Shown here piece by piece: positions 1 through 64,000 of a DNA stretch of 64,000 nt (position 1 is the first letter of the stretch; each line of letters begins with the position of its first letter). A model generated the notes under the pieces. That model worked only from the letters and a program-made list of their open reading frames with translations, did not search any database and was not told the DNA's origin. A program made the position numbers and the translations under genes. The stretch is from Geminicoccus roseus DSM 18922 (lineage in GTDB: Bacteria > Pseudomonadota > Alphaproteobacteria > Geminicoccales > Geminicoccaceae), in contig NZ_KE386572.1 in NCBI RefSeq assembly GCF_000427665.1, forward strand, positions 3,248,196-3,312,195, read 5' to 3'.

Positions 1-776
1 GCCAAAGCCTCAGCTGCGAATATATGATAATGAAGCGCAAGATGTCCTCTTTGCATCTCCAGAGCGAGAAGCCCATCAGAGCTTATATCAGAAAGACCTG
101 CGTCACGAACCTCCCTCGCATAATCGACCAGGGCCTCATCCTCGATAACCAACCCTACTGCGAGTACGGCAATACCATTCCAAAAATAGTGATTGTTCCT
201 GCCAGCGACCTCGACCCCACGGGCCTGGAATTCCATTAGAGCAGTTGCATTGCGTTGGAACCACTCTCGAATCTCGACTGACTCCTCTATTTCATCGATC
301 TCAGGCTGAGCCTTCAAGTAGGCAATCGCAACCTGCAAAATGATCCAACTCCTATAAAACTGATCGGTAGGCGAGTCCGCGCCCTCGAGTGCGTGATTGC
401 GTGCCGAGTGCACAATTGCACGTGCAAGGCACGCCGCTAGATGTGACTTCTCCTCACGCGGTGCAGCACGATAGTCGTCTGCGATCGAAATGATCTTACG
501 TGCGGGCACATCGATCGCTTCTCGAAGTGGGCGTTGGCGGTCAACCTCGCGCGGATCATCGGTAGCATGAGTAGGATCCGAACGGTCAAACCGCGGCTGT
601 AGATTCAGGTACTGTGGCATAGCTGCGACCTCGCCACACGTCACAGACGCCCCTGATATGCCCGCGCCCTTTGATTGAACCACGAAAACATCAAACACCA
701 ACACATTCAACACCAAGAGTCCGAACAAACTTATGATCAGAATATGTGAACGCCATTTGTATGCTGAGTTAGCCAT
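1..776 (-). CDS. Alginate-lyase-like protein, 3' end outside window
   Basis: Reading the minus strand from an ATG at 776 gives an open frame of about 258 codons that runs off the left edge. It starts with a short basic stretch and one hydrophobic segment (about residues 11-33), so it is membrane-anchored or exported. Around residue 190 it has RNNHYFWNG and later QRGHLALHYH, which correspond to the Asn-His and Arg...Tyr-His active-site blocks of the alginate lyase family (PF05426; known from AlgL and A1-III). That family cleaves uronate polymers by beta-elimination. It is the last visible gene of the exopolysaccharide operon, 57 nt after murB, so a role in trimming or releasing the polymer during export is the likely job (inference). 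Base composition is low in GC like its neighbours. The true substrate need not be alginate. Confidence 0.75.
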   Translation of the reverse strand, partial: MANSAYKWRSHILIISLFGLLVLNVLVFDVFVVQSKGAGISGASVTCGEVAAMPQYLNLQPRFDRSDPTHATDDPREVDRQRPLREAIDVPARKIISIADDYRAAPREEKSHLAACLARAIVHSARNHALEGADSPTDQFYRSWIILQVAIAYLKAQPEIDEIEESVEIREWFQRNATALMEFQARGVEVAGRNNHYFWNGIAVLAVGLVIEDEALVDYAREVRDAGLSDISSDGLLALEMQRGHLALHYHIFAAEAL

Positions 777-832
777 ACTCGAATAGCTCTCGATGCAAAT
801 AAATTACCATCTGTTCTTCTGACCGCCTCTCG

Positions 833-1846
833 CTAACGTAAAAGCTCAAAATGCTCATGCGCCGCGACATGGGCAGGAGCCACCACTCCATCAAATCGAA
901 CATGCTGAACCTCGCAATCCAGCCGAAATCCAGTCACGTCCTGTACCCTCTGCCGTATCAAGTAAACAAGCCGCAAAACATCGAAAGATGTCGCACCTCC
1001 GTTGTTGACAATAAAGTTGGCGTGCTGAGTTGAAATTTGCGCACCTCCCTCCCGAAGCCCTTTGAAACCAATGCGTTCAATGATAGCGCCTGGTGCTCCG
1101 ACGGAGGAATACATCGTCGGGTCAGACAAGAAAGTTGATCCTCCATTCGGTAAATTCTTCGGGAAACGGGTCCTCCTACTCCTCAATATGTTAATCATAT
1201 CGCGTCGAATGATACTTGGATCGGCCGGAGTGAGTTCGAGTTGAACCTCAACGACCGCAAGACGCTGAAACTGTAGCGATGACTTGCGATAAGAAAAATT
1301 ACAGTCATCGCGGCTCAACGTCATATCTTCACCGTTGAAAGTTACGCACTGTACGCGCAGGACGTTGTTGCCAATTCCCAAGCGCTGGCTGCCTCCATTC
1401 ATCAGTACTAGACCTCCTAAGGTCCCCGGGATGCCAACGGCGTGCTCAAGGCCAGAAAGCCCTTCCTGCGCTGACCGACGGGCAAGATAGGGCATCCAGA
1501 CGCCCGCTTGGGCAACCATAGTGGACCCGGACGTGCGCACGGAAGACATCGATCGAGAGATTCTTAAGATAAGTCCGTTGAAGCCGCGCGTGTCGAACAG
1601 GACATTAGAACTATCACCCATAATGAAAACCGGTTCACTTCGCGACCGCATTAGGCGGAAGACGTTACTGATATCAGACGAGCTTGCCGCGTCTACGACA
1701 CACCATGCATTACCTCCGATCTTCCACCGGGAGATCTGAGATAGGCTGACATTCTTGTGGATACGACCCTCAAGCGTTTCCTCAAGCGGAGCTATTACTT
1801 CCCTCAAGAAACTGTCGGTGATAGGGAACCATTGCTGGGAACTCAC
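833..1846 (-). CDS. murB: UDP-N-acetylmuramate dehydrogenase paralogue (MurB)
   Basis: MurB is the cytosolic FAD enzyme that reduces UDP-GlcNAc-enolpyruvate to UDP-MurNAc with NADPH. The 337 residues show the FAD-binding motifs MGDSSN (76-81) and GIPGTLGG (138-145), the FSYRKS block (184-189), the catalytic serine in NGGSTF (Ser237), GGAQIS with QHANF (268-278) and a late Glu312 in the position of the second acid catalyst. All key residues appear intact. It starts with GTG at 1846, overlapping the murA stop as GTGA, so the two are translationally coupled. MurB normally sits in the cell-division cluster; here it lies in a polysaccharide operon with a low-GC sequence, so it is most likely a second, cassette-specific copy. 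The C-terminus is about 20 residues longer than usual. Confidence 0.88.
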   Translation of the reverse strand: MSSQQWFPITDSFLREVIAPLEETLEGRIHKNVSLSQISRWKIGGNAWCVVDAASSSDISNVFRLMRSRSEPVFIMGDSSNVLFDTRGFNGLILRISRSMSSVRTSGSTMVAQAGVWMPYLARRSAQEGLSGLEHAVGIPGTLGGLVLMNGGSQRLGIGNNVLRVQCVTFNGEDMTLSRDDCNFSYRKSSLQFQRLAVVEVQLELTPADPSIIRRDMINILRSRRTRFPKNLPNGGSTFLSDPTMYSSVGAPGAIIERIGFKGLREGGAQISTQHANFIVNNGGATSFDVLRLVYLIRQRVQDVTGFRLDCEVQHVRFDGVVAPAHVAAHEHFELLR

Positions 1847-3156
1847 CGCGCGTTCTCGTTTTCGTTCTCGATATTGATGTCCGCGCCAAGCGCCTTGAGT
1901 TTCCGCTCCAAGTCATTATAGCCACGAAGCGCCATATGAACACCGTTAACAGTGGAAATACCGTCTGCGCACAGCGCTGCGATCACCGCCGCCATGCTCC
2001 CCCGCAAATCAGTAGAATTCGCCTCCCCGGGAACGAAACGAGCCGGGCCTTGAATTATGATCTTCCCAGGTGCAGCAGTTAAATTCTGATCACCGACTAG
2101 CTTTGCTAGCTCATCAACAAATGCAATTCGTTCAGGATATCGATAATCAAATACCCGGGATGTACCGGCACCCCGGAGAGCCAAGGCAACAAACAGTGGC
2201 TGCATATCTGAAATCACACCGGGATGGGCTCCGCACGCCAGTTCGAAAGGTTGGACTGCGCCTGAGCGGAGACAATCAGGCGTGACCTGAACAGCGCTAG
2301 AATTACGCAATAAATCGATACCGGCATGCTTCAGGTGGATCAGAGGCACCTCCATCGATTCGAAAGGCACATTTTCGATCGTCACTTCTCCTTGAGCAAG
2401 GACGGCATAGACTATCCAAGTAAGTGCCTCGATGCGGTCAGGCATAACGGCCATCCGGGAGCCGGATAGGCTTCGGGCTAGCCCGTGGACGACAACGTGG
2501 CTAGTGCCATAAACTTCAAGATCTGCTCCCATTTGTCGGAGAAACGAGATAAGATCTCTGACCTCCGGAGTAATATATGCGTTGTAAATTCTTGTCGTTC
2601 CTGAAGCAACGGCAGCGCATATCAGTGCGTTTTCGGTTCCCCCGACCGTAGAAATAGGAAAGTCAATCCGTCCGCCCACAAAGCGCTTTCCTCGTACTTC
2701 TATGAATGCCTCCTTCTCTTCCACTTCACATCCTAAGGAGCGCCAAACTAGCAAATGCAGATCGTAGCCACGTCCGCCACTAGTGCCCCCTCCAATAGGA
2801 CAGCCACCTGGATACGGGATACGAGCGATACCAAAACGAGCGAGTTGCGCGGCAGCAAGGAGGTAGGTAGTGCGAATTGGTATGTCATACTCGGATCGAT
2901 TCAACTCCTCCGCATTCATTGACGACGCGTCGATTCGAATACGCTCTCGATCGTTGTCAATGTCGATCTTTACGCCGATCGATCGGCAGAACCTGACCTT
3001 ATGTCCAACATCGACGAGCCGGGTAGGAAACTCAGTGAATTCTGAAATTTCGTCCGAAAGCAATGCGGCAGCCAGCAAGCGCGTCGCCGAATTCTTCGCC
3101 CCACTTACTCTGACTCGTCCGACTGGACGCCTACCACCGCGGATGATTGCACGCAT
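1843..3156 (-). CDS. murA: Divergent UDP-GlcNAc 1-carboxyvinyltransferase (MurA paralogue)
   Basis: MurA (EPSP-synthase fold) transfers enolpyruvate from PEP to the 3-OH of UDP-GlcNAc. Visible motifs are SGAKNS (18-23, with the Lys-Asn pair), the catalytic-loop cysteine in PYPGGCPIG (Cys119) and SDMQ (around 310) for the catalytic Asp. The loop after Cys119 carries about five extra residues (GGGTSGGRG before YDLH) compared with the usual CTIGARPVDLH, which moves the conserved loop arginine; substrate handling may differ. A TTG start at 3168 is possible, but ATG at 3156 has a TTGGAG Shine-Dalgarno 9 nt upstream and fits the family N-terminus (MRAIIRGG). It forms an overlapping pair with murB. 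A cysteine at this position implies fosfomycin sensitivity, so it is not obviously a resistance copy. Confidence 0.87.
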   Translation of the reverse strand: MRAIIRGGRRPVGRVRVSGAKNSATRLLAAALLSDEISEFTEFPTRLVDVGHKVRFCRSIGVKIDIDNDRERIRIDASSMNAEELNRSEYDIPIRTTYLLAAAQLARFGIARIPYPGGCPIGGGTSGGRGYDLHLLVWRSLGCEVEEKEAFIEVRGKRFVGGRIDFPISTVGGTENALICAAVASGTTRIYNAYITPEVRDLISFLRQMGADLEVYGTSHVVVHGLARSLSGSRMAVMPDRIEALTWIVYAVLAQGEVTIENVPFESMEVPLIHLKHAGIDLLRNSSAVQVTPDCLRSGAVQPFELACGAHPGVISDMQPLFVALALRGAGTSRVFDYRYPERIAFVDELAKLVGDQNLTAAPGKIIIQGPARFVPGEANSTDLRGSMAAVIAALCADGISTVNGVHMALRGYNDLERKLKALGADINIENENENAR

Positions 3157-3374
3157 GCGGATCTCCAATTTGACAGATGGGAAGACGGTACTGAAGCAAA
3201 CTAGCTAATTCAGTCAAAAGAACTCCTACCAACTTCCTTGGACATGCAAATACTCAACTAGGCCTGTCGTGACCGCACTAGCTGAATTTCCAAGCAAGCC
3301 TTGGAAGCTCCAAGATGGCTCTAGATGCATCAACGGCTGTGGAGCGCTCACCAACATCACCCAAGTATACCGCA

Positions 3375-4655
3375 TCATACTCCCGCCCTCTTGAGGGTAT
3401 CCCTAATGCGACGCGAAATGATGCAAATATCTTGTAAAGCACAGTGCAGTCCGGGTTTAAGGTATCCGCGAAAGAAGTATAAGTAAATGAGATAGCAAGC
3501 TAATTGACCGGCGACGAATCCCATCGCTGCTCCATTGGATTGCCAAAGCGGAATCGCAACGGCGCAAACCCCAAAGTTTATTACCAAGCCGACAAGAGCA
3601 ATCGCGGAGGACGCGTTGGGTTTGCCGATCCCTGTCATTACGCCTGTTAGAACGCGGCATGCGGCGACGGGTCCAAGTCCTAGAGATACAATCTGGAGTG
3701 GCTCCACCGCACCAGCGAATGGAGCTCCTAGAACAACCTCAACGACAAGAGGAGCAAGAAAATAAACAGCAGCACCAAGGATTGAAAAGACAATGAGAAA
3801 TAGAGACGACATACGTATACCAATTGCTGACGCCGCCCCTGCATCTTTTGATCGTGCTGCCTCCGCAAAAAGGACCAGCGCAACCGCAGTCGCAGTGTCG
3901 AGAAAAATTTCACTTACTCGCTGCGCTGCAAAGTACAATCCAGCTTGAGTTGCACCTTCTGCTCCCTGGAGGAAAAAAAGACCAATGCGACCTTGGAGCA
4001 TTACGAGAAAGAGTGATGCTGCGAAAACAAACCCCGATCCGACGAGCCTGGGAAGTTGACTAATTGCTGGAAAAAAGTCCGCTTGGTTGCGATAGGCCAT
4101 GATTGTCACATATGGTATAAATACTAGAAAGCCGACTCCGAATATCATGAGGGCTAGATCCAGCGTCAAATCTTGAACTAGAAGAAATGGCAGAACGAAT
4201 ACTAGATGTGCAAACCGTGGCCCTGATTCCGCAATCGAGAAATCTCGGATGTTTGATTGTCCGAGGAGGGCACCCTGAATGATCGTTAGGTGCATGAAAG
4301 AGGTAACAGCTATGATCACTGCCACCTGGCCGAGTGACGAGAGTCGGCCGATAGTTTCATCAAGCAACCAAAAGATTGCCACGCAGGTTGCGACAGATAG
4401 GGCGGGCCAAGCCAGCAGAGAGGCAGAGACTAGCGGCCCCGCGGCATAATCCTCGCGCGCAATCAATCTTGCGGTGGATTGCCTTATGCCCAGATTCCCG
4501 ACTAGGCCCCCCAAGAACACAGCCGAGATGATAACACCATAATCGCCGAACCCGTGAGGTGACAGGATGCGAGCAAGGATCACGAAGGTAAATAACTGCA
4601 GGAACCTTGTTGCAGTTTTTGCAAGAAATATTGTCAAGGCACTGCGAGCGATCAT
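3375..4655 (-). CDS. Wzx-like oligosaccharide flippase
   Basis: A 426-residue polytopic inner-membrane protein with roughly 12-14 hydrophobic helices. The N-terminal pattern (ARSALTIFLAKTATRFLQL, then LARILSPHGFGDYGV) is typical of the MATE-like polysaccharide flippase superfamily (PF01943/PF13440). In Wzx/Wzy systems it turns undecaprenyl-linked repeat units to the periplasmic face. It lies between the polymerase gene (115 nt upstream) and murA (219 nt downstream) on the same strand. The long gap before murA may hold an internal promoter, though none is clear. Low GC marks it as part of the exchanged cassette. Confidence 0.85.
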   Translation of the reverse strand: MIARSALTIFLAKTATRFLQLFTFVILARILSPHGFGDYGVIISAVFLGGLVGNLGIRQSTARLIAREDYAAGPLVSASLLAWPALSVATCVAIFWLLDETIGRLSSLGQVAVIIAVTSFMHLTIIQGALLGQSNIRDFSIAESGPRFAHLVFVLPFLLVQDLTLDLALMIFGVGFLVFIPYVTIMAYRNQADFFPAISQLPRLVGSGFVFAASLFLVMLQGRIGLFFLQGAEGATQAGLYFAAQRVSEIFLDTATAVALVLFAEAARSKDAGAASAIGIRMSSLFLIVFSILGAAVYFLAPLVVEVVLGAPFAGAVEPLQIVSLGLGPVAACRVLTGVMTGIGKPNASSAIALVGLVINFGVCAVAIPLWQSNGAAMGFVAGQLACYLIYLYFFRGYLKPGLHCALQDICIISRRIRDTLKRAGV

Positions 4656-4771
4656 CCACTATCTCATTGGTAGCAATTGGTACTTTCATGCTCCACTTCG
4701 GAGGGCAGCATCAGGCTAACTTGTCTATTCGAGTAATTCCTTAGTAGTGATAAGATCCTGGATGTGTCGAA

Positions 4772-6034
4772 TTAGTTAGCGTGTAGCTGCAAAGGGTACT
4801 TTGCGATGACGGGGTTGCGCGGATATGAGCGCGTAAATGAAAGCTCTTGTGCGGCGAATACTAGGAGTATGGCCATAGCAGTTGACGCCTTTCCCCCTAC
4901 GATGACACCCGTGATACCGCAGGCGATGATGTAAAGCAGAATTGGACCGCAGTATGTGTATGACTTGTATAGCGACCGAATGACTGAGTAGAATAGAAAG
5001 CAGGCCATGAGTAACGCAGCGACTGCTCCCGTCTCGAATAAGATATTTAGCAAATCATTATGAGCGTGAGGCGCCAGGTAATTTAAGAAGAAGTCGGATG
5101 TCAACTCGGTATAAAATGAGCCAAAGCCGTATCCAGTCCATGGCCGTTCAAGTGCCATATCCCATGTGTTCTGCCATATTGTTGTGCGGCCGGACAAAGT
5201 TTCGTTATTTACACCGTCGCGGCTATAGGCCTCAATAAGGTAGTTTTGTGCTAGTGCGAGTAGTACGATGATTAGGCAAGCGGCTGCCGCAACGATCGCC
5301 AGTGTGAAAAGCCGAAGACGTCTCGCGAAAACAAATAACACGGTTACTATCGCGAATGTAGTAAACGACCGGGTGAGCGTTGCAGCCAATGTCGTGGCGA
5401 GGAGCACAATAGACGGCCAGCTGGCGCAGTACGATCGGCGCGAACCAAGTCTTTGCCGATATATTATTGACACTACAATTGCGATTGACATCAGAAGCGC
5501 GAGCCTCTGGCAGTGAAGCATGATTCCGTTGAGCCGCCACTCTGGAGGCACTACGGCCCCAACTTCGGGAAGCAGGAGACCTACCGGCCACGATAAAGCC
5601 GCAACCCAAAGGGATACGATAATAAGTGCTTTCGCAGTACGATCGGGTGAAAGGTGGTGTAGGCTACAGGCCGCGACAGCCAGGAGGACGATAGGAATGG
5701 TATATGCGAGACTGAGTGGTCCGATGTACGACCATCCTGCGCTTGTGCAAATCAATGCAGCATACAGCATGAAGAAGAACATGGGTCGGCTAGCTAGGAT
5801 CTTTATGGCTGAAGGCAAGCGAGATAGCCGCATGGCAACGACGGTACTAAAGCATATCGACGCGACGCCGGCATTGAGGCGGAAGGAGTCGCCGATTGTC
5901 AGAGGAATCGTTTCGAGAGAGACAGCGCCGACTATAAATAAATATATGCGCATCCCATCCCATTGGCGGGAGGGTTCAGGCACTGTAGGGCGGTATGGAT
6001 ATGTATTTGGTGCTAGAGTGGGCATTCTTCTCAC
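4772..6034 (-). CDS. Wzy-like O-antigen/EPS polymerase
   Basis: A 420-residue membrane protein with about 11-12 transmembrane segments. The large periplasmic loop holds GRTTIWQNTWDMA, RPWTGYGFGSF and APHAHNDLLNILFETG, the hallmark of the O-antigen ligase/polymerase family (PF04932), with the HxHND motif typical of these enzymes. It would polymerise flipped repeat units. The GTG start at 6034 overlaps the glycosyltransferase stop (GTGA), an argument for co-translation; a downstream ATG (codon 4) is an alternative. Ligase function cannot be excluded by sequence, but the lone copy beside a flippase favours polymerase. Confidence 0.85.
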   Translation of the reverse strand: MRRMPTLAPNTYPYRPTVPEPSRQWDGMRIYLFIVGAVSLETIPLTIGDSFRLNAGVASICFSTVVAMRLSRLPSAIKILASRPMFFFMLYAALICTSAGWSYIGPLSLAYTIPIVLLAVAACSLHHLSPDRTAKALIIVSLWVAALSWPVGLLLPEVGAVVPPEWRLNGIMLHCQRLALLMSIAIVVSIIYRQRLGSRRSYCASWPSIVLLATTLAATLTRSFTTFAIVTVLFVFARRLRLFTLAIVAAAACLIIVLLALAQNYLIEAYSRDGVNNETLSGRTTIWQNTWDMALERPWTGYGFGSFYTELTSDFFLNYLAPHAHNDLLNILFETGAVAALLMACFLFYSVIRSLYKSYTYCGPILLYIIACGITGVIVGGKASTAMAILLVFAAQELSFTRSYPRNPVIAKYPLQLHAN

Positions 6035-7161
6035 ATGTGGGTCGACTGACGGGACTTGGTGTAGTATTCAACTAATCTGCCGCGTATTCCAACGAGCAAA
6101 CGATGATTGCTTAGATGTGATAGATATTTGTATGCAATCCGGGTATAGTGCGGAGAGAGATATTGGGATAGTTCACTAGCACCAGCGGAGTCCCCCCACG
6201 CGAGAAATCGCACTATTGAGGTACGTATCATCGCCTGTAAGTCAGGATCATTAGTAGGAACTAGTGCACCAACTCCAAGCTCTCTCAGTCGAGCGTCAAC
6301 GTCACGGCGTTTTTCTTTAGGCATTACTGCCAAGCGCCTTGACAGGACTGTATACTGGGCTTGCTCGATCGCTTTACGGGCGGAGTACGTTACACCATCT
6401 CGTTGAATATATCGATGATAGAGGATCTCGGGTCTAGATGCGAGTAAACTAATCTGAGCTATTCTTAGCCAGAGGTCATAATCTTGACTATACTTAAATA
6501 ACGGGTTATAGCCGCCCGCCTGATCATATACTGTACGACGAAATAGTACTTCTCCGTGGGTGAAGGGGTTCCTTTTCATGATGTCGGCGAACCCTAATGC
6601 AGAGTTGTGGCTGCTGTGAATCCGCCTGCCTTTGCTAGTTTCGTCGACGTTGACATAACTGGAGCCAACAAGACCGATCGTTGGTCCGCTTTGTATTAGT
6701 TCCATCTGCAACGAAATTCGGTCTGGCAATGAATAATCACCTGACCCTTGAACTGCAATGAACTCAGCGTCAGTAGTGCCGATCGCGTTAATGATTCCGT
6801 GGGTAAATCCAATATTGGCGTTGTGTATTATCGTCTTTACGGGTCTGATGGCTTTTCTTGCGTAGCTCCTAAGAATATCAGCGGTGTCGTCCTGTGATCG
6901 GTCGTCAAATACGATGATTTCCAAATTGTCATAGGTCTGGGCAGCCATAGAATCGAGAGTCCGCTGGATCAGATGCCCTCTATTGTAGTATCCAGTGATC
7001 ATCGCGACTTTCGGATTTCTCACTCGGACGCTCCTGGGAATGTGGTCAAGCTCACGTAGGCACGTGGCGGGTTCATCTGCAGTATCAGTTCGACGTTCAT
7101 TTTCGATGAGGCTGCTTGCTGTTAACAGCGGCTTGCTGGTCGGATTGCGATCAAATCTCAA
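6031..7161 (-). CDS. Family 2 glycosyltransferase
   Basis: A 376-residue GT-A-fold enzyme (PF00535). Nucleotide-sugar binding is seen in VAMITGYYNRGH (52-63) and VFDDRSQDDT (84-93). The usual DxD is replaced by GSGD (139-142), keeping the second acidic residue, a variant also common in this branch. The acceptor/catalytic part has SQDYDLWLR near residue 226. The start is TTG at 7161; no strong ribosome site precedes it, and a 9-codon mini-ORF (ATG about 7190) ends on the TTG, so start choice is uncertain. It is the only glycosyltransferase visible besides the priming enzyme, so a short repeat unit or further genes to the left are implied. Confidence 0.85.
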   Translation of the reverse strand: MRFDRNPTSKPLLTASSLIENERRTDTADEPATCLRELDHIPRSVRVRNPKVAMITGYYNRGHLIQRTLDSMAAQTYDNLEIIVFDDRSQDDTADILRSYARKAIRPVKTIIHNANIGFTHGIINAIGTTDAEFIAVQGSGDYSLPDRISLQMELIQSGPTIGLVGSSYVNVDETSKGRRIHSSHNSALGFADIMKRNPFTHGEVLFRRTVYDQAGGYNPLFKYSQDYDLWLRIAQISLLASRPEILYHRYIQRDGVTYSARKAIEQAQYTVLSRRLAVMPKEKRRDVDARLRELGVGALVPTNDPDLQAMIRTSIVRFLAWGDSAGASELSQYLSPHYTRIAYKYLSHLSNHRLLVGIRGRLVEYYTKSRQSTHM

Positions 7162-7250
7162 GTGTAGTGTGAGAGCCTCTTGGACATTGTGCAGTACGTT
7201 GTAAAAGGATCAAATACTGTGCGGAGCATAACTCGTAATCGATGCAGATT

Positions 7251-8801
7251 TCAGTAGGCATTTGAGTCTCGTGCTAACAGGCCAGCTGTTTGGAACAGGA
7301 TTTGCACGTCAAAGCTTACTGACCAGCGTTCAATATATTCAAGGTCTAGGCGAATTCGATGTTCCATCTGCCGCAGGTCACTGATCTCCCCCCGCGCCCC
7401 GTTGACCTGCGCCCAGCCGGTAATCCCCGGCTTGACCCGGTGGCGGGAGAGGTACTCGTCGATCAGGGCGCCGTAGTGGTCGTCGTGGGCGACGGCGTGG
7501 GGGCGGGGGCCGACCAAGCTCATGTCGCCCAAGACCACGTTGATGAGCTGGGGGAGCTCGTCGAGGGAGGTCTTGCGCAGGAAGGCGCCCAGCGGGGTGA
7601 TGCGGGGGTCGTTGCGCGTGGTGTGGGCGACGAAGCCCTGGTCGGGACGGTCGCACAGGTCGGTGTACATCGAGCGGAACTTGAAGACCCGGAACTGCTC
7701 GCCGTGGAAGCCGACCCGGGCCTGGCGGAAGAAGACCGGGCCCTTGGAGGTCAGCTTGATGGCGGCGGCGATGGCGAGGAGGAGGGGGGAGATCCCGAGC
7801 AGCAGGAGGGTGCCCAGGATGCGGTCCTCCAGGGACTTCAGCAGGTACTTGCGCTCGTCCAGCGGGCGGTCGATCAGGCGCAGGGCCGGGCGGTCGGCGA
7901 ACCAGGTGATGCCCTTGAGCGGCAGCGGGCTGGCGGCCTCGTCCATGCCGGGCAGGAAGCTGACGCTCACCGGGTGGCGGCGGAGCTTGCCCAGCAGGCT
8001 GGCGGCGCGGGCGGTGTCGGACCAGGGGAGGGCCAGGACCACATGCTCGACCCGCTTGTCCTGCAGGAAGCGGGTGAGCCAGGCGACCTGGCTGTCCGGC
8101 ATCGGCCGGGCGGGGTCGACCTCCAGATAGCCCAGCGTCAGGATGTCCGGGTCCTCCTTACGCAGCCGCTCCAGGGTGGCGTGGCCATGGGCGCCGTGGC
8201 CGACCACCAGGACCCGGCGCAGAAGGAAGCCGGCATCGCGCAAGGCGGCGACGGCGCGGACCAGGCCCAGGCGCAGCAGGACCAGCAGGACGGCGGTGGA
8301 GAGATACCAGCCGAAGGTCCAAAGCCGCGACACGTCGGTGGAGGCCTTGGCCAGGAACAGGACCACCAGGCCCAGCACCATGGCTGCGGTCCAAAGGGTG
8401 ATCACGTAGCGGATCTGCCGGCCGGTGCGGCGTAGCTGGGATTCGTCGTAGAGGCCGGCCAGGGAGAAGGCGTTGCTGGCGCAAAGCGCCACGCCCAGGA
8501 GCAGGAGGGTCTCGGTCGAGGCGAAGCCGAGCTTGCCCTCGCGCAGCAACGGCACCAGCAGGGCGCCCAGGAAGATCGCCAAAAAGTCGGCCAGGCGCAG
8601 GAAGTGGGTCAGCAGGGTGGGCGACAGGAGGCGGCGGCCGATCCGGCTGCGCAGCCTGGAGTCCTGCAAGACCCGGAAACCGGCAGGGGTGGTGGCATCC
8701 ATCACTCGTTGCGCCATCGACGACCTCGGACGATTGAACGTCGTTGCGGGCTTCGGAGACGAGCTATCCGGCATGAACCGTGACAAGGTCACGGCTGCCA
8801 T
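7251..8801 (-). CDS. WcaJ-type undecaprenyl-phosphate sugar-1-phosphate transferase
   Basis: This 516-residue polyprenyl-phosphate hexose-1-phosphate transferase starts repeat-unit assembly on undecaprenyl phosphate. It has four N-terminal hydrophobic helices, a central Rossmann-like CoA_binding_3 region (VVGHGAHGHATLERL) and a C-terminal sugar transferase domain (PF02397) with FRQARVGF, FKFRSMY, DELPQLINVVLGDMSLVGPR and VKPGITGWAQVNG. The first about 475 codons are strongly GC-rich, but the last about 40 codons (7251-7370) have the lower GC of the genes to the left, so the recombination border of the cassette appears to lie inside this gene. ATG 8801 abuts a hairpin; ATG 8717 with GAGG upstream is a credible alternative start, which would leave two palindromes in the promoter region. 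Confidence 0.9.
   Translation of the reverse strand: MAAVTLSRFMPDSSSPKPATTFNRPRSSMAQRVMDATTPAGFRVLQDSRLRSRIGRRLLSPTLLTHFLRLADFLAIFLGALLVPLLREGKLGFASTETLLLLGVALCASNAFSLAGLYDESQLRRTGRQIRYVITLWTAAMVLGLVVLFLAKASTDVSRLWTFGWYLSTAVLLVLLRLGLVRAVAALRDAGFLLRRVLVVGHGAHGHATLERLRKEDPDILTLGYLEVDPARPMPDSQVAWLTRFLQDKRVEHVVLALPWSDTARAASLLGKLRRHPVSVSFLPGMDEAASPLPLKGITWFADRPALRLIDRPLDERKYLLKSLEDRILGTLLLLGISPLLLAIAAAIKLTSKGPVFFRQARVGFHGEQFRVFKFRSMYTDLCDRPDQGFVAHTTRNDPRITPLGAFLRKTSLDELPQLINVVLGDMSLVGPRPHAVAHDDHYGALIDEYLSRHRVKPGITGWAQVNGARGEISDLRQMEHRIRLDLEYIERWSVSFDVQILFQTAGLLARDSNAY
8778..8794. promoter_or_regulatory. Perfect palindrome near priming-transferase start
   Basis: CCGTGAC-AAG-GTCACGG, 7-bp perfect arms with a 3-bp centre. 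It lies inside the 5' codons if the gene starts at 8801, but upstream of coding if it starts at 8717. It looks like a dimeric regulator site. The regulator is unknown. Confidence 0.45.
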
Positions 8802-8839
8802 GCAGATTTGAGCTTCCGGAAACTTCCGAACAAATCTGC
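8802..8839. promoter_or_regulatory. Inverted repeat abutting the 8801 start codon
   Basis: GCAGATTTG (8802-8810) and CAAATCTGC (8831-8839) form 9-bp perfect arms around 20 nt that hold a purine-rich GGAAG. It ends exactly at the ATG at 8801. It could be an operator or a translation-controlling hairpin for the EPS operon leader. Confidence 0.45.
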
Positions 8840-8941
8840 AATAATTTCGTCAGAGCTGTGGAACCAAACCGGAGCCTGCCCAGTTCTGGTTCCGAGCCAC
8901 TGCACCGCAGTTTAGACATGTCCGGGGCACAAGCAATACCG

Positions 8942-8964
8942 CACCGCAGCAAAAAGCTGCGGTG
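8942..8964 (-). terminator. Probable terminator of the rare-sugar operon
   Basis: CACCGCAGC and GCTGCGGTG form 9-bp perfect arms around an A5/T5 loop, about 105 nt past the stop of the last operon gene (hydrolase). No run of T follows on the minus strand, so termination is inferred from position and stem strength. Confidence 0.4.
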
Positions 8965-9067
8965 GCAGTGTCGCACTGGATGTCCAGGAGTTCCGAGGAA
9001 CAAGAACAGGCTTGTCCCAAGTGTTCGCCAATAGCGAGAAATTGCTACGGGCCCGGAAACCGGCGTA

Positions 9068-9910
9068 TCAGCTGGGCGTAGAGGTCGCCGTTGCGGCCAG
9101 ACGGTCGAGAAAGCCAGCCAGAGCTGCGCGGAATTCTCGCGTGTAGAGTGAACGGTCCGCCACTTTCGGGGTGATCTCGGTCAGGCGGGCCTTGGGGATC
9201 AGTTGCGCCAGGGCCACGGCGTGGCCGAACGGATGGACCTCGTCCCGGCCATGGCCGAGCACCAGGGTCGGCAGGCCGAGGGCGGCCAGGGCGGCGGCGG
9301 GGACGCCGGGGCCGTCGGCGGAGACCTGCCGCAGGAGGGCGGCGGTGACCGGCTGGGGTGCGCGGGCGAAGAAGCCCCGTAGCGAGGCGAGATTGTCCGG
9401 GGCGGCGGCCGCCAGATGCCGGGCGGTGTCGCTGGCCTCGAAGCGGCGCTGCGCCTCCTCGGCCGGGTGGCCTGTCAGCAGGCGGCCGACCAGGGCGTTA
9501 GGCTGCATGTTGGCTGGAGCAGAGTCGGTCACCCAGGCCGGGCGGGCCAGGACCAGGGCGCGCACCAGGTCCGGCCGGGTGGCCGCCAGGCGCAGGGCGA
9601 TCGCGGCCCCCATGGAGATGCCGCCGACCACCACCGGGCCGCCGACCCGGCGCTCGATCATGGCGGCCAGGTCATCGGTGAAGGTGGCGATCGACAGGGC
9701 GTCCAGGGGACCTGGCTCGGAAGCGCCGTGGCCGCGGCATTCCAGGGTCAGCCGGCGCAGGCCGGGCGCGGCCGGGAAGATCTCGGCGACCTGCGGCTCG
9801 GCCCCGCACAGGCCATGCTGGAACACCACCGGCAGGCGCGGATCGCCCGGCTCGCCGTCGTCCCACAGGCTGAAGCGCAGGCCGGCATGGTGGAAGGGGC
9901 GGAAGGTCAT
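9068..9910 (-). CDS. Alpha/beta hydrolase with atypical catalytic triad
   Basis: A 280-residue alpha/beta-hydrolase-fold protein (PF12697/PF00561). It has the oxyanion HGLCG (32-36), RGHGAS and the nucleophile elbow GGISMGAA with Ser. A candidate acid lies in GHGRDEVHPF, but the usual C-terminal catalytic histidine is not evident (LTEITPKVADRSLYTREF follows). It may use a nearby His or act non-canonically. It is the last gene of the sugar operon, its ATG overlapping the preceding stop (ATGA). A lactonase-type step in sugar oxidation would fit the context, next to a Gfo/Idh/MocA dehydrogenase, but that is inference. Confidence 0.8.
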   Translation of the reverse strand: MTFRPFHHAGLRFSLWDDGEPGDPRLPVVFQHGLCGAEPQVAEIFPAAPGLRRLTLECRGHGASEPGPLDALSIATFTDDLAAMIERRVGGPVVVGGISMGAAIALRLAATRPDLVRALVLARPAWVTDSAPANMQPNALVGRLLTGHPAEEAQRRFEASDTARHLAAAAPDNLASLRGFFARAPQPVTAALLRQVSADGPGVPAAALAALGLPTLVLGHGRDEVHPFGHAVALAQLIPKARLTEITPKVADRSLYTREFRAALAGFLDRLAATATSTPS

Positions 9911-10743
9911 GCCAGGCGGGCGCGCAGGAAGGCGGCCACGCCTGGGGCCTCATCAGCGGCAAGGCCATGGGTGACCAGGGGCCCGGTGAAGCCGATCCGG
10001 CGCAGGCCGGCCAGGTAATGGTCGTAGTCGAGCACGCCGGTGCCGGCGGTGGCGAAGCTGCCGTCGGGGGCGCGGTCCTTGGCGTGGGCCATGGCGATCC
10101 GGTCGCCCAGAAGGTCCAGGGCCTCGTCGACCAGGCGGTGCTGTTCCTGCAGGGTGGCGGTCTCGAACAGATTGGCCGGATCCAGCACGACCACGATCCG
10201 CTCCGAGTCCAGCTCATCGATCAGGCGCCGGGCCTTGGCGGCACTGTCGACCACGTTGGCGAGCTCCGGCTCCACCCCCAGGACCAGGTCGAACTCGCGG
10301 GCGACCGCCACCGCCTGGCTCATGCTGGCCAGAAGGTCGTCCCAGGCGGCCGGCAGGGCGTTGTCGGGATGGTGGCGCCACTGGTCGTCCGGGTCGCGGG
10401 TGCCTGTGCACAAGGTGAGCATCGGGATGGCCAGCTGGCAGGAAGCCTCGGCCAGGACGCGCAGCCTTGCCAGGCCGTCCCGGCGGACCCGGACGTCCGG
10501 GTGGATCATGTTGAAGGTCGCCGACATCGCGCACAGCTCGACGCCGGTGCGGTTCGACGCAGAGGCGATCGCGGCGATGGTGGCGTCGTCGATCCGGCCG
10601 GGCAGGGAGGGCAGGCCGCAGCAGGCCATGTTGAACTGGGTGGTCTCGAATCCTGCGGCCCTGACCTGGGCCAGGACCGCGAGCGGGTCGGCGCCGGGGA
10701 AGGTCTTGGCGAAGATGCCGAGGCGGATGGCGGACGTCGGCAT
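9907..10743 (-). CDS. Sugar phosphate isomerase/epimerase-like TIM barrel
   Basis: A 278-residue AP-endonuclease-2-like TIM barrel (PF01261). Likely metal ligands are seen in LGVEPELANV (Glu), VVLDPANLFE (Asp) and MAHAKDR (His, Lys). The family includes ketose epimerases, inosose dehydratases and hydroxypyruvate isomerases. ATG at 10743 overlaps the upstream stop by one base (TGATG), and the gene ends inside the hydrolase start, so three consecutive genes are coupled. It probably acts on the oxidised sugar made by the preceding dehydrogenase (inference). Confidence 0.83.
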   Translation of the reverse strand: MPTSAIRLGIFAKTFPGADPLAVLAQVRAAGFETTQFNMACCGLPSLPGRIDDATIAAIASASNRTGVELCAMSATFNMIHPDVRVRRDGLARLRVLAEASCQLAIPMLTLCTGTRDPDDQWRHHPDNALPAAWDDLLASMSQAVAVAREFDLVLGVEPELANVVDSAAKARRLIDELDSERIVVVLDPANLFETATLQEQHRLVDEALDLLGDRIAMAHAKDRAPDGSFATAGTGVLDYDHYLAGLRRIGFTGPLVTHGLAADEAPGVAAFLRARLA

Positions 10744-11825
10744 CACAGGGGGCCCTCCACCTCGGCCAGGCGCACCGGCCGGCCGCTCTCGACGCTGCGG
10801 GCGATCGCGATCATGCCGCGCACCGAGGCCAGGCCGTCGACCACGTCGGCACCGGTCTGGGGGGCGCCGTTCAGGATCACGTCGGCGAAGCCCTCCAGCT
10901 GGCGGCGGTAGAAATGGCCGTCGGCGCCCAGCACGCGGCGGGTGGTGGCGTCCTTCTCGTGGAAGATCTCGACGTCCGAGGACTTGTAGTACCAGGGATT
11001 GAAGGTCTTGGCGAAGATCGAGCCGTGCTCGCCATAGATGGTGAAGCCTTCGTGCCAGTCGCCGCGGACCGCCACGGTGAGGTCGAGATGACCGAGCGTG
11101 CCGTTGGCGAAGGCCACGTCGACGAACCAGCAATAGGCGCCGAAGCGCTCGGACAGGCGGGCGCTGACTTCCGTGATCTCGCCGGCGAAGTAGCGCGCGG
11201 TATCCAGCAGGTGGCTGCCATGGGCCAGCATGAAGTAGCGGCGCTTGTCGGCCTTGGGGTCGCCCGAGGGCTTGCGGGCGTTCTGGCTCTTGACCATCAG
11301 CGGCTGGACCGCGTCGGTCATCGCGTAGCGGTGGGTGCTGTCGCAGTACCAGGCTTTCAGCGCCTGGAGCTCGCCCATCTCGGTGTCGATGAAGGCGCGG
11401 GCGGCCTGGAGGCCCGGGTCGAAACGTTTCATGTGGCCGACCTGCAGGGTCAGGCCGGTCTGCTTCACCAATGCTGCCAGTTGCTCGGTCTCCTCGACCG
11501 AGACGCCCAGCGGCTTCTCGCACAGGACATGCTTGCCGGCCTTGAGCGCCCGGATCGCAGCCGGGACGTGGAAGGCGTCGGAGGTGGCGATGATCACCGC
11601 CTCCAGCTCCGGGTCCTCCAGCATCCGGTCGTAGTCGGCGAAGGACTTTTTCGGTGCATGGGTCGCGGCCATCCGCTCGCGCAGATCGTCGGCGACGTCG
11701 CAGATAGCAAAGAGCTCGGCATTCCCGGCCTTGGTGCAGCTCTCGAAATGAGCGGCCTGGGCGATCGGGCCGCAGCCGAGCACGCCCACGCGCAGCAGGC
11801 GGTCCTGTTTGGTCGGCATGGTCAC
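10743..11825 (-). CDS. Gfo/Idh/MocA family oxidoreductase
   Basis: A 360-residue NAD(P)-dependent sugar or cyclitol dehydrogenase. The N-terminal Rossmann fold (PF01408) shows GVLGCGPIAQAAHF (about 13-26) and the catalytic-lysine motif CEKPLGVS. The C-terminal alpha/beta domain has GHMKRFDPGL and the HGSHLLDTARYF block that supplies the active-site Asp/His. It follows the ABC ATPase gene by 10 nt. With the isomerase and DUF993 gene it forms a catabolic set for an unusual sugar; the exact substrate cannot be read from sequence. Confidence 0.88.
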   Translation of the reverse strand: MTMPTKQDRLLRVGVLGCGPIAQAAHFESCTKAGNAELFAICDVADDLRERMAATHAPKKSFADYDRMLEDPELEAVIIATSDAFHVPAAIRALKAGKHVLCEKPLGVSVEETEQLAALVKQTGLTLQVGHMKRFDPGLQAARAFIDTEMGELQALKAWYCDSTHRYAMTDAVQPLMVKSQNARKPSGDPKADKRRYFMLAHGSHLLDTARYFAGEITEVSARLSERFGAYCWFVDVAFANGTLGHLDLTVAVRGDWHEGFTIYGEHGSIFAKTFNPWYYKSSDVEIFHEKDATTRRVLGADGHFYRRQLEGFADVILNGAPQTGADVVDGLASVRGMIAIARSVESGRPVRLAEVEGPL

Positions 11826-11835
11826 GGATATCCTG

Positions 11836-12996
11836 TCAGGCGGCCCGGGCGATCCCGGGCCGGGCGTAGATGGCGGCGCCGCTCTGGCGGTCGAACAGCA
11901 CGGCCTTGGCGTAGTCGACGTCCAGGGTCAGGGTCTGGCCCTCCTGGACATGGGCGTCGGCCGGCAGGCGGCCCATCAGCTCGACCTCGCCCAAGCGGAG
12001 AGCCAGGAACATGTCGGGGCCGGTGGGCTCCAGGACGTCGACGGTGAAGGGAAGCGGCTGCACCTCGCGGGCGCGGCCCATGCCGGGCTCGGCGATCCAT
12101 TCCGGGCGCAGGCCGAGCACGACCTTCTGGCCGGGCTTCAAGTCGTCGGGATCGGCGGTGGACGGGATCGGCAGGGTGCCGGCGTCGCCCGGAACGCCGT
12201 CCAGGCGCAGGGCCCTGGAGGGGCCGTTGGCGACGATCTCGGCGTCCAGCAGGTTCATGGCCGGCGAGCCCATGAAGGTCGCGACGAAGGCGTTGGCCGG
12301 GCGGTCGTAGATCTCGGCGGGCGTGCCGAACTGCTGGAGGATGCCGTCCTTCATCACCGCGATCCGGGTGGCCATGGTCATCGCCTCGATCTGGTCGTGG
12401 GTGACGTAGACGATGGTGGCGCCAAGCCTTGCGTGCAGCTTCTTGATCTCGGTGCGCATCTCCACGCGCAGCTTGGCATCGAGGTTGGAGAGCGGCTCGT
12501 CAAAGAGGAAGATCTTGGGCTCGCGCACCAGGGCCCGGCCCATGGCGACGCGCTGGCGCTGGCCGCCGGAAAGCTGCGAGGGGCGGCGGTCGAGCAAATG
12601 GTTGATCTTGAGCAGCTCGGCGACCGCGCCGATGCGCTTCTTGCGCTCCTCCTTGGGCATCCCGGCCATCTCCAGGGAGAAGCCGATGTTCTCGCCCACC
12701 GTCATCGACGGGTAGAGGGCGTAGGACTGGAACACCATGGCGATGTCCCGTTCCTTGGGCTCCAGGTCGTTGACCACCTTGCCGTCGATCTTGATGGCCC
12801 CGGACGTCGAGCTGTCCAGGCCGGCGATGACGTTGAGCAGGGTGGACTTGCCGCAGCCCGAGGGGCCGACCAGCACCAGGAAGTCGCCGTGGCCGATGCC
12901 GATATGGATGTCCTTGAGGACCTCGACGCTGCCGAAGCGCTTGCCGATATGCTCGATGTCCAGGCTTGCCACGTTCGTTGTTCCCTTGCCGTTCAA
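11836..12996 (-). CDS. Sugar ABC transporter ATPase (UgpC/MalK type)
   Basis: The 386-residue ATPase of a CUT1 sugar importer: Walker [10 protein letters not shown] (about 39-47), signature [15 protein letters not shown], Walker [13 protein letters not shown], the H-loop VTHDQ, and a C-terminal TOBE/MalK regulatory domain from about residue 240. It would sit on the cytosolic face of the two permeases encoded just upstream. It starts with ATG at 12996, 34 nt after the permease stop. Confidence 0.92.
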
Positions 12997-13030
12997 GCCG
13001 CTCGGGTGGTGGTTCGAGGATAAGACGGGC

Positions 13031-13921
13031 TCAGCCCTTGACCGCGCCGGCCATCAACCCGCGCAGGAAGAAGCGGCCCAGGAGCAGGTAGACCAGGATG
13101 GTGGGGGCGGCGGTGATCATGGCGCTGGCCATGTCGACATTGTAGAGCTTCACGCCGGTGGAGGTGTTGACCAGGTTGTTCAGCGCCACGGTGATCGGCT
13201 GGCTTTCGCCGGCGGCGAACGAGGCGCCGAACAGGAAGTCGTTCCAGATCCCGGTGAACTGCCAGATCACCGACACCACCACGATCGGCCAGGACACCGG
13301 CAGCAGCACCCGGAAGAAGATCTGCCAGAAGCCGGCGCCGTCCATGCGCGCGGCCTTCACCAGTTCGTCCGGCACCGCCACGTAGAAGTTGCGGAAGAAC
13401 ATGGTGGTGAAGCAGACGCCGTAGACCACGTGGACCAGGACCAAGCCCGCGGTGCTGCCGGCCAGCCCGATCTTGCCCAGCGTGAATGCCATCGGGATCA
13501 GCACGATCTGGAACGGGATGAAGCAGCCGAACATCATCGCGCCGAACAGGAAGTCGGCGCCGGGGAACCGCCACTTGGTCAGGACGTAGCCGTTCAAGGC
13601 ACCCAGGCCCACCGAGATCAGCACCGCCGGGACGACCAGCTGGATCGAGTTGAAGAAGTAGCCCTTGAGGCCCGAGCAGTCGACGCTGATGCAGGCGCTG
13701 CCCCAGGCGGCGTTCCAGGCGTCCAGGGTCACGGTCGCCGGCGGTGCCAGGAGGTTGCCGGAGCGGATCTCGTCCATGGACTTCAGCGAGGTGAAGACCA
13801 TCGAGACCAGCGGCATCAGGAACAGCGCGGCGGCCACGATCAGGGCGGTGTAGAGGGCGAAGCGGGCGACATCGACGCCGCTGCCGGAACGACGCAGGGT
13901 CGGCTCAGCCACGGCGCTCAT
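13031..13921 (-). CDS. Sugar ABC permease (MalG type)
   Basis: A 296-residue inner-membrane permease (PF00528) with six predicted helices and a large periplasmic loop after helix 1, carrying two cysteines (CISVDC). The EAA loop is [20 protein letters not shown]. It pairs with the MalF-type permease, whose stop it overlaps by 17 nt. Confidence 0.9.
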
Positions 13922-14804
13922 TGCGCAGCTCCGAATAAAGGTAGGGGATGATGATCACCGCCAGCGCCACCAGCATGACCACGGCGCTGGCAGCGCCCAG
14001 GCCCATCTCGTTGCGGGTGAAGGTGGTGGTGTACATGAAGGTCGAGGGCAGCTCGGTGGCGTAGCCAGGCCCGCCCTTGGTCAGGGCGACCACGAGGTCG
14101 TAGGACTTGATCGCCAGATGGGCCTCGATCACGAAGGCGGTCAGGAACACCGGGCGCAAGGCCGGGATGATGATGCGGCTGTAGATCTTGAGGGTGGGCG
14201 CCCCGTCCATCCGGGCGGCACTCAGGATCTCCTGGTTGATCCCGCGCAGGCCCGCCAGGAACATCGCCATGACGAAGCCGGTGACCTGCCAGACCCCGGC
14301 GATCACCACCGTGTAGATCGCCATGTCGGGGTCGACCAGCCACTTGAAGCTGAAGCTTTCCCAGCCCCAGGACTGCACCATCCGCTCCAGGCCCAGGCCC
14401 GGGTTGAGCAGCCACTGCCAGATCACGCCGGTCACGATGAAGGACAGCGCCATCGGGTAGAGGAAGATCGTGCGGAACACCGCCTCGGCGCGGATCCGCC
14501 GGTCGATCAGGATCGCCAGCAGGAGGCCCAGCAGGGTCGCGCAGATGATGTAGAGGCTGGCGAAGATGAAGATGTTCTGGACCGCCACGGTCCAGCGCGG
14601 GTTGGAGAACAGCCGCTCGTACTGGTCAAAGCCGGTGAACACGAAGCGGGGGAACATCTTCGAGCCGGTGAAGGACAGGATCACCGAGAACAGCATGAAG
14701 CCGTACACGCCGACCAGCACCATCAGGACGCTGGGGGCGAGCACCGCCTCCGGAAGGAAGCTGCCGAGCGTCCGCTTGCCCGCGGGTTTTTCACTGTATG
14801 CCAT
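13905..14804 (-). CDS. Sugar ABC permease (MalF type)
   Basis: A 299-residue permease (PF00528), six helices, with the EAA motif INQEILSAARMDGAPTLKIY. It forms the translocation pore with the overlapping downstream permease. A perfect 11-bp stem-loop separates it from the binding-protein gene upstream, which probably lowers permease expression relative to the binding protein. Confidence 0.9.
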   Translation of the reverse strand: MAYSEKPAGKRTLGSFLPEAVLAPSVLMVLVGVYGFMLFSVILSFTGSKMFPRFVFTGFDQYERLFSNPRWTVAVQNIFIFASLYIICATLLGLLLAILIDRRIRAEAVFRTIFLYPMALSFIVTGVIWQWLLNPGLGLERMVQSWGWESFSFKWLVDPDMAIYTVVIAGVWQVTGFVMAMFLAGLRGINQEILSAARMDGAPTLKIYSRIIIPALRPVFLTAFVIEAHLAIKSYDLVVALTKGGPGYATELPSTFMYTTTFTRNEMGLGAASAVVMLVALAVIIIPYLYSELRNERRG

Positions 14805-14838
14805 CGGTGCCGGCCCGTGCCCGTTGCAGGAAAGGCGG

Positions 14839-14864
14839 CGGCCCGGGTGCTGCCACCCGGGCCG
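14839..14864 (-). terminator. Intercistronic stem-loop between binding protein and permease
   Basis: CGGCCCGGGTG and CACCCGGGCCG form perfect 11-bp arms with a CTGC loop, without a T-tract. Placed between the binding-protein stop (14876) and the permease start (14804), it resembles the mRNA-stabilising or partially terminating hairpins that raise binding-protein levels in sugar ABC operons. Equivalents occur at 44155 and 58411. Confidence 0.7.
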
Positions 14865-14875
14865 TCTCCACTAGA

Positions 14876-16138
14876 TCACTGAGCGGCGGCGACCGCGTCG
14901 ACCAGCGCCTGGGCGGCGTCGGCGGAGGACTGGTCGGAGTTGAAGTGGTTGGTCACCACGTCGAACATCGCGCCCTGCACCGCCGGGGGCTGAGCGTGGC
15001 CATGGGCCATCGAGCCCATCAGCGTGCCGGCCTCCTGGGCCGCCTTGATGTCGGCCATCGACTTCTGGCCGCAGGGGTCGAACTGGTCGCCGGGCACGTC
15101 GGTGCGCGCCGGGATCGAGCCCTTGGCCAGGTTGAAGGTCTCCTGGAACTCCGGCGACATGGCGGCGGAGGCCATGGCGAGCTGGGCCGGCTTGCGCTCC
15201 TCGCCGACATCGAACATCGCGAAGAAGTCGGTGTTGAACAGGAACGCGCCCTCGGTGCCAGGCGCCGTGGTGCACAGGATGTCGGTGCCGGGCTTCATGC
15301 CGGCCGCGATGATCTCGCCCTTGGCCCAGTCGCCCATGAGCTGCATGGCGGCGTCGCCCTTGAGCACCATGGCGGTGGCGAGGTTCCAGTCGCGCCCGGA
15401 GAAGTTCGGGTCGACGAAGCCGCGGATCTTGCGCATCTGGTCGAACACCTGGACCATGGTGTCCGAGCCCAGGGCTTCCGGATCGGCCTCGATGATGGCC
15501 TTCTGGTAGAACTCCGGCCCGCCGATACCCAGCACCACGTCGTCGAAGATGGTGGCGTCCTGCCAGTTCTGGCCGCCATGGGCCAGCGGCTGGATGCCCT
15601 TGTCCTGCAGGGTCTGCGCGACCTGGTTGAACTCCTCCCAGGTCTTGGGCGGGGTCAGGCCGTTCTCCTCGAAGATCTTGGCGTTCGACCACAGCCAGTT
15701 CGGGCGGTGGATGTTGACCGGGGCGGCGACCCAGTGGCCGTCATACTTGCCGAACTCCTGGATCGGCTCGGGCACCACCGCGTCCCAGCCCTCGGGCTCG
15801 GCCACCTCGGTCAGGTCGCCCAGATAGCCTTCCTCGGCCCAGGCCTTGAGCGACATGCCGAGCAGCTGCGCCGCGGTGGGCGGGTTGCCGGAGGTGACGC
15901 GGGCGCGAAGCGCGGTCATCGCCGCCTCGCCGGCACCGCCGGCGACCGGCATGTCGTTCCAGGCGATGCCCTGCTGCTCGAGATTCTCCTTGAGCACGTT
16001 GACGGCCGCGGCCTCGCCGCCGGACGTCCACCAGTGCAGGACCTCGACCGAGCCCTGGTCCTGGGCCTGGGCGGGCATGGCGGCGGCGGCCACGGCAAAG
16101 GCGGCGCCGCACACGGTGGTCAGCAATAGTCTCTTCAC
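14876..16138 (-). CDS. Sugar ABC transporter substrate-binding protein
   Basis: A 420-residue periplasmic extracellular solute-binding protein, family 1 (PF01547/PF13416). A clear Sec signal (VKRLLLTTVCGAAFAVAAAA, cleavage after AQA) fixes the start at GTG 16138, preceded by GGGGAGA; longer readings to 16267 would bury the signal. The mature part starts VEVLHWWTSGGE, typical of CUT1 proteins, and AAPVNIHRPNWLW and LMGDWAKGEI are family blocks. It has its own upstream region holding one copy of the proposed ROK operator. Confidence 0.92.
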   Translation of the reverse strand: MKRLLLTTVCGAAFAVAAAAMPAQAQDQGSVEVLHWWTSGGEAAAVNVLKENLEQQGIAWNDMPVAGGAGEAAMTALRARVTSGNPPTAAQLLGMSLKAWAEEGYLGDLTEVAEPEGWDAVVPEPIQEFGKYDGHWVAAPVNIHRPNWLWSNAKIFEENGLTPPKTWEEFNQVAQTLQDKGIQPLAHGGQNWQDATIFDDVVLGIGGPEFYQKAIIEADPEALGSDTMVQVFDQMRKIRGFVDPNFSGRDWNLATAMVLKGDAAMQLMGDWAKGEIIAAGMKPGTDILCTTAPGTEGAFLFNTDFFAMFDVGEERKPAQLAMASAAMSPEFQETFNLAKGSIPARTDVPGDQFDPCGQKSMADIKAAQEAGTLMGSMAHGHAQPPAVQGAMFDVVTNHFNSDQSSADAAQALVDAVAAAQ

Positions 16139-16218
16139 GTCGATCGTCTCCCCGGTCCCGATCTGTTGCTCCGGCAGGGCGCCCTCGCTGTTGCGCCATG
16201 GCGGCGATCGTGAACTTG

Positions 16219-16241
16219 GTTTGTTCACTGTCCAAACAAAA
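16219..16241. promoter_or_regulatory. Candidate ROK repressor operator (copy 1)
   Basis: The 23-bp site contains TTTGTT-N9-AACAAA (16220-16240), 81 nt upstream of the binding-protein start. Its sequence matches the site at 19193-19215, reverse-complemented, at 17 of 23 positions. AT-rich inverted repeats of this kind are typical operators of ROK repressors such as NagC and Mlc. Confidence 0.6.
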
Positions 16242-16277
16242 CAGCCACGAACCCCGCGGCTCGTCAAGAGAAATGCC

Positions 16278-17477
16278 TCAACCGTTCCGCCAGCGGTCCC
16301 GCCAGCGGCTGATCAGGTCCAGAGATAGCATTTCCTGGTGGAGCAGGCACGCGGCACCGATCGCCGGGCCGTCCTTGGTGTGATGGGCCAGGGCGAGGGT
16401 GGGGACCTGGTAGTCCTCGAACACGTGGCGGCGCAGGGCGTCGTGGACCTCCGCCTCGACGAACGGGTAGAGCCGCGCCACCGAGCCGCCCAGCACCACA
16501 TGGCCGGGATCCAGCACGTTGGCGACCGAGGCCAGGCCGCGGCCAAGCCAGTACGCGAAATGGCTGGCGGTCTCGCGGGCGGCCGCCTCCCCGGCGGCCA
16601 GGTCCTGGACCAGCGCGCCGATCGTGGCGCCGGCGCCGCCCTGCTCGTGCCAGTGCCGCAGCACCGCCTCCGCGCCGATCAGGTTCTCCCAGCGGCCGGG
16701 CGGGTCCAGGCGGTGGATGATGCCGGTCTCCGCCACCACCATGTGGCCGACCTCGCCGGAATAGCCGTGATGGCCGCGAAACAGCCGGCCCTGGGCCACG
16801 ATGCCCGAGCCGATGCCGTAATCCATGAACAGGCAGAGCAGGTCCTGGGGCTCTGCGTTGCGCCGGGCATAGATCTCGGCGATGGCGAACGCGTTGGCGT
16901 CGTTCTCGGAGGTCACCGGCAGGTCGTCGCCGAACTCGGCACGGACCAGTTCGGCGATCGGCACGTTGCGCCAGCGCAGGAACGGCCCGGTCAGCAGGAC
17001 GCCCCGATGGTCGTGCAGGCCCGGCACGGTCACGCACAGGCCGCGGATCCGGCCGGGATCCGGCAAATCGGCGATGACCTGGCGGACGAGATCGCAGGCC
17101 AGCCGCACCACCCCGTCCGGCCGGTTGCCCTCGACCTCGAAGGTGACCCGGCGGCGGGCAATCACCCGGGCCGCCAAGTCCAGCCCGACCACCACCACGT
17201 AGCCGACCCCGATCTCCGCCCCCAGGAAGAAGGCGCCTTCCGGGCGGATCGAGATGGCGATGCCGGGGCGGCCGGTGCGCACCACCTCGGCCCGTCCGGC
17301 GTCGGGGCGCTCGACCACCAGGCCATCGGCCAGGAGCTGGTTGATCAGGCTGCTGGCGGTGGAGCGGGTGAGGTCCAGCGCCCTTGCCAGGTCGGCGCGG
17401 CTCAAAGATTCCTGATGATAGAGCACCGAAAGCGCCCGCGCCTCGTTGAGCACGCGGACCGCCTGGGGCGTGGTCAC
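16278..17477 (-). CDS. ROK-family transcriptional repressor
   Basis: A 399-residue regulator of the NagC/XylR type. The N-terminal winged helix (about 5-70: LSRADLARALDLTRSTASSL) is fused to an ASKHA sugar-binding fold with a degenerate phosphate motif (GAEIGVGYVVVVGLDL). The ROK zinc cysteines are lacking, as often in sensors. GTG at 17477 overlaps the kinase stop (GTGA). It would release DNA when the transported sugar or its phosphate binds. Two copies of a shared 23-bp motif in this operon are the probable targets. Confidence 0.87.
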   Translation of the reverse strand: MTTPQAVRVLNEARALSVLYHQESLSRADLARALDLTRSTASSLINQLLADGLVVERPDAGRAEVVRTGRPGIAISIRPEGAFFLGAEIGVGYVVVVGLDLAARVIARRRVTFEVEGNRPDGVVRLACDLVRQVIADLPDPGRIRGLCVTVPGLHDHRGVLLTGPFLRWRNVPIAELVRAEFGDDLPVTSENDANAFAIAEIYARRNAEPQDLLCLFMDYGIGSGIVAQGRLFRGHHGYSGEVGHMVVAETGIIHRLDPPGRWENLIGAEAVLRHWHEQGGAGATIGALVQDLAAGEAAARETASHFAYWLGRGLASVANVLDPGHVVLGGSVARLYPFVEAEVHDALRRHVFEDYQVPTLALAHHTKDGPAIGAACLLHQEMLSLDLISRWRDRWRNG

Positions 17478-18436
17478 GACACCGGCACCCGGGCGGACTG
17501 GAACGCCATCGCCGCCGCCCCGGCTAGGCCGACATTGCCGCCAAGCGCCGCCGCCACCACCGGAACCGAGCGGAACGGCGCCATCGCGCGCTCCGCGATC
17601 TCGGCGGCGATGCCCGGCGCCATCAGGTCGAGCGCCGTGCTCACCCCGCCGCCCAGGATCACCCGCTCGGGCGAGAACAGGTGGAGCAGGGACACGATGC
17701 CGATCCCCAGATAGCGGGCCTCGGCGGCGAGCAGCGCCACGCCCAGGGGATCGCCGGCACGCGCTGCCGTCACCACGTCCTCGGCGGTGACAGGCCGACC
17801 GGCGATCGCCTGCATCGAGGAGGGGGCGCCGGCGGCCAGTTGTTCGCGCACGATCCGGCCGAGCGCCGTGCCGGAGGCCAGGGCCTCCCAGCAGCCGCGG
17901 TTGCCGCAGCCGCAGCGCGGGCCGTCCGGCTCCAGGATCATGTGGCCGACATGGCCGGCCATGCCCATCCGGCCGTGCAGCAGCCGGCCGTCGAGGATCA
18001 CCCCGCCGCCGATTCCGGTCGACACGGTGACATAGACCAGGCTGTCCACGCCCCGCCCGGCGCCAAAGCGCCACTCGCCCATCGCGGCGGAAGCAGCGTC
18101 GTTCTCCAGGGTGACCGGCAGGCCGGTGGCCCGGGCGACCAGGTCGCGCAGCGGGACGTTGTGCCAGCCCTGGAAGGTCGGCAGGGTGAACACGGTGCCG
18201 GTGAACGGGTCGAGCGGTCCCGGCGAGGCCAGGCCCACGCCCAGCACCTCCGGATCGTTCCCGGCGGCGCAGACCTCGGCCACCAGGGCGGCGATCTGCG
18301 CGACCACGCTTTCGGGGCCGCCACGAGCATCGGTGCGGGTCCGCCGGATCGGGCCCAGCTGTCCGTCCGGCCCGGCCAGTGCCGCGCGCAGCGAGGTCCC
18401 GCCCAGATCGACCGCAATGACCGCAGGCGCGGCCAT
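17474..18436 (-). CDS. ROK-family sugar kinase
   Basis: A 320-residue cytosolic kinase. It shows the ATP phosphate-1 motif AVDLGGTSLRAAL (8-20), the catalytic Asp in LENDAASAAMGEW, TVSTGIGGGVI, the HVGHMIL histidine, and the complete ROK zinc motif CGCGNRGCWE. It probably phosphorylates the imported sugar. Together with the Rpe-family epimerase just upstream it resembles the AlsK/AlsE pair of D-allose use in E. coli, but the CUT1 transporter differs, so the substrate is open. The start ATG at 18436 gives the standard N-terminus. Confidence 0.87.
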   Translation of the reverse strand: MAAPAVIAVDLGGTSLRAALAGPDGQLGPIRRTRTDARGGPESVVAQIAALVAEVCAAGNDPEVLGVGLASPGPLDPFTGTVFTLPTFQGWHNVPLRDLVARATGLPVTLENDAASAAMGEWRFGAGRGVDSLVYVTVSTGIGGGVILDGRLLHGRMGMAGHVGHMILEPDGPRCGCGNRGCWEALASGTALGRIVREQLAAGAPSSMQAIAGRPVTAEDVVTAARAGDPLGVALLAAEARYLGIGIVSLLHLFSPERVILGGGVSTALDLMAPGIAAEIAERAMAPFRSVPVVAAALGGNVGLAGAAAMAFQSARVPVS

Positions 18437-18444
18437 GGCCGCTC

Positions 18445-19152
18445 TCAGAGCCCGCGCGACCAGGCCATCCGCGCGGCCAAGTCCGGCGCGCCGAAGGCCA
18501 GCGAGCCCATCACCACGGTGTCGGCGCCGGCCGCGCGCAGCTTGGGCACGGTATGCTCGCGGATGCCGCCATCGGCGGCGAGCAGGACCTGGCCGTGGCG
18601 GCCGGCCGCGCGCAGCATCCCGCCGGCCTTCTGCAGGCGGGCGCAGGCCTGCGGGTCCAGGTCCTGGCCCTTCACCCCGATCCGGGTGCCGAGCAGGGTG
18701 ACCATGTCGACCTGGGCGAGAAACGGAGCGAGCTCGGCCAGGTCGGTCTCGACCCGCAGCACCACGCCGGCGCGCAGGCCCTTGGCCTTCAGGGCGGCGA
18801 TCACGTCCAGCCCGGCTTGGCCGTTCTCGGCATGGACCGAGATCAGGTCGGCGCCGGCTTCGGCGAACTGGTCGGCCTGCGCCTGCAGGATCTCGTCCTG
18901 GACCATCAGATGGACGTGGAAGGGCGTGGCGGTGAGCTTGCGCAGCCGCGCCACCAGGTCCGGGAAGAACAGGAGGGCGGGCGCGAAATGGCCGTCGGCC
19001 ACGTCGATATGATGGAGGTCGGCATGGCCCTCGGCGCGTGCCACGTCTGCGGCGAGGTTGGCGAGATCGGCCGACCAGAGGGAGAACTCCGCGAGAAGCC
19101 GGTCGTTCGGCAGGCTCGCGTAGCGTGCCGACCCGGTGCTGTTGCCTGCCAT
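18445..19152 (-). CDS. Ribulose-phosphate 3-epimerase family protein
   Basis: A 235-residue TIM barrel (PF00834). The motifs HHIDVADGHFAPAL, FHVHLMVQ and LLAADGGIREHTV match Rpe/AlsE, with the catalytic Asp residues and metal-binding histidines present. ADGGI replaces the usual VDGGI. It is the first gene of the leftward operon, 8 nt before the kinase. A 3-epimerisation of a ketose phosphate made by the adjacent kinase is the simple reading. A central-metabolism Rpe would not usually be found in a transport operon, so a specialised paralogue is likely. Confidence 0.85.
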   Translation of the reverse strand: MAGNSTGSARYASLPNDRLLAEFSLWSADLANLAADVARAEGHADLHHIDVADGHFAPALLFFPDLVARLRKLTATPFHVHLMVQDEILQAQADQFAEAGADLISVHAENGQAGLDVIAALKAKGLRAGVVLRVETDLAELAPFLAQVDMVTLLGTRIGVKGQDLDPQACARLQKAGGMLRAAGRHGQVLLAADGGIREHTVPKLRAAGADTVVMGSLAFGAPDLAARMAWSRGL

Positions 19153-19192
19153 CTTCCAAGCCTCGATAGGATGCGCCGTCAGGGCGTCGTTC

Positions 19193-19215
19193 TTTTGTTC
19201 GGATACACTACAAAC
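19193..19215. promoter_or_regulatory. Candidate ROK repressor operator (copy 2)
   Basis: Its reverse complement starts GTTTGT and ends GAACAAAA, matching copy 1 (16219-16241) at 17 of 23 positions. It lies about 41 nt upstream of the first gene of the operon, a good position to block its promoter. Confidence 0.6.
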
Positions 19216-19297
19216 TCGGGCGGTGTCCAGTTGGATCGACCGGGTGCGGGCTTCTTCCCAGGGCAGGCCCTGCCTGCTTGACCCGTCCGCCGCATCG

Positions 19298-19317
19298 AAG
19301 TAACTCGATGGTTACTT
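19298..19317. promoter_or_regulatory. Palindromic operator upstream of DUF993 gene
   Basis: AAGTAAC-TCGATG-GTTACTT has perfect 7-bp arms with a 6-bp spacer, 22 nt upstream of the DUF993 start. The same half-sites and spacing recur at 50601-50620 before an aldo/keto reductase, so one regulator (LacI-like, by symmetry) may control both. Confidence 0.6.
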
Positions 19318-19339
19318 GAAGAAGGGAAGGCCGCGCCCC

Positions 19340-20503
19340 ATGCAGGAACTGATGCTCCCCACCACCGAAGGGCGGGTGGAACCGTTCATCCCCCGCGATG
19401 CCTGCCCCTATCCGTCGCAGGCGGCCGGGCCGTTCCCGCGCGTGGCCTACGCGGCGGCGCATGTGGTGGCGGATCCCCGCGCCGAGCTGGCGCCGTTCGA
19501 GCAGGCCGCCGTGGACTGGGACGCGACACTGGCCTTCCGCCGGCATCTGTGGGGGCTGGGCTTCAAGATCGCCGAGGCAATGGACACGTCGCAGCGCGGC
19601 ATGGGCCTGGGCTGGCCCGATGCCGCCGAGCTGATCCGCCGCTCGGTGGCCGAGGCCAAGACGATCGAGGGCGCCGACCTCGCCTGCGGGGCCGGCACCG
19701 ATCAGCTGGCGCCGACGCCGGGCGTGACCCTGGACCAGGTGCGCGCCGCCTATCTGGAGCAGCTGGGCGTGGTGGAGAACGCCGGCGGCCGCGCCATCCT
19801 GATGGCCAGCCGGGCGCTGGTGAAGGCGGCGTCGGGGCCGGAGGACTATCGTCGCCTCTATGGCGAGCTGATCAACCAGGCCAGCGACAAGGTCGTGCTG
19901 CACTGGCTGGGGCCGATGTTCGACCCGCAGCTGGAGGGCTACTGGGGCAGCCACGACCTGGACGCCGCCCAGGAGACCCTGCTGGCGCTGATCCGCGACC
20001 ATGCCGGCCGGATCGACGGGGTGAAGATGTCGCTGCTCGACAAGGAGCGCGAGCTGCGCTTCCGGGCGGCCCTGCCGCCGGGCGTGAAATGCTTCACCGG
20101 CGACGACTTCAACTATGCCGAGCTGATCGAGGGCGACGGCGAGCGGCACAGCGACGCCCTGCTCGGCATCTTCGACCCGATCGCCCGGCCGGCCTCGGCG
20201 GCGCTGAGTGCGCTCAGCGAGGGACGCACCGACGACTACCGGGCGATCCTGGGCCCCACCGTGGCGCTGTCGCGCAAGATCTTCGAGGCGCCGACCCGCT
20301 TCTACAAGTCGGGGGTGGTGTTCCTGGCCTGGCTGGACGGGCACCAGGACCATTTCGCCATGGTCGGCGGGCAGCAGGCGGCGCGCTCGGCGCTGCACTA
20401 TGCCGAGGTGTTCCGGCTGGCGTCGGAAGCCCAGGTGCTGGCCGATCCCGAGCGGGCCAGCCAGCGCATGCGCACGCTGATGGCGACGTTCGGGATCGGC
20501 TGA
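19340..20503 (+). CDS. DUF993 family (DapA-like barrel) protein
   Basis: A 387-residue protein matching the DUF993 family (PF06187), annotated as dihydrodipicolinate synthase-like. Recognisable stretches are WDATLAFRRHLWGLGFKIAE, EAMDTSQRGMGL and DGVKMSLLDKERE, where the lysine of VKMSLLD is a Schiff-base candidate. ATG at 19340 has GGGAAGG upstream; the earlier TTG at 19316 overlaps the operator and is unlikely. It is transcribed away from the sugar operon and shares its control region. Members of this family are often near Gfo/Idh/MocA and TIM-barrel sugar genes, so an aldol-cleavage step in the same pathway is likely (inference). Confidence 0.8.
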   Translation: MQELMLPTTEGRVEPFIPRDACPYPSQAAGPFPRVAYAAAHVVADPRAELAPFEQAAVDWDATLAFRRHLWGLGFKIAEAMDTSQRGMGLGWPDAAELIRRSVAEAKTIEGADLACGAGTDQLAPTPGVTLDQVRAAYLEQLGVVENAGGRAILMASRALVKAASGPEDYRRLYGELINQASDKVVLHWLGPMFDPQLEGYWGSHDLDAAQETLLALIRDHAGRIDGVKMSLLDKERELRFRAALPPGVKCFTGDDFNYAELIEGDGERHSDALLGIFDPIARPASAALSALSEGRTDDYRAILGPTVALSRKIFEAPTRFYKSGVVFLAWLDGHQDHFAMVGGQQAARSALHYAEVFRLASEAQVLADPERASQRMRTLMATFGIG

Positions 20504-20529
20504 CGCGCGCAGGCCGCCAGGGCGGTTGG

Positions 20530-21357
20530 TCAGGCGGGCCGCGCGATCATCTGCACCGGCGCGATGGTGCCCGCCTCCAGGGTCTTCATGACGTTGCCCA
20601 GGCGCTCCTGCGAGGCCGGGCCGATCAGCGTGTGCAGGCTGAGCGGCGGCGGCCCGTTCTTCGCCACGTTCGCCCGCATCTCCGCCCAGCGCTCCAGGGC
20701 GAAGGCGCGCCGGTCGAGTTCCTGCTCCACCGCGAAGCCGGCTTCTTCCAGCAGGGCCCGATAGGTCGCCGGCGGGACCACGAAGCTGGTGCCCTGATCG
20801 ACCGCCCAGGGCATCGGGTAGGGCAGGGGCTCCTCGCCGGTCAGCATGACGTCGTAGACGCCGAACCGTCCGTCTCGCTTGAGCACCCGGCGGGCTTCCG
20901 CGAACAGCCGGTCCTTGGCGGCGATGTTCATGCCGACATGGATCAGCGTCACCGCGTCGAAGCTGTTGTCCTCGAAGGGCAGCGCCAGGGCGCTCGCCTG
21001 GCGGAACGCCGTCTTCCCGGCCAGGCCGCAGCGGCGGCTGAGCGAGGCCGCGACCTCGACATATTCCGGCGACAGGTCGATCCCGGTCGCGTGGCAGCCG
21101 AACTCGGCGGCGAAGCAGCGGGCCGGGCCGCCGATGCCGCAGCCCAGGTCCAGGACCTGCCGGCCGGGGGCGAGCTCCATGTCGCGGGCGAAGGCCAGCG
21201 TCGCCGGCCGCCAGCCCAGATGGAACTCGTCGGCGCCCGAAAGATCGGTGGGCGCCAGCCGGTCCACCGCCCGGCCCGAGGCGGCCAGGGCTTCCAGAAT
21301 GGATTCTTCCAGCCGGCCATGCCGGTAGTGCCTGGCGACTTCGGTCTCGATATCCAT
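20530..21357 (-). CDS. Class I SAM-dependent methyltransferase
   Basis: A 275-residue methyltransferase of the Methyltransf_11/25 group. SAM motif I is VLDLGCGIGGPARCFA (about 70-85), followed by GIDLSPEYVEVA and the post-II block LPFEDNSFDAVTLIHVGMNI. ATG at 21357 has a perfect AGGAGG 6 nt upstream. The overall pattern resembles sarcosine/glycine or quinone-type methyltransferases; substrate unknown. It converges with the DUF993 gene (26-nt gap). A truncated copy of its first about 36 codons and leader lies at 23036-23150, and IS fragments flank both copies. Confidence 0.87.
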   Translation of the reverse strand: MDIETEVARHYRHGRLEESILEALAASGRAVDRLAPTDLSGADEFHLGWRPATLAFARDMELAPGRQVLDLGCGIGGPARCFAAEFGCHATGIDLSPEYVEVAASLSRRCGLAGKTAFRQASALALPFEDNSFDAVTLIHVGMNIAAKDRLFAEARRVLKRDGRFGVYDVMLTGEEPLPYPMPWAVDQGTSFVVPPATYRALLEEAGFAVEQELDRRAFALERWAEMRANVAKNGPPPLSLHTLIGPASQERLGNVMKTLEAGTIAPVQMIARPA

Positions 21358-21420
21358 GGACGCCTCCTGGGCCGTGTCGCCAAAGCTGGCGAGGTGCTGA
21401 TCCGACCCTATCGGGACCGA

Positions 21421-21516
21421 GTGACGATACGTGCCCTGCTGACGGACGCAATGTGGAACCGGCTCAAGCCCCTGTTGTTGCCGCAAAAGCCCCGGGACTG
21501 GCCGGCCTTCGATTGA
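21421..21516 (+). pseudogene. IS5-family transposase N-terminal fragment
   Basis: A 31-codon stretch ending at TGA 21516, with LTDAMWNRLKPLLLPQKPRD, matches the start of IS5-family transposases (LTDxxWxxLxPLLP). Nothing of the catalytic DDE domain follows, so it is a remnant. It sits in the leader of the methyltransferase gene. Confidence 0.6.
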
Positions 21517-21584
21517 CCGACGCAGGTTGTGGAGGCGGTTCTGTTGCTGCTGGTGCGTCTGCTCGGGAGCGCCGTCATCCGTGC

Positions 21585-21671
21585 TCATGCCTGTGCCGCA
21601 GCAGCTCCCGCCGGGCCTGCTGTAGCGGCCGTCAAGAAAACGACCAGCATGACAGGCAGAAAGATCTTCAC
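21585..21671 (-). pseudogene. Possible truncated secreted peptide
   Basis: A GTG start at 21671 with AGGA upstream opens a 28-residue frame (VKIFLPVMLVVFLTAATAGP...AQA) that is almost entirely a Sec signal peptide, then stops. In the next frame the reading continues as a Gln-rich hydrophilic stretch up to the IS fragment. It is best read as the 5' end of a broken exported-protein gene; a real small peptide is less likely. Confidence 0.3.
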
Positions 21672-21757
21672 GGTCTTGATCCTTGCTGTCAGAGAAAGCC
21701 GCTCCCCGCAAGCAGGCTGCAGGGAGCGCAAGTCAAATCCAGCAGGCATCAGCTTGA

Positions 21758-22111
21758 TTAGCGATTGAGATTTCCGTTAAAATTGCCGTTATTATTCCCT
21801 ATATTAGCATTTCCATTGATGTTGCCATTGTAACTACCTCGGTTGCCGTTCCCGTTTACGTTGCCATTATACGAACCGTAGTTCAGGTTGCCGTTGAAAT
21901 TGCCGTTCTTGCTGCCGCGGTTCAAGTTGCCGTTGAAGTTGCCGTTGTTGCTGCCGTGGTTCAGGTTGCCGTTGAAGTTGCCGTTGTTGCTACCGATGTT
22001 GCCGTTGCCGTTGCCGTTGCCATTGCCGCCGGCCCAAGCAGAGTTCAGAGTAACAGCACCCACAAGACCGAGGATGGCAAGAGAGCAAAGGAGCTTTTTC
22101 AGGATCTTCAT
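21758..22111 (-). CDS. Secreted Asn/Gly 13-residue repeat protein
   Basis: A 117-residue exported protein of unknown function. A Sec signal (MKILKKLLCSLAILGLVGAV, cleavage near AWA27) precedes a GN-rich linker and then six uninterrupted 13-residue repeats (40-117) of the form GSNNGNFNGNLNR. Polar N/G alternate with single hydrophobics (F/L, V, I), a pattern that suits a beta-solenoid or amyloid-like stack with Asn ladders. ATG at 22111 has AGGGAG 8 nt upstream; a GTG at 22120 is the alternative. The gene is lower in GC than its surroundings and lies in an AT-rich island between IS remnants. I recognise no named family. A surface or matrix structural role is only a guess. Confidence 0.75.
   Translation of the reverse strand: MKILKKLLCSLAILGLVGAVTLNSAWAGGNGNGNGNGNIGSNNGNFNGNLNHGSNNGNFNGNLNRGSKNGNFNGNLNYGSYNGNVNGNGNRGSYNGNINGNANIGNNNGNFNGNLNR
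21761..21994 (-). repeat. Six 39-bp tandem repeats (coding)
   Basis: Exactly 234 bp, six 39-bp units encoding the 13-residue repeats. Units differ mainly at the position before GS (H, R, Y, R, I, R) and at the hydrophobic slots, so the reading frame and spacing are conserved while bases drift. The array ends one codon before the stop. Confidence 0.8.
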
Positions 22112-22697
22112 AGATCGCACTCCCTATACGACATTCGGAAATATTTCCGACGCAGAAATGGTACCAAATATTTATGGTTGTATAGAACAAGATTTTATAC
22201 AACTATGAATAGTATGAAGTGAACATGCGCTTATCAAAAGCGCGAGGATTGCCGAACTGGTAACGCCACAACTTTAATTTTCAAAATTATCCATAGTAAT
22301 TATTGTTTTATGATTTGATCTTTCAACGAAATACTCTAGACATTGTGATTCAAGTAATTTTAAGTAGATTTGATTTTCCAGAGCGTGGTAGGAACGCGCT
22401 AGTATGCGTCAGCAATAAAATGGTCGTATCTGCTTGTTGACTGTTGATGATCCGCTCGTCAGCCACATGATTTGCCTGGGCGTGATCTGGCTCATGGCTG
22501 CGCAGATCATCGCGCGCCCCCTCTGGATGGCCCCTCACGATCTTCGACGAGCTGAGGTGACTGGAAACCCAGGGAGAGGCTCGTTCCCACCCATGATGCA
22601 TCAGCAGGCGGAAGAGCCGCCTTCCAAAGGGAGCGCCGCCACGCTTGGGCTCCCAGCGATAGAAGAACCACGATACGTGCCTCTCCCGACCGGCCGG
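22112..22697. other. AT-rich intergenic island, no gene recognised
   Basis: The first about 330 bp are markedly AT-rich, in sharp contrast to the GC-rich genome, and probably carry the promoter of the repeat-protein gene. The part from about 22440 is GC-rich, with no frame that shows family motifs. It may be IS flank sequence. Confidence 0.5.
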
Positions 22698-23010
22698 TCA
22701 TCGCTGATGGCTGGCCGCGTGCCGGGTCGTGTCGCCACAGCTGCGCAGCCAGATGATCAGCGAGGCGCTCTGGACGACGGCGAGGGGTGGGTGGACAGCT
22801 TGTCGTTACCTGCTTGCTGCGCGCCCAAACTGCTTGAGCTTGCCGACGAGGCGCTCGATCAGGTTGCGTTGCCGATGGGGCTGGCGGTCGGAGCCCGGAT
22901 AGCGCAGCTGGCCGATCCGGTCCGGGATGATCGGGACGATGTGCTTGCGACGCAGTGTGTCGAGCAGCCAAGCCACTGAGCATGCCTTGTCCAGCGCTGA
23001 CGGCCGCCGG
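22698..23010 (-). pseudogene. IS5-family transposase C-terminal remnant, frameshifted
   Basis: Frame A reads LDTLRRKHIVPIIPD and then RNLIERLVGKLKQFGRAASR before a stop, matching the C-terminal catalytic-Glu region of IS5-family transposases (RNLVERxxxKLKQFRR). A shifted frame continues with NDKLS and FVQSASLIIWLRS, ending at TGA 22698, which matches the normal tail. The N-terminal half is missing and the reading frame is broken, so it is inactive. Confidence 0.72.
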
Positions 23011-23035
23011 CCTCCCGCGCCGGTCGGTGCGCAAG

Positions 23036-23142
23036 GCCGCCAGCCGTCCCACATCGCGGCCCAAGGCGGCCAGGGCTTCCAGGATGGCTTCTTCCAGCCG
23101 GCCATGCCGGGAGTGCCTGGCGACCGCGCTCTCGAGGTCCAT
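23036..23142 (-). pseudogene. Truncated duplicate of the methyltransferase 5' end
   Basis: From ATG 23142, preceded by the same AGGAGG leader as the gene at 21357, it reads MDLESAVARHSRHGRLEEAI and on to GRLAAL, near-identical to the first about 36 residues of the intact methyltransferase. It then runs directly into the transposase remnant. The DNA of the two copies can be aligned base by base over about 110 bp. It is the left-over of a duplication or of IS-mediated rearrangement. Confidence 0.7.
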
Positions 23143-23201
23143 GGATGCCTCCTGCAATTCCGCATCTAGCCGAAACGCCGAATTTTCGGCATCCGTCATG
23201 C

Positions 23202-23618
23202 ATGCGCAGCCTGTGGAAATCCAACAGCCATGGTGGCCGGCGACGCCTGACGGCGTGGGCGGCGATGTGGCTGTTCGGGCTGCAGCTGCTGCTGGCCGCG
23301 GCGGTCGGTTCGACCATGCCGGCCAGCGCCACGGCCTCGGGCCTGTTCGTGCCGATCTGCGCGAACGGCGAACTCGGCTGGGTGGATCCGGCCGGCCTGC
23401 CGGGCCCGGGGAAGGACCACTCCAAGAAGACCCCGCAGGACTGCGCGCCATGCTGTCCGCACGGACAGGCCGCGTTCGTCCCGCCCTCCGCTCCCCGCCT
23501 CCTGAGCCGCCAGGGCTGCATCGTCGAGCGCGCCGTCCTGGCGAGGCAGGCGGTGCGGGCCGAGCGTTCCGCCGCCGCGCTGCCGCCTTCCCGCGCACCC
23601 CCTTCGTCGCAAGCCTGA
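23202..23618 (+). CDS. DUF2946-like small membrane protein
   Basis: About 138 residues from ATG 23202: one hydrophobic helix (TAWAAMWLFGLQLLLAAAVG), the FVPICANGE block and a CAPCCPHG cysteine pair, typical of DUF2946 proteins (PF11162). Those are commonly found beside TonB receptors and PepSY proteins and are thought to be linked to metal uptake. The start is uncertain, as no strong ribosome site is seen. It is followed by the PepSY gene after 85 nt on the same strand, so both may form one unit. No TonB receptor is present here; the IS scar immediately upstream may have removed it. Confidence 0.65.
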   Translation: MRSLWKSNSHGGRRRLTAWAAMWLFGLQLLLAAAVGSTMPASATASGLFVPICANGELGWVDPAGLPGPGKDHSKKTPQDCAPCCPHGQAAFVPPSAPRLLSRQGCIVERAVLARQAVRAERSAAALPPSRAPPSSQA

Positions 23619-23703
23619 TTCGATCCAGCGCCGCACTCCTTTTCGGAGCGGATGCCGTTCCAGGAACTGCGGCTTCCCCGATCTTCACGCATGCGAGACG
23701 ACG

Positions 23704-25128
23704 ATGAGCGAGATTGCGCTCGGGCGCGAGGCTGCGGCCGTCCGGCTGCCGGCCCGCGAGGCCATCCACCGCGCCATGTGGCGCTGGCATTTCTATGCCG
23801 GCCTGCTGGTGCTTCCCTTCCTGATCCTGCTGGCGGTGACCGGCGGCCTCTATTTGTTCCACGACGAGATCGACGGCTGGGTCCACCGAGACCTGCTGAG
23901 CGTGGAGGCCCGCGCCACGCCGGCGCTGCAGCCGGAGGAGCTGACCGGCCTGGCGCTCCAGGCGGCAGCCGGGACCGTCACCAAGTACCTGCCGCCGGCG
24001 GGACCTGCCCGCTCGGCGGAAGTCGGGATGAAATCCCCGGAAGGAACCAAGTTCTCGGTGTTCCTGGACCCGTATGACGGCCAAGTGCTCGGCCGGATGG
24101 ACGAGAAGTCGACCGTGATGGGCATCGTGCGCCGCCTGCACAGCCTGGCGCTGTTCGGCACCTGGCCGAGCTACGTGATCGAGATCGTCGCCGGCTGGAC
24201 GGTGATCCTGGTGGCGACCGGGATCTATCTGTGGTGGCCGCGCCGCCGGCAGAAGGGCGCGGTGGTCAGCCTGCGCGGCACCAAGCGGCAGCGGGTGTTC
24301 TGGCGCGACCTGCACGCCGTCACCGGCCTGGTCGCCGGCGCCTTCATCGTCTTCCTGGCGGTGACCGGCCTGCCCTGGTCGTCCTATTGGGGAGGCAAGT
24401 CGCTGGCGCTGCTGGAAAGCGCCGGGCTGGGCTTCCCCACCGGCGTCTGGGGCAGCGCCCCGGTGTCCACGGTGCCGTTGCAGGCCGTGGTCGACGATGT
24501 CGGCTGGACCATGCAGCAGGCGCCGGTGCCGACCTCGCCCAGCGCCGACGGGCATCACCATGGCGCTCCGCCGGCGGCAACGAGTGTGCCGAATGCCGAT
24601 CTGCCGCCGCCGATCGGGCTCGACCGGGCGGTGCGGATCTTCGACGGGCTGGGCCTGGCGCCCGGCTATGCCGTGGCGCTGCCCGGCGGCGCGGACGGGG
24701 TCTATACCGGCTCGGCCTACCCGGACGATTTGGACAGGCAGCGGGTGATCCATCTGGACCAGTACAGCGGCCGGCCGATCATCGACGTGGGCTTTGCCGA
24801 TTACGGCCTGGGCGGCAAGGCGATCGAGTGGGGCATCAACGTCCACATGGGCCAGGAGTTCGGCCCGGCCAACAAGGTGGTCATGGCGCTGGTCTGCGTC
24901 GCGATCGTCCTGATGGCGGTCTCGTCCCTGGTGATGTGGTGGAAGCGCCGCCCGCAGGGCGGGATGGGCGTGCCGGCCTGGCCGCAGGACCGGCGGGCGG
25001 CGACAGGTGTCACCGCGCTCGTGCTGGGACTGGGGCTCCTGTTCCCGCTTACCGGCCTGTCGATCCTGGCCGTGCTGGCGCTCGATCTGCTGGGCGGCCT
25101 GGCCCTGCGGCGGCTCCGCCCGGCCTGA
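23704..25128 (+). CDS. PepSY-associated transmembrane protein (PiuB-like)
   Basis: A 474-residue inner-membrane protein of the PepSY_TM family (PF03929), with four or more helices: residues about 30-55 (FYAGLLVLPFLILLAVTGGL), 160-180, 205-230 and 395-415. HxxGLxxG-like histidines (MWRWHFYAGLL, RRLHSLALFG, DLHAVTGLVAG) could bind haem or metal, as proposed for siderophore-reductase members. An internal His-rich patch, ADGHHHGAP, lies in the periplasmic part. It probably helps iron release or reduction. The tail overlaps nothing and faces the ArsR gene convergently. Confidence 0.85.
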   Translation: MSEIALGREAAAVRLPAREAIHRAMWRWHFYAGLLVLPFLILLAVTGGLYLFHDEIDGWVHRDLLSVEARATPALQPEELTGLALQAAAGTVTKYLPPAGPARSAEVGMKSPEGTKFSVFLDPYDGQVLGRMDEKSTVMGIVRRLHSLALFGTWPSYVIEIVAGWTVILVATGIYLWWPRRRQKGAVVSLRGTKRQRVFWRDLHAVTGLVAGAFIVFLAVTGLPWSSYWGGKSLALLESAGLGFPTGVWGSAPVSTVPLQAVVDDVGWTMQQAPVPTSPSADGHHHGAPPAATSVPNADLPPPIGLDRAVRIFDGLGLAPGYAVALPGGADGVYTGSAYPDDLDRQRVIHLDQYSGRPIIDVGFADYGLGGKAIEWGINVHMGQEFGPANKVVMALVCVAIVLMAVSSLVMWWKRRPQGGMGVPAWPQDRRAATGVTALVLGLGLLFPLTGLSILAVLALDLLGGLALRRLRPA

Positions 25129-25135
25129 GCCGGAC

Positions 25136-25483
25136 CTACGCCCGCGCTTCCGTCCTCTCCGCCAGCGACAGCACCTGGCGGAGCAGGCCCGGGAAGCGCT
25201 CGTCGAGTTCGGGCCGCAGGCTCACGAAGCAGCGGGTGCCGTCCGCCTTGCTGGCGAGGATGCCGGCCTCGCGCAGCACCTTCATGTGATGGCTGAGCGT
25301 CGACTTGGCGATCGGCAGGTCGAACTCGCCGCAGGTCCGGGGGCCGCCCTCGGCCAGGATCGACACGATCTGCAGGCGCACCGGATCCGACAGCGCGCCC
25401 AGCACGTCGGTGAGGCCGACCGCATCAAGGGCAGGATGGAACGGTTGCTTCAAGCGGTGAGCCTCCCCATGTTCGTTGTTCAT
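25136..25483 (-). CDS. ArsR-family transcriptional regulator
   Basis: A 115-residue winged helix (HTH_20/HTH_5): LGALSDPVRLQIVSILAEGG, then the recognition helix IAKSTLSHHMKVLREAGI and the wing GTRCFVSL. One Cys (RTCGEF) near the helix could act as a thiol sensor. The start at ATG 25483 lies against a TCGAA-C-TTCGA palindrome. It is divergent from an ene-reductase gene, a common pairing in which the regulator senses electrophiles or quinones and controls the reductase. Confidence 0.85.
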   Translation of the reverse strand: MNNEHGEAHRLKQPFHPALDAVGLTDVLGALSDPVRLQIVSILAEGGPRTCGEFDLPIAKSTLSHHMKVLREAGILASKADGTRCFVSLRPELDERFPGLLRQVLSLAERTEARA

Positions 25484-25493
25484 CGAACTTCGA
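25483..25493. promoter_or_regulatory. Candidate ArsR-type operator
   Basis: TCGAA-C-TTCGA is a perfect 11-bp palindrome at the start of the ArsR gene, about 95 nt upstream of the ene-reductase. Its place suggests autoregulation and joint control of both genes. Confidence 0.4.
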
Positions 25494-25587
25494 AAGATGG
25501 CGCAGGGGACAGGCCGGACAAGTGTCGGCAGTCCATCTTCCCATCGCCCGAGGATGACCCTGGCATCCGCCAGGACGGAGAACAATG

Positions 25588-26649
25588 ATGGATCTGCCGA
25601 TGCCCAATCTGTTCGACCCGATGAAGGTCGGAGATCTGCGCCTCCCCAACCGGATCTGGATGGCGCCGCTGACCCGCTCCCGCGCGGGCGAGGTGCGCGT
25701 GCCCAACGCCCTGATGCGCGACTATTACGTCCAGCGCGCCTCGGCTGGCCTGATCCTGTCCGAGGCGACCTCGGTGACGCCCACGGGCGTGGGCTATGCC
25801 GACACCCCCGGCATCTGGTCAACGGAGCAGGTCGAGGGCTGGAAGCAGATCACGGACGCGGTGCACGCGGCCGGCGGCCGGATGTTCCTGCAGCTCTGGC
25901 ATGTCGGCCGGATCTCCGACCCGGTCTTCCTGGACGGCGAGCTGCCGGTCGCACCCAGCGCCGTGGCGGCCAAGGGCCATGTCAGCCTGGTCCGGCCGAA
26001 GCGCCCCTACCCGACGCCGCGCGCCCTCGGGCTGGACGAGATCCCGGGCGTGGTCGCGGCCTATCGCAAGGGTGCGGAGAACGCGCAGGCCGCCGGCTTC
26101 GACGGCGTGGAGATCCACGGCGCCAATGGCTACCTGCTCGACCAGTTCCTCCAGGACGGCAGCAACCATCGCACCGACGAGTATGGCGGCTCGATCGAGA
26201 ACCGTGCCCGGCTGATGCTGGAGGTCACCGACGCGGCGATCTCGGTCTGGGGTGCGGACCGGGTCGGCATGCACCTGGCGCCGCGCGGCGACAGCCATGA
26301 CATGGGCGACAGCGACCTCGCCGCCACGTTCGGCCATGTCGCCAGCGAGCTCGGCAAGCGCAGGATCGCGTTCATCTGCGCCCGCGAGCGCCTGGAGGAG
26401 CCGCGCCTGGGGCCGGCCCTGAAGAAGGCGTTCGGCGGGGTCTATGTCGCCAACGAAGGCTTCGACCAGGCAGCGGCCGACGAGGTGCTGGCCAGGGGCG
26501 AGGCGGACGCGGTGGCGTTCGGCAAGCTGTTCATCGCCAATCCCGACCTGCCCAGGCGCTTTGCCGAGAACCTGCCGCTCAACGCATGGGACGCCGAGAC
26601 GTTCTACGCGCCCGGCCCCAAGGGCTACACGGACTATCCCGCGATCTGA
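25588..26649 (+). CDS. Old Yellow Enzyme family ene-reductase
   Basis: A 353-residue FMN-dependent alkene reductase (PF00724) of the NemA type. It shows NRIWMAPLTRSRAG, the FMN region LILSEATSVTPTGVGY, the substrate-anchoring pair in GVEIHGANGYLLDQF (His/Asn), the HRTDEYGGSIENR block and a late AFGKLFIANPDL. It reduces activated C=C bonds or nitro groups with NAD(P)H. ATG 25588 has GGAG at a better spacing (7 nt) than ATG 25585. It is divergent from and probably controlled by the ArsR gene. Confidence 0.9.
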   Translation: MDLPMPNLFDPMKVGDLRLPNRIWMAPLTRSRAGEVRVPNALMRDYYVQRASAGLILSEATSVTPTGVGYADTPGIWSTEQVEGWKQITDAVHAAGGRMFLQLWHVGRISDPVFLDGELPVAPSAVAAKGHVSLVRPKRPYPTPRALGLDEIPGVVAAYRKGAENAQAAGFDGVEIHGANGYLLDQFLQDGSNHRTDEYGGSIENRARLMLEVTDAAISVWGADRVGMHLAPRGDSHDMGDSDLAATFGHVASELGKRRIAFICARERLEEPRLGPALKKAFGGVYVANEGFDQAAADEVLARGEADAVAFGKLFIANPDLPRRFAENLPLNAWDAETFYAPGPKGYTDYPAI

Positions 26650-26745
26650 GGCCGGCGCCGTTCGTGACGGCGAGCAGGGCCTGGACCGGATGGCAGGATC
26701 GTGATGCGCGCGTTCGGCGGAGGCGACCCGTCGAACGCGCGACCG

Positions 26746-27783
26746 TCAGTTGATCGTGATCGGGCGGGGCATCGCCAGGGCGTTGTTGCCCTCGCGGTCT
26801 TCCGCATGCTGGGCGTCCCGGTCGAGGATGAAGCCCAGCCAGTAGCGGCCAGGGGACACGTTGCCCGGGATCGCCAATGTCCTCGAGAAGGTGACGCTGA
26901 CGCCCGGGTCGGCCCAGGCACCGGTGTTGGTTCCAAGCAGGCGGTCGCCGGTGCTGATGATGTCGTTGGTCGACAGGTAGAAGCCGATGTTGAACGTCCG
27001 CCGCGACGTGCTGAAATTGTGGAACGTCTGCTCCATGACGGCCGTCGCCCCCCGGACGGCGGCGAGGGAGCTGGAGGTGAGGCCCGAGGTGCCGGCGCCG
27101 GTCCGCTTGAAGTCGGAGGCCGCAAGGTCGACCTCGGTGGTGCCGTCCGGATAAAGGAAGCGCGCGCCGGCCCGGTCGTCGGCCAGCGGATCCCACTCCT
27201 TACCGTACCCCACAGGCCCGCTGTTCGGGTAGAACGAGTTCAGCGTGGCGAGCCAGCGGTCCTCGTGGTTCAGCCCGAGGGAATGGCCGAGCTCGTGCAG
27301 CGCCACGCTCTCGAAGCTGTAGGGCGAGCCCAGGCTGTCATAGCTGAGCGGCGACGTGGTCCAGCTGTAGTTGAGGTTGAAGCCGATATCGGTCTCGATG
27401 ATGTTCCGGCTGGAGCATTGCCAGCGGAAGAAGGTGACGGCCAAAGCCGTGCCGAGGTTGCGGGCGAAGTAGATCTCGGTGACGCCGTTGGTGTTGCTGT
27501 AGGTGCCGTCGGTGTCGCGCAGGAAATAGAAGTTGAAGCCCGAGCCCTTGACGTTGTTCCAGCGCGCCATCGCGTTCTGGAACCGGATGTCCCAGACGCT
27601 GCCCGGGGGCAGGGAGACGGTGTTGATCGACAGATTGGTCCAGCCGCGCTGCCACTTGACCGGCACCCCGCTGCAGGTGGTGTAGGCATAGGCCTGGGCG
27701 GCGGAAGCACCGAAGGTCATCAGCGGGACGATGGCAAGCGCGCCCAGCATGGACCGGCGCCAGGAAGCTGTCATGGTCGACAT
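26746..27783 (-). CDS. Secreted matrixin-like zinc metalloprotease
   Basis: 345 residues with a Sec signal (residues about 10-30, cleavage AQA), the zinc motif HELGHSLGLNHE (HExxHxxGxxH) around residue 171, and the peptidase M10 surroundings (MARWNNV, VTEIYFARNL). After it, DPLADDRAGARFLYP occupies the Met-turn region with no obvious Met. A C-terminal about 110-residue beta-rich domain resembles CARDB/Big-type adhesion modules. ATG 27783 has AGGAG upstream. It is exported, with cysteine pairs (CSG, QCSS). It follows a second exported protein by 48 nt, an operon partner that may control or anchor it. Confidence 0.85.
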   Translation of the reverse strand: MSTMTASWRRSMLGALAIVPLMTFGASAAQAYAYTTCSGVPVKWQRGWTNLSINTVSLPPGSVWDIRFQNAMARWNNVKGSGFNFYFLRDTDGTYSNTNGVTEIYFARNLGTALAVTFFRWQCSSRNIIETDIGFNLNYSWTTSPLSYDSLGSPYSFESVALHELGHSLGLNHEDRWLATLNSFYPNSGPVGYGKEWDPLADDRAGARFLYPDGTTEVDLAASDFKRTGAGTSGLTSSSLAAVRGATAVMEQTFHNFSTSRRTFNIGFYLSTNDIISTGDRLLGTNTGAWADPGVSVTFSRTLAIPGNVSPGRYWLGFILDRDAQHAEDREGNNALAMPRPITIN

Positions 27784-27831
27784 GGCGGATCTCCTCGGAA
27801 CGGCGTCCCGAAGGGGGTGGCGAGGCAGGAG

Positions 27832-28725
27832 CTACGGGTTGGCCGGCTGGTTTCCGGGACCGGCCGGAACGTTGCCGGGCTCTTCCGAGGCAAGGGGCGC
27901 CTTGATCCCGCCGCCGCGCTCCCGCCCGGGCTCCTTCAGGGTCGAGGCGGCGAGGCCGGGCCGCTGTACGGGCTGCTGCATTGCGGCGCCGACCGGCACC
28001 GAATGGAGCGCCGCCTGGGCCTGGCGCGGGGCGCTCAGCGCCGCCTGCCGCGCCGCCTGCCGGATCGCTTGCACGAACTCGCCGTAGCTCACCGGCTCGT
28101 CCGCCTGGGTGGATGCCTGGGCCGCACTGGGCGCCGATAGCGCCGGGGATCCCGCCTGGCTGCCGCCCGAGCCGGCGGCGGAGCGGGCCGTGCCGGGTCC
28201 CGGGGCAGCCGGTGCCGCCGCCGGGTCGATGATCTCGGCCTCGAACGCGTGGCGCTGCTCCTTCTCGATCCGCCCGCCTTCCACCTCGAGCAGCCGGTTG
28301 CCGACGCTGTCGGCGACCACCCGCTGCCCGTCGTCCGGCACCACCTGGAACAGGCCCTGCTCCCAGCCGACCAGGGGGACGATCCGGGTGCCGTTGCCGG
28401 CCACGAAGGCGATCACCCGTTGCCCCGGCTGGAAGGACGGCGCGCCCACCAGCTTCAAGGTCTCCCCGCCGGCGGACCCGCCCATCAGCATGAGGGTGAA
28501 GCGGTCCTGGCCGTAGCTTCCGGCATGGACCCGCAGGTCGCCCAGCGTGACATAGGTGAAGATCCCGCCATCGCCGCTCGTCCCGGAGGTGACCGATGCC
28601 ACCGTGCCCTCCACGACGCCATCCGCGCCGCGGACCAGCGCGTTCAGATCCAGATAGGGCAGTGTCGTCGCCTGCGCCTGCGCGGCCAGGAACAGACCAC
28701 CCAGGAACGCCACAGTTCTCACCAT
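27832..28725 (-). CDS. Exported protein of unknown function, protease partner
   Basis: A 297-residue exported protein with a Sec signal (MVRTVAFLGGLFLAAQAQA). The N-terminal about 150 residues form a beta-rich domain (VRGADGVVEGTVASVTSG, FQPGQRVIAFVAGNGT) seen as a companion of bacterial matrixins. The C-terminal about 130 residues are low-complexity Ala/Pro/Gln, probably disordered. ATG 28725 has GGAG 8 nt upstream, better than the ATG at 28731. Transcribed ahead of the protease gene, it might be an inhibitor, carrier or activator; nothing in the sequence decides this. Confidence 0.7.
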   Translation of the reverse strand: MVRTVAFLGGLFLAAQAQATTLPYLDLNALVRGADGVVEGTVASVTSGTSGDGGIFTYVTLGDLRVHAGSYGQDRFTLMLMGGSAGGETLKLVGAPSFQPGQRVIAFVAGNGTRIVPLVGWEQGLFQVVPDDGQRVVADSVGNRLLEVEGGRIEKEQRHAFEAEIIDPAAAPAAPGPGTARSAAGSGGSQAGSPALSAPSAAQASTQADEPVSYGEFVQAIRQAARQAALSAPRQAQAALHSVPVGAAMQQPVQRPGLAASTLKEPGRERGGGIKAPLASEEPGNVPAGPGNQPANP

Positions 28726-28731
28726 AGGCAT

Positions 28732-29238
28732 GGCTCCGGCCAGGCGATGCCGATCCTGCCGAGGCGGCAGGATGAGCTCGCTGCTTCAACGGCGGACAAT
28801 GATGCCGGCCCTCGCGACGGAGGAGGCCGGGCCATCCCGGGGACAGCCTGTCTCGCCCGCAATCAAGATCACGAGGGCCGGCGAACAGAATAGCACACCA
28901 AGTGCCATTTCAGCAATATTATAGTATCGGTGTCTATTTATTCGAGATGTCGATCGAAATCAGATGTCGATCAAGATGGTTTGTGATGAGGCAATGTATG
29001 TGGCTGGTTCGTCTCTAAAGATGCCGTGCCGGATGGTGGTGGCCCGTCGTCTCGGAGGGGCCATGTCCGGTTGGGCGGTGTTGCTGAGACGTTTTTGGCC
29101 GGCCCTTCCCGGATTGCGCCCTGGCGATCGGCCTGCGCGCCTTGCGCCATTGCGGCGAAGACGGCTTCGGCCGCTGTTTCATCATCCGGGGGCCGCGGAA
29201 ACGGCCCACACCGCGGATCGGTGGCCGCCGCCTCGGGA
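28732..29238. other. Intergenic region, no gene recognised
   Basis: 28880-29010 is AT-rich and probably holds the promoter of the exported-protein/metalloprotease pair. 29010-29238 is GC-rich; frames in it lack family motifs, a plausible start and the codon pattern of the neighbours. Confidence 0.5.
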
Positions 29239-30153
29239 TCAGGAGCCGCGGGCGGAGAGGCGTGGCCCAGCTGGCCGGCCGGGGGCGGCGCGGCTGGCCT
29301 GCCACGAGCCTGCCGCGGCCAGCGCCGCGGCGGCGAGGCCGGCCGCCAGCACCCACCAGGCCGGGCGGATGCTGTAGGCGAACTCGAGATTGGCACCGAG
29401 CACCGCGCCCATCGGAGCGCCGCGGTAGAGCCCGTACCAAAGCGCCTCGATCCCGGCGCAGAGCAGCGCCGACGCAACCGCCAGGCTCGCCAGCCGCCAG
29501 GGCGCCGGCTGCCAGCGGCGCACCATCAGGCGGTAGCCCATCAGAAACAGGAAGAACCCGGTCAGCAGCACCGGCTCGGTGACGTCGACCTTGGACTGAA
29601 TGAAGAAATGCACCAGGCCCAGCACCGCCAGCACGTAGACCGAGCGGTGCAGCGTCTGCCACCGGCGGCCCATCCGGCGGACCATGGCGTCGGTGGAGGT
29701 GACGCCCAGCGCCGCCAGGCCCAGCAGCGCCACGAAGCCGATGGTCAGGTAGAAGCGCAGCACGATCTCGGAGGCGACCTTCACCAGGTCGAACTGCTGG
29801 TCGACCACGTAGAGCGCCAGGTGCGCCAGCGCGTAGGCCAGCGCCGCCACGCCCACCATCCGCCGCACCAGCATCAGCCTGGGCCAGTTCAGGAGGCGGC
29901 GCAGCGGCGAGATGCACAAGGAGGCCAGCAGGAGGCGGATCGCCCAGCTGCCGGTCTGGTGGATCGCTTCCTCCAGCGGGCGCGGCTGCAGGCCCGTGGT
30001 GGCCCACAGCCAGATCACCCAGAGGGCGGGCAGGGCCACCAGTGCCAGGCAGGTAGCCTTGAGGGGGGAGAACCGCCCGGCCCGGTCGAGCCAGGGCAGC
30101 TTTTGGGAGAAGGATCGCTCGGCCATGCGCTCCATTACGCCCGATCGGGCCAT
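29239..30153 (-). CDS. msrQ: MsrQ-like haem-binding membrane subunit
   Basis: A 304-residue (longest reading) inner-membrane b-haem protein of the ferric-reductase-like family (PF01794). Six or so helices carry the expected histidines: YALAHLALYV, WQTLHRSVYVLAVLGLVHFF. MsrQ passes electrons to the periplasmic methionine-sulfoxide reductase MsrP. No msrP lies beside it, which is unusual, so MsrP is elsewhere or the partner differs. Met codons at 30135 and 30126 are alternative starts. The C-terminal about 40 residues are Ala/Pro/Arg-rich. Confidence 0.85.
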   Translation of the reverse strand: MARSGVMERMAERSFSQKLPWLDRAGRFSPLKATCLALVALPALWVIWLWATTGLQPRPLEEAIHQTGSWAIRLLLASLCISPLRRLLNWPRLMLVRRMVGVAALAYALAHLALYVVDQQFDLVKVASEIVLRFYLTIGFVALLGLAALGVTSTDAMVRRMGRRWQTLHRSVYVLAVLGLVHFFIQSKVDVTEPVLLTGFFLFLMGYRLMVRRWQPAPWRLASLAVASALLCAGIEALWYGLYRGAPMGAVLGANLEFAYSIRPAWWVLAAGLAAAALAAAGSWQASRAAPGRPAGPRLSARGS

Positions 30154-30169
30154 CCGGTTTCAACATCCG

Positions 30170-30823
30170 TCAGCGCGCCGCCCAGACCAGGCCGCGGCGG
30201 AGGATGGTCTGCATCTGCGGGACGGCAAACTCCGAGGCGGCGTGCCCGAGCGAGGAGTAGAACACCCGGCCCCGGTCGTAGCGGTGCTTCCAGACCACCG
30301 GCATGACCACCCCGTCGATCCAGGAGGCGTGCTCGCCGGTGAACCTGGTGGTGGCGAGGACTTCCACCGCCGGGTCGACATGCAGGTAGTACTGCTCGGA
30401 GTGGTAGTCGAAGTCCTCGATGCCGGCCATGACCGGGTCGTCGGGTCGGGTGACGTTGACGCGGTAGTCGATGATGTTGCCCGGATGGGCGACCCACTGG
30501 CCGCCGCACATGAACTGGTAGGCGGGGGCCTGGCGGAACGCGTCGGCCATCCCGCCATGGTAGCCGCCAAGACCCACGCCGCCGGCGATCGCCCGGCACA
30601 AATTGTCGAGTTCCTCCTTCTCGATGGTCGACATGCTGCAGATCGGCACGATCAGGTCGAGATCGTGGAGGCCGGGGTCGGCGAAGGCACGGGTGGTGTC
30701 CTCGATCGACACCTCGAACCCTTCCTCCTGCAGCATCGCGCCCACGATCTCCGCACCCTTGTCCGGCTCGTGCCCGGCCCAGCCGCCCCAGACCACCAGC
30801 GCCCGCTTCCTGTTGCTCGCCAT
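30170..30823 (-). CDS. ThuA-like glutamine-amidotransferase-fold protein
   Basis: 217 residues of the ThuA family (PF06283), named from trehalose use in rhizobia. It has VVWGGWAGHEPDKGAEIV at the start, the GGYHGGMADAF elbow, HPGNIIDYRVNV and VFYSSLGHAASEF. A class I amidotransferase fold is expected, but the nucleophilic Cys is not present, as usual for this family, so its chemistry is unclear. ATG 30823 has AGGAGAGG upstream. Many homologues accompany Gfo/Idh/MocA sugar genes; here it is alone. Confidence 0.83.
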   Translation of the reverse strand: MASNRKRALVVWGGWAGHEPDKGAEIVGAMLQEEGFEVSIEDTTRAFADPGLHDLDLIVPICSMSTIEKEELDNLCRAIAGGVGLGGYHGGMADAFRQAPAYQFMCGGQWVAHPGNIIDYRVNVTRPDDPVMAGIEDFDYHSEQYYLHVDPAVEVLATTRFTGEHASWIDGVVMPVVWKHRYDRGRVFYSSLGHAASEFAVPQMQTILRRGLVWAAR

Positions 30824-31056
30824 CCTGCCTCTCCTGTTCAGCCGGGCCCGCCGATCGAAGGCCTCCGGCGTCTCCAACGGCGACAGCATGGATGCCTGGG
30901 GGCTCGGGGTCATGCCCCCGCTGACATCGAGTTCATCCCGGGCGGGCTGGCGGCCGGCGCGGTCGAGGGCTGGCGCCGTCGCCGAGGGGGCGATTGCCTG
31001 CGGCACCGCCCTGGCACATGTTCCTGGAAGGGCAGGGCCAATAGGCGGAGGAACAG

Positions 31057-31632
31057 GTGGCAGCGAATGCTTTGGAGGCACGGCGCCAGGCGGCGCTGGC
31101 GCGGGAAAAGATCCGCCGCTACGACATCGTCAGCATCGTCCTGCATTGGCTGACCGTGCTGCTGGTGCTGGTCCAGATCGTTGCCGGGCTGGTGATGACC
31201 GACCTGGAGCGCGGCACGACCCAGGACGTCCTCTACTATACCCACAAGTCCGTGGGCATCGCCGTGCTGCTGGTGGTGCTGCTGCGGCTGCTCTGGCGGA
31301 TCGGCCATCCCTGGCCGCCTTTGCCGCCGGACACGCCCAGCGCCCAGGCGGGACTGGCGCGGCTCAACCACCTGCTGCTCTACGTGATGCTGCTGGTGAT
31401 GCCGATCAGCGGGTTCGTGTTCACCGCGGCCGGCGGCTATCCGGTGCCGTTCTTCGGGCTGGTCGACCTGACCGGCGTGATCGCGAAGAACCCGGACCTG
31501 GCCAAGACCGCGCAGTGGGTGCACCTCAGTGCACAGTGGGTCGTCTACGCCCTGGTGGCGCTGCACGTCCTGGGCGCGCTCTACCATCTGGTGGTGCGCA
31601 AGGACGGGGTGTTCCAGCGGATGTGGCCGTAA
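31057..31632 (+). CDS. Cytochrome b561-family protein
   Basis: A 191-residue di-haem membrane protein (PF01292) with four helices. Candidate haem ligands lie in IVLHWLTVLL, YYTHKSVGIAV, LHVLGALYHL and WVHLSAQW. It would move electrons between quinol and a periplasmic acceptor. The GTG start at 31057 is preceded by GGAGGAA. It faces fdsD tail-to-tail, with a shared terminator between them. Confidence 0.9.
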   Translation: MAANALEARRQAALAREKIRRYDIVSIVLHWLTVLLVLVQIVAGLVMTDLERGTTQDVLYYTHKSVGIAVLLVVLLRLLWRIGHPWPPLPPDTPSAQAGLARLNHLLLYVMLLVMPISGFVFTAAGGYPVPFFGLVDLTGVIAKNPDLAKTAQWVHLSAQWVVYALVALHVLGALYHLVVRKDGVFQRMWP

Positions 31633-31640
31633 CGGGCAAG

Positions 31641-31657
31641 GCGGGGGCGACCCCCGC
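31641..31657. terminator. Bidirectional terminator hairpin
   Basis: GCGGGGG-CGA-CCCCCGC, perfect 7-bp arms, lies between the convergent cytochrome b561 and fdsD stops. It can serve both transcripts. Confidence 0.6.
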
Positions 31658-31660
31658 GGG

Positions 31661-31891
31661 TCAGGCGGCCCGGGTCGGGGCTTCGCCGGCCAGGAGCCGC
31701 ACCGCCGCCAGGGCCACCGGGTCCAGGCCTTCGCCGCCGGCCTCGACATGGGCGGCGATCGCCTGGCGCATCCGCGGGTCCCAGAACGAGCGGATATGGT
31801 CCGCGGTGGCGCGGGCGGCCTGATCGCCCGGCTGGGTGGCGAAGAAGGTGGCGATCTGGTTGGCCATCTTCACCAGACGGTTCTGGTCCAT
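31661..31891 (-). CDS. fdsD: Formate dehydrogenase delta subunit
   Basis: A 76-residue protein of the FdsD family (PF11390): LVKMANQIATFFATQP and HIRSFWDPRMRQAI are its hallmarks. FdsD is a small helical subunit that helps insert the molybdenum cofactor and stabilises the FdsGBAD complex. Its ATG at 31891 overlaps the fdhD stop (TGATG), making it the last gene of the operon. Confidence 0.92.
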   Translation of the reverse strand: MDQNRLVKMANQIATFFATQPGDQAARATADHIRSFWDPRMRQAIAAHVEAGGEGLDPVALAAVRLLAGEAPTRAA

Positions 31892-32733
31892 CACAGGGTG
31901 ATCCGCTGCTCGTGGGTGTAGACGTTGAATCCGGACGGCCTGGCGAAGCCGATCAGGGTCAGGCCGGCGGCGTCGGCCAGTTCCACCGCCAGGGTGGTGG
32001 GTGCGGAGATCGCCACCACCACCGGGAAACCCGCCAGCGCCGCCTTCTGCACCATCTCGGTGCTGCAGCGGCTGGTGAGCAGCAGGAAGCCGTCGGCGGC
32101 CAGCAAACCCGCCCTGGCCATCGCCCCGGTCAGCTTGTCCAGGGCGTTGTGCCGGCCGACATCCTCGCGCAGCAGCACGACCCGGCCGTCGCGGTCGGCA
32201 AAGGCCGCGGCATGGGCGGCGCCGGTCTGGTGGTTGACCGCCTGGTGCTCGGGCAGGGCGGCCAGGGCCTGTTGGACGACCGACCCCGGAATGGAGGGGG
32301 AGGGCGGCAGCGCCGGCAGGGCGCGCAGGGCGCGCTCGATGCTGAGGATGCCGCACATGCCGCACGACGTGCCGGCGGTGACGTTGCGTCGCCTGTCCAG
32401 CAGCGCGTCCATCCGCCGTGCCGGGATGGTCAGCCGGATCTCGACGCCCAGCACCACGTCCTCGACCGTGATCGCGGAGATCTCCTGGGCATCCGCGACG
32501 ATCCCCTCGGCGAGCGTGAAGCCGACCGCGAAATCCTCCAGATGCTCCGGGGTGGTCATCATCACGGCGAAGGAATCGCCGTTATAGACCAGGGCGGTGG
32601 CGCACTCGCCGGCGATGGTCTCGATCCGCTCGACGAACCGGCCGTCCTGGTAGCGGCGCACCGCCCGCGAGGGCGCGACCGGGTGGCCGCGCCGGCGCCG
32701 GCGGGCGGTCGGCTCCAGGACCGGTTCGCTCAC
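31891..32733 (-). CDS. fdhD: Formate dehydrogenase accessory sulfurtransferase
   Basis: A 280-residue FdhD protein (PF02634). It passes sulfur from the IscS desulfurase to the Mo-bis-MGD cofactor of formate dehydrogenase. The functional cysteines are in GTSCGMCG; LREDVGRHNALDKL and LTSRCSTEMVQKA are family blocks. GTG 32733 overlaps the fdsA stop (GTGA). Positioned between fdsA and fdsD, it gives the operon its own cofactor-maturation step. Confidence 0.94.
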   Translation of the reverse strand: MSEPVLEPTARRRRRGHPVAPSRAVRRYQDGRFVERIETIAGECATALVYNGDSFAVMMTTPEHLEDFAVGFTLAEGIVADAQEISAITVEDVVLGVEIRLTIPARRMDALLDRRRNVTAGTSCGMCGILSIERALRALPALPPSPSIPGSVVQQALAALPEHQAVNHQTGAAHAAAFADRDGRVVLLREDVGRHNALDKLTGAMARAGLLAADGFLLLTSRCSTEMVQKAALAGFPVVVAISAPTTLAVELADAAGLTLIGFARPSGFNVYTHEQRITL

Positions 32734-35567
32734 TCGGCGGCCACCGCCGCGATCTTGCGGGTGCTCTCGCGGAACTCCTCGTAGTCCTCCTGCCAGCGCG
32801 ACGGGTGGTTGGTCAGGCGCACCTCCACCGCGGTCACCTTGTATTCCGGACAGTTGGTCGCCCAGTCGGAATTGTCGGTGGTCACCACGTTGGCGCCGGA
32901 GAGCGGGTGGTGGAAGGTGGTGTAGACCACGCCCGGCTGCATCCGCTCGGAGATCTTCGCGGTGAGCGCGGTGTCGCCGGCGCGGCTGGCCAGCAGCACC
33001 TGGTCGCCGTCCACGATGCCGCGCTGCTCGGCGTCGTGCGGGTGGATCTCCAGCACGTCCTGGTCGTGCCAGGCGACGTTGGCGGTGCGCCGGGTCTGCG
33101 CGCCGACATTGTACTGGCTGAGGATCCGGCCGGTGGTGAGCAGGAGCGGGAAGCGCGGGCCGGTGCGCTCGTCGGTGGGCACGTAGGCGGTGACCACGAA
33201 CTTGCCCTTGCCCCGGGCGAAGCCGTTCACGTGCATGGTCGGCGTGCCTTCCGGCGCCGCGTCGTTGCAGGGCCACTGCACCGAGCCCATCGCGTCGAGC
33301 TTCTCGTAGGTGACGCCGGCAAAGCCCGGGGTCAGCGCCGCGATCTCGGCCATGATCTCGGAAGGATGCTGGTAGGGCATCGGGTAGCCCAGCGCCTCGG
33401 AGAGGGCGACCGTCACTTCCCAGTCGGCCTTGCCGGCGACCGGCGGGATCGCCTTGCGCACCCTGGAGATCCGCCGCTCGGCATTGGTGAAGGTGCCGTC
33501 CTTCTCCAGGAAGGAGGAGCCCGGCAGGAACACATGGGCGTAGTTGGCGGTCTCGTTCAGGAAGATGTCCTGGATGACCACGCATTCCATGGCGGCCAGC
33601 GCCGCGGTGACGTGCTGGGTGTTCGGGTCGCTCTGCGCGATGTCCTCGCCCTGGATGTAGATGCCCTTGAACGAGCCCTCCACCGCGGCATCCAGCATGT
33701 TGGGAATGCGCAGGCCCGGCTCGTCGTCCAGGGTCACCCCCCACGCCGTGTCGAACATCTGCCGGGTCGTGGCGTCGGAGATGTGGCGGTAGCCGGACAG
33801 TTCGTGCGGGAACGAGCCCATGTCGCAGGCACCCTGCACGTTGTTCTGGCCGCGCAGCGGGTTCACGCCGACGCCAGGCCGGCCGAGATTGCCGGTCGCC
33901 ATGGCAAGGTTGGCCATGCCCATTACCATGGTCGAGCCCTGGCTGTGCTCGGTGACGCCCAGCCCGTAATAGATCGCCCCGTTGCCGCCCATGGCGTAGA
34001 GGCGGGCGGCGGCGCGCACGGTCTGCGCCGGCACCCCGGTCATCGCCTCGGTGGCTTCCGGGCTGTTCTCCGGGCGCTCGATGAATTCCCGCCAGACCGC
34101 GAAATCGACCGGGTCGCAGCGCTCGGCGACGAACGCCTCGTCGATCATGCCCTCGGTGGCGATCACATGCGCGATCGCGTTGATGATCGCGACGTTGGTG
34201 CCCGGGCGCAGCTGCAGGTGGTGCTCCGCCTCGACATGCGGCATCCGCACCAGGTCGATCCGGCGCGGGTCGATCACGATCAGCCTGGCGCCCTCGCGCA
34301 GGCGCTTCTTCATGCGCGAGGCGAACACCGGGTGGCCGTCGGTCGGGTTGGCGCCGATCACCAGGATCACGTCGCTCTGGAGGACCGAATCGAAGTCCTG
34401 GGTGCCGGCCGAGGTGCCGAACGCGGTCTTCAGGCCATAGCCGGTCGGCGAGTGGCAGACCCGGGCGCAGGTGTCGACGTTGTTGTTGCCGAACGCGGCG
34501 CGGATCAGCTTCTGGACGAGGAAGGTCTCCTCGTTGGTGCAGCGTGACGAGGTGATGCCGCCCACCGCGTTGCGGCCGTGCTTGGCCTGGATGCGCTTGA
34601 ACTCGGACGCCGCGTGGTTGATCGCGGTTTCCCAAGAGACCTCCTGCCAGGGCTCGTGGATCGAGGCGCGGATCATCGGCTTGGTGATCCGGTCGCGATG
34701 GGTGGTGTAGCCCCAGGCGAACCGGCCCTTGACGCAGGAATGGCCATGGTTGGCCTTGCCGTCTTTATGCGGCGTCATCCGCACCACGCGGTTGCCCTGC
34801 ATCTCCGCCTTGAACGAGCAGCCGACCCCGCAATAGGCGCAGGTGGTGACCACGCTGCGGTCGGGCAGGCCGTGCTCGATGACGCTCTTCTCCATCAGCG
34901 TCGCAGTTGGGCAGGCGTCGACGCAGGCGCCGCAGGACACGCACTCGCTGTCCAAGAACGCCTCGTTGGCGCTGGCGGCCACGGTGGAACCGAAGCCGCG
35001 GCCCTGGATGGTCAGCGCGAAGGTGCCCTGGACCTCCTCGCAGGCGCGCACGCAGCGCGAGCAGACGATGCACTTGGAGGGGTCGAAGGTGAAGTAGGGG
35101 TTGCTCTGGTCCTTGGCGGCGCCGAGATGGTTGGCCCCGTCATAGCCGTAGCGGACCTCGCGCAGGCCGACCGCACCCGCCATGTCCTGCAGCTCGCAGT
35201 CGCCGTTGGCGGCACAAGTCAGGCAGTCCAGCGGATGGTCGGAGATGTAGAGCTCCATCACGCCGCGGCGCAGCTTGGCCAGCCGGTCGTTCTGGGTCGC
35301 CACCTTCATGCCGGGCTCGACCAGGGTCGTGCAGGAGGCGGGCGTGCCCTTGCGGCCCTCGATCTCGACCAGGCACAAGCGGCAGGAGCCGAACGATTCC
35401 AGCGTGTCGGTGGCGCACAGCTTGGGCACCGACACCCCAGCGATGGCGGCCGCGCGCATCACCGTGGTGCCCATCGGCACCAGGACTTCCTTGCCGTCGA
35501 TCTCCAGGCTGACCAGCTCGCCGGTCGCTGCCGGGGTGCCGAGATCCTGTTCCTTGATGAGGCTCAT
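32730..35567 (-). CDS. fdsA: NAD-dependent formate dehydrogenase, catalytic alpha subunit
   Basis: A 945-residue molybdoenzyme that oxidises formate to CO2 in the cytosol. Domains in order: plant-type 2Fe-2S (GSCRLCLVEIEG), His-Cys 4Fe-4S (HPLDCLTCAANGDC), two 4Fe-4S motifs (CIVCSRCVRACEE and CVSCGACVDACP), the molybdenum-domain cluster (CAYCGVGC), and the Mo-bis-MGD domains with active-site Cys in RVCHSPTGYG (Cys, not Sec) and the NVGAQTRRT cofactor-binding tail. ATG 35567 has AAGGA upstream. It is the third gene of fdsGBA, 11 nt after fdsB. Confidence 0.95.
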   Translation of the reverse strand: MSLIKEQDLGTPAATGELVSLEIDGKEVLVPMGTTVMRAAAIAGVSVPKLCATDTLESFGSCRLCLVEIEGRKGTPASCTTLVEPGMKVATQNDRLAKLRRGVMELYISDHPLDCLTCAANGDCELQDMAGAVGLREVRYGYDGANHLGAAKDQSNPYFTFDPSKCIVCSRCVRACEEVQGTFALTIQGRGFGSTVAASANEAFLDSECVSCGACVDACPTATLMEKSVIEHGLPDRSVVTTCAYCGVGCSFKAEMQGNRVVRMTPHKDGKANHGHSCVKGRFAWGYTTHRDRITKPMIRASIHEPWQEVSWETAINHAASEFKRIQAKHGRNAVGGITSSRCTNEETFLVQKLIRAAFGNNNVDTCARVCHSPTGYGLKTAFGTSAGTQDFDSVLQSDVILVIGANPTDGHPVFASRMKKRLREGARLIVIDPRRIDLVRMPHVEAEHHLQLRPGTNVAIINAIAHVIATEGMIDEAFVAERCDPVDFAVWREFIERPENSPEATEAMTGVPAQTVRAAARLYAMGGNGAIYYGLGVTEHSQGSTMVMGMANLAMATGNLGRPGVGVNPLRGQNNVQGACDMGSFPHELSGYRHISDATTRQMFDTAWGVTLDDEPGLRIPNMLDAAVEGSFKGIYIQGEDIAQSDPNTQHVTAALAAMECVVIQDIFLNETANYAHVFLPGSSFLEKDGTFTNAERRISRVRKAIPPVAGKADWEVTVALSEALGYPMPYQHPSEIMAEIAALTPGFAGVTYEKLDAMGSVQWPCNDAAPEGTPTMHVNGFARGKGKFVVTAYVPTDERTGPRFPLLLTTGRILSQYNVGAQTRRTANVAWHDQDVLEIHPHDAEQRGIVDGDQVLLASRAGDTALTAKISERMQPGVVYTTFHHPLSGANVVTTDNSDWATNCPEYKVTAVEVRLTNHPSRWQEDYEEFRESTRKIAAVAAE

Positions 35568-35578
35568 GATGTCGGTCC

Positions 35579-37138
35579 TTACTCGGCGGCCTGCGCCAGG
35601 GGCGCGCGGTCGAAGTCTTCGGGGAAGTGGGTGAGCGCGCTCAGCACCGGCATGGGCGTGAGGCCGCCCAGGGCGCAAAGCGAGCCGTCCCGCATCAGCT
35701 CGGTCAGGTCCTGGAGCAGGGTGATCTGGTTGACCACGTCCTCCCCGGCGATGATCCGGTCCAGCACCTCGACCCCGCGGGTCGAGCCCACCCGGCAGGG
35801 CGTGCACTTGCCGCAGGACTCGATGGCGCAGAACTCCATGGCGAAGCGCGCCTGCTTCGCCAGGTCGACGCTGTCGTCGAACACCACGATCCCGCCATGG
35901 CCGATCATCCCGCCCTTGGCGGCGAACGCCTCGTACTCGAAAGGCGTGTCGAACAGATGGGTCGGCCAGTAGGCGCCAAGCGGGCCGCCGACCTGCACGG
36001 CGCGGATCGGCCGGCCGGTGCGGGTGCCGCCGCCCAGGCCCTCGACGATGTCGCCGAGCGTCAGGCCGAAGGCGCGCTCGATCAGGCCGCCATGCGCGAC
36101 GTTGCCGGCCAGCTGGATCGGCATGGTGCCGCGCGAGCGGCCGATCCCGAACTCCTGGTAGAAGGCCGAACCCATCGCCAGGATGGTCGGCACGGCGGCC
36201 AGGGAAAGGAGGTTGTTGATGATGGTGGGCTTGCCGAACAGGCCCTCGATTGCCGGGAGCGGCGGCTTCTTGCGCACCGTGCCGCGCTTGCCCTCCAGGC
36301 TCTCCAGGAGCGAGGTTTCCTCGCCGCAGATATAGGCGCCGGCACCAAGGCGCGCTTCCAGGTGGAAGGCACGGCCGCTACCCAGCACGTCGCCGCCCAG
36401 GATCCCGGCTTCCTCGGCGATCCGGATCGCCTCAGAAAAGGTCTTGAAGGCGTGCGGGTATTCGGAGCGGATGTAGACGAAGCCCTTGGTGGCGTTCACC
36501 GCGAGGCCGGCGATCGCCATGCCCTCGATCAGGAGGTACGGGTCGCCCTCCATGATCATCCGGTCGGCAAACGTGCCGCTGTCGCCCTCGTCGGCGTTGC
36601 AGACGATGTAGCGCTGCTCGGCTGGTGCCGCGGCCGCCGTGCGCCACTTGATCCCGGTCGGAAAGCCAGCACCACCACGGCCGCGCAGGCCGGACTTCGT
36701 CACCTCCTCGACGATGGCGGCGGGGTCCATCTGCAGGGCGGCAGTGAGCCCGACCAGGCCGCCATGGGCGCGGTAATCGTCCAGGGACAGCGGGGCGGTG
36801 ATGCCGCAGCGGGCAAAGGTCAGGCGCTGCTGGCAGGTCAGCCAGGGAAGGTCGGCGACGATGCCTTTAGCGAGCGGGTGGCTGCCGCCCTGAAGGAAGC
36901 CGGCGTCGAACAGGCCGGGCACGTCGGAGGCGGCGACCGGGCCGTAGCCGACCCGGCCCTGCGGCAGCTCGACCTCGACCAGCGGCTCCAGCCAGAACAT
37001 GCCCCGGCTGCCGTTGCGCACGATCTCGATCTCGCAGCCGCGCGCCAGCGCCTCGGCGCGGATCGCCGAAACCACCCGCCCGGCGCCCACCGCCAGGGCG
37101 GCGGCATCCTGCGGAACGAAGACGCGGATCGCGGTCAT
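35579..37138 (-). CDS. fdsB: NAD-dependent formate dehydrogenase, beta subunit
   Basis: A 519-residue NuoF-like subunit that holds FMN, the NAD site and a 4Fe-4S cluster, passing electrons to NAD+. An N-terminal about 120-residue thioredoxin-like region precedes the flavin domain (LRGRGGAGFPTGIKW, NADEGDSGTF, GAGAYICGEETSLLES) and the C-terminal cluster motif ESCGKCTPCRVG. ATG 37138 overlaps the fdsG stop (ATGA). Confidence 0.95.
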   Translation of the reverse strand: MTAIRVFVPQDAAALAVGAGRVVSAIRAEALARGCEIEIVRNGSRGMFWLEPLVEVELPQGRVGYGPVAASDVPGLFDAGFLQGGSHPLAKGIVADLPWLTCQQRLTFARCGITAPLSLDDYRAHGGLVGLTAALQMDPAAIVEEVTKSGLRGRGGAGFPTGIKWRTAAAAPAEQRYIVCNADEGDSGTFADRMIMEGDPYLLIEGMAIAGLAVNATKGFVYIRSEYPHAFKTFSEAIRIAEEAGILGGDVLGSGRAFHLEARLGAGAYICGEETSLLESLEGKRGTVRKKPPLPAIEGLFGKPTIINNLLSLAAVPTILAMGSAFYQEFGIGRSRGTMPIQLAGNVAHGGLIERAFGLTLGDIVEGLGGGTRTGRPIRAVQVGGPLGAYWPTHLFDTPFEYEAFAAKGGMIGHGGIVVFDDSVDLAKQARFAMEFCAIESCGKCTPCRVGSTRGVEVLDRIIAGEDVVNQITLLQDLTELMRDGSLCALGGLTPMPVLSALTHFPEDFDRAPLAQAAE

Positions 37139-37617
37139 GCCCGTGCCTCCCTTGCCAGCGCCGCAGCGCCTGGCGGGTCGAGCCGGCCATGCACCTCGCC
37201 GTCCACCAGGGCCGCGGGTGCGGTGGCGCACAGGCCCAGGCAATAGACCGGCTCCAGCGTCACCCGGCCGTCCGGGGTGGTCTGGCCCAGGCGGATGCCG
37301 AGCGCCGTTTCCATGGATTCCAGGATCCCGTCCGAGCCCATCGACTGGCAGGCTTCCGCCCGGCAGACCTTGATGACGTGCTGGCCGGCCGGGTGGTGGC
37401 GGAAGTCGTGGTAGAAGCTGGCCACGCCATGCACGTCGGCGCGGGACAGGTTCAGGACGTCGGCGATCACCGGGATCGCCCGCTCGTCGACAAAGCCGAA
37501 CCGGTCGACCAGCGCGTGGAGGATCGGCAGGAGCGGTCCCTCCAGCGGCTTCAGCTCCAGGGCGATGGTGCGGACGAGGTCCGCGTCGAAATCCAGATAC
37601 CGACGCTGCGTGGTCAA
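37135..37617 (-). CDS. fdsG: NAD-dependent formate dehydrogenase, gamma subunit
   Basis: A 160-residue NuoE-like subunit with a thioredoxin-fold 2Fe-2S cluster. Cluster ligands are in KVCRAEACQSMG and VYCLGLCATAPA. The start is TTG at 37617, supported by GGGAGG 8 nt upstream and by the family length. First gene of the fds operon, 117 nt downstream of the LysR gene. Confidence 0.93.
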   Translation of the reverse strand: MTTQRRYLDFDADLVRTIALELKPLEGPLLPILHALVDRFGFVDERAIPVIADVLNLSRADVHGVASFYHDFRHHPAGQHVIKVCRAEACQSMGSDGILESMETALGIRLGQTTPDGRVTLEPVYCLGLCATAPAALVDGEVHGRLDPPGAAALAREARA

Positions 37618-37705
37618 CCCGGCCGCCTCCCAAAGCGGTCAACGATGTCGACTGATTCTATCTACCTGCGCATGCCAATGATCAAACGGGATAATTCGAT
37701 GGCCT

Positions 37706-37722
37706 GATCGAGAATGTCGATC
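37706..37722. promoter_or_regulatory. LysR-type binding box upstream of fdsG
   Basis: GATCGA-GAATG-TCGATC has perfect 6-bp arms and contains the T-N11-A core of LysR-type sites. It sits about 90 nt upstream of fdsG and directly after the LysR gene, an activator position for the formate operon. Confidence 0.6.
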
Positions 37723-37734
37723 ATGGTTGTGCAG

Positions 37735-38634
37735 CTACTCGATCACGTCCTGAAGGCGCAACGCGGATGTCGCTTTTTCGAGAGCGGCCACCAGCGGGGG
37801 CACCGGGGTCTGGTCGCGGAACACCAGGCCGATCTCATGGCTGGGCGAAGGCTCGACCAGAGGCAGGGCGATCATCCCGGCGGGCGTGCCGGATACCCAC
37901 AGGAAGCTGTGCGGCAGGACGCTGGACCAGGCCCCGGTGCGCATCTGCGAATAAAGCGCCATCACCGAGTTGGTTTCCAGGCGCGGCTCGGGCCGAAGGC
38001 CGAGCTCGGTGAAGATGCCGTTCAGGATCCGCCGGTTCTGCATGTCCGGGGTGAGCAGGCACAACGGCACCGCCGCGGTCTCCGCCCAGCGCACCTCGCT
38101 GCGGCCCGCGAAGGGCCCGTCCGCCGGCGTCACCAGCAGGTAGCGCTCGCGGTAGAGCGGGATGGCGCGCATCCCGTGCAGGGGCTCGTTGTCCAGGTAG
38201 GTGAGGCCCGCCTCGAAGCGGAACTCGTCCAGGCCGCGCTGGATCTCCACCGAGGTGCGCGAGGTGACGGTCAGGCGCACGCCCGGATAGGCTTCCAGCA
38301 AGGGCGTGGTGACCAAGCCCACGATCGGCAGCGCCATCGGGATGGCGCCGATGCGCAGATGGCCGGTCAGGCCGCGGCGCAGCGCGCTCAGGTCCTGGTC
38401 CAGGGCGTCGCGTTCGGAGAGCATCCGGCGCGCCCAGTCCAGCAGCACCCGGCCCTCGGGCGTAAAGTCGCGAAAGCGGCGGTCGCGCTCCACCAACGGT
38501 GCGCCGACCTCCTCCTCCAGCTGGCGGATCGCGGCGGACAGGGTCGACTGGGTGATGTTGCAGGCCGCCGCGGCCCGGCCGAAATGGAGCTCGCGGCCGA
38601 GCGCTGCGAAATAGGCCAGATGGCGGATCTGCAT
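37735..38634 (-). CDS. LysR-family regulator of the formate dehydrogenase operon
   Basis: A 299-residue LysR regulator. The N-terminal winged helix (1-60) shows RHLAYFAALGRELHFGRAAA and NITQSTLSAAIRQLEEEVGA; a periplasmic-binding-protein-like effector domain follows (about 90-295). ATG 38634 gives the usual LysR N-terminus (MQIRHLAYF); longer readings upstream have no support. FdsR-type regulators activate fds genes in response to formate, and this gene lies immediately ahead of fdsG with a palindrome between, so the same role is likely. Confidence 0.87.
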   Translation of the reverse strand: MQIRHLAYFAALGRELHFGRAAAACNITQSTLSAAIRQLEEEVGAPLVERDRRFRDFTPEGRVLLDWARRMLSERDALDQDLSALRRGLTGHLRIGAIPMALPIVGLVTTPLLEAYPGVRLTVTSRTSVEIQRGLDEFRFEAGLTYLDNEPLHGMRAIPLYRERYLLVTPADGPFAGRSEVRWAETAAVPLCLLTPDMQNRRILNGIFTELGLRPEPRLETNSVMALYSQMRTGAWSSVLPHSFLWVSGTPAGMIALPLVEPSPSHEIGLVFRDQTPVPPLVAALEKATSALRLQDVIE

Positions 38635-38803
38635 CGACAACCGGTCCGGCGAGCCGAGGCACCGGGTGATGCCTTGGGCGGCCCGCCCGGCTGCCAGGAT
38701 GCGGCGTCCGGCGGATCGGGGCAAGGCGGCGGCCGGGAGATCGTGACTTGGCGGCCGCGCCTGCGCATGATCCCGGGCCATCCCGATCAAACGGAGACGA
38801 AGC

Positions 38804-39847
38804 TTGGCCGCCGAACTGCAGATCCACGAGCGGATCCTCGCCGACCTGCAGGACGGCGTCCTGACCCTGGACCTGGAAGGCCGGCTGATCACCCTCAACC
38901 CGGCCGCTGCCCGCCTGCTCGACCTGGTGCCCGCCGAGGTGACCGGGCAGACCTATGCCGAGGTGTTCCTGCTCGACGAGGCGTTCGAGCCGCTGAACGA
39001 GGTGCTGCTGCAGGCCCTCTACGAGCCGGCGGTGACCCATGAGCGGGAAGTGGTGCTGAGCCTGCCGGCCGGGATCCGCGACCTGATGGTGCGCACCACG
39101 CTCTTGCGCGGCGAGGCCGAGGATCCGGGCGGGGTCATCGTGCTGCTGGCCGACATCTCCGGCGAGCGCAAGCGGCGCAAGCTCAAGCGCCTGTTCGGCT
39201 CCTATATCGACCCGCGCATCGTCGAGCGGCTGATCGACCAGGCCGACCAGATCGACGAGGGCAGCCGGCAGACCGCCACCATCGCGTTCTTGGACCTGCA
39301 GGGCTTCACCCGCCTGGCCGAGCGGCTGGCGCCGTCCGACATCGTCGCTTTCCTGAACGCCTACCTGGAGGAGATGTCGGCGCCGATCGGGGCCAACCAG
39401 GGGGTCACCGACAAGTATATCGGCGACGGGATCATGGCGTTCTGGTCGCCGGTGTTCGCGCCGGCCGGCGATCCGGCGGTGCTGGCCTGCCGGGCGGCCC
39501 TGGCGCAGCGCGCCAAGCTGCCGGACCTGCGCGAACGCATCCGCCGGGAGTTCAAGGTCCTGGCCGAGGCCGAGGCGATCGAGATCCGCTGCGGGATCGC
39601 CACCGGCGAGGTGATCGCCGGCAGCCTGGGGCCGCAGCAGGCGCGCACCTACACGGTGATCGGCGACGCAGTGAACCTGGCCGCCCGGCTGGAGGCCGCC
39701 AACAAGCGGCTGGGCACGCGGATCCTGGTCTCGGAAGCCACCCACGCGCAGGCGGCCGACCGGTTCGCCTTCCGGCCGCACGGCACCATCGAGCTGCCTG
39801 GGCGCGCCCGGACCGAGACGGTGTTCGAGCTGCTGGACGAACGCTGA
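38804..39847 (+). CDS. PAS domain-containing class III nucleotide cyclase
   Basis: A 347-residue cytosolic protein with an N-terminal PAS domain (about 10-120: LADLQDGVLTLDLEGRLITL) and a class III cyclase domain (about 160-345). Both metal-binding aspartates are present (AFLDLQGFTRL and KYIGDGIMAFW), the transition-state region reads YTVIGDAVNLAARLE, and the lysine before YIGD favours adenylate cyclase activity. The start is TTG with GGAG upstream. Divergent from the LysR gene and convergent with the histidine kinase gene, 24 nt apart. Confidence 0.87.
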   Translation: MAAELQIHERILADLQDGVLTLDLEGRLITLNPAAARLLDLVPAEVTGQTYAEVFLLDEAFEPLNEVLLQALYEPAVTHEREVVLSLPAGIRDLMVRTTLLRGEAEDPGGVIVLLADISGERKRRKLKRLFGSYIDPRIVERLIDQADQIDEGSRQTATIAFLDLQGFTRLAERLAPSDIVAFLNAYLEEMSAPIGANQGVTDKYIGDGIMAFWSPVFAPAGDPAVLACRAALAQRAKLPDLRERIRREFKVLAEAEAIEIRCGIATGEVIAGSLGPQQARTYTVIGDAVNLAARLEAANKRLGTRILVSEATHAQAADRFAFRPHGTIELPGRARTETVFELLDER

Positions 39848-39871
39848 CCGGCGGGAGCCGGGTCGGAGCGG

Positions 39872-41752
39872 TCAGGCCGCCCGGATGTCCTCGTCCACCT
39901 GGGCCTCGGCCAAGGGCAGGGTGAACCAGAACCGGGTGCCGCCGTCGGCCACGTCCTCGTAGCCGATGGTCCCGCCATGCTTCTCCACCAGGGCCTTGGC
40001 GATGGAGAGGCCGAGGCCCGCGCCACCCAGGCGGCGGATGTCGGTGGCATCGGCCTGGGCGAAGCGCTGGAAGATCCGGGGGCGGAACGCCAGCGGCACC
40101 CCGGTTCCCTGGTCCCGGACGCCGACCCGCACAAACCTCTCCACCACCTCCAGGGTGATGTCGACCGTGGCGCCGCGAGGGGAGAACTTCGCGGCATTCG
40201 ACAGGAGGCTGGCCATCACCCGCGCGAGCAGGCCGGCGTCACCGTTGACCGGCAGCGGCAGGTCGGGAGGGTGCAGGAAGCGGACAGCAACCTGGTGCTG
40301 CAGGGCGACCCCCTGGATGCTTTCGATCGCCCGCTCGACCATGGAGCGGGCGTCGAAGCGCCCCAGGCTCAGCTCCATGCGCCCCATGTCGATCTTCTCG
40401 ATGTCCAGGATGTCGTTGATGAGGCTCGCCAGCAGCTCGCTGTTCTTGTGGGCAAGCTGGAGGAAGGCTTTCATCGGCTCCGGAGGAGTGCCGGTGGCCC
40501 CGCCCATCACCAGGCCGAGCGAGCCGCAGATCGAGGTGAGCGGCGTGCGCAGCTCGTGGCTGACGGTGGAGATGAACTCGTTCTTCAGCCGGTCCAGCCG
40601 GTGCCGCTCGGTGACGTCGCGGATGGCGCTGGAGACCAGCAGCTCGTCGCCGGTCTGCAGGGGGTTGAGGCTGATCTCGATCGGGAACTCGGAGCCGTCC
40701 CGCCGCTGGCCGAACAGGTTCAGGACGCCGGTGCCGAGCGGGCGGACCCGGGACTGGGCGAAGAAGCCCTGGCGGAGCTTGGGGTGCGCCGCCCGGAAGC
40801 GCTCGGGCAGGAGGACCTCGATGGTCTCGCCCAGGAGCTCGCTGCGGTCGAAGCCGAACAGGATCTCGGCCTGCGAGTTCACCAGGACGATCCGGCCCTC
40901 CTGGTCGACGATCACCATGGCGTCGGGGGCCGCCTCCAGCAGCATCCGGAACTTCTGCTCCGCCTTCTTCTGGGCGGTGATGTCGCGGATCGAGCCGACG
41001 GTGAGCTGCTCCTGGTCGAGGTCCAGGCTGCCCAGGCTGACCTGGACCGGAAACCCGGATCCGTCCGCGCGCCGGCCCTGCTGCTCCTGGCCGTCCAGGG
41101 CCTCGCCGGCCGCCGGCGCCGCGCCGACCAGATCGTGGAAGTGCGGCAGCAGCAGGTCGATCCGGCGGCCCAGCAGTTCGTCCTGGGCATAGCCGAACAG
41201 GCGGACCATGTGCCGGTTGGTGTGGACGATGTGGCCGGTGGCGTTGACCACCACCACCGCGTCCGGGATCGCGTCGAGCAGGCCGTGGAACCGGTTCCCG
41301 AGCAGCCGGGCGTCGCGCTGCACCTTGATCCCGGTTACGTCCTTCACCACGATGGCGACCTGCCGGCCCGAAGGCCCCTCGCTCGGGAGCGGGGTGGCGG
41401 TGACGTCGACATGGATGAGGCGCCCGTCCTTGCGCCGCCGGATCGCGTCGTAGGTGCCGCCCCCGGACTCGATGATGTTCAGGACCCGCCGACGTTCCTC
41501 GCGGGAGATCTGGAGCAGGACTCCAAGATCCTGGCCGACCGCCTCGGCCGCCTCGTAACCGAACGCGCGGGCCGCCCCAGCGTTCCAGAATATTATCTTG
41601 TAATTCGCGGTGACGACGATCACCGGGTCTTGGATATGTCCGGAAATAATCGTGTCGATCTGAACAGCTTCACGATCGTCGATCTGGTCCATGCCGTTCT
41701 CGTCCGCGACCCCCGCGAACAGGACGTAGCGACTTCGATCCTGACAAGCCAT
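39872..41752 (-). CDS. Soluble multi-PAS sensor histidine kinase
   Basis: A 626-residue kinase without membrane helices. Three PAS/PAC modules (about 30-140, 150-265, 270-390), then HisKA (phospho-acceptor in [12 protein letters not shown], near residue 400) and HATPase_c ([13 protein letters not shown] for the N box, [10 protein letters not shown] and [19 protein letters not shown] for the G boxes). Its signal is unknown; no response regulator is adjacent, so it is an orphan kinase. A downstream Met ([11 protein letters not shown]) is a second start candidate. The preceding 160 nt hold the end of the uronate operon. Confidence 0.9.
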
Positions 41753-41874
41753 CCAGAAAATGTCTAAATGAGTCTGATGTCACAGCCTGTGTCGCATCGC
41801 CCGCGCACCCTTGGGCGGTGGCGGTGGCGGTGGCGGGAGGTTGGCGCTCGGACGTGCCTGTCGGGGAGAGGGGG

Positions 41875-41901
41875 AGGCCCGCCCATCGGCGGGACGGGCC
41901 T
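41875..41901 (-). terminator. Probable terminator of the uronate operon
   Basis: AGGCCCG (41875-41881) pairs with CGGGCCT (41895-41901) around an inner CCC...GGG stem, immediately after the cupin gene stop. Terminal position in the operon supports the call; a T-tract is weak. Confidence 0.5.
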
Positions 41902-41912
41902 TAGGAACGGCG

Positions 41913-42245
41913 TCAGTCGTCCAGGAACTCGTCGCGGCGCGGCGTGAACACGTCCAGGAGCGCGCCGGCCTCCACCGCCACGCAGCCATGCACCGCGTCG
42001 GAAGGCACGTGGTAGATGTCGCCTTCCTGCAGGCGCTTGGTCTCGCCCGCGATGGTGACGTCGAACACGCCCCGCTCGACCACGCTGACCTGGGTATGCG
42101 GGTGCTGGTGCATGGCGCCGACCGCACCTTTCTCGAAGGCGACACGCACCGTCATCATCGCCGGGTCGTGGCTCAGGATCTGGCGGCGGACGCCGGGAGC
42201 GACGTCGCGCCAGGGGGCATCGGCGGTGGTGGCGAACAGGGGCAT
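41913..42245 (-). CDS. KdgF-like cupin (uronate metabolism)
   Basis: A 110-residue single-domain cupin (PF07883). Metal ligands are likely His-His in MHQHPHTQVS and a later His in SDAVHGC, with the Glu in VERG. It resembles KdgF, which speeds linearisation of unsaturated uronates released by pectin or alginate lyases. It is the last gene of an operon that also holds uxaC and a TRAP transporter, which backs that role. ATG 42245 fits the family length; the upstream extension has no support. Confidence 0.75.
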   Translation of the reverse strand: MPLFATTADAPWRDVAPGVRRQILSHDPAMMTVRVAFEKGAVGAMHQHPHTQVSVVERGVFDVTIAGETKRLQEGDIYHVPSDAVHGCVAVEAGALLDVFTPRRDEFLDD

Positions 42246-42304
42246 GGGCGAAGGTCCTCGGGCGATGGGAAGGTTCGGGCAGGAGGCCCGGCCGGCTGCC
42301 GCTG

Positions 42305-43585
42305 TCAATGGAACAGGCTCGGCAGCCACAGGGACAAAGCGGGGATGTAGGTCACCAGCAGGAGCACCAGGACCGAGGCGAAGTAGAACGGCCAGATCGT
42401 GCGCACCGCCTGCCAGATCGGGATCTTGGCGACCGCGCAGCCCACGAACAGGACCGAGCCCACCGGCGGGGTGCAAAGGCCGATGCCGAGATTGAGCACC
42501 AGGACGGCGCCGAAATGGACCGGGTCCATGCCGTAGGCGGTCACCACCGGCAAAAAGATCGGGGTGGTGATCACGATCAGCGGCGACATGTCCATGAAGG
42601 TGCCGAGGAACAGGAGGATCAGGTTCAGCAGCAGCAGGATGACGATCGGGTTCTCCGAGATCGTCTTCATGAACGCGATCATGCCGGCCGGGACGCGCAG
42701 GTAGGCCAGCAGCCAGCCGAACGCGGCGGCAGCGCCGATCACCAGCAGGACCATGGCGGTGGTGCGCACCGCACCCAGCGTCGCCGCCGTGAAATCCGCC
42801 CAGGACATCGAGCGATAGACCAGCACGGTGACGAACAGGGCGTAGACGATCGCGATGCAGGAGCTTTCCGAGGCGGTGAACACGCCCGAGCGCACCCCGC
42901 CGAAGATGATCGCGATCAGCAGGATGCCCGGGATCGCCGTGACCGCCAGACGCAAAATCATCGTGAGCCCGGGGAAAGGCTCGGTGGGGTAGCCGCGCTT
43001 CTTCGCCACGAACCAGGCAGCGATCATCAGCGCCGCGGCCAGCATCAGGCCGGGCACGATCCCGGCGGTGAACAGGTCGGCGATCGAGATCGTGCCGCCC
43101 GCCGAGATCGAGTAGATGATCATGTTGTGGGACGGCGGGATCAGAAGGGCGATCACCGCGCTGGTGACGGTGATGTTGACCGCGTAGTCGACGTCGTAGC
43201 CGCGCTCTTTCATCTGCGGGATCATCAGCCCCCCGATCGCCGAGGCGTCGGCCACCGCCGAGCCGGAGATCCCGCCGAACAGGGTCGAGGCGGCGATGTT
43301 GACCTGGCCCAGGCCCCCGCGCAGGTGGCCCACGATCGAGCCGGCCAGGCGCACCAGCCGGTCGGCGATCCCGCCGCGCACCATCAGGTCGCCCGCATAA
43401 ATGAAGAACGGGATCGCCATCAGCGCGAAGCTGGACACGCCCGAGGTCAGGCGCTGGAACACGATGAGCGGCGGCATGCCGATGTAGAACACGGTCGCGA
43501 ACGAGGCGACCCCTAGGCAGAACGCGACCGGCGTGCCGATCAGCAGCAGGACGACGAACGTCCCGAACAGGATCAGGAGTTCCAT
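42305..43585 (-). CDS. TRAP transporter large permease (DctM)
   Basis: A 426-residue membrane protein of the DctM family (PF06808) with 12 or so helices: LLIGTPVAFCLGVASF, MAIPFFIYAGDLM and SGSAVADASAIGG are conserved. It drives sodium-coupled import of substrate handed over by the DctP protein. Its ATG at 43585 overlaps the dctQ stop by 13 nt. Substrate inferred as a uronate from uxaC and KdgF in the operon. Confidence 0.92.
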   Translation of the reverse strand: MELLILFGTFVVLLLIGTPVAFCLGVASFATVFYIGMPPLIVFQRLTSGVSSFALMAIPFFIYAGDLMVRGGIADRLVRLAGSIVGHLRGGLGQVNIAASTLFGGISGSAVADASAIGGLMIPQMKERGYDVDYAVNITVTSAVIALLIPPSHNMIIYSISAGGTISIADLFTAGIVPGLMLAAALMIAAWFVAKKRGYPTEPFPGLTMILRLAVTAIPGILLIAIIFGGVRSGVFTASESSCIAIVYALFVTVLVYRSMSWADFTAATLGAVRTTAMVLLVIGAAAAFGWLLAYLRVPAGMIAFMKTISENPIVILLLLNLILLFLGTFMDMSPLIVITTPIFLPVVTAYGMDPVHFGAVLVLNLGIGLCTPPVGSVLFVGCAVAKIPIWQAVRTIWPFYFASVLVLLLVTYIPALSLWLPSLFH

Positions 43586-44115
43586 GCCGCCTCCTCGGGG
43601 CGCGCGTCGTGGACGCTGGGATGGACCGGCGCCATGCCGGCCAGGCGGCGGACCAGCTTTTCCAGCCCGAACAGGGCGATCAGCAGGCCGCCCGCCACGA
43701 TCGACACGTATTCGACGGTGCCGGGCAGGCGCAGCACCGGGATGGTGGCGCTCCAGGTGCCGGCGGCGAGCTGGGTGCCGAAGTAGGTCATGCCCGCGCC
43801 GAACACGATCACCGCGAGGTCGCTGGCCAGGCGCATGACGCCGGCGACCGGCGCCGGCACCGCGCCGACCAGCACGTCGAAGCCCAGATGGGTATCCTCG
43901 CGCACGCCGGCGGCGGCACCCAGGAAGATGAACCAGCCCATCAGCAGGAGCGAGACCTGCTCGGTCCAGCTGGGCGAGCTGTTGAGGACATAGCGGCCGA
44001 ACACCTGCCAGGCGGTGGCGGCGGTCATGGCGACCAGGCCGATGCCGGCGATCCACAAGGCCGCGGTCGACAGGAGATGGAGCAGGCCGGCTAGGCGATG
44101 CAGGGCGGAGCGCAC
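43573..44115 (-). CDS. TRAP transporter small permease (DctQ)
   Basis: A 180-residue four-helix membrane subunit (PF04290) with the conserved QVFGRYVLNSSPSWTEQ region. It pairs with DctM. The start is GTG at 44115. A strong stem-loop separates it from dctP upstream. Confidence 0.88.
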   Translation of the reverse strand: MRSALHRLAGLLHLLSTAALWIAGIGLVAMTAATAWQVFGRYVLNSSPSWTEQVSLLLMGWFIFLGAAAGVREDTHLGFDVLVGAVPAPVAGVMRLASDLAVIVFGAGMTYFGTQLAAGTWSATIPVLRLPGTVEYVSIVAGGLLIALFGLEKLVRRLAGMAPVHPSVHDARPEEAAWNS

Positions 44116-44154
44116 GTGGGCGTGACCCTTGGCGGATGTCGGTGGGATCGAAGT

Positions 44155-44182
44155 GGCCCGCCGCCCGACCGGGCGGCGGGCC
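44155..44182 (-). terminator. Intercistronic stem-loop after dctP
   Basis: GGCCCGCCGCCCG (44155-44167) and CGGGCGGCGGGCC (44170-44182) are perfect 13-bp arms with a 2-nt AC centre. It lies between the binding-protein stop (44189) and the dctQ start, the same arrangement as at 14839 and 58411. Confidence 0.7.
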
Positions 44183-44188
44183 GGGCGA

Positions 44189-45163
44189 CTACTCGACCGC
44201 CTGGATGCGCTCCACCAGGTCCTTGAGCTCGGGCGTGTTGGCGAACTCCTCGTAGACCGGACCCATCGCGTCGACGAAGGGCTGCTTGTCGACCTCGATC
44301 ACCTCGACGCCGGCCTGGCGCACGATCTCCTCCGACGCCTTCTCGCGCTCGGCCCAGAGATCGCGCATCTTGCCGACCGATTCCTGGGCGGCCTCCTGGA
44401 CCGCCTGCTGGTCCTCGGGGCTGAGCTTGTCCCAGGTCGCCTTAGCCATCACCAGGACTTCCGGCGACATGGAGTGCTCGGTCAGCGTGTAGAACTTCGC
44501 GACCTCGTAGTGCTTGGAGGATTCGAGGGACGGCCAGTTGTTCTCCGCCCCGTCGATCACGCCGGTCTGCAGCGCGGAATAAACCTCGCCGAACGACATG
44601 GGCGTCGGGTTGGCGTTCAGCGCCTGCATCATCGACAGCCACATGTCGGACTGCTGGACGCGGATCTTCTGGCCCTGCATGTCCTCGATGCCGCGGATCG
44701 GCTTGCCCACCGTGTAGAACGAGCGGGCGCCGCTGTCGTAGTAGGCCAGCGCCACCAGGTCGTGCGGCTCGAACGCGGCGCGGATCTCGTCGCCGATCTC
44801 GCCGTCCATCACCTGGTGCATGTGCTCGGTGGAGCGGAAGATGAAGGGCAGGGCGGGGACCACCGTCGCCGGGACCAGGTTGTTGAACGGGGCCAGGTTG
44901 ACGCGGTTCATGTCGATCACGCCGAACCGGGTCTGCTCGATCGTGTCCTTCTCCTCGCCGAGCTGGCGGGAATGGAACACCTCGACCGAGATCCGACCGT
45001 CGGTCTTTTGCTGGAGCAGCTCGCCCATGTACTTGACCGCCTCGACGGTCGGGTAGCCGTCGGGATGGATGTCGGCCGAGCGCAGGATCATCTCCTGGGC
45101 CTGGCCAGTGCCGGTCATGAGTGCCAGGGCGGCGGTGGCGCCCAAAAACAGTCTGCGGATCAT
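44189..45163 (-). CDS. TRAP transporter substrate-binding protein (DctP)
   Basis: A 324-residue periplasmic binding protein (PF03480). Sec signal MIRRLFLGATAALALMTGTG, cleavage near AQA. The arginine that holds the substrate carboxylate is expected in GQKIRVQQSDMW; NPTPMSFGEVYSALQTG is typical. ATG 45163 has GGGAG upstream. The gene sits first of the transporter genes, behind uxaC, and probably binds glucuronate or galacturonate. Confidence 0.92.
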   Translation of the reverse strand: MIRRLFLGATAALALMTGTGQAQEMILRSADIHPDGYPTVEAVKYMGELLQQKTDGRISVEVFHSRQLGEEKDTIEQTRFGVIDMNRVNLAPFNNLVPATVVPALPFIFRSTEHMHQVMDGEIGDEIRAAFEPHDLVALAYYDSGARSFYTVGKPIRGIEDMQGQKIRVQQSDMWLSMMQALNANPTPMSFGEVYSALQTGVIDGAENNWPSLESSKHYEVAKFYTLTEHSMSPEVLVMAKATWDKLSPEDQQAVQEAAQESVGKMRDLWAEREKASEEIVRQAGVEVIEVDKQPFVDAMGPVYEEFANTPELKDLVERIQAVE

Positions 45164-45186
45164 GAAGCTTCTCCCTGAAGGATGGA

Positions 45187-46590
45187 TCAGAGGCGGTAGG
45201 CCTTCTTGGCGAGGCCGTAGGCCAGGTCATGCGCGAGCTCGTGGGCTTCGTCCTCGTCGAGCCGGCCGGTGAGGACCAGGTTCGCCAGGAACGCGCAGTC
45301 GACCCGGCGCGCCACGTCGTGACGGGCCGGGATCGAGGGAAAGGCGCGGGTGTCGTCGTTGAAGCCGACCGTGTTGTAGAAGCCGGCGGTCTCGGTGGTC
45401 AGCTCGCGGTAGCGGCGCATCCCGTCGGCGCTGTCGAAGAACCACCAGGCCGGGCCGAGCTTCAGGCAGGGATAATAACCGGCCAGCGGCGCCAGCTCGC
45501 GGGCGTAGGTGCTCTCGTCCAGCGTGAACAGGATGATCGACAGGTCGGACCGGTGGCCGACCAGGCTCAAGAGCGGCTGCAGCGCCCGGACATAATCGGT
45601 GCGGGTGGGGATGTCGGCGCCCTTGTCGCGGCCGAACCTGGCGAATCCATAAGGGTCGTGGCAGCGCAGCGAGCCCGGATGGATCTGCATCACCAGCCCG
45701 TCGTCCAGGCTCATCTTCGCCATCTCGGTGAGCATCTGGGCGCGGAATGCCTCCCGCTCGGCCGGATCGGCATCGCCGGTCCGCACCTTCGCGTAGAGTG
45801 CCGCCGCCTGGGCCTCGTCCAGGGCCAGGGTGGCGGCGGTGGGGTGGCCGTGGTCGGTGGAGGTGGCGCCCATCTCCTGGAAGAAGGCGCGGCGCTGGCG
45901 GTGCGCGTCGAGATAGCCCCGCCAGCTGCCAAGCTCGCAGCCGGTGATCTCGGCCAGCCGCTCCAGGTTGGCGGCGAAGCCCGGGAAGTCCGGATCGACC
46001 ACCGGATCCGGGCGGTAGGCGGTGACCACCCGGCCCTGCCAGCCGGATTCCCGGATCTGCCGGTGCCAGCGCAGATCGTCGAGCGGGCTCTCGGTGGTGG
46101 CGATCACCTCGATGTTGAACCGCTCGAACAGGGCGCGGGGGCGGAACTCGGGCCTGGAAAGGTAGCTGGCGATCTGGTCGTAATAGTGGTCGGCGTTGCG
46201 GGCCGAGAGGCGCTCGTCCAGGTCGAACAGGGTCTGGAAGGCGTGGTCCAGCCACAGCCGGGTCGGGGTGCCGCGGAACAAATGGTAGTGCTCGGCAAAG
46301 CGCCGCCAGATCCTGCGTCCGTCGGTCTCGACCGGGCTGCCGTCGACCGTCGGGACGCCCAGATCCTCCAGGGGCACCCCCTGGCTGTACAGCATCCGGA
46401 ACACGTAGTGGTCGGGCACCACGAACAGCTGGGCAGGGTCGGGGAACGGCTCGTTGCGGGCATACCAGCTGGGATCGGTATGGCCATGCGGGCTGACGAT
46501 CGGCAGGCCGCTGATCTCGTCGTACAGGCGTCGCGCCAAGGCACGCGCATCCGGTTCGAATGGCAGCAGCCGGTTGTCGTCGAGCAGCAA
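45187..46590 (-). CDS. uxaC: Glucuronate/galacturonate isomerase
   Basis: A 467-residue amidohydrolase-fold isomerase (PF02614) that converts D-glucuronate to fructuronate or D-galacturonate to tagaturonate. Motifs: LPIVSPHGHTDPSWY with the HxH, RMLYSQG, FNIEVIATTESPLDD, MQIHPGS and GFNDDTRAF. The start is TTG 46590, with GGAGGCGA upstream and the family length; a longer reading from 46635 adds an unrelated N-terminus. It is first of an operon uxaC-dctP-dctQ-dctM-kdgF-like. Confidence 0.93.
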   Translation of the reverse strand: MLLDDNRLLPFEPDARALARRLYDEISGLPIVSPHGHTDPSWYARNEPFPDPAQLFVVPDHYVFRMLYSQGVPLEDLGVPTVDGSPVETDGRRIWRRFAEHYHLFRGTPTRLWLDHAFQTLFDLDERLSARNADHYYDQIASYLSRPEFRPRALFERFNIEVIATTESPLDDLRWHRQIRESGWQGRVVTAYRPDPVVDPDFPGFAANLERLAEITGCELGSWRGYLDAHRQRRAFFQEMGATSTDHGHPTAATLALDEAQAAALYAKVRTGDADPAEREAFRAQMLTEMAKMSLDDGLVMQIHPGSLRCHDPYGFARFGRDKGADIPTRTDYVRALQPLLSLVGHRSDLSIILFTLDESTYARELAPLAGYYPCLKLGPAWWFFDSADGMRRYRELTTETAGFYNTVGFNDDTRAFPSIPARHDVARRVDCAFLANLVLTGRLDEDEAHELAHDLAYGLAKKAYRL

Positions 46591-46649
46591 GGCTCGCCTC
46601 CCTGTTCCCTGGTTCGATCGGCCAGTCGCCCACAAGCTAATATATCAGT

Positions 46650-46662
46650 TTGGTATGATCAA
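46650..46662. promoter_or_regulatory. Possible GntR-type operator between uxaC and the SDR gene
   Basis: TTGGTATGATCAA has TTG/CAA ends and lies in an otherwise AT-rich 20-bp stretch of the divergent control region. It resembles sites of FCD-type GntR repressors that act on uronate genes. The match is loose. Confidence 0.3.
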
Positions 46663-46747
46663 TAGACCTGCGACATCGCGGGGCGGCTCTTGACGCGAGG
46701 GGGCGGCTCGTGGGTGCTGCACCGAACAGCCAGGCGGGAGAATGGCG

Positions 46748-47530
46748 ATGGGCGTACTCGATCTGTTCAAAGTCGACGGCAAGCGGCTGATGGTCACCGG
46801 CGGCAGCCGCGGGCTCGGCCGGGCCATGGCGCTAGCGATCGCCGAGGCCGGCGCCGACGTCATCCTGACCGGCCGCACGCCGGACACGCTGGAGAGCACC
46901 GCCGACGAGATCCGGGCGCTCGGCCGGCAGGCCTGGACGATCACCGCCGACATGGCCGACCCGGCGCAGTGCGAGCGGGCCTGCCAGGAGGCGCTGGCGA
47001 TTCCGGGGCAGATCGACATCCTGATCAACAATGTCGGTAACCGGGAGGCCAACATCCCGACCGAGGAGATGCCGCTCGCAACCTGGCAGGAGATGATCGA
47101 CCTGAACCTGACCAGCGCCTTTCTGGCCACCAAGCTGATCGGCGGCTCGATGCTGGATCGGCCGACCCGCTCCAAGATCATCAACATCGCCTCGATCAGC
47201 GCCATCATCGCCAATCGCGGCATCCATGGCCGCCATTACGAGACCGCCAAGGCGGCGCTCCTGCATTTCACCAAGGCGACCGCCGCCGACTGGGCGACCC
47301 GCAACGTCAACGTCAACGCGATCTGCCCCGGCCTGTTCATGACCGACGCCAACAAGCGCTGGAACGAGCTTCGCCCGGAGGTGATCCAGACCTTCGTGCA
47401 GCAGGTGCCGATGGGCCGGCCGGGCGAACCGGAGGAAATCGGGCCGCTCGCCCTCTACCTTGCCAGCCCGGCGTCCGATTTCGTGACCGGATCCGCCTAC
47501 GTGATCGATGGCGGCTACCTGATCTGGTAA
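46748..47530 (+). CDS. Short-chain dehydrogenase (KduD/gluconate 5-dehydrogenase-like)
   Basis: A 260-residue NAD(P)-dependent SDR (PF13561). The nucleotide motif is TGGSRGLGRAM, with NNVGNRE, the catalytic Ser in NIASISA, YETAK as YxxxK (H replaces the usual residue before Y), and a closing FVTGSAYVIDGGY. ATG 46748 has GGGAGA at 6 nt; ATG 46742 is closer than ideal. Divergent from uxaC, it most likely reduces the keto-uronate or keto-deoxy sugar in the same pathway; SDR substrates are hard to assign by sequence. Confidence 0.85.
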   Translation: MGVLDLFKVDGKRLMVTGGSRGLGRAMALAIAEAGADVILTGRTPDTLESTADEIRALGRQAWTITADMADPAQCERACQEALAIPGQIDILINNVGNREANIPTEEMPLATWQEMIDLNLTSAFLATKLIGGSMLDRPTRSKIINIASISAIIANRGIHGRHYETAKAALLHFTKATAADWATRNVNVNAICPGLFMTDANKRWNELRPEVIQTFVQQVPMGRPGEPEEIGPLALYLASPASDFVTGSAYVIDGGYLIW

Positions 47531-47639
47531 GGTCCGGCGACGCGCTCCGGCCGGACGGTGACGTTTCCCGTCGCTTCGTCCAGGCAGGTCGGATAGATGC
47601 GGTGCCGGCAGGGTTGAAACGCCCCTGCAACAATATCAC

Positions 47640-48029
47640 ATGGACCACATGCCAAATTCAAAGAGTGTCGAATCGAAAAGTGTCAACTTCTCGGACCGGG
47701 CGAACAGTTCCGCCGAGGCGAAGAAGGCACTGCTCGAACGTTTCCGCGCCAAGGCGACGGCGAACGATCCCGCCGCCGCCGAGCGGCAGGCGGAGCGGGT
47801 AGCGATTGCCCGCGCGCGCGAGGCCCGCAAGGCCGAGCGCGATGCGGCCAAGCGCGAGCTGCAGGCCCAGCAGGAGGCCGAGAAGGCCAGGCGCGAGGCG
47901 GAGATCGAGGCCGAGAAGGCGGCCGCGGCTGCCGAGGCCGAGCTCGAGGCCCAGCGTGCCGTCGAGCTCGCGGCAGCCCAGAAGGCCGCCCGCGACGCAC
48001 GCTACGCGGCGCGCAAGGCCCGCAAGTAG
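47640..48029 (+). CDS. DUF6481 family coiled-coil protein
   Basis: A 129-residue charged, Ala/Glu/Lys/Arg-rich protein, helical and coiled-coil almost throughout (about 20-129). The opening FSDRANSSAEAKKALLERFR is the DUF6481 signature common in alphaproteobacteria. Function unknown. No ribosome site is strong; a second ATG at 47649 is possible. A strong hairpin terminator follows it. Confidence 0.75.
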   Translation: MDHMPNSKSVESKSVNFSDRANSSAEAKKALLERFRAKATANDPAAAERQAERVAIARAREARKAERDAAKRELQAQQEAEKARREAEIEAEKAAAAAEAELEAQRAVELAAAQKAARDARYAARKARK

Positions 48030-48038
48030 CGTCCTTGG

Positions 48039-48066
48039 CCCCGATGGCGCAGTGCCGCCATCGGGG
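48039..48066 (+). terminator. Terminator after the DUF6481 gene
   Basis: CCCCGATGGCG (48039-48049) and CGCCATCGGGG (48056-48066) form perfect 11-bp arms with a 6-nt loop, 10 nt past the stop. Confidence 0.65.
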
Positions 48067-48286
48067 CAGGGCGCCTCGCGGGATCGCGATGGCGGCCGGA
48101 CCGCCTTCTGGCCGGCAGGGGCTTTACCCCTGGCCGCTCCCGCCGCACCCTCCTCGGACCGGTCCTCACCTGCCCGGCGCCGGCACGTCGTTGCGCCGTA
48201 AGCCAAGGTGGGCCGCAGCCCCCGATCCGGCTCCTGCCCGGATCGCCATGGACAGACCCGCACCGGTCGGTACCGAGGAGACGCGC

Positions 48287-48700
48287 ATGACCACTCCCAG
48301 CCTCGACTTCATCAGCCTGGCCGTGGACGACATCGAGCGGACCGCCGCCTTCTACCGGGACGGGCTCGGCTGGCCCGCCGACCGGATCACCACCGGCGAC
48401 GACCATGTGAAGATCGACCTGGAGCACGGCCTGTCCCTGGTGCTCTACGAGCGCAGCTTCTTCGCCAGCCAGTTCGGCGAGGTGGTGGGCGCCGGCCAGG
48501 GCGGCGGGATGATCTTCAGCACCTTCGAATCCACCCCGGACGGGGTCACGACGATGGTGGAGCGGGCGGCTGCCGCCGGCGGCCGCAAGGTCGGCGGCGA
48601 GCCGCGCGAGCATGACTGGGGCGGCTTCGCCGGCTATTTCGCCGACCCGGACGGCCATGTCTGGGAAGTGGTGTGCAATCCCGAGGACGAAGAGGACTGA
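48287..48700 (+). CDS. VOC (glyoxalase-fold) protein
   Basis: A 137-residue single VOC domain (PF00903): FISLAVDDIERTAAFYRDG at the start and GYFADPDGHVWEVV at the end, the usual metal-binding Glu present. Such proteins include isomerases, resistance proteins and dioxygenases, so the function is open. ATG 48287 with GAGGAG 6 nt upstream is clear; readings further upstream lack support. Convergent with the nitrile hydratase accessory gene. Confidence 0.85.
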   Translation: MTTPSLDFISLAVDDIERTAAFYRDGLGWPADRITTGDDHVKIDLEHGLSLVLYERSFFASQFGEVVGAGQGGGMIFSTFESTPDGVTTMVERAAAAGGRKVGGEPREHDWGGFAGYFADPDGHVWEVVCNPEDEED

Positions 48701-48713
48701 GCGGCTAGCATCC

Positions 48714-49184
48714 TCAGCCGCCACGTGCCGGCGCGACCGCAACCGGGGCGGGCGGCACCGGGTGGCGGCCATGGTCATGACCGTGATGGTGGTGATCGCC
48801 GTGGTCGTGCCGGCCGGCGTTGGTCAGCTCGACCGGCTCGCCGTGCGGCGTGCGCAGATAGGCCTGGCGCCAGGCAGACTGGCAGGCGTCGATCTCCGCC
48901 GCCGCGCAGGCCTGCCGCTCGATCACCAGATCTTCCAGGGCCGACAGCCACTGGCGGTAATAGGCGTCGTTCGCATCCTCGCCCGGCTGCTGCGGTGCGG
49001 AGGCGATGACGGCGGAGAACCGCTCCGCCCATTCCGGCCAGGTGAACAGCCCGCCCCGGCTCAGCTCCACCGCCAGCGCGAACGCCTGCGCGTGCCAGGG
49101 CTGGGTGAAGGGCCGCTCGCTCGCGGCGAGGCCGGCCTCGTCCGGCAGCCGGGCTTGGGCCGGATCAGGATCCGCAGGGCTCAA
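48714..49184 (-). CDS. Nitrile hydratase accessory protein with His-rich tail
   Basis: A 156-residue protein of the NHase accessory/beta-like family: FTQPWHAQAFALAVELSRGG, FTWPEWAERF and YYRQWLSALEDLVIE match the N-terminal beta-subunit-like fold of the metallochaperones that load the active-site metal. The C-terminus carries a HDHGDHHHHGHDHGRH run, an obvious metal-binding tail. The start is TTG 49184, giving the standard N-terminus; it overlaps the beta-C gene by 20 nt. It probably loads cobalt into the alpha subunit, since that subunit has the cobalt-type motif. Confidence 0.82.
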   Translation of the reverse strand: MSPADPDPAQARLPDEAGLAASERPFTQPWHAQAFALAVELSRGGLFTWPEWAERFSAVIASAPQQPGEDANDAYYRQWLSALEDLVIERQACAAAEIDACQSAWRQAYLRTPHGEPVELTNAGRHDHGDHHHHGHDHGRHPVPPAPVAVAPARGG

Positions 49185-49521
49185 GATAGCTCTCCCAGAG
49201 ATCCAGATGGAGCGCCTGCGCGCCTGACTGGCCGTCGCCCCAAAGCTCCCGGCCGTCGAAGCGGACGCTGTAGAGATGCTGCGGCTGCTCGCCTCCGCCA
49301 TGGGCGTTGCTGTCCGGGAAGACGAAGCTGCCGCGATGGGCCACCACCGTGCCGGTCTTGCCCTTGGCGTAGGCGGGCAGGCGGGTGTGGTGCGCCGGAT
49401 TGAAGGCGATGGTCCGCACCCGCTCGTCCTTGGCGAAGCGCGGCTCGCGTCCGTTTGGCACGAGGTAGCGGCCGCCCTGCAGGGCCGCCGCCTCGACATT
49501 GTCCCTGGTCATCACGGTCAT
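49165..49521 (-). CDS. Nitrile hydratase beta subunit, C-terminal half (separate gene)
   Basis: A 118-residue SH3-like barrel protein matching the C-terminal domain of nitrile hydratase beta (PF02211): RFAKDERVRTIAFNPAHHTR, GKTGTVVAHRGSFVFPDS and YSVRFDGRELWG. In most nitrile hydratases this domain is fused to the helical N-terminal part; here they are separate genes 4 nt apart, as in thiocyanate hydrolase and toyocamycin nitrile hydratase. It contacts the active site with the alpha subunit. Confidence 0.88.
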   Translation of the reverse strand: MTVMTRDNVEAAALQGGRYLVPNGREPRFAKDERVRTIAFNPAHHTRLPAYAKGKTGTVVAHRGSFVFPDSNAHGGGEQPQHLYSVRFDGRELWGDGQSGAQALHLDLWESYLEPCGS

Positions 49522-49525
49522 GGCT

Positions 49526-49831
49526 TCAGCCCTTCGCCTGCAGCGCCGCCACCGTCCGGTCGAGCTCCTCGGGCGTGAACAGGCCCTTCTCGACGCACAG
49601 CGTCTCGATCGCCGCCAGCCAGTGCTCGTAATAGGAGGTGGTCAGGTAGGACGGGCCCATCCGCTCGATCGCGTGGCGCGCCTCGTCGATGTTGCAGTGG
49701 CCCTCGAAGGCCAGCATCTCGAGCAGGCCGAACGTGGTCCGCTCCCAGTCCGCGTGGAACACGGGCTCGTCGTTCTCGCGGACCACCGGGCCGAAGCCGT
49801 GCAGGCCGCCCAGGTCGTGCACACCGTTCAT
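49526..49831 (-). CDS. Nitrile hydratase beta subunit, N-terminal half (separate gene)
   Basis: A 101-residue protein matching the helical N-terminal domain of nitrile hydratase beta: MNGVHDLGGLHGFGPV, WERTTFGLLEML and SYYEHWLAAIETL. It ends in its own TGA, followed 4 nt later by the beta-C gene in another frame. The clean start and ribosome sites of both genes speak for a natural split rather than a sequencing frameshift. ATG 49831 has GGAG 8 nt upstream. Confidence 0.88.
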   Translation of the reverse strand: MNGVHDLGGLHGFGPVVRENDEPVFHADWERTTFGLLEMLAFEGHCNIDEARHAIERMGPSYLTTSYYEHWLAAIETLCVEKGLFTPEELDRTVAALQAKG

Positions 49832-49856
49832 CGCTCTCGCTCCAGGGGGCCAGGGT

Positions 49857-50456
49857 TCAGGAGGGACCGGCCGGCCGGCCGGTCCCGATCATCGAATCCC
49901 GCGTCACCAGATTGGCCAACTGCTCCTCGGTCATCCCCTCGCTGCCCGGCGGGCGCTGCGGCAGGACCAGGTAGCGGATCTCGGCATTGCTGTCCCAGAC
50001 CCGGATCTCCACCGAATCGGGCAGCTCCAGGCCGAACTCCGCCAGCACCGCGCGCGGCTCCATCACCACCCGGGCGCGGTAGGGCGCCGACTTGTACCAG
50101 ACCGGCGGCAGGCCCAGGACCGGCCAGGGATAGCAGGAGCAGAGCGTGCACACGACGACGTTGTGCACGCTGTCGGTGTTCTCCAGGACCACCATGTGCT
50201 CGCCCTGGGCGCCGGAAAAGCCGAACTCGGCGATGGCGGCGGTGCCGTCCTCGAGCAGGCGGGCCTTGTAGGCGGGATCGGCCCAGGCGCGGGCCACCAC
50301 GCGCGCACCGTTGCGCGGGCCGATCTTGTGCTCGTAGAGCTCGACGATCGCCTCCAGGGCGCCCTGGTCGATCAGCTTCTTTTCGACCAGCAGCGTCTCG
50401 ATCGCCTTGGCGCGCAGGGCGGCGGCGGAGGGCGGCTGGGTGTGGCCATGAGCCAT
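49857..50456 (-). CDS. Nitrile hydratase alpha subunit, cobalt type
   Basis: A 199-residue alpha subunit (PF02979), the catalytic part that hydrates nitriles to amides. The metal claw is [10 protein letters not shown], with Thr and Tyr in the positions typical of cobalt enzymes (iron types read CSLCSCT); the central Cys residues would be oxidised to sulfinic and sulfenic acids. [19 protein letters not shown] follows as usual. ATG 50456 has GGAG upstream. Gene order alpha, beta-N, beta-C, accessory. No amidase is next to it. Confidence 0.9.
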
Positions 50457-50600
50457 GGTCGGATCTCCGGGAGGGCATCTCGCGCGGACGACCGGCGCTG
50501 GGCCGGTCCTGGCCGGATTGGCCCCATGAACGTTCCACCTCCCCGGCGCGATGGTCAATGCCGAAGGACCGCCGGCGGCCGCCCGCTTGCCAGCTCCTTG

Positions 50601-50620
50601 AAGTAACCGTACGGTTACCT
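50601..50620. promoter_or_regulatory. Perfect palindromic operator before aldo/keto reductase
   Basis: GTAACCGTACGGTTAC (50603-50618) is a perfect 16-bp palindrome within AAGTAAC-N6-GTTACCT. It lies 23 nt before the reductase start and 145 nt before the divergent nitrile hydratase alpha start. Half-sites and spacing match the site at 19298. Confidence 0.65.
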
Positions 50621-50643
50621 CAAACGACCGGGAGGGACGCATC

Positions 50644-51660
50644 ATGGATCCGATAGCCAGGCGCAGGCTGCCGAAGAGCGGGCTGGAGGTGACCCAGATC
50701 GGGTTCGGGGCGGCGCCGATCGGCAATTTCCTGAAGCCGATCACCGAGGAAACCAGCGCCGCGATGATCTCGGCCGCCTGGGATGCCGGGGTGCGCTATT
50801 TCGATACCGCCCCCCTTTATGGCCATGGCCTGAGCGAACTGCGCCTGGGCCAGGGGCTGCGCTGGTACCCGCGCGACGAGTTCGTGGTCTCCTCCAAGGT
50901 CGGCCGCCGGCTGGTGCCGGCCCGGCGGGACAGCATCGACTACGCGCCCTGGGTCAATGCCGGGCCGTTCAAGCTGGAGTTCGACGTCTCCTACGACGGC
51001 ACCATGCGCGCCTTCGAGGACAGCCTGCAGCGCATGGCGATCGAGCGGATCGACATCCTGTTCATCCACGACATCGACCGCTTCAACTTCGGCGACGAGC
51101 AGCCGGAAGTGTTCGAGAAGGCGATGAACGGCTCGGCCAAGGCGATCCTCAAGCTGCGCGACGAGGGCGTGGTCAAGGCGGTGGGCCTGGGGGTCAACGA
51201 GTGGCAGGTCTGCCACGAGAGCCTCAAGCGCCACGACTTCGACTGCTTCCTGCTGGCCGGCCGCTACACCCTCCTGGAGCAGGAGGCGCTGGACGGGTTC
51301 CTGCCGCTCTGCGAGGAGCGCGGCGCGTCCGTGGTGCTGGGCGGCGGCTACAATTCCGGCATCCTGGCGACTGGGGCGGTGCCGGGGGCGAAGTACAACT
51401 ACAAGCCGGCGCCCGAGCCGATCATGGAGCGGGTCCGCCGGATCGAGGCGGTCTGCCAGCGCCACCAGGTGCCGCTCAAGGCGGCTGCCCTGCAGTTCGT
51501 CCTGGGCCACCCGGCGATCGTCGCGAACATCCCCGGCACCCGCACCGTGGCGCAGCTGGAGGAGAACCTGGCGATCTTCCGCACCGAGATCCCGCAGGAT
51601 TTCTGGGCCGACCTGAAGAAGGAGGGCCTGGTGCGCGAGGACGCGCCTGTCCCGGAGTGA
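50644..51660 (+). CDS. Aldo/keto reductase (aldose dehydrogenase type)
   Basis: A 338-residue AKR-fold enzyme (PF00248), similar to D-threo-aldose/L-fucose dehydrogenases. Catalytic residues are Asp in [12 protein letters not shown] (Asp and Tyr), Lys in VSSKVGRR and His in [12 protein letters not shown]-like cofactor loops follow. ATG 50644 has GGGAGGGA upstream. The shared operator ties it to the DUF993 gene and thus perhaps to the rare-sugar operon, where oxidation of a free aldose would make sense (inference). Confidence 0.88.
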
Positions 51661-51715
51661 GCCGCGCTTCCAGGATCCTCCGGTAATCCCGCTGGACAGG
51701 GCTCCGGCCGGCTCG

Positions 51716-51743
51716 GTATGACGTTTTGACCAAATGATCATAC
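51716..51743. promoter_or_regulatory. NikR operator
   Basis: GTATGA-N16-TCATAC (51716-51721 and 51738-51743) is exactly the consensus operator of the nickel repressor NikR in E. coli. It lies 80 nt upstream of nikA, so nickel-dependent repression is the likely control. The nikR gene is not in the window. Confidence 0.85.
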
Positions 51744-51823
51744 GCGCGCCGGTCTCACGCGCTGCCCGGGCCGGCAGGCCCGGCGGCGCCGTCGCGTGCT
51801 TCGCCGGACGAGGGACGCCCGCC

Positions 51824-53389
51824 ATGCTGCGTCGGGAATTGCTGGGAGGTGCAGCTGCCCTCCTGGGAAGTGCTGCCATCGCCGGCCGGGCCCGGGCCGC
51901 CAGCACGACCCTGGTCTTCTCCCATGCCGACAATGTCGGGCCGCTCCACCCGCACCGCTACGCGCCCAACCAGATGTTCGGCCAGGCGCTGCTCTACGAG
52001 CCGCTGGTCCGCTATGCCGAAGGTGGCCGGATCGAGCCCTGCCTGGCTTCCGGCTGGACGGTGGCCAAGGACGGGCGAAGCTATGACTTCGTCCTGCGCG
52101 AGGATGTGCGCTTCACCGACGGGCAGCCGTTCGACGCCCATGCGGTCAAGGCCAACATCGACGCGGTCATCGCCGAGCGGGACCTGCATGGCTGGCTGGG
52201 CCTGGTCGGCCAGATCGAGGGCGTCGACGTCCCGGACACCTATGTGGTGCGGCTGCGGCTGAAGGAGGCCTACCAGCCGGTCCTCTACGAACTGTCCTTG
52301 GTCCGCCCGTTCCGCTTCCTTTCCCCGGCCGTGCTGCAGGGGGCCGCCGAAGCGTTCCGCCCGGTCGGCACCGGGCCCTGGACGCTGGTGGAGACGCTGC
52401 GCGGCGAATCCGACCGGTTCGCCCGCAACGAATCCTACTGGGGAAGCCGGCCGGGCTACGAGCAACTGCTGGTCCGGGTCATCCCCGATCCCAACACCCG
52501 GGTCCTGGCGCTGGAGACCGGCGAGATCGACCTGGTCTACGGCGCCGACCAGATCGGCAGCGAGGCGTTCGCGCGGCTGGACGCCGATCCCCGCTTCCAG
52601 GCGGCGATCTCGCCGCCGCGCGCCTCCCGCCTGGTCGCGATCAACACGAGCCGCGCCCCCACCGACGACCCGGCGGTGCGCCGGGCGATCCTCCAGGCGG
52701 TGGACCGCGCGTCGCTGGTCCGCAACGTCCTGCTCGACATGGAGCGGCCGGCGGACACGCTGTTCGCCCCGAACGTGCCGTTTGCCGACGTGGCGCTGGA
52801 GCCGGTGCTGTTCGACCGGGACGCCGCCGACGCCTCGCTGGATGCGGCCGGCTGGACCGCCGGCGAGGAGGGAATGCGCGCCAGGGACGGCCGGGAGCTC
52901 GCCCTGGATTTCTGCTTCATGGGCACCGACGCCGTGCAGAAATCCCTGGCCGAGGCGATCCAGAGCGACCTGCGCAAGGCGGGCTTCCAGGTCCGGCTGG
53001 TCGGCGAGGACGAGGGCAGCTTCGCCGGCCGGCAGCGCTCCGGCGAGTTCGGGCTGATCTTCGCCGACAGCTGGGGCGCTCCCTACGATCCGCACGCATT
53101 CATGAGCTCGATGCGGGTGCCGTCCCATGCCGACTTCCAGGCGCAGTCCGGGCTGGCGATGAAGGCGGAGATCGACCGGCGGATCGGCGAGGTCCTGGTC
53201 GGCACCGACGATGCCGCCCGCCGCGAGAACTATCGCTGGCTGATGACCACCCTGCACGAGCAGGCCGTCTACCTGCCGATCTCCTACCTCACCATCAGCT
53301 ATGTCCATGCCGCCTCGGTGGCGGGGGTGGAGTTCGGCCCGACGCTCACCGAGATCCCGTTCGACCGGATGATGCCGGCCGCCGCCTGA
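51824..53389 (+). CDS. nikA: Nickel ABC transporter substrate-binding protein
   Basis: A 521-residue periplasmic binding protein of family 5 (PF00496), close to E. coli NikA along its length: NVGPLHPHRYAPNQMFGQ, VRPFRFLSPAV, GTGPWTLVET and GAPYDPHAFMSSMRVPSHAD. The signal is residues 1-25 with an Arg-Arg pair (MLRRELLGG), so Tat or Sec export are both possible. ATG 51824 gives a proper signal; an earlier in-frame ATG at 51734 lies within the NikR operator. First gene of nikABCDE. Confidence 0.95.
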   Translation: MLRRELLGGAAALLGSAAIAGRARAASTTLVFSHADNVGPLHPHRYAPNQMFGQALLYEPLVRYAEGGRIEPCLASGWTVAKDGRSYDFVLREDVRFTDGQPFDAHAVKANIDAVIAERDLHGWLGLVGQIEGVDVPDTYVVRLRLKEAYQPVLYELSLVRPFRFLSPAVLQGAAEAFRPVGTGPWTLVETLRGESDRFARNESYWGSRPGYEQLLVRVIPDPNTRVLALETGEIDLVYGADQIGSEAFARLDADPRFQAAISPPRASRLVAINTSRAPTDDPAVRRAILQAVDRASLVRNVLLDMERPADTLFAPNVPFADVALEPVLFDRDAADASLDAAGWTAGEEGMRARDGRELALDFCFMGTDAVQKSLAEAIQSDLRKAGFQVRLVGEDEGSFAGRQRSGEFGLIFADSWGAPYDPHAFMSSMRVPSHADFQAQSGLAMKAEIDRRIGEVLVGTDDAARRENYRWLMTTLHEQAVYLPISYLTISYVHAASVAGVEFGPTLTEIPFDRMMPAAA

Positions 53390-53415
53390 CCTGTCCCCCG
53401 TCCACGGCGCCCGCC

Positions 53416-54357
53416 ATGCTCCGCTTCGTCCTCCGCCGCCTGCTCAGCCTCCTGCCGCTCCTGCTGATCGTGTCGGTCGCGGTGTTCCTGGTGCTGCGCC
53501 TGGGGCGGGGCGACCCGGCCCTGGACTATCTGCGCCTGTCGCAGATCCCGCCAACCGAGGCGGCCCTGGCCCATGCCCGGACGGAACTCGGCCTGGACCG
53601 GCCCCTGGCGACCCAGTACCTGGACTGGCTCACGGGCGTCCTGCGTGGCGATTTCGGGACTTCCTGGGCGACGCACCGGCCGGTTCTGGACGAGCTGCTC
53701 TATTTCCTGCCGGCGACCCTGCAGCTGGCTGGCGCCGCCCTGATGCTGACGATCCTGGCGGGCGTGCCGCTGGGGGTGCTGGCGGCGCTCACCCGCGACC
53801 GCTGGCCGGACCAGCTGACCCGGCTGTTCGCCTTCGTGGGCGTGTCGATCCCCAATTTCTGGCTGGCCTTCCTCCTGATCCTCCTGTTCGCGGTGAAGCT
53901 GGACTGGCTGCCGCCCATGGGCCGGGGCGGGATTGAGCACCTGATCCTGCCAACCATTGCCACCGCCCTGATGTCGACCTCGATCAATCTGCGCCTGATG
54001 CGCGCCTCGGTGCTGGGGCAGATGGGCGAGCGGCACCTGCCGTTCGCCCGCGCCCGCGGCCTGTCCGAGCCGGCGGTGATCGGCCGCCACGTGGTGCGCA
54101 ACGCCCTGATCGCCCCGCTCACCGCCATCGGCCTGCATGTTGGCGAGCTGATCGGCGGCGCGATGGTGGTGGAGATCGTGTTCGGCTGGCCAGGGGTTGG
54201 CCGCTACGTGCTGCAGGCGATCTCCAACCGCGACTTCCCGGTCCTGCAGGGCTTCATCCTGGTGATGACCGCCGTGTTCGTGCTGTGCAACCTGGCGGTC
54301 GACATCGCCTATGCCTGGCTGGACCCGCGCATCCGCTTCCAGGAGATGCGGCCGTGA
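53416..54357 (+). CDS. nikB: Nickel ABC transporter permease
   Basis: A 313-residue permease (PF00528), six helices, with the EAA-type loop near FARARGLSEPAVIGRHVVRN and the FGWPGVGRY motif of the OppB/DppB group. It matches NikB in length and order. It overlaps nikC as GTGA. Confidence 0.93.
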   Translation: MLRFVLRRLLSLLPLLLIVSVAVFLVLRLGRGDPALDYLRLSQIPPTEAALAHARTELGLDRPLATQYLDWLTGVLRGDFGTSWATHRPVLDELLYFLPATLQLAGAALMLTILAGVPLGVLAALTRDRWPDQLTRLFAFVGVSIPNFWLAFLLILLFAVKLDWLPPMGRGGIEHLILPTIATALMSTSINLRLMRASVLGQMGERHLPFARARGLSEPAVIGRHVVRNALIAPLTAIGLHVGELIGGAMVVEIVFGWPGVGRYVLQAISNRDFPVLQGFILVMTAVFVLCNLAVDIAYAWLDPRIRFQEMRP

Positions 54358-55175
54358 CCCGCAGGCCCTGGCTGCTGCGGCTGTCGCTCCTGGCGGTGGG
54401 CCTCCTGCTGCTGGTCGCCGTGGCCGGCCCCTGGCTGGCGCCCTACGACCCGACCGAGGCCAGCCTGGACCAGCGGATGCTCCCGCCCTCGCTCAGCCAT
54501 TGGCTGGGCACCGACCATCTGGGCCGCGACCTCCTTTCCCGCCTCCTCGCGGGTGCCCGCGCGTCGCTGGGCTCGGTGCTGGCGATCCTGGCGATGGTGC
54601 TGGCGGTCGGCATCACGGTCGGCTCGATCGCCGGCTATGCCGGGGGCGTGGTGGACGCGGTGCTGATGCGGATCTGCGACGCGTTCATGACCGTGCCGAC
54701 CCTGGTGCTGGCGCTGTTCATGGTCGGCGTGCTCGGCACCGGGCTGCTCAACGTGGTGATCGCGATCGTGCTGGCGCACTGGGCCTGGTACGCGCGGCTG
54801 GTGCGCGGGCTGACCCTGTCCCTGAAGAACCGCGACTTCGTGGCGGCGGCCCGGGTCGCCGGCGGGTCGCGGTTCGCGATCATGCGCCGCCACATCCTGC
54901 CGAACATCCTGGGCCAGCTGGCCGTGCTCGCCAGCCTCGACCTCGGCCACTGGATGCTGCACGTCTCCGGCCTGTCCTTCCTGGGCCTGGGCGTGGCGCC
55001 GCCCATGCCGGAATGGGGCATCATGATCAACGACGCCCGCCCGTTCGTGTGGACCGCGCCGATGCTGATCGTGCTGCCGGGTGCGGCGATCTTCGTCACG
55101 GTGATGGCCTTCAACCTGCTGGGCGACGCGCTGCGCGACCGGCTCGACCCTGTTCTCGCGGAGTATCCCCATTGA
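54354..55175 (+). CDS. nikC: Nickel ABC transporter permease
   Basis: A 273-residue OppC/DppC-type permease with WLGTDHLGRDLLSRLLAGAR, the EAA region DFVAAARVAGGS and SFLGLGVAPPMPEWG. GTG 54354 overlaps the nikB stop. It pairs with NikB. Confidence 0.93.
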   Translation: MTRRPWLLRLSLLAVGLLLLVAVAGPWLAPYDPTEASLDQRMLPPSLSHWLGTDHLGRDLLSRLLAGARASLGSVLAILAMVLAVGITVGSIAGYAGGVVDAVLMRICDAFMTVPTLVLALFMVGVLGTGLLNVVIAIVLAHWAWYARLVRGLTLSLKNRDFVAAARVAGGSRFAIMRRHILPNILGQLAVLASLDLGHWMLHVSGLSFLGLGVAPPMPEWGIMINDARPFVWTAPMLIVLPGAAIFVTVMAFNLLGDALRDRLDPVLAEYPH

Positions 55176-55954
55176 GCGGCGACCTGCGGATCGAGGGATT
55201 GCGGCTGCACAGCGGCGATGCCCTCCTGGTGGACGGCGTCGACCTGAGCGTGGCTTCCGGCCGGGTCCTGGCCCTGGTCGGCGCCAGCGGCGGCGGCAAG
55301 ACCCTGAGCACCCTGGCGCTTCTGGGCCTGCTGCCGCCGGGCGTGCGCCGGACCGGCGGGCGGGTCAGCCTGGACGGGCGGGCCTTGGAGCCGGCTGCCT
55401 TGCGCGGGCGCACCGTCGGGCTGGTCCAGCAGAACCCGCGCAGCGCCTTCAACCCGCTGCTCTCGATCGGCGGCCATTTCGCCGAGACCCTGGGAGGTAT
55501 CGGCCTGCGCGGCCGGGCGATGCGGGAACGCGCCTTGGCCCTCCTGGCCGAGACCGGCTTCGAGCGCCCGGCCGCCATCCTGCCGCTCCATCCGTTCCAG
55601 CTGAGCGGCGGGATGCTGCAGCGGGCGATGATCGCCCTGGCCCTGAGCCTGGAGCCGCGCTTCCTCCTGGCCGACGAGCCCACCACCGACCTGGACGCCA
55701 TCCTGCAGGCGCAGCTCCTGGACCTGCTCGACCGCCTGCGCAGCGCGCGCGGGCTGGGCATCCTGCTGGTGACCCATGATCTCTCGGTGGTGGCGCGCCT
55801 GGCCGACGAGGTGGCGGTCATGGCAGGTGGCCGGATCGTCGAGCAGGCGCCGGCAAGCCTCCTGTTTCACCGCCCGCGCCATCAGGTGACCCGGGCGCTG
55901 CTGGACACCCATTTCGCGCTCTATGACCACCAGCCGGCGGCGGCCGCGGCATGA
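55172..55954 (+). CDS. nikD: Nickel ABC transporter ATPase
   Basis: A 260-residue ATPase (PF00005): Walker A GASGGGKTLS, signature LSGGMLQRAMIAL, Walker B FLLADEPTTDLD, VTHDLSVVARLADE. It starts with TTG at 55172, overlapping nikC (TTGA). The size matches NikD; a short C-terminal stretch follows the nucleotide-binding domain, as in Opp-type ATPases. Confidence 0.93.
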   Translation: MSGDLRIEGLRLHSGDALLVDGVDLSVASGRVLALVGASGGGKTLSTLALLGLLPPGVRRTGGRVSLDGRALEPAALRGRTVGLVQQNPRSAFNPLLSIGGHFAETLGGIGLRGRAMRERALALLAETGFERPAAILPLHPFQLSGGMLQRAMIALALSLEPRFLLADEPTTDLDAILQAQLLDLLDRLRSARGLGILLVTHDLSVVARLADEVAVMAGGRIVEQAPASLLFHRPRHQVTRALLDTHFALYDHQPAAAAA

Positions 55955-56730
55955 GCCTGCTGGACGTCCGGGAGGTTTCCCGCTTCTACCGGGGCGGCGG
56001 GCTGTTCTCGCGCACGCCGCCGGTCCGGGTGCTGGACCGGGCCAGCCTGCGGATCGAGGCCGGCGAGTGCGTGGCGCTGCTGGGGCCGTCCGGCTCGGGC
56101 AAGAGCACGCTCGGCCGGATCCTGCTGGGCCTGGAAGCCCCGGATGGCGGCGAGGTTCGCTTCGACGGCGCAAGGCTGGAGGAAGGACGGATCGCCAGGC
56201 CAGCGCGCCGGGCGATCCAGGCGGTGTTCCAGGACCCCTACGCCGCCACCAACCCACGCTTCTCCGCCTTCGAGGTGGTGGCGGAGCCGCTGCGCTATGC
56301 CGGCCGGACCCGCGACCTGCGCCGCCGGGTCGAGGAACTGGCGGCATCGGTCGGCCTGGAGCCCGCCACGCTCGACCGGCTGGCGCACCGCTTCAGCGGC
56401 GGGCAGCTGCAGCGCCTGTGCATCGCCCGGGCCCTGGCGCTGCGCCCGCGCCTGGTGCTGCTCGACGAGGCGGTCAGCAGCCTGGACCTGCAGACCCAGG
56501 CGCACATCCTCCGCTTGCTGGCGGACCTGCGCCGGCGGACGGGGCTCGCCTACCTGTTCATCACCCACGACCTGCGCCTTTTGCGCGGGTTTGCCGAGCG
56601 GACCTACGTGATGGAGGATGGCCGCCCGGTGGAGGCCGACCTGGCCCTGCCGGCCGCCGAGGTCCCGCCGGTGCTGGCGAAGCTGCGGGCGGCGATGCTG
56701 CCGGCCTGGCCTAGCCCTCGCGCCGGCTGA
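55951..56730 (+). CDS. nikE: Nickel ABC transporter ATPase
   Basis: A 259-residue ATPase: Walker A GPSGSGKSTL, signature FSGGQLQRLCIARAL, Walker B LVLLDEAVSSLD and FITHDLRLL. ATG 55951 overlaps nikD (ATGA). It is the last gene, overlapping the convergent iron permease by 20 nt at the 3' ends. Confidence 0.93.
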   Translation: MSLLDVREVSRFYRGGGLFSRTPPVRVLDRASLRIEAGECVALLGPSGSGKSTLGRILLGLEAPDGGEVRFDGARLEEGRIARPARRAIQAVFQDPYAATNPRFSAFEVVAEPLRYAGRTRDLRRRVEELAASVGLEPATLDRLAHRFSGGQLQRLCIARALALRPRLVLLDEAVSSLDLQTQAHILRLLADLRRRTGLAYLFITHDLRLLRGFAERTYVMEDGRPVEADLALPAAEVPPVLAKLRAAMLPAWPSPRAG

Positions 56731-58354
56731 GCCTGGCCAGCAGGATCACCGGGATCAGCCCGAACAGCACGATCAGGATCGCGGCGATCGCCCCGTCCTC
56801 GTAGGTGCCGCGGGCCGCCTCGCCGTAGAGGTGTGTGGACAGGGTCTCGAAGCCCAAGGGGCGCAACAGGAGCGTCGCCGGCAGCTCCTTCATGCAGTCC
56901 ACGAACACCAGCAGGGCTGCGGTCAAGAGGGCCGGGCGCACCAGCGGCAGATGGATGGCGCGCATGGCGCCGGCGGGGGTGCGGCCGAGCATCCGGGCGG
57001 CCTGGTCGAACGAGGGCGGAATCCGGGACAGCCCGGCCTCGATGCCGCCCGCCGCGATCGCCATGAAGCGCGCGCCATAGGCATAGACCAGGGCCACGAT
57101 CGAGCCGGACAGGAACATGCCGCTGACCAGGCCCACCCGGTTCAGCGCCTCGTCGACCAGCGCCATCGGCCAGAGCAGCCCGATCGCCAGCACCGTGCCA
57201 GGCACGGCATAGCCCAGGCTGGCGATCCGTAGGAGATGCAGGCCCAGGCGCGACTGGCGCGCGGCGAACGCCACCACCAGCCCGCCCGCCAGGATCACCG
57301 CGGTAGCGATGCCCGACAGGAGCATGGTGTTGACCGTCTCCTCGACCAGCCGGTCGGAGAAGCCCGCGAAGCTCAGGCGCTTCCAGGATTCGTTGGCGAG
57401 ATAGGCTGCCGGGGCCAGGAAGCCCAGCAGGACCGGCACGAAGCACAAGGCCGGCGCCAGCAGCGCCCAGACGCCTGCCAGCCGGACCGGCTGCAGCCGG
57501 CGCGCCCGCGCGGCCTCGGCGGCGTAGCGCTGGCGGCTGCGGGCGCGCCGCTCCACCACGATCAGCGCCACCACCACGACCAGCATGGCGATGGCGATCT
57601 GCGCGGCGCCCGGCATGCTCGTGCGGTTGATCCAGGTCGCATAGATCGAGACGGTCAGGGTCTGCACGCCCAGAAATTCCGAGGCGCCGATGTCGTTGAT
57701 CGCCTCCATCAGGGCAAGGCTGGTGCCGACCGCGATGGCGGGCCGGGCCAGCGGCAGGGCGACCCGGAAGAACACCGCGGCCGGGCTGGCGCCCAGCATC
57801 CGCGCGGCGTCCACCAGGCTCGCGGCCTGCATCAGGAACATCGCCCGGGCGAACAGGTAGACATAGGGGTAGAGCACCACGCCCAGCACGAAGATCGCCC
57901 CGGGCAGCGAGCGCATCTCCAAAAAGTGCAGGTCGCGCGGGCGCAGGCCGAACAGGGCGCGCAGCGTGCTCTGCACCGGCCCGATCGGGTGCATCAGGTC
58001 CAGATAGGCGAACGCGATGATGTAGGTCGGGATCGCGAGCGGCAGCAGCAGCGCCCACTCGAAGCCGCGGCGCAAGGGGAAGTCGTAGGCGGTGACCAGC
58101 CAGGCGCTGCCGGTGCCGACCGCGGTCACGATCACCGACACGCCCAGGAGCAGGAGGGCGGTCTGGCTCAGCGCGTGGGGCAGGACATAGCTGATCAGAT
58201 GCGGCCACAGATCGCCGGAGCTCTGCGTCGCGATCAGGAGCAGGGCGATGATCGGCGCCACGGCGAGCAGGGCGATCAGGGCGGAGGCAGCCAGCCAGGA
58301 CCGGCCCGGGGAGGCGGTCGAGCCGGCCAGCGCCGTCGCGAGGAAGGAGCGCAT
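56711..58354 (-). CDS. Ferric iron ABC transporter permease (FbpB type)
   Basis: A 547-residue fused double permease (two PF00528 domains, about 12 helices), as in FbpB/SfuB: first EAA loop around LVDAARMLGASPAAVFFRVA, second around FDQAARMLGRTPAGAMRAIH. It moves Fe3+ bound by the FbpA-like protein upstream. ATG 58354 has GGAAGGAG upstream. No ATPase gene follows; the next gene is the convergent nikE. Confidence 0.9.
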   Translation of the reverse strand: MRSFLATALAGSTASPGRSWLAASALIALLAVAPIIALLLIATQSSGDLWPHLISYVLPHALSQTALLLLGVSVIVTAVGTGSAWLVTAYDFPLRRGFEWALLLPLAIPTYIIAFAYLDLMHPIGPVQSTLRALFGLRPRDLHFLEMRSLPGAIFVLGVVLYPYVYLFARAMFLMQAASLVDAARMLGASPAAVFFRVALPLARPAIAVGTSLALMEAINDIGASEFLGVQTLTVSIYATWINRTSMPGAAQIAIAMLVVVVALIVVERRARSRQRYAAEAARARRLQPVRLAGVWALLAPALCFVPVLLGFLAPAAYLANESWKRLSFAGFSDRLVEETVNTMLLSGIATAVILAGGLVVAFAARQSRLGLHLLRIASLGYAVPGTVLAIGLLWPMALVDEALNRVGLVSGMFLSGSIVALVYAYGARFMAIAAGGIEAGLSRIPPSFDQAARMLGRTPAGAMRAIHLPLVRPALLTAALLVFVDCMKELPATLLLRPLGFETLSTHLYGEAARGTYEDGAIAAILIVLFGLIPVILLARLSRREG

Positions 58355-58410
58355 CGGGCTCTGAGGCAGTTTCAAGGCTGGAACGGGTGGCGCCCTTCTA
58401 CATGGGAAAG

Positions 58411-58438
58411 GCGGGCAGCGCCAACCGGCGCTGCCCGC
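58411..58438 (-). terminator. Intercistronic stem-loop after the iron-binding protein gene
   Basis: GCGGGCAGCGCC (58411-58422) and GGCGCTGCCCGC (58427-58438) form perfect 12-bp arms with an AACC loop, between the binding-protein stop (58447) and the permease start. Same arrangement as at 14839 and 44155. Confidence 0.7.
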
Positions 58439-58446
58439 GGGACGCC

Positions 58447-59487
58447 TCAGTCGTCGAAGCCGACCTTGTCCACCAGGGCGGCGGCCTCCTTGCGGTGGGC
58501 GGCGATCTCGGTGAGCTGGGTCGGGTCGACCGTGAGCGGGCCCAGCGCCTCGATGATCGGGTCGACCGGGGCGCCCGGCTTCACCGGGTACTCGTAGTTG
58601 GCGCTGGCATAGATGCCCTGCGCCTCGTCGGAGACCAGGTATTCCAGCAGCTTGACCGCGTTGTCCTTGTTGGGCGCGTTCTTGGCGACCGCGGCGCCCG
58701 ACACGTTGACCTGGGTGCCGCTGCCGTCGGCGAAGGTCGGCAGGATCACCTTGATCGCCTGGCCCCAGTCCTCCTGCTCCGGGCCGCCGCGCCCGCTGCG
58801 CATCAGGCCGACATAGTAGGAGTTGCCGATGCCGACGTCGCAGATGTCGCCCAGGATGTCGCGGGCGACGTCGCGATCGCCGCCGGCGGCCGGACGGGCG
58901 AGGTTGTCCTTCACGCCCTGCAGCCACTGCTCGGTCTTCTCCGGGCCGTCCTTGGCGATCATCGTGGCGATGAGCGCGATGTTGTAGGGGTGCTTGCCCG
59001 AACGGATGCAGACCCGGTCCTGCCACTTCGGATCAGCCAGCTCCTCGTAGGTGAAGCTGGTGACGTCCTCGAGCGACTTGTCGAGATAGGCCACCCGGGC
59101 GCGCAGCGACAGGGCGAACCAGTTGCCGTCGGCGTCGCGCAGGTTCTCGGGAATGGCGCCTTCCAGGACCTCGGAATCGATCGGCTGGGTCACGCCGGCA
59201 TCGACCAGGTCGACCAGGTTGCCGAAGTCCACGGTCATCAGCACGTCGGCCGGGGAGTTGGTGCCCTCGGTGGCGACGCGCTCGGCCAGGCCGTCCTTCA
59301 GCGAGACGGTCTTGGTCTCGATGCCGGTTTCCTTGGTGAACGCGTCCAGCAGCGGCTGGATCAGGCCGGGTTCGCGGGTGGTGTAGATGTTGACCTCGTC
59401 CGCGAAGGCGGTCTGGGCCACCAGCAGCGTGGCGCCCGCCAGAAGGGCAGTCTGCGTGCAGCGTCGCACGGTGTTCGCCAAGGTCAT
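58447..59487 (-). CDS. Ferric iron ABC transporter substrate-binding protein (FbpA type)
   Basis: A 346-residue periplasmic protein (PF13343/PF01547). The Sec signal runs from MTLANTVRRCTQTALLAGAT to AFA, mature start DEVNIYTTREPGL. NSYYVGLMRSG contains the paired tyrosines that bind Fe3+ in FbpA proteins. ATG 59487 with GGAG is chosen over a 24-residue longer reading. A palindromic AT-rich box lies about 90 nt upstream. Followed by a stem-loop and the permease gene. Confidence 0.92.
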   Translation of the reverse strand: MTLANTVRRCTQTALLAGATLLVAQTAFADEVNIYTTREPGLIQPLLDAFTKETGIETKTVSLKDGLAERVATEGTNSPADVLMTVDFGNLVDLVDAGVTQPIDSEVLEGAIPENLRDADGNWFALSLRARVAYLDKSLEDVTSFTYEELADPKWQDRVCIRSGKHPYNIALIATMIAKDGPEKTEQWLQGVKDNLARPAAGGDRDVARDILGDICDVGIGNSYYVGLMRSGRGGPEQEDWGQAIKVILPTFADGSGTQVNVSGAAVAKNAPNKDNAVKLLEYLVSDEAQGIYASANYEYPVKPGAPVDPIIEALGPLTVDPTQLTEIAAHRKEAAALVDKVGFDD

Positions 59488-59572
59488 CGTCCGCTCCGTC
59501 TCTTGTCCATCGCTGGCGTGCAGCGCGGCGGAGAAACGACATTCGCAGCAGTCGCGCAAGTAAATGTCGCAA

Positions 59573-59596
59573 TTTTAGAATTATTATAATTCAGAA
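59573..59596. promoter_or_regulatory. Iron-responsive type palindrome
   Basis: TTTTAGAA followed by GAATTAT-T-ATAATTC (59578-59592, perfect 15-bp palindrome) in the control region of the iron-binding protein gene. It resembles Fur-family sites, and the TTTAGAA half is like the Irr (ICE) box of alphaproteobacteria. A fitting site for iron repression. Confidence 0.5.
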
Positions 59597-59725
59597 TCGC
59601 GATCTATTGTTTTACTATACTTGCATGGTTCCAGGGGACGCCCCAGGCAAGTACCCTGGGCCCCAGGCGATGCCAGAACGGGACGCCTGGCCGCCGGCCG
59701 GGACCAGGGAAGGAGCGCGAAGGTC

Positions 59726-60730
59726 ATGGTCACGAAGGCGTTGCGGGCCGTCGTCCGTCTTGCCCGAAGCGAAGCCGCCCCGGTCGGGCTGGCGATGCTG
59801 CGCGGCGGGGAATGCTGGAGCGGCACGATCGGGCCGGACGGGCCGCGGCCGGGAGTCCAGGAGCGCCATCTCCTCTACAGCTTCACCAAGACCATCACGG
59901 CGGCGGCCGCCCTGCGGCTGGCGGAGCGGGGCGTGCTGGATCTGGACCGGCCGGCCTCGGCCTGGCTCGCCAGCCCGGCCAGCGCCGGTCGCTTCACCCT
60001 CCGCCAGCTCCTGGCCCACACCTCCGGCCTACCCGACTATGGCGGCTGCGCCCGCTACCAGGCGGCGGTGCGGGCGAAGGGCCGGCCCTGGTCGCGCGAG
60101 GACTATCTGCGCGAGACCGGGGCCGAACGGCTCCGGTTCGAGCCGGGGCAGGGCTGGGCCTATTCCAACATCGGCTACATGCTGGTGAAGGACATCCTGG
60201 TCCGGGCGACCGGCATGGCGTTCGGCCCGCTGCTGCACCGGGAAGTGTTCGGTCCCCTCGGGATCGAGGACGCGGCGGTGCCCGAAGAACACGCCGATCT
60301 CGGCGCCTACCGGTTCGGGCTGAGCCGGCTGTTCGACGAGCAGCCGGTCGCGGCATGCTACCATCCGGGCTGGATCGCCACCGGCGTGGTTGGGGCCACG
60401 CCGCTTAGCGCCGCCCGGATCCTGCACGGCCTGATGGCGGGCGACCTGCTGGGGGCTGCCTCCCTGGCGGCGATGCGGGCCGCGCGGCCCGTGGCCGCTC
60501 CGGTCGACGGGCGGCCCTGGCAGGCGCCCGGCTATGGGCTGGGCCTGATGGTCGAGACCGACCCGGACGCGCCGCAGCTGATCGGCCATACCGGCGGCGG
60601 GCCCGGCTGTTCCACGGCGGTCTACCACCTGGCCGGCGCCGCGCCGCCCGCCACGGTCTGCGTCGTCACCCGAAACGAGGATGCCGGGCTGGCGGAGCGG
60701 ATGGCGCTGGCGGCGCTGACCGCCGGCTGA
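59726..60730 (+). CDS. Serine hydrolase of the beta-lactamase/class C family
   Basis: A 334-residue protein (PF00144) with the SxxK motif in LYSFTKTI, the Tyr-Asn pair in AYSNIGYM, and HTGGGPG in place of KTG. No signal peptide is seen, so it is cytosolic; an esterase or D-aminopeptidase-like function is as likely as a beta-lactamase. ATG 59726 fits better than the in-frame upstream start, which adds a Pro/Gly/Arg-rich stretch. Divergent from the iron uptake genes. Confidence 0.82.
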   Translation: MVTKALRAVVRLARSEAAPVGLAMLRGGECWSGTIGPDGPRPGVQERHLLYSFTKTITAAAALRLAERGVLDLDRPASAWLASPASAGRFTLRQLLAHTSGLPDYGGCARYQAAVRAKGRPWSREDYLRETGAERLRFEPGQGWAYSNIGYMLVKDILVRATGMAFGPLLHREVFGPLGIEDAAVPEEHADLGAYRFGLSRLFDEQPVAACYHPGWIATGVVGATPLSAARILHGLMAGDLLGAASLAAMRAARPVAAPVDGRPWQAPGYGLGLMVETDPDAPQLIGHTGGGPGCSTAVYHLAGAAPPATVCVVTRNEDAGLAERMALAALTAG

Positions 60731-60811
60731 GGGGCCGGCCTCGGCCATGCAACGCCCTGCCCGGCAAGGCCGTTGCAGCAGGAACGACCTCCAACCCGGG
60801 AAGCATGCTGC

Positions 60812-61756
60812 ATGGGTGCCGGCCACCATCACCACCACCCGGGCGCCGAAAGCGGCGACCGGCGGGTCCTCTGGGCGGTGGCGATCAACCTGCTGCTCAC
60901 CCTGGCCCAGATCGTGGGCGGCATCCTGGCTGGCAGCCTCGCCCTGGTTGCTGATGCCATCCACAACCTGAGCGACGCCATCTCGATCGGCATCGGCTAC
61001 ATCGCACGGCGGATCGCGCGCCGGCCGGCCAACGAGGCCATGACGTTCGGCTACGTGCGCGCCGAGATCGTGGCCGCCCTGATCAACTACACGACCCTGA
61101 TCGTGATCGGCGTCTACCTCGTCTATGAGGCGGTGATGCGCTTCATCGAGCCGAAGCCGGTGACAGGCTGGCTGGTGGTGGTGGTGGGCGGCATCGCGTT
61201 CGTGGTGGATCTGGCAACCGCCGTCCTGACCTATGCGCTCTCCAAGGAGAGCATGAACATCCGGGCGGTGTTCCTGCACAATGTCGCCGACACGCTCGGC
61301 TCGGTCGGCGTGATCGCGGCGGGCACCCTGGTCCTGCTGTACGACTGGCAGATCGCCGACCCGATCATCACCCTGCTGATCGCCGCTTATGTCCTGTGGC
61401 AGGCGTTCCGGGAAATCGGCGGCTCGATCCGCATGCTGATGCTCAGCACCCCACCCGGGATCGACGTCTTGGCGCTGGTCGGCGCCATGCGGGAGGCCGA
61501 GGGCGTGGCGGATGTCCACCATGTCCATGTGTTCGCGCTCGACGAGCAGGAGAACGCGCTGGAGGCGCATGTGGTCCTGGAGGACGGGGCCGATGCCGAG
61601 GCGGTCAAGTGCTCGCTGAGAGAGCGCCTGCGCGACGGCTTCGGCGTCGGCCACACGACCCTGGAGCTGGAGAGCCGGGCGACCTGCCGCCGGAACGGGG
61701 AAACGGAGACCATCGGGCACCGGATCGGGGCCGCACCGCGCGGGCGGCCCCGGTGA
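60812..61756 (+). CDS. CDF family metal exporter
   Basis: A 314-residue cation diffusion facilitator (PF01545), six helices. The Zn-type sites HNLSD (in VADAIHNLSDAIS) and HNVAD (FLHNVADTLGS) are the usual HxxxD pairs. The N-terminus starts MGAGHHHHHPG, a histidine cluster likely to bind metal. The C-terminal domain (about 215-300) has VHHVHVFALDEQEN. Likely zinc or cobalt/cadmium efflux by proton exchange. ATG 60812 is preferred because the longer reading lacks support. Confidence 0.9.
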   Translation: MGAGHHHHHPGAESGDRRVLWAVAINLLLTLAQIVGGILAGSLALVADAIHNLSDAISIGIGYIARRIARRPANEAMTFGYVRAEIVAALINYTTLIVIGVYLVYEAVMRFIEPKPVTGWLVVVVGGIAFVVDLATAVLTYALSKESMNIRAVFLHNVADTLGSVGVIAAGTLVLLYDWQIADPIITLLIAAYVLWQAFREIGGSIRMLMLSTPPGIDVLALVGAMREAEGVADVHHVHVFALDEQENALEAHVVLEDGADAEAVKCSLRERLRDGFGVGHTTLELESRATCRRNGETETIGHRIGAAPRGRPR

Positions 61757-61792
61757 GCCTCGGCCAGGCCTGGCCGCCTGCGGACTGGAGGA

Positions 61793-62863
61793 TCAGCCCG
61801 CCGCGCTGACCAGGATCTTCAGCTTGCCCGCCCCTGGCCGGGTCAGCACCTCAAAGCCCCGGCCGACCGCCTCATCCAGCCCGACCCGGTCGGACAGGAT
61901 CTTCTCCACCGGCATCTTGCCCGCCGCCACCAGGCTGATGGTGCGCGGCCACAAGGTCAGCGGATAGCACCAGCTCCCTTCCAGGGTGATGTCCTTGGTC
62001 ACCAGCATCGACACGTCGACCATGCCCGGCGCCACCGACAGGCCGACCTGGACGATCGTGCCGCGCTTGCGCACGTTCCTGATGCAGGTGTCGAGCGCCC
62101 CTGCATGGCCCACGCACTCGATCGCCACGTCGACGCCCTGGCCGGCCTCGGTCTGCGCGGCAATCCGGGCGGCCGCGTCGGGTGCTTCCGGATCGACCGC
62201 GTCATCGACCACGCCCAGCTCCATGATCCGCTCCCGGCGCAAGGGATTGGTTTCCGACACGATGATCCGGGTGGCGCCCGCGGCACTGGCCGCCAGGGCC
62301 GCCAGCGCCCCGATCGGCCCGGCCCCGGTGATCAGGACGGTGCTGCCGGCCTGCACCCGGCCCTTGTCCACCGCATGCACCACCACCGCCGCCGGCTCGA
62401 TCATGGCGCCCTGCTCGTCGCTGACCTCGTCGGGGAGCTTCGCCACGTTCGGCTCGCGCACGATCGCCTGCTCGCCGAACCCGCCCCACGGCCAGTTCAG
62501 CCCGACCATGCCGAGCCTGGCGCTCAGCTGGCCCTGGCCGCGCCGGGCGTAGAAGTCGTCGGGCGGCGCCACCAGCGGCTGCACGGCAACCCGGTCGCCG
62601 GCCCGGACGCTCGTCACGTTGGAACCGACCGCCAGCACCCGGCCGGAGAACTCGTGGCCCAGGATCTGCGGCGCCTTCGCACCGGTGAAGGGATCGGTGG
62701 TGGTCGGGATGAAGATCGGCCCGGCCAAGTACTCGTGCAGGTCGGTCCCGCAGATCCCGCACCAGGCGGTCTTGAGGACCACGTCGTCCGGCCCCGGCCG
62801 GTCGGGTGGCGGTACGTCCTCGACGCGCAGGTCCTTGACCCCGTGGAAACGCAGTGCCCGCAT
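61793..62863 (-). CDS. Zinc-dependent alcohol/polyol dehydrogenase
   Basis: A 356-residue medium-chain dehydrogenase (PF08240/PF00107) of the butanediol/sorbitol dehydrogenase group. Catalytic zinc ligands are in WCGICGTDLHEY and GHEFSG, the NAD fold shows VLITGAGPIGALAAL and VSETNPLRRE. I see no four-cysteine structural zinc loop in the usual place (PLVAPPDDFYARR). ATG 62863 has AAAGGAG upstream. Together with the GntR and DapA-family genes to the right it suggests a sugar-acid pathway. Confidence 0.9.
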   Translation of the reverse strand: MRALRFHGVKDLRVEDVPPPDRPGPDDVVLKTAWCGICGTDLHEYLAGPIFIPTTTDPFTGAKAPQILGHEFSGRVLAVGSNVTSVRAGDRVAVQPLVAPPDDFYARRGQGQLSARLGMVGLNWPWGGFGEQAIVREPNVAKLPDEVSDEQGAMIEPAAVVVHAVDKGRVQAGSTVLITGAGPIGALAALAASAAGATRIIVSETNPLRRERIMELGVVDDAVDPEAPDAAARIAAQTEAGQGVDVAIECVGHAGALDTCIRNVRKRGTIVQVGLSVAPGMVDVSMLVTKDITLEGSWCYPLTLWPRTISLVAAGKMPVEKILSDRVGLDEAVGRGFEVLTRPGAGKLKILVSAAG

Positions 62864-62915
62864 TGCCTGCTCCTTTGCCGGCAGGCCGCTCGCAGCGCCC
62901 GTCCGGTCGCTCCCC

Positions 62916-62927
62916 TGATCATGATCA
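62916..62927. promoter_or_regulatory. Perfect palindrome upstream of the dehydrogenase
   Basis: TGATCATGATCA, a 12-bp perfect palindrome 53 nt upstream of the dehydrogenase start and just after the GntR gene. A GntR dimer site is a fair guess. Confidence 0.45.
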
Positions 62928-63002
62928 AGGAACGACGCCGGCGACATCGAAGCAAGGGGTCGACGACGGCTGCGGCATCGGGGCCGTCCGCTGCGCGGCC
63001 GG

Positions 63003-63674
63003 TCAGCCCATGCCCAGCGCCCGGTTGCGCGCCCGGTGGATATGCGCCGCCATGGCTTCCTCGGCCCCGGCCTCGTCGCGGGCGCGCATCCGCTCGATGA
63101 TCCGCAGATGCTCCTCCATCACCGGGACCACCAGCGTGTCGATACGGGTGGCGGCATCGCGGATCAGGCGGATCTTGATCGAGTTGACGCGATAGGCCTT
63201 GCTGATGATCTCGTTGCCCAGCGCATCGATGATCTGGTCGTGCATGCCCCAGTCGGTCGACTGGGCCAGCGCCTGCACCTCCGGGGTGGGTCCCTCCGCC
63301 AAGGCGCGGTCCAGCACCAGCCGGTGGGCGGCCTCCAGGCGGGACAGCACCTCGTCGCCAGCGGTGTTCACGTAGATCCGCGTCGCCGGCCCCTCCAGGA
63401 ACAGGCGGAACTGATAGGCGTCGCGGATCAGGTTCAGGTCGAGATTGGCGATCTGCATGCCGCGCTGCGGCACGGTGCGGATCAGGCCCTCCGCTTCCAG
63501 CCGCGGGATCAGCTCGCGGATCGCTCCCAGCGGCATCCCGGTCAGCGCCACCAGCTCGCGCTGCGAGACGAACTGCCCGGGCGTCAGCTCGCGGGCCAGC
63601 AGGTGCCGGGTGAACCGGTCATAGGCCTTCTCGCGCTGCTTGCGCTGCGAGCTGTTGTCGGCCTCGACCGTCAC
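63003..63674 (-). CDS. GntR-family (FCD) transcriptional regulator
   Basis: A 223-residue regulator. N-terminal winged helix (about 10-75: RFTRHLLARELTPGQFVSQR, MPLGAIRELIPRLEAEGLI) and a C-terminal FCD ligand domain with the metal-binding DxxxHxxxxxxxxN/H pattern (DWGMHDQIIDALGN and a late MEEHLRII and HIHRAR). GTG 63674 overlaps the DapA-family stop (GTGA), so the two are cotranslated. It probably controls this catabolic module. Confidence 0.88.
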   Translation of the reverse strand: MTVEADNSSQRKQREKAYDRFTRHLLARELTPGQFVSQRELVALTGMPLGAIRELIPRLEAEGLIRTVPQRGMQIANLDLNLIRDAYQFRLFLEGPATRIYVNTAGDEVLSRLEAAHRLVLDRALAEGPTPEVQALAQSTDWGMHDQIIDALGNEIISKAYRVNSIKIRLIRDAATRIDTLVVPVMEEHLRIIERMRARDEAGAEEAMAAHIHRARNRALGMG

Positions 63675-64000
63675 GCGGCCACGCCGGGCAAGGGTTTCGC
63701 CACGATCTCGTCCAGATGGCCGGCGGCGCGGGCGATCCTTTCGGCGGCAAGCGGCAGGAGCGGCGGGCGGACCTCGGCCCAGGCGCGCGAGCCGGTCTGG
63801 CGGGCGATCAGCGCCTTGACCGCCGGGATCACCGGCAGTTGGCCGATCTCGTCGACCAGCCGGTTGATGCGCGGATCGTCCTGCCCATCGGTTGCCAGCG
63901 GCAAGAGGGCCGCCGGGCACAGGTTGGCCAGCCCGCAGATGCTGCCGGCCCCGCCCAGGCGGACAGCACCGGCCAGGTGCCGCTCGTCACCGACCAGGAT
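63671..64000 (-). CDS. DapA/NanA family aldolase, 5' end outside window
   Basis: 110 codons of the C-terminal part of a DHDPS-family barrel (PF00701) enter from the right edge: VGDERHLAGAVRLGGAGSIC, GLANLCPAALLPL, LPVIPAVKALIARQTGS. The glycine-rich GGAGSICGLAN block is typical. The Schiff-base lysine region lies outside the window. In the context of GntR and a polyol dehydrogenase it is probably a 2-keto-3-deoxy-sugar-acid aldolase or dehydratase rather than lysine-pathway DapA. Confidence 0.85.
   Translation of the reverse strand: MLVGDERHLAGAVRLGGAGSICGLANLCPAALLPLATDGQDDPRINRLVDEIGQLPVIPAVKALIARQTGSRAWAEVRPPLLPLAAERIARAAGHLDEIVAKPLPGVAA

Follow-up and report, generated by a model that had tools for sequence, protein, structure and literature searches.

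A 64,000-nucleotide stretch of the Geminicoccus roseus DSM 18922 genome (the window) encodes a small repeat protein, here called A, which belongs to an unnamed conserved family of putatively exported proteins whose carriers mostly hold clusters of two or three such genes. The best explanation for A is that it is a secreted solenoid subunit which would stack into an extracellular fibre or matrix with two further proteins, B and C, a reading to which we give a probability of about 0.5. The new element is the conserved A family and its gene cluster, while the reading of function is plausible but unproven.

The A gene lies on the minus strand and runs from an ATG at 22111 to a stop codon at 21758–21760, with an in-frame GTG at 22120 as a possible alternative start (Table 1). 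A GGGAG Shine-Dalgarno-like element lies 9–13 nt before the ATG and is also found before all three other G. roseus paralogues. The N-terminus reads as a signal peptide, called by eye rather than by a dedicated predictor, which agrees with the exported protein proposed by the sequence-only reading. A hydrophobic N-terminus was found by a simple hydropathy rule in 83 of 90 family ORFs, from loci among the matches listed. An Asn/Gly cap follows, and the motif NGNGNGNxG occurs within the first 70 residues of 63/68 A proteins (loci among the matches listed). Asn and Gly make up 64 of the 90 mature residues, with 17 NG pairs and no Asp or Glu. Searches of window A against Pfam, NCBIfam and PDB sequences gave no match up to E = 1, in line with the earlier view that it belongs to no named family.

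The gene has a GC content of 50% and the 300 bases upstream (22121–22420) one of 34%, against 67% for the whole window, so the AT-rich island noted in the sequence-only reading is real. Upstream GC is 36–51% for the other Geminicoccus A genes, and in 44/62 loci the 250 nt before A fall in the lowest GC tenth of their own locus, a count made without a separate intergenic control. Four promoter-like sites occur in 21400–22700 on both strands, against 1.1 expected. The terminator-like hairpin is weak evidence, as two such sites were found against 1.7 expected.

Table 1. Features of the A gene and its surroundings in the window, with the RTX genes of two further G. roseus loci.
Feature	Position	Strand	Evidence
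Methyltransferase gene adjoining the lone A; context outside the A system	20533..21357	minus	Pfam Methyltransf_11, E 1.6e-22
120-nt direct repeat, copy 1 (methyltransferase gene 5' end)	21250..21369	n/a	87% identity to 23035-23154
Candidate IS4/IS5-type transposase remnant	21397..21513	plus	Pfam DUF4096, E 0.02, 15.6 bits vs cut-off 34.3 (weak)
Terminator-like hairpin, 12 pairs, 30 nt past A stop	21700..21728	minus	Hairpin scan
Gene A (repeat protein, 117 aa + stop)	21758..22111	minus	ORF and translation, family profile match
Six 13-residue repeats, 39 nt each, residues 40-117	21761..21994	minus	Self-comparison, Tandem Repeats Finder period 39
Single repeats	21956-21994, 21917-21955, 21878-21916, 21839-21877, 21800-21838, 21761-21799	minus	
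Asn/Gly cap, residues 28-39 (GGNGNGNGNGNI)	21995..22030	minus	Sequence
Putative signal peptide, residues 1-27 (MKILKKLLCSLAILGLVGAVTLNSAWA)	22031..22111	minus	Sequence reading, end AWA
AT-rich upstream region	22112..22420	minus	GC; GGGAG at 22120-22124; promoter-like site 22326-22299
120-nt direct repeat, copy 2, beyond A gene	23035..23154	n/a	87% identity to copy 1
RTX calcium-binding protein genes	L009 7192-8253, L010 3132-4232		PF00353

Residues 40–117 amount to exactly 78 residues, or six 13-mers of the type GSNNGNFNGNLNR; the six Asn/Gly repeats described earlier are thereby confirmed, on the minus strand. The self-identity of these residues at an offset of 13 is 0.77, while the best of 10,000 shuffles reached 0.49 and none reached 0.77 at any offset from 2 to 39. 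Repeats 1–3 are near-identical in DNA (34–36 of 39 bases) and repeats 4–6 are further diverged. Eight framework positions of the 13-mer (1, 4, 5, 6, 8, 9, 10, and 12) were set by the family logo. Between the six window repeats, pS is 0.84 and pN 0.00 at these positions, compared with 0.87 and 0.45 at the five variable positions. This split indicates that silent sites are near saturation and that the Asn/Gly frame is held by selection. Chance low complexity as a source of the repeat was ruled out by the shuffles, the long register, and pS versus pN. The window repeat is not low-complexity drift, and its unit is kept by purifying selection.

The A family was defined here by at least three successive 13-residue units N-G-x-x-N-G-x-x-N-x-G-x-x in register. 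The window protein has six, together with the signal-like N-terminus and the Asn/Gly cap. Genome loci were found in a species-genome collection with a degenerate DNA pattern that spans two in-register units. At least 119 loci match this pattern, of which 70 among the matches listed contain at least three exact units in register. With taxa assigned from record titles, these 70 comprise 68 Alphaproteobacteria, two unspecified Proteobacteria and no others, while the 49 listed loci with one or two units comprise 38 from other taxa, 10 Alphaproteobacteria, and one unspecified. By this taxonomic comparison the long register marks a real lineage and the short matches are common low complexity. Among the matches listed, 29 loci are from Mesorhizobium (about a third of them M. 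soli) and eight from Methylobacterium, with further loci in Aureimonas, Labrys, Roseiarcus, Geminicoccus, Kaistia, Afipia, Amaricoccus, and others. In a viral collection, 3/23 contigs have at least three units in register; contigs L166, L179, and L185 of that collection carry A and further Asn/Gly genes.

The loci yielded 182 in-frame ORFs, 90 of which, in 73 loci, have at least three units in register. Removal of 22 that were B-like, longer than 260 aa, or without a clear hydrophobic N-terminus left 68 A proteins from 63 loci (60 genome, three viral collection), all among the matches listed; at least one of the 68 has a visibly wrong start site (L068) and some are truncated where their stretch ends. 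A profile of Geminicoccus sequences detected the family in 2/96 relatives and, across the class, in 3/289 genomes, one of them spurious. A six-row profile found 4/397 genomes in a draw from the phylum, and a 43-row profile at E 1e-10 found 2/387 in a class sample. G. roseus is included in each of these counts, and their low values indicate that the family is patchy in Alphaproteobacteria. A search of 29 further genomes from the same taxonomic family as G. roseus turned up no A. One candidate relative, in genome G317, reached E 7.8e-7 and was rejected as it has only scattered NG and no 13-mer.

Pfam and NCBIfam searches with 43 A members, including the window protein, gave no match at E 0.01. 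A tblastn search of plasmids with A had no match, and a tblastn-confirmed scan of the same genome collection confirmed none of 585 pattern stretches, a failure probably due to masking of repetitive or low-complexity sequence. A DNA search of plasmids with a Mesorhizobium cluster gave 255 records, each with less than 80% of the query covered; among them, H5 is from Paracoccus and annotated 'hypothetical protein'. Among the titles listed for the open-licence literature, none was recognised as being about the A family.

The family logo gives the A unit as G-S-x-N-G-N-x-N-G-N-x-N-x. The value of 100% at positions 1, 4, 5, 8, 9, and 12 is circular because these positions define the unit. Outside that definition, position 6 is Asn in 92% and position 10 in 99% of units. 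In 73 neighbouring 13-mers that were not picked for matching, mostly the cap coil, positions 5, 6, 8, 9, 10, and 12 are Gly or Asn in 81–88% and position 1 in 70%, with position 4 mostly Ser. The first coil of the A domain has its own pattern, SGNGNGNGNVGVG-like, and 42/68 A proteins among the matches listed have a C-terminal His, Arg, or Gln. There is no conserved hydrophobic core-like feature, as the variable positions are often Gly or polar.

Before Gly, the preference for Asn over Asp is nearly absolute. Counted from residue 23 of the 68 A proteins (loci among the matches listed), NG occurs 1682 times and DG twice. Asp-Gly is as good a turn as Asn-Gly, and Asp is required in RTX-type calcium sites. 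Asparagine ladders, made of stacked Asn side chains, are a well-known feature of parallel beta-helices. That Asp hardly occurs before Gly suggests that the amide itself matters and favours amide ladders over calcium binding.

G. roseus DSM 18922 (5.70 Mb, five contigs) has four A genes, namely the window copy (117 aa), L008 (120 aa), L009 (183 aa), and L010 (145 aa). The sequence-only reading had suggested looking for paralogues with a different repeat number, and these were found in G. roseus itself, along with relatives in other Alphaproteobacteria. Lack of conservation had been set beforehand as grounds for abandoning the idea; the opposite was found, with A conserved in both paralogues and relatives. 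In L009 and L010 the gene order is A-B-C-RTX, all on the same strand, and the terminal RTX proteins match PF00353 with E 7.2e-17 and 5.9e-23. Their B proteins have SSFAGGMF followed by NxGxx-like repeats, and C has an Asn/Gly tail. B and C thus lie downstream of A in L009 and L010 and are absent beside window A, while at L008 A is accompanied by a single further Asn/Gly protein.

In G. flavidas CPCC 101082, one contig carries A-B-C and breaks off within the gene for the same RTX protein, leaving its start. A second cluster of this species also consists of A-B-C but lacks an adjoining RTX gene, and its A is apparently split over two contigs. Apart from the start at the G. flavidas contig end, phmmer found no further RTX protein among ORFs of 80 aa or longer in the other loci examined. 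A gene read as HlyD-like (type I secretion membrane-fusion) lies ~3 kb from the second G. flavidas cluster (L028 427–1800, plus strand). G021 and G029 were rejected as carriers of B, as they encode different Asn/Gly proteins and no A was found in either.

Pairing with B extends across the relatives. Among the matches listed, B relatives (phmmer, E 1e-5) lie downstream of A, in the same orientation and no more than 1.5 kb away, in 40/63 A loci; the median distance in these 40 is 124 nt. Once 11 loci that end within 800 nt are dropped, B is downstream in 40/52 listed loci and 12 are without it. On composition alone, an Asn/Gly partner is downstream of A in 43/52 of the listed loci. Where the listed loci have 2 kb of room (45 loci), at least two Asn/Gly ORFs follow A in 22, at least one in 37, and none in eight. 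The 12 listed loci without downstream B include five from M. soli without any B, showing that lone A copies also occur elsewhere. M. soli has many A-type genes in the genomes of two strains (L061, L074, L076, L077, L098, L103, L126, L141, L162, and L165), and the five of these ten without B resemble a burst of lone copies like that in the window.

Of the 45 listed loci with 1.5 kb or more upstream of A, 33 have an ORF of the LuxR type within 3 kb on that side, and 16 of these 33 are from Mesorhizobium. Among 59 genome loci without a listed A, six have a LuxR-type ORF anywhere, all six with A- or B-type genes that had been filtered out; this contrast is not taxonomically matched, as most of the comparison loci belong to other taxa. 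For Pfam analysis, 92 of 172 flanking ORFs were picked by hand, leaving out those longer than 700 aa and those overlapping repeat genes. GerE was the commonest family (15/92), and HlyD-type matches (6/92) and ABC transporter ATPases (4/92) were also present. In the window and the examined Geminicoccus loci, phmmer detected no LuxR relative.

AlphaFold2 without an alignment predicts strands every 13 residues at a pLDDT of 57. With an alignment of 43 sequences (the window protein and 42 proteins from the DNA-pattern loci), the best model has a mean pLDDT of 82.3, with block means of 82–90 from residue 31 on, and the other four models are at 60–69; repetitive alignments can inflate these values. 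Bridges in the best model fall at 39, 52, 65, 78, 91, and 104, which is position 13 of each coil and one per 13-mer. A Foldseek search of the model against the PDB gave no match. The beta-solenoid suggested from the sequence alone therefore stands in part: the 13-residue period appears in both runs, but it is predicted with confidence only in the best model of the second. Overall there is moderate support for A as a predicted solenoid with 13 residues per coil.

The following mechanism could account for these features. The solenoid would be narrow, with each 13-mer forming one of its coils, Gly at tight turns and Asn side chains stacked as ladders. Such ladders and turns are predicted to let the coils stack and the open ends add further molecules. 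The signal-like N-terminus suggests export across the inner membrane by Sec. A, B, and C may then pass to the outside and assemble, by end-to-end stacking or with one another, into a cell-surface or matrix fibre. B is likely an XNXGX-type solenoid and a putative partner of A, with C as a possible partner where present. The LuxR-type neighbour may regulate the cluster in many carriers, and subunits made from the window copy could join those encoded by the full clusters at other sites of the genome.

It may be that the proteins fold as solenoids without polymerising. A, B, and C would then be soluble extracellular or periplasmic proteins whose flat faces bind a ligand such as a glycan, ice, or a mineral surface. 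The solenoid prediction suits this idea, positions 3, 7, 11, and 13 vary strongly between paralogues as on a binding face, and an RTX calcium-binding protein adjoins the Geminicoccus clusters. Molluscan NG domains are also reported to act with calcium ions and crystals (PMC6599672). However, the lack of acidic residues in mature window A and the scarcity of DG in the family are unlike a calcium site. The exact repetition of coils and their open ends suit stacking, and no known ligand-binding family was matched. A ligand-binding role is considered unlikely.

That A is an intrinsically disordered matrix or slime protein rich in Asn and Gly, which might phase-separate, is improbable to a similar degree. 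The 13-residue period would here reflect repeat expansion instead of a fold, which is consistent with the composition of the mature protein, the low AlphaFold2 confidence of the run without an alignment and of four of the five models built from 43 sequences, and the seemingly recent duplication of repeats 1–3. Against this, the framework is fixed in the protein while synonymous differences are near-saturated, the register is kept in the 70 long-register loci among the matches listed, and Asp hardly ever replaces Asn before Gly. Together with the conserved cap and the C-terminal preference, these features are unexpected for a spacer constrained only in composition.

The window copy differs from the full clusters in its surroundings. 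The 120-nt direct repeats bracket a segment of 1665 nt that holds the A gene and the AT-rich stretch. The fragmented G. flavidas assembly showed no counterpart of the lone A and no methyltransferase at E 1e-20, the latter in a search without a positive control. The interval 21585–21749 was considered as a B remnant and rejected, as it had no family match. A probable exported matrixin-like metalloprotease (Peptidase_M10, E 4.5e-8; 26746–27783, minus strand) is encoded 4.6 kb from A. Window A is probably a relocated lone copy between possible mobile-element scars. It is doubtful that it is a relic, i.e., a non-expressed insertion brought by mobile elements. The duplicated methyltransferase 5' end, the weak transposase remnant, the lack of B and C, and the missing G. 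flavidas counterpart would fit a relic, but the intact frame and a dN/dS of 0.14–0.22 against each of three paralogues, with silent sites near saturation, do not. The copy also has its own AT-rich upstream region, an SD-like element, and a terminator-like hairpin. The reading frame is intact and, on the dN/dS values, under constraint.

Several known systems share features with A. Like A, Pentapeptide_2 (PF01469, the XNXGX repeat of mycobacterial PPE-MPTR proteins) has short-period Asn/Gly repeats, but the A unit is longer, at 13 residues (pattern 4+4+5) against five, and A proteins are separate small putatively exported proteins, not tails of PPE proteins. PF01469 had no match among the 43 A members, including the window protein. 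Two scanned B proteins match it below the cut-off (19.1 and 20.7 vs. 26.4 bits). RTX repeats (PF00353) are likewise secreted, Gly-rich, and solenoid-forming, and a true RTX protein stands beside the Geminicoccus A-B-C genes; mature window A, however, has no Asp, no nonapeptide, and no Pfam match. The molluscan nacrein/N66 NG domain is animal and joined to carbonic anhydrase, whereas window A has no carbonic anhydrase domain, and we know of no 13-residue register in the molluscan repeats. The likeness lies in Asn-Gly repeats within a secreted matrix protein, as described in PMC6599672. For PPE-MPTR XNXGX repeats, AlphaFold2 gives a beta-solenoid with 10-residue coils according to PMC9663297. 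PMC13123833 and PMC12871928 deal with other repeats.

Curli (CsgA/CsgB) are also small exported repeat proteins encoded in a cluster. The curli cluster regulator CsgD belongs to the LuxR family, and curli repeat units are ~22 residues long. The A unit, in contrast, has 13 residues and no curlin repeat (Curlin_rpt, PF07012), for which window A had no match and the G. roseus genome 0 matches. The CsgG outer-membrane channel was found in 4/14 genomes searched, the E. coli control among them, and in 0/5 carrier genomes. A curlin-like repeat protein lies beside an A-B cluster in one Hyphomicrobiales genome (L043 6054–6674, minus strand), with a relative at L119 599–1267 (minus strand). Its match scores 21.9 bits against a cut-off of 20.7 in the genome search and 18.3, under the cut-off, in the protein scan. 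These proteins are a possible link between the A family and curli-like proteins. Some plant Methylobacterium are reported in PMC5017803 to carry csgG, a system different from A. That A is itself a curli-like functional amyloid, as a divergent relative of the CsgA system, is very improbable: small exported Asn/Gly-rich repeats clustered with a LuxR-family regulator and near-cut-off curlin-repeat matches in 2/5 carrier genomes favour it, but the repeat differs in length and pattern, no curlin repeat was found in window A or the G. roseus, G. flavidas, or Mesorhizobium genomes, and CsgG was not found in the five carriers searched.

The preferred reading of A as a stacking solenoid subunit can be extended, though only tentatively. 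In Alphaproteobacteria, A, B, and C may be the subunits of a fibre or matrix outside the cell that has not been described before and is under LuxR control. Built from near-coreless solenoids with stacked Asn amides, it would stand outside curli, Fap, and other known bacterial amyloids, and its fold would shield the deamidation-prone Asn-Gly pairs.

The A family merits a name and a profile model even without the fibre, since tblastn found 0 relatives where the DNA pattern found at least 70 loci. If the fibre reading is true, soil- and plant-associated bacteria such as Mesorhizobium and Methylobacterium would possess conserved surface or matrix proteins without a Pfam or NCBIfam model or, as far as we found, a described function. 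The A solenoid, with 13-residue coils built largely from two amino acids, would then be very simple in design and may be of use in biomaterials. With 17 Asn-Gly pairs in 90 residues, A would also offer a test of how a protein escapes deamidation outside the cell.
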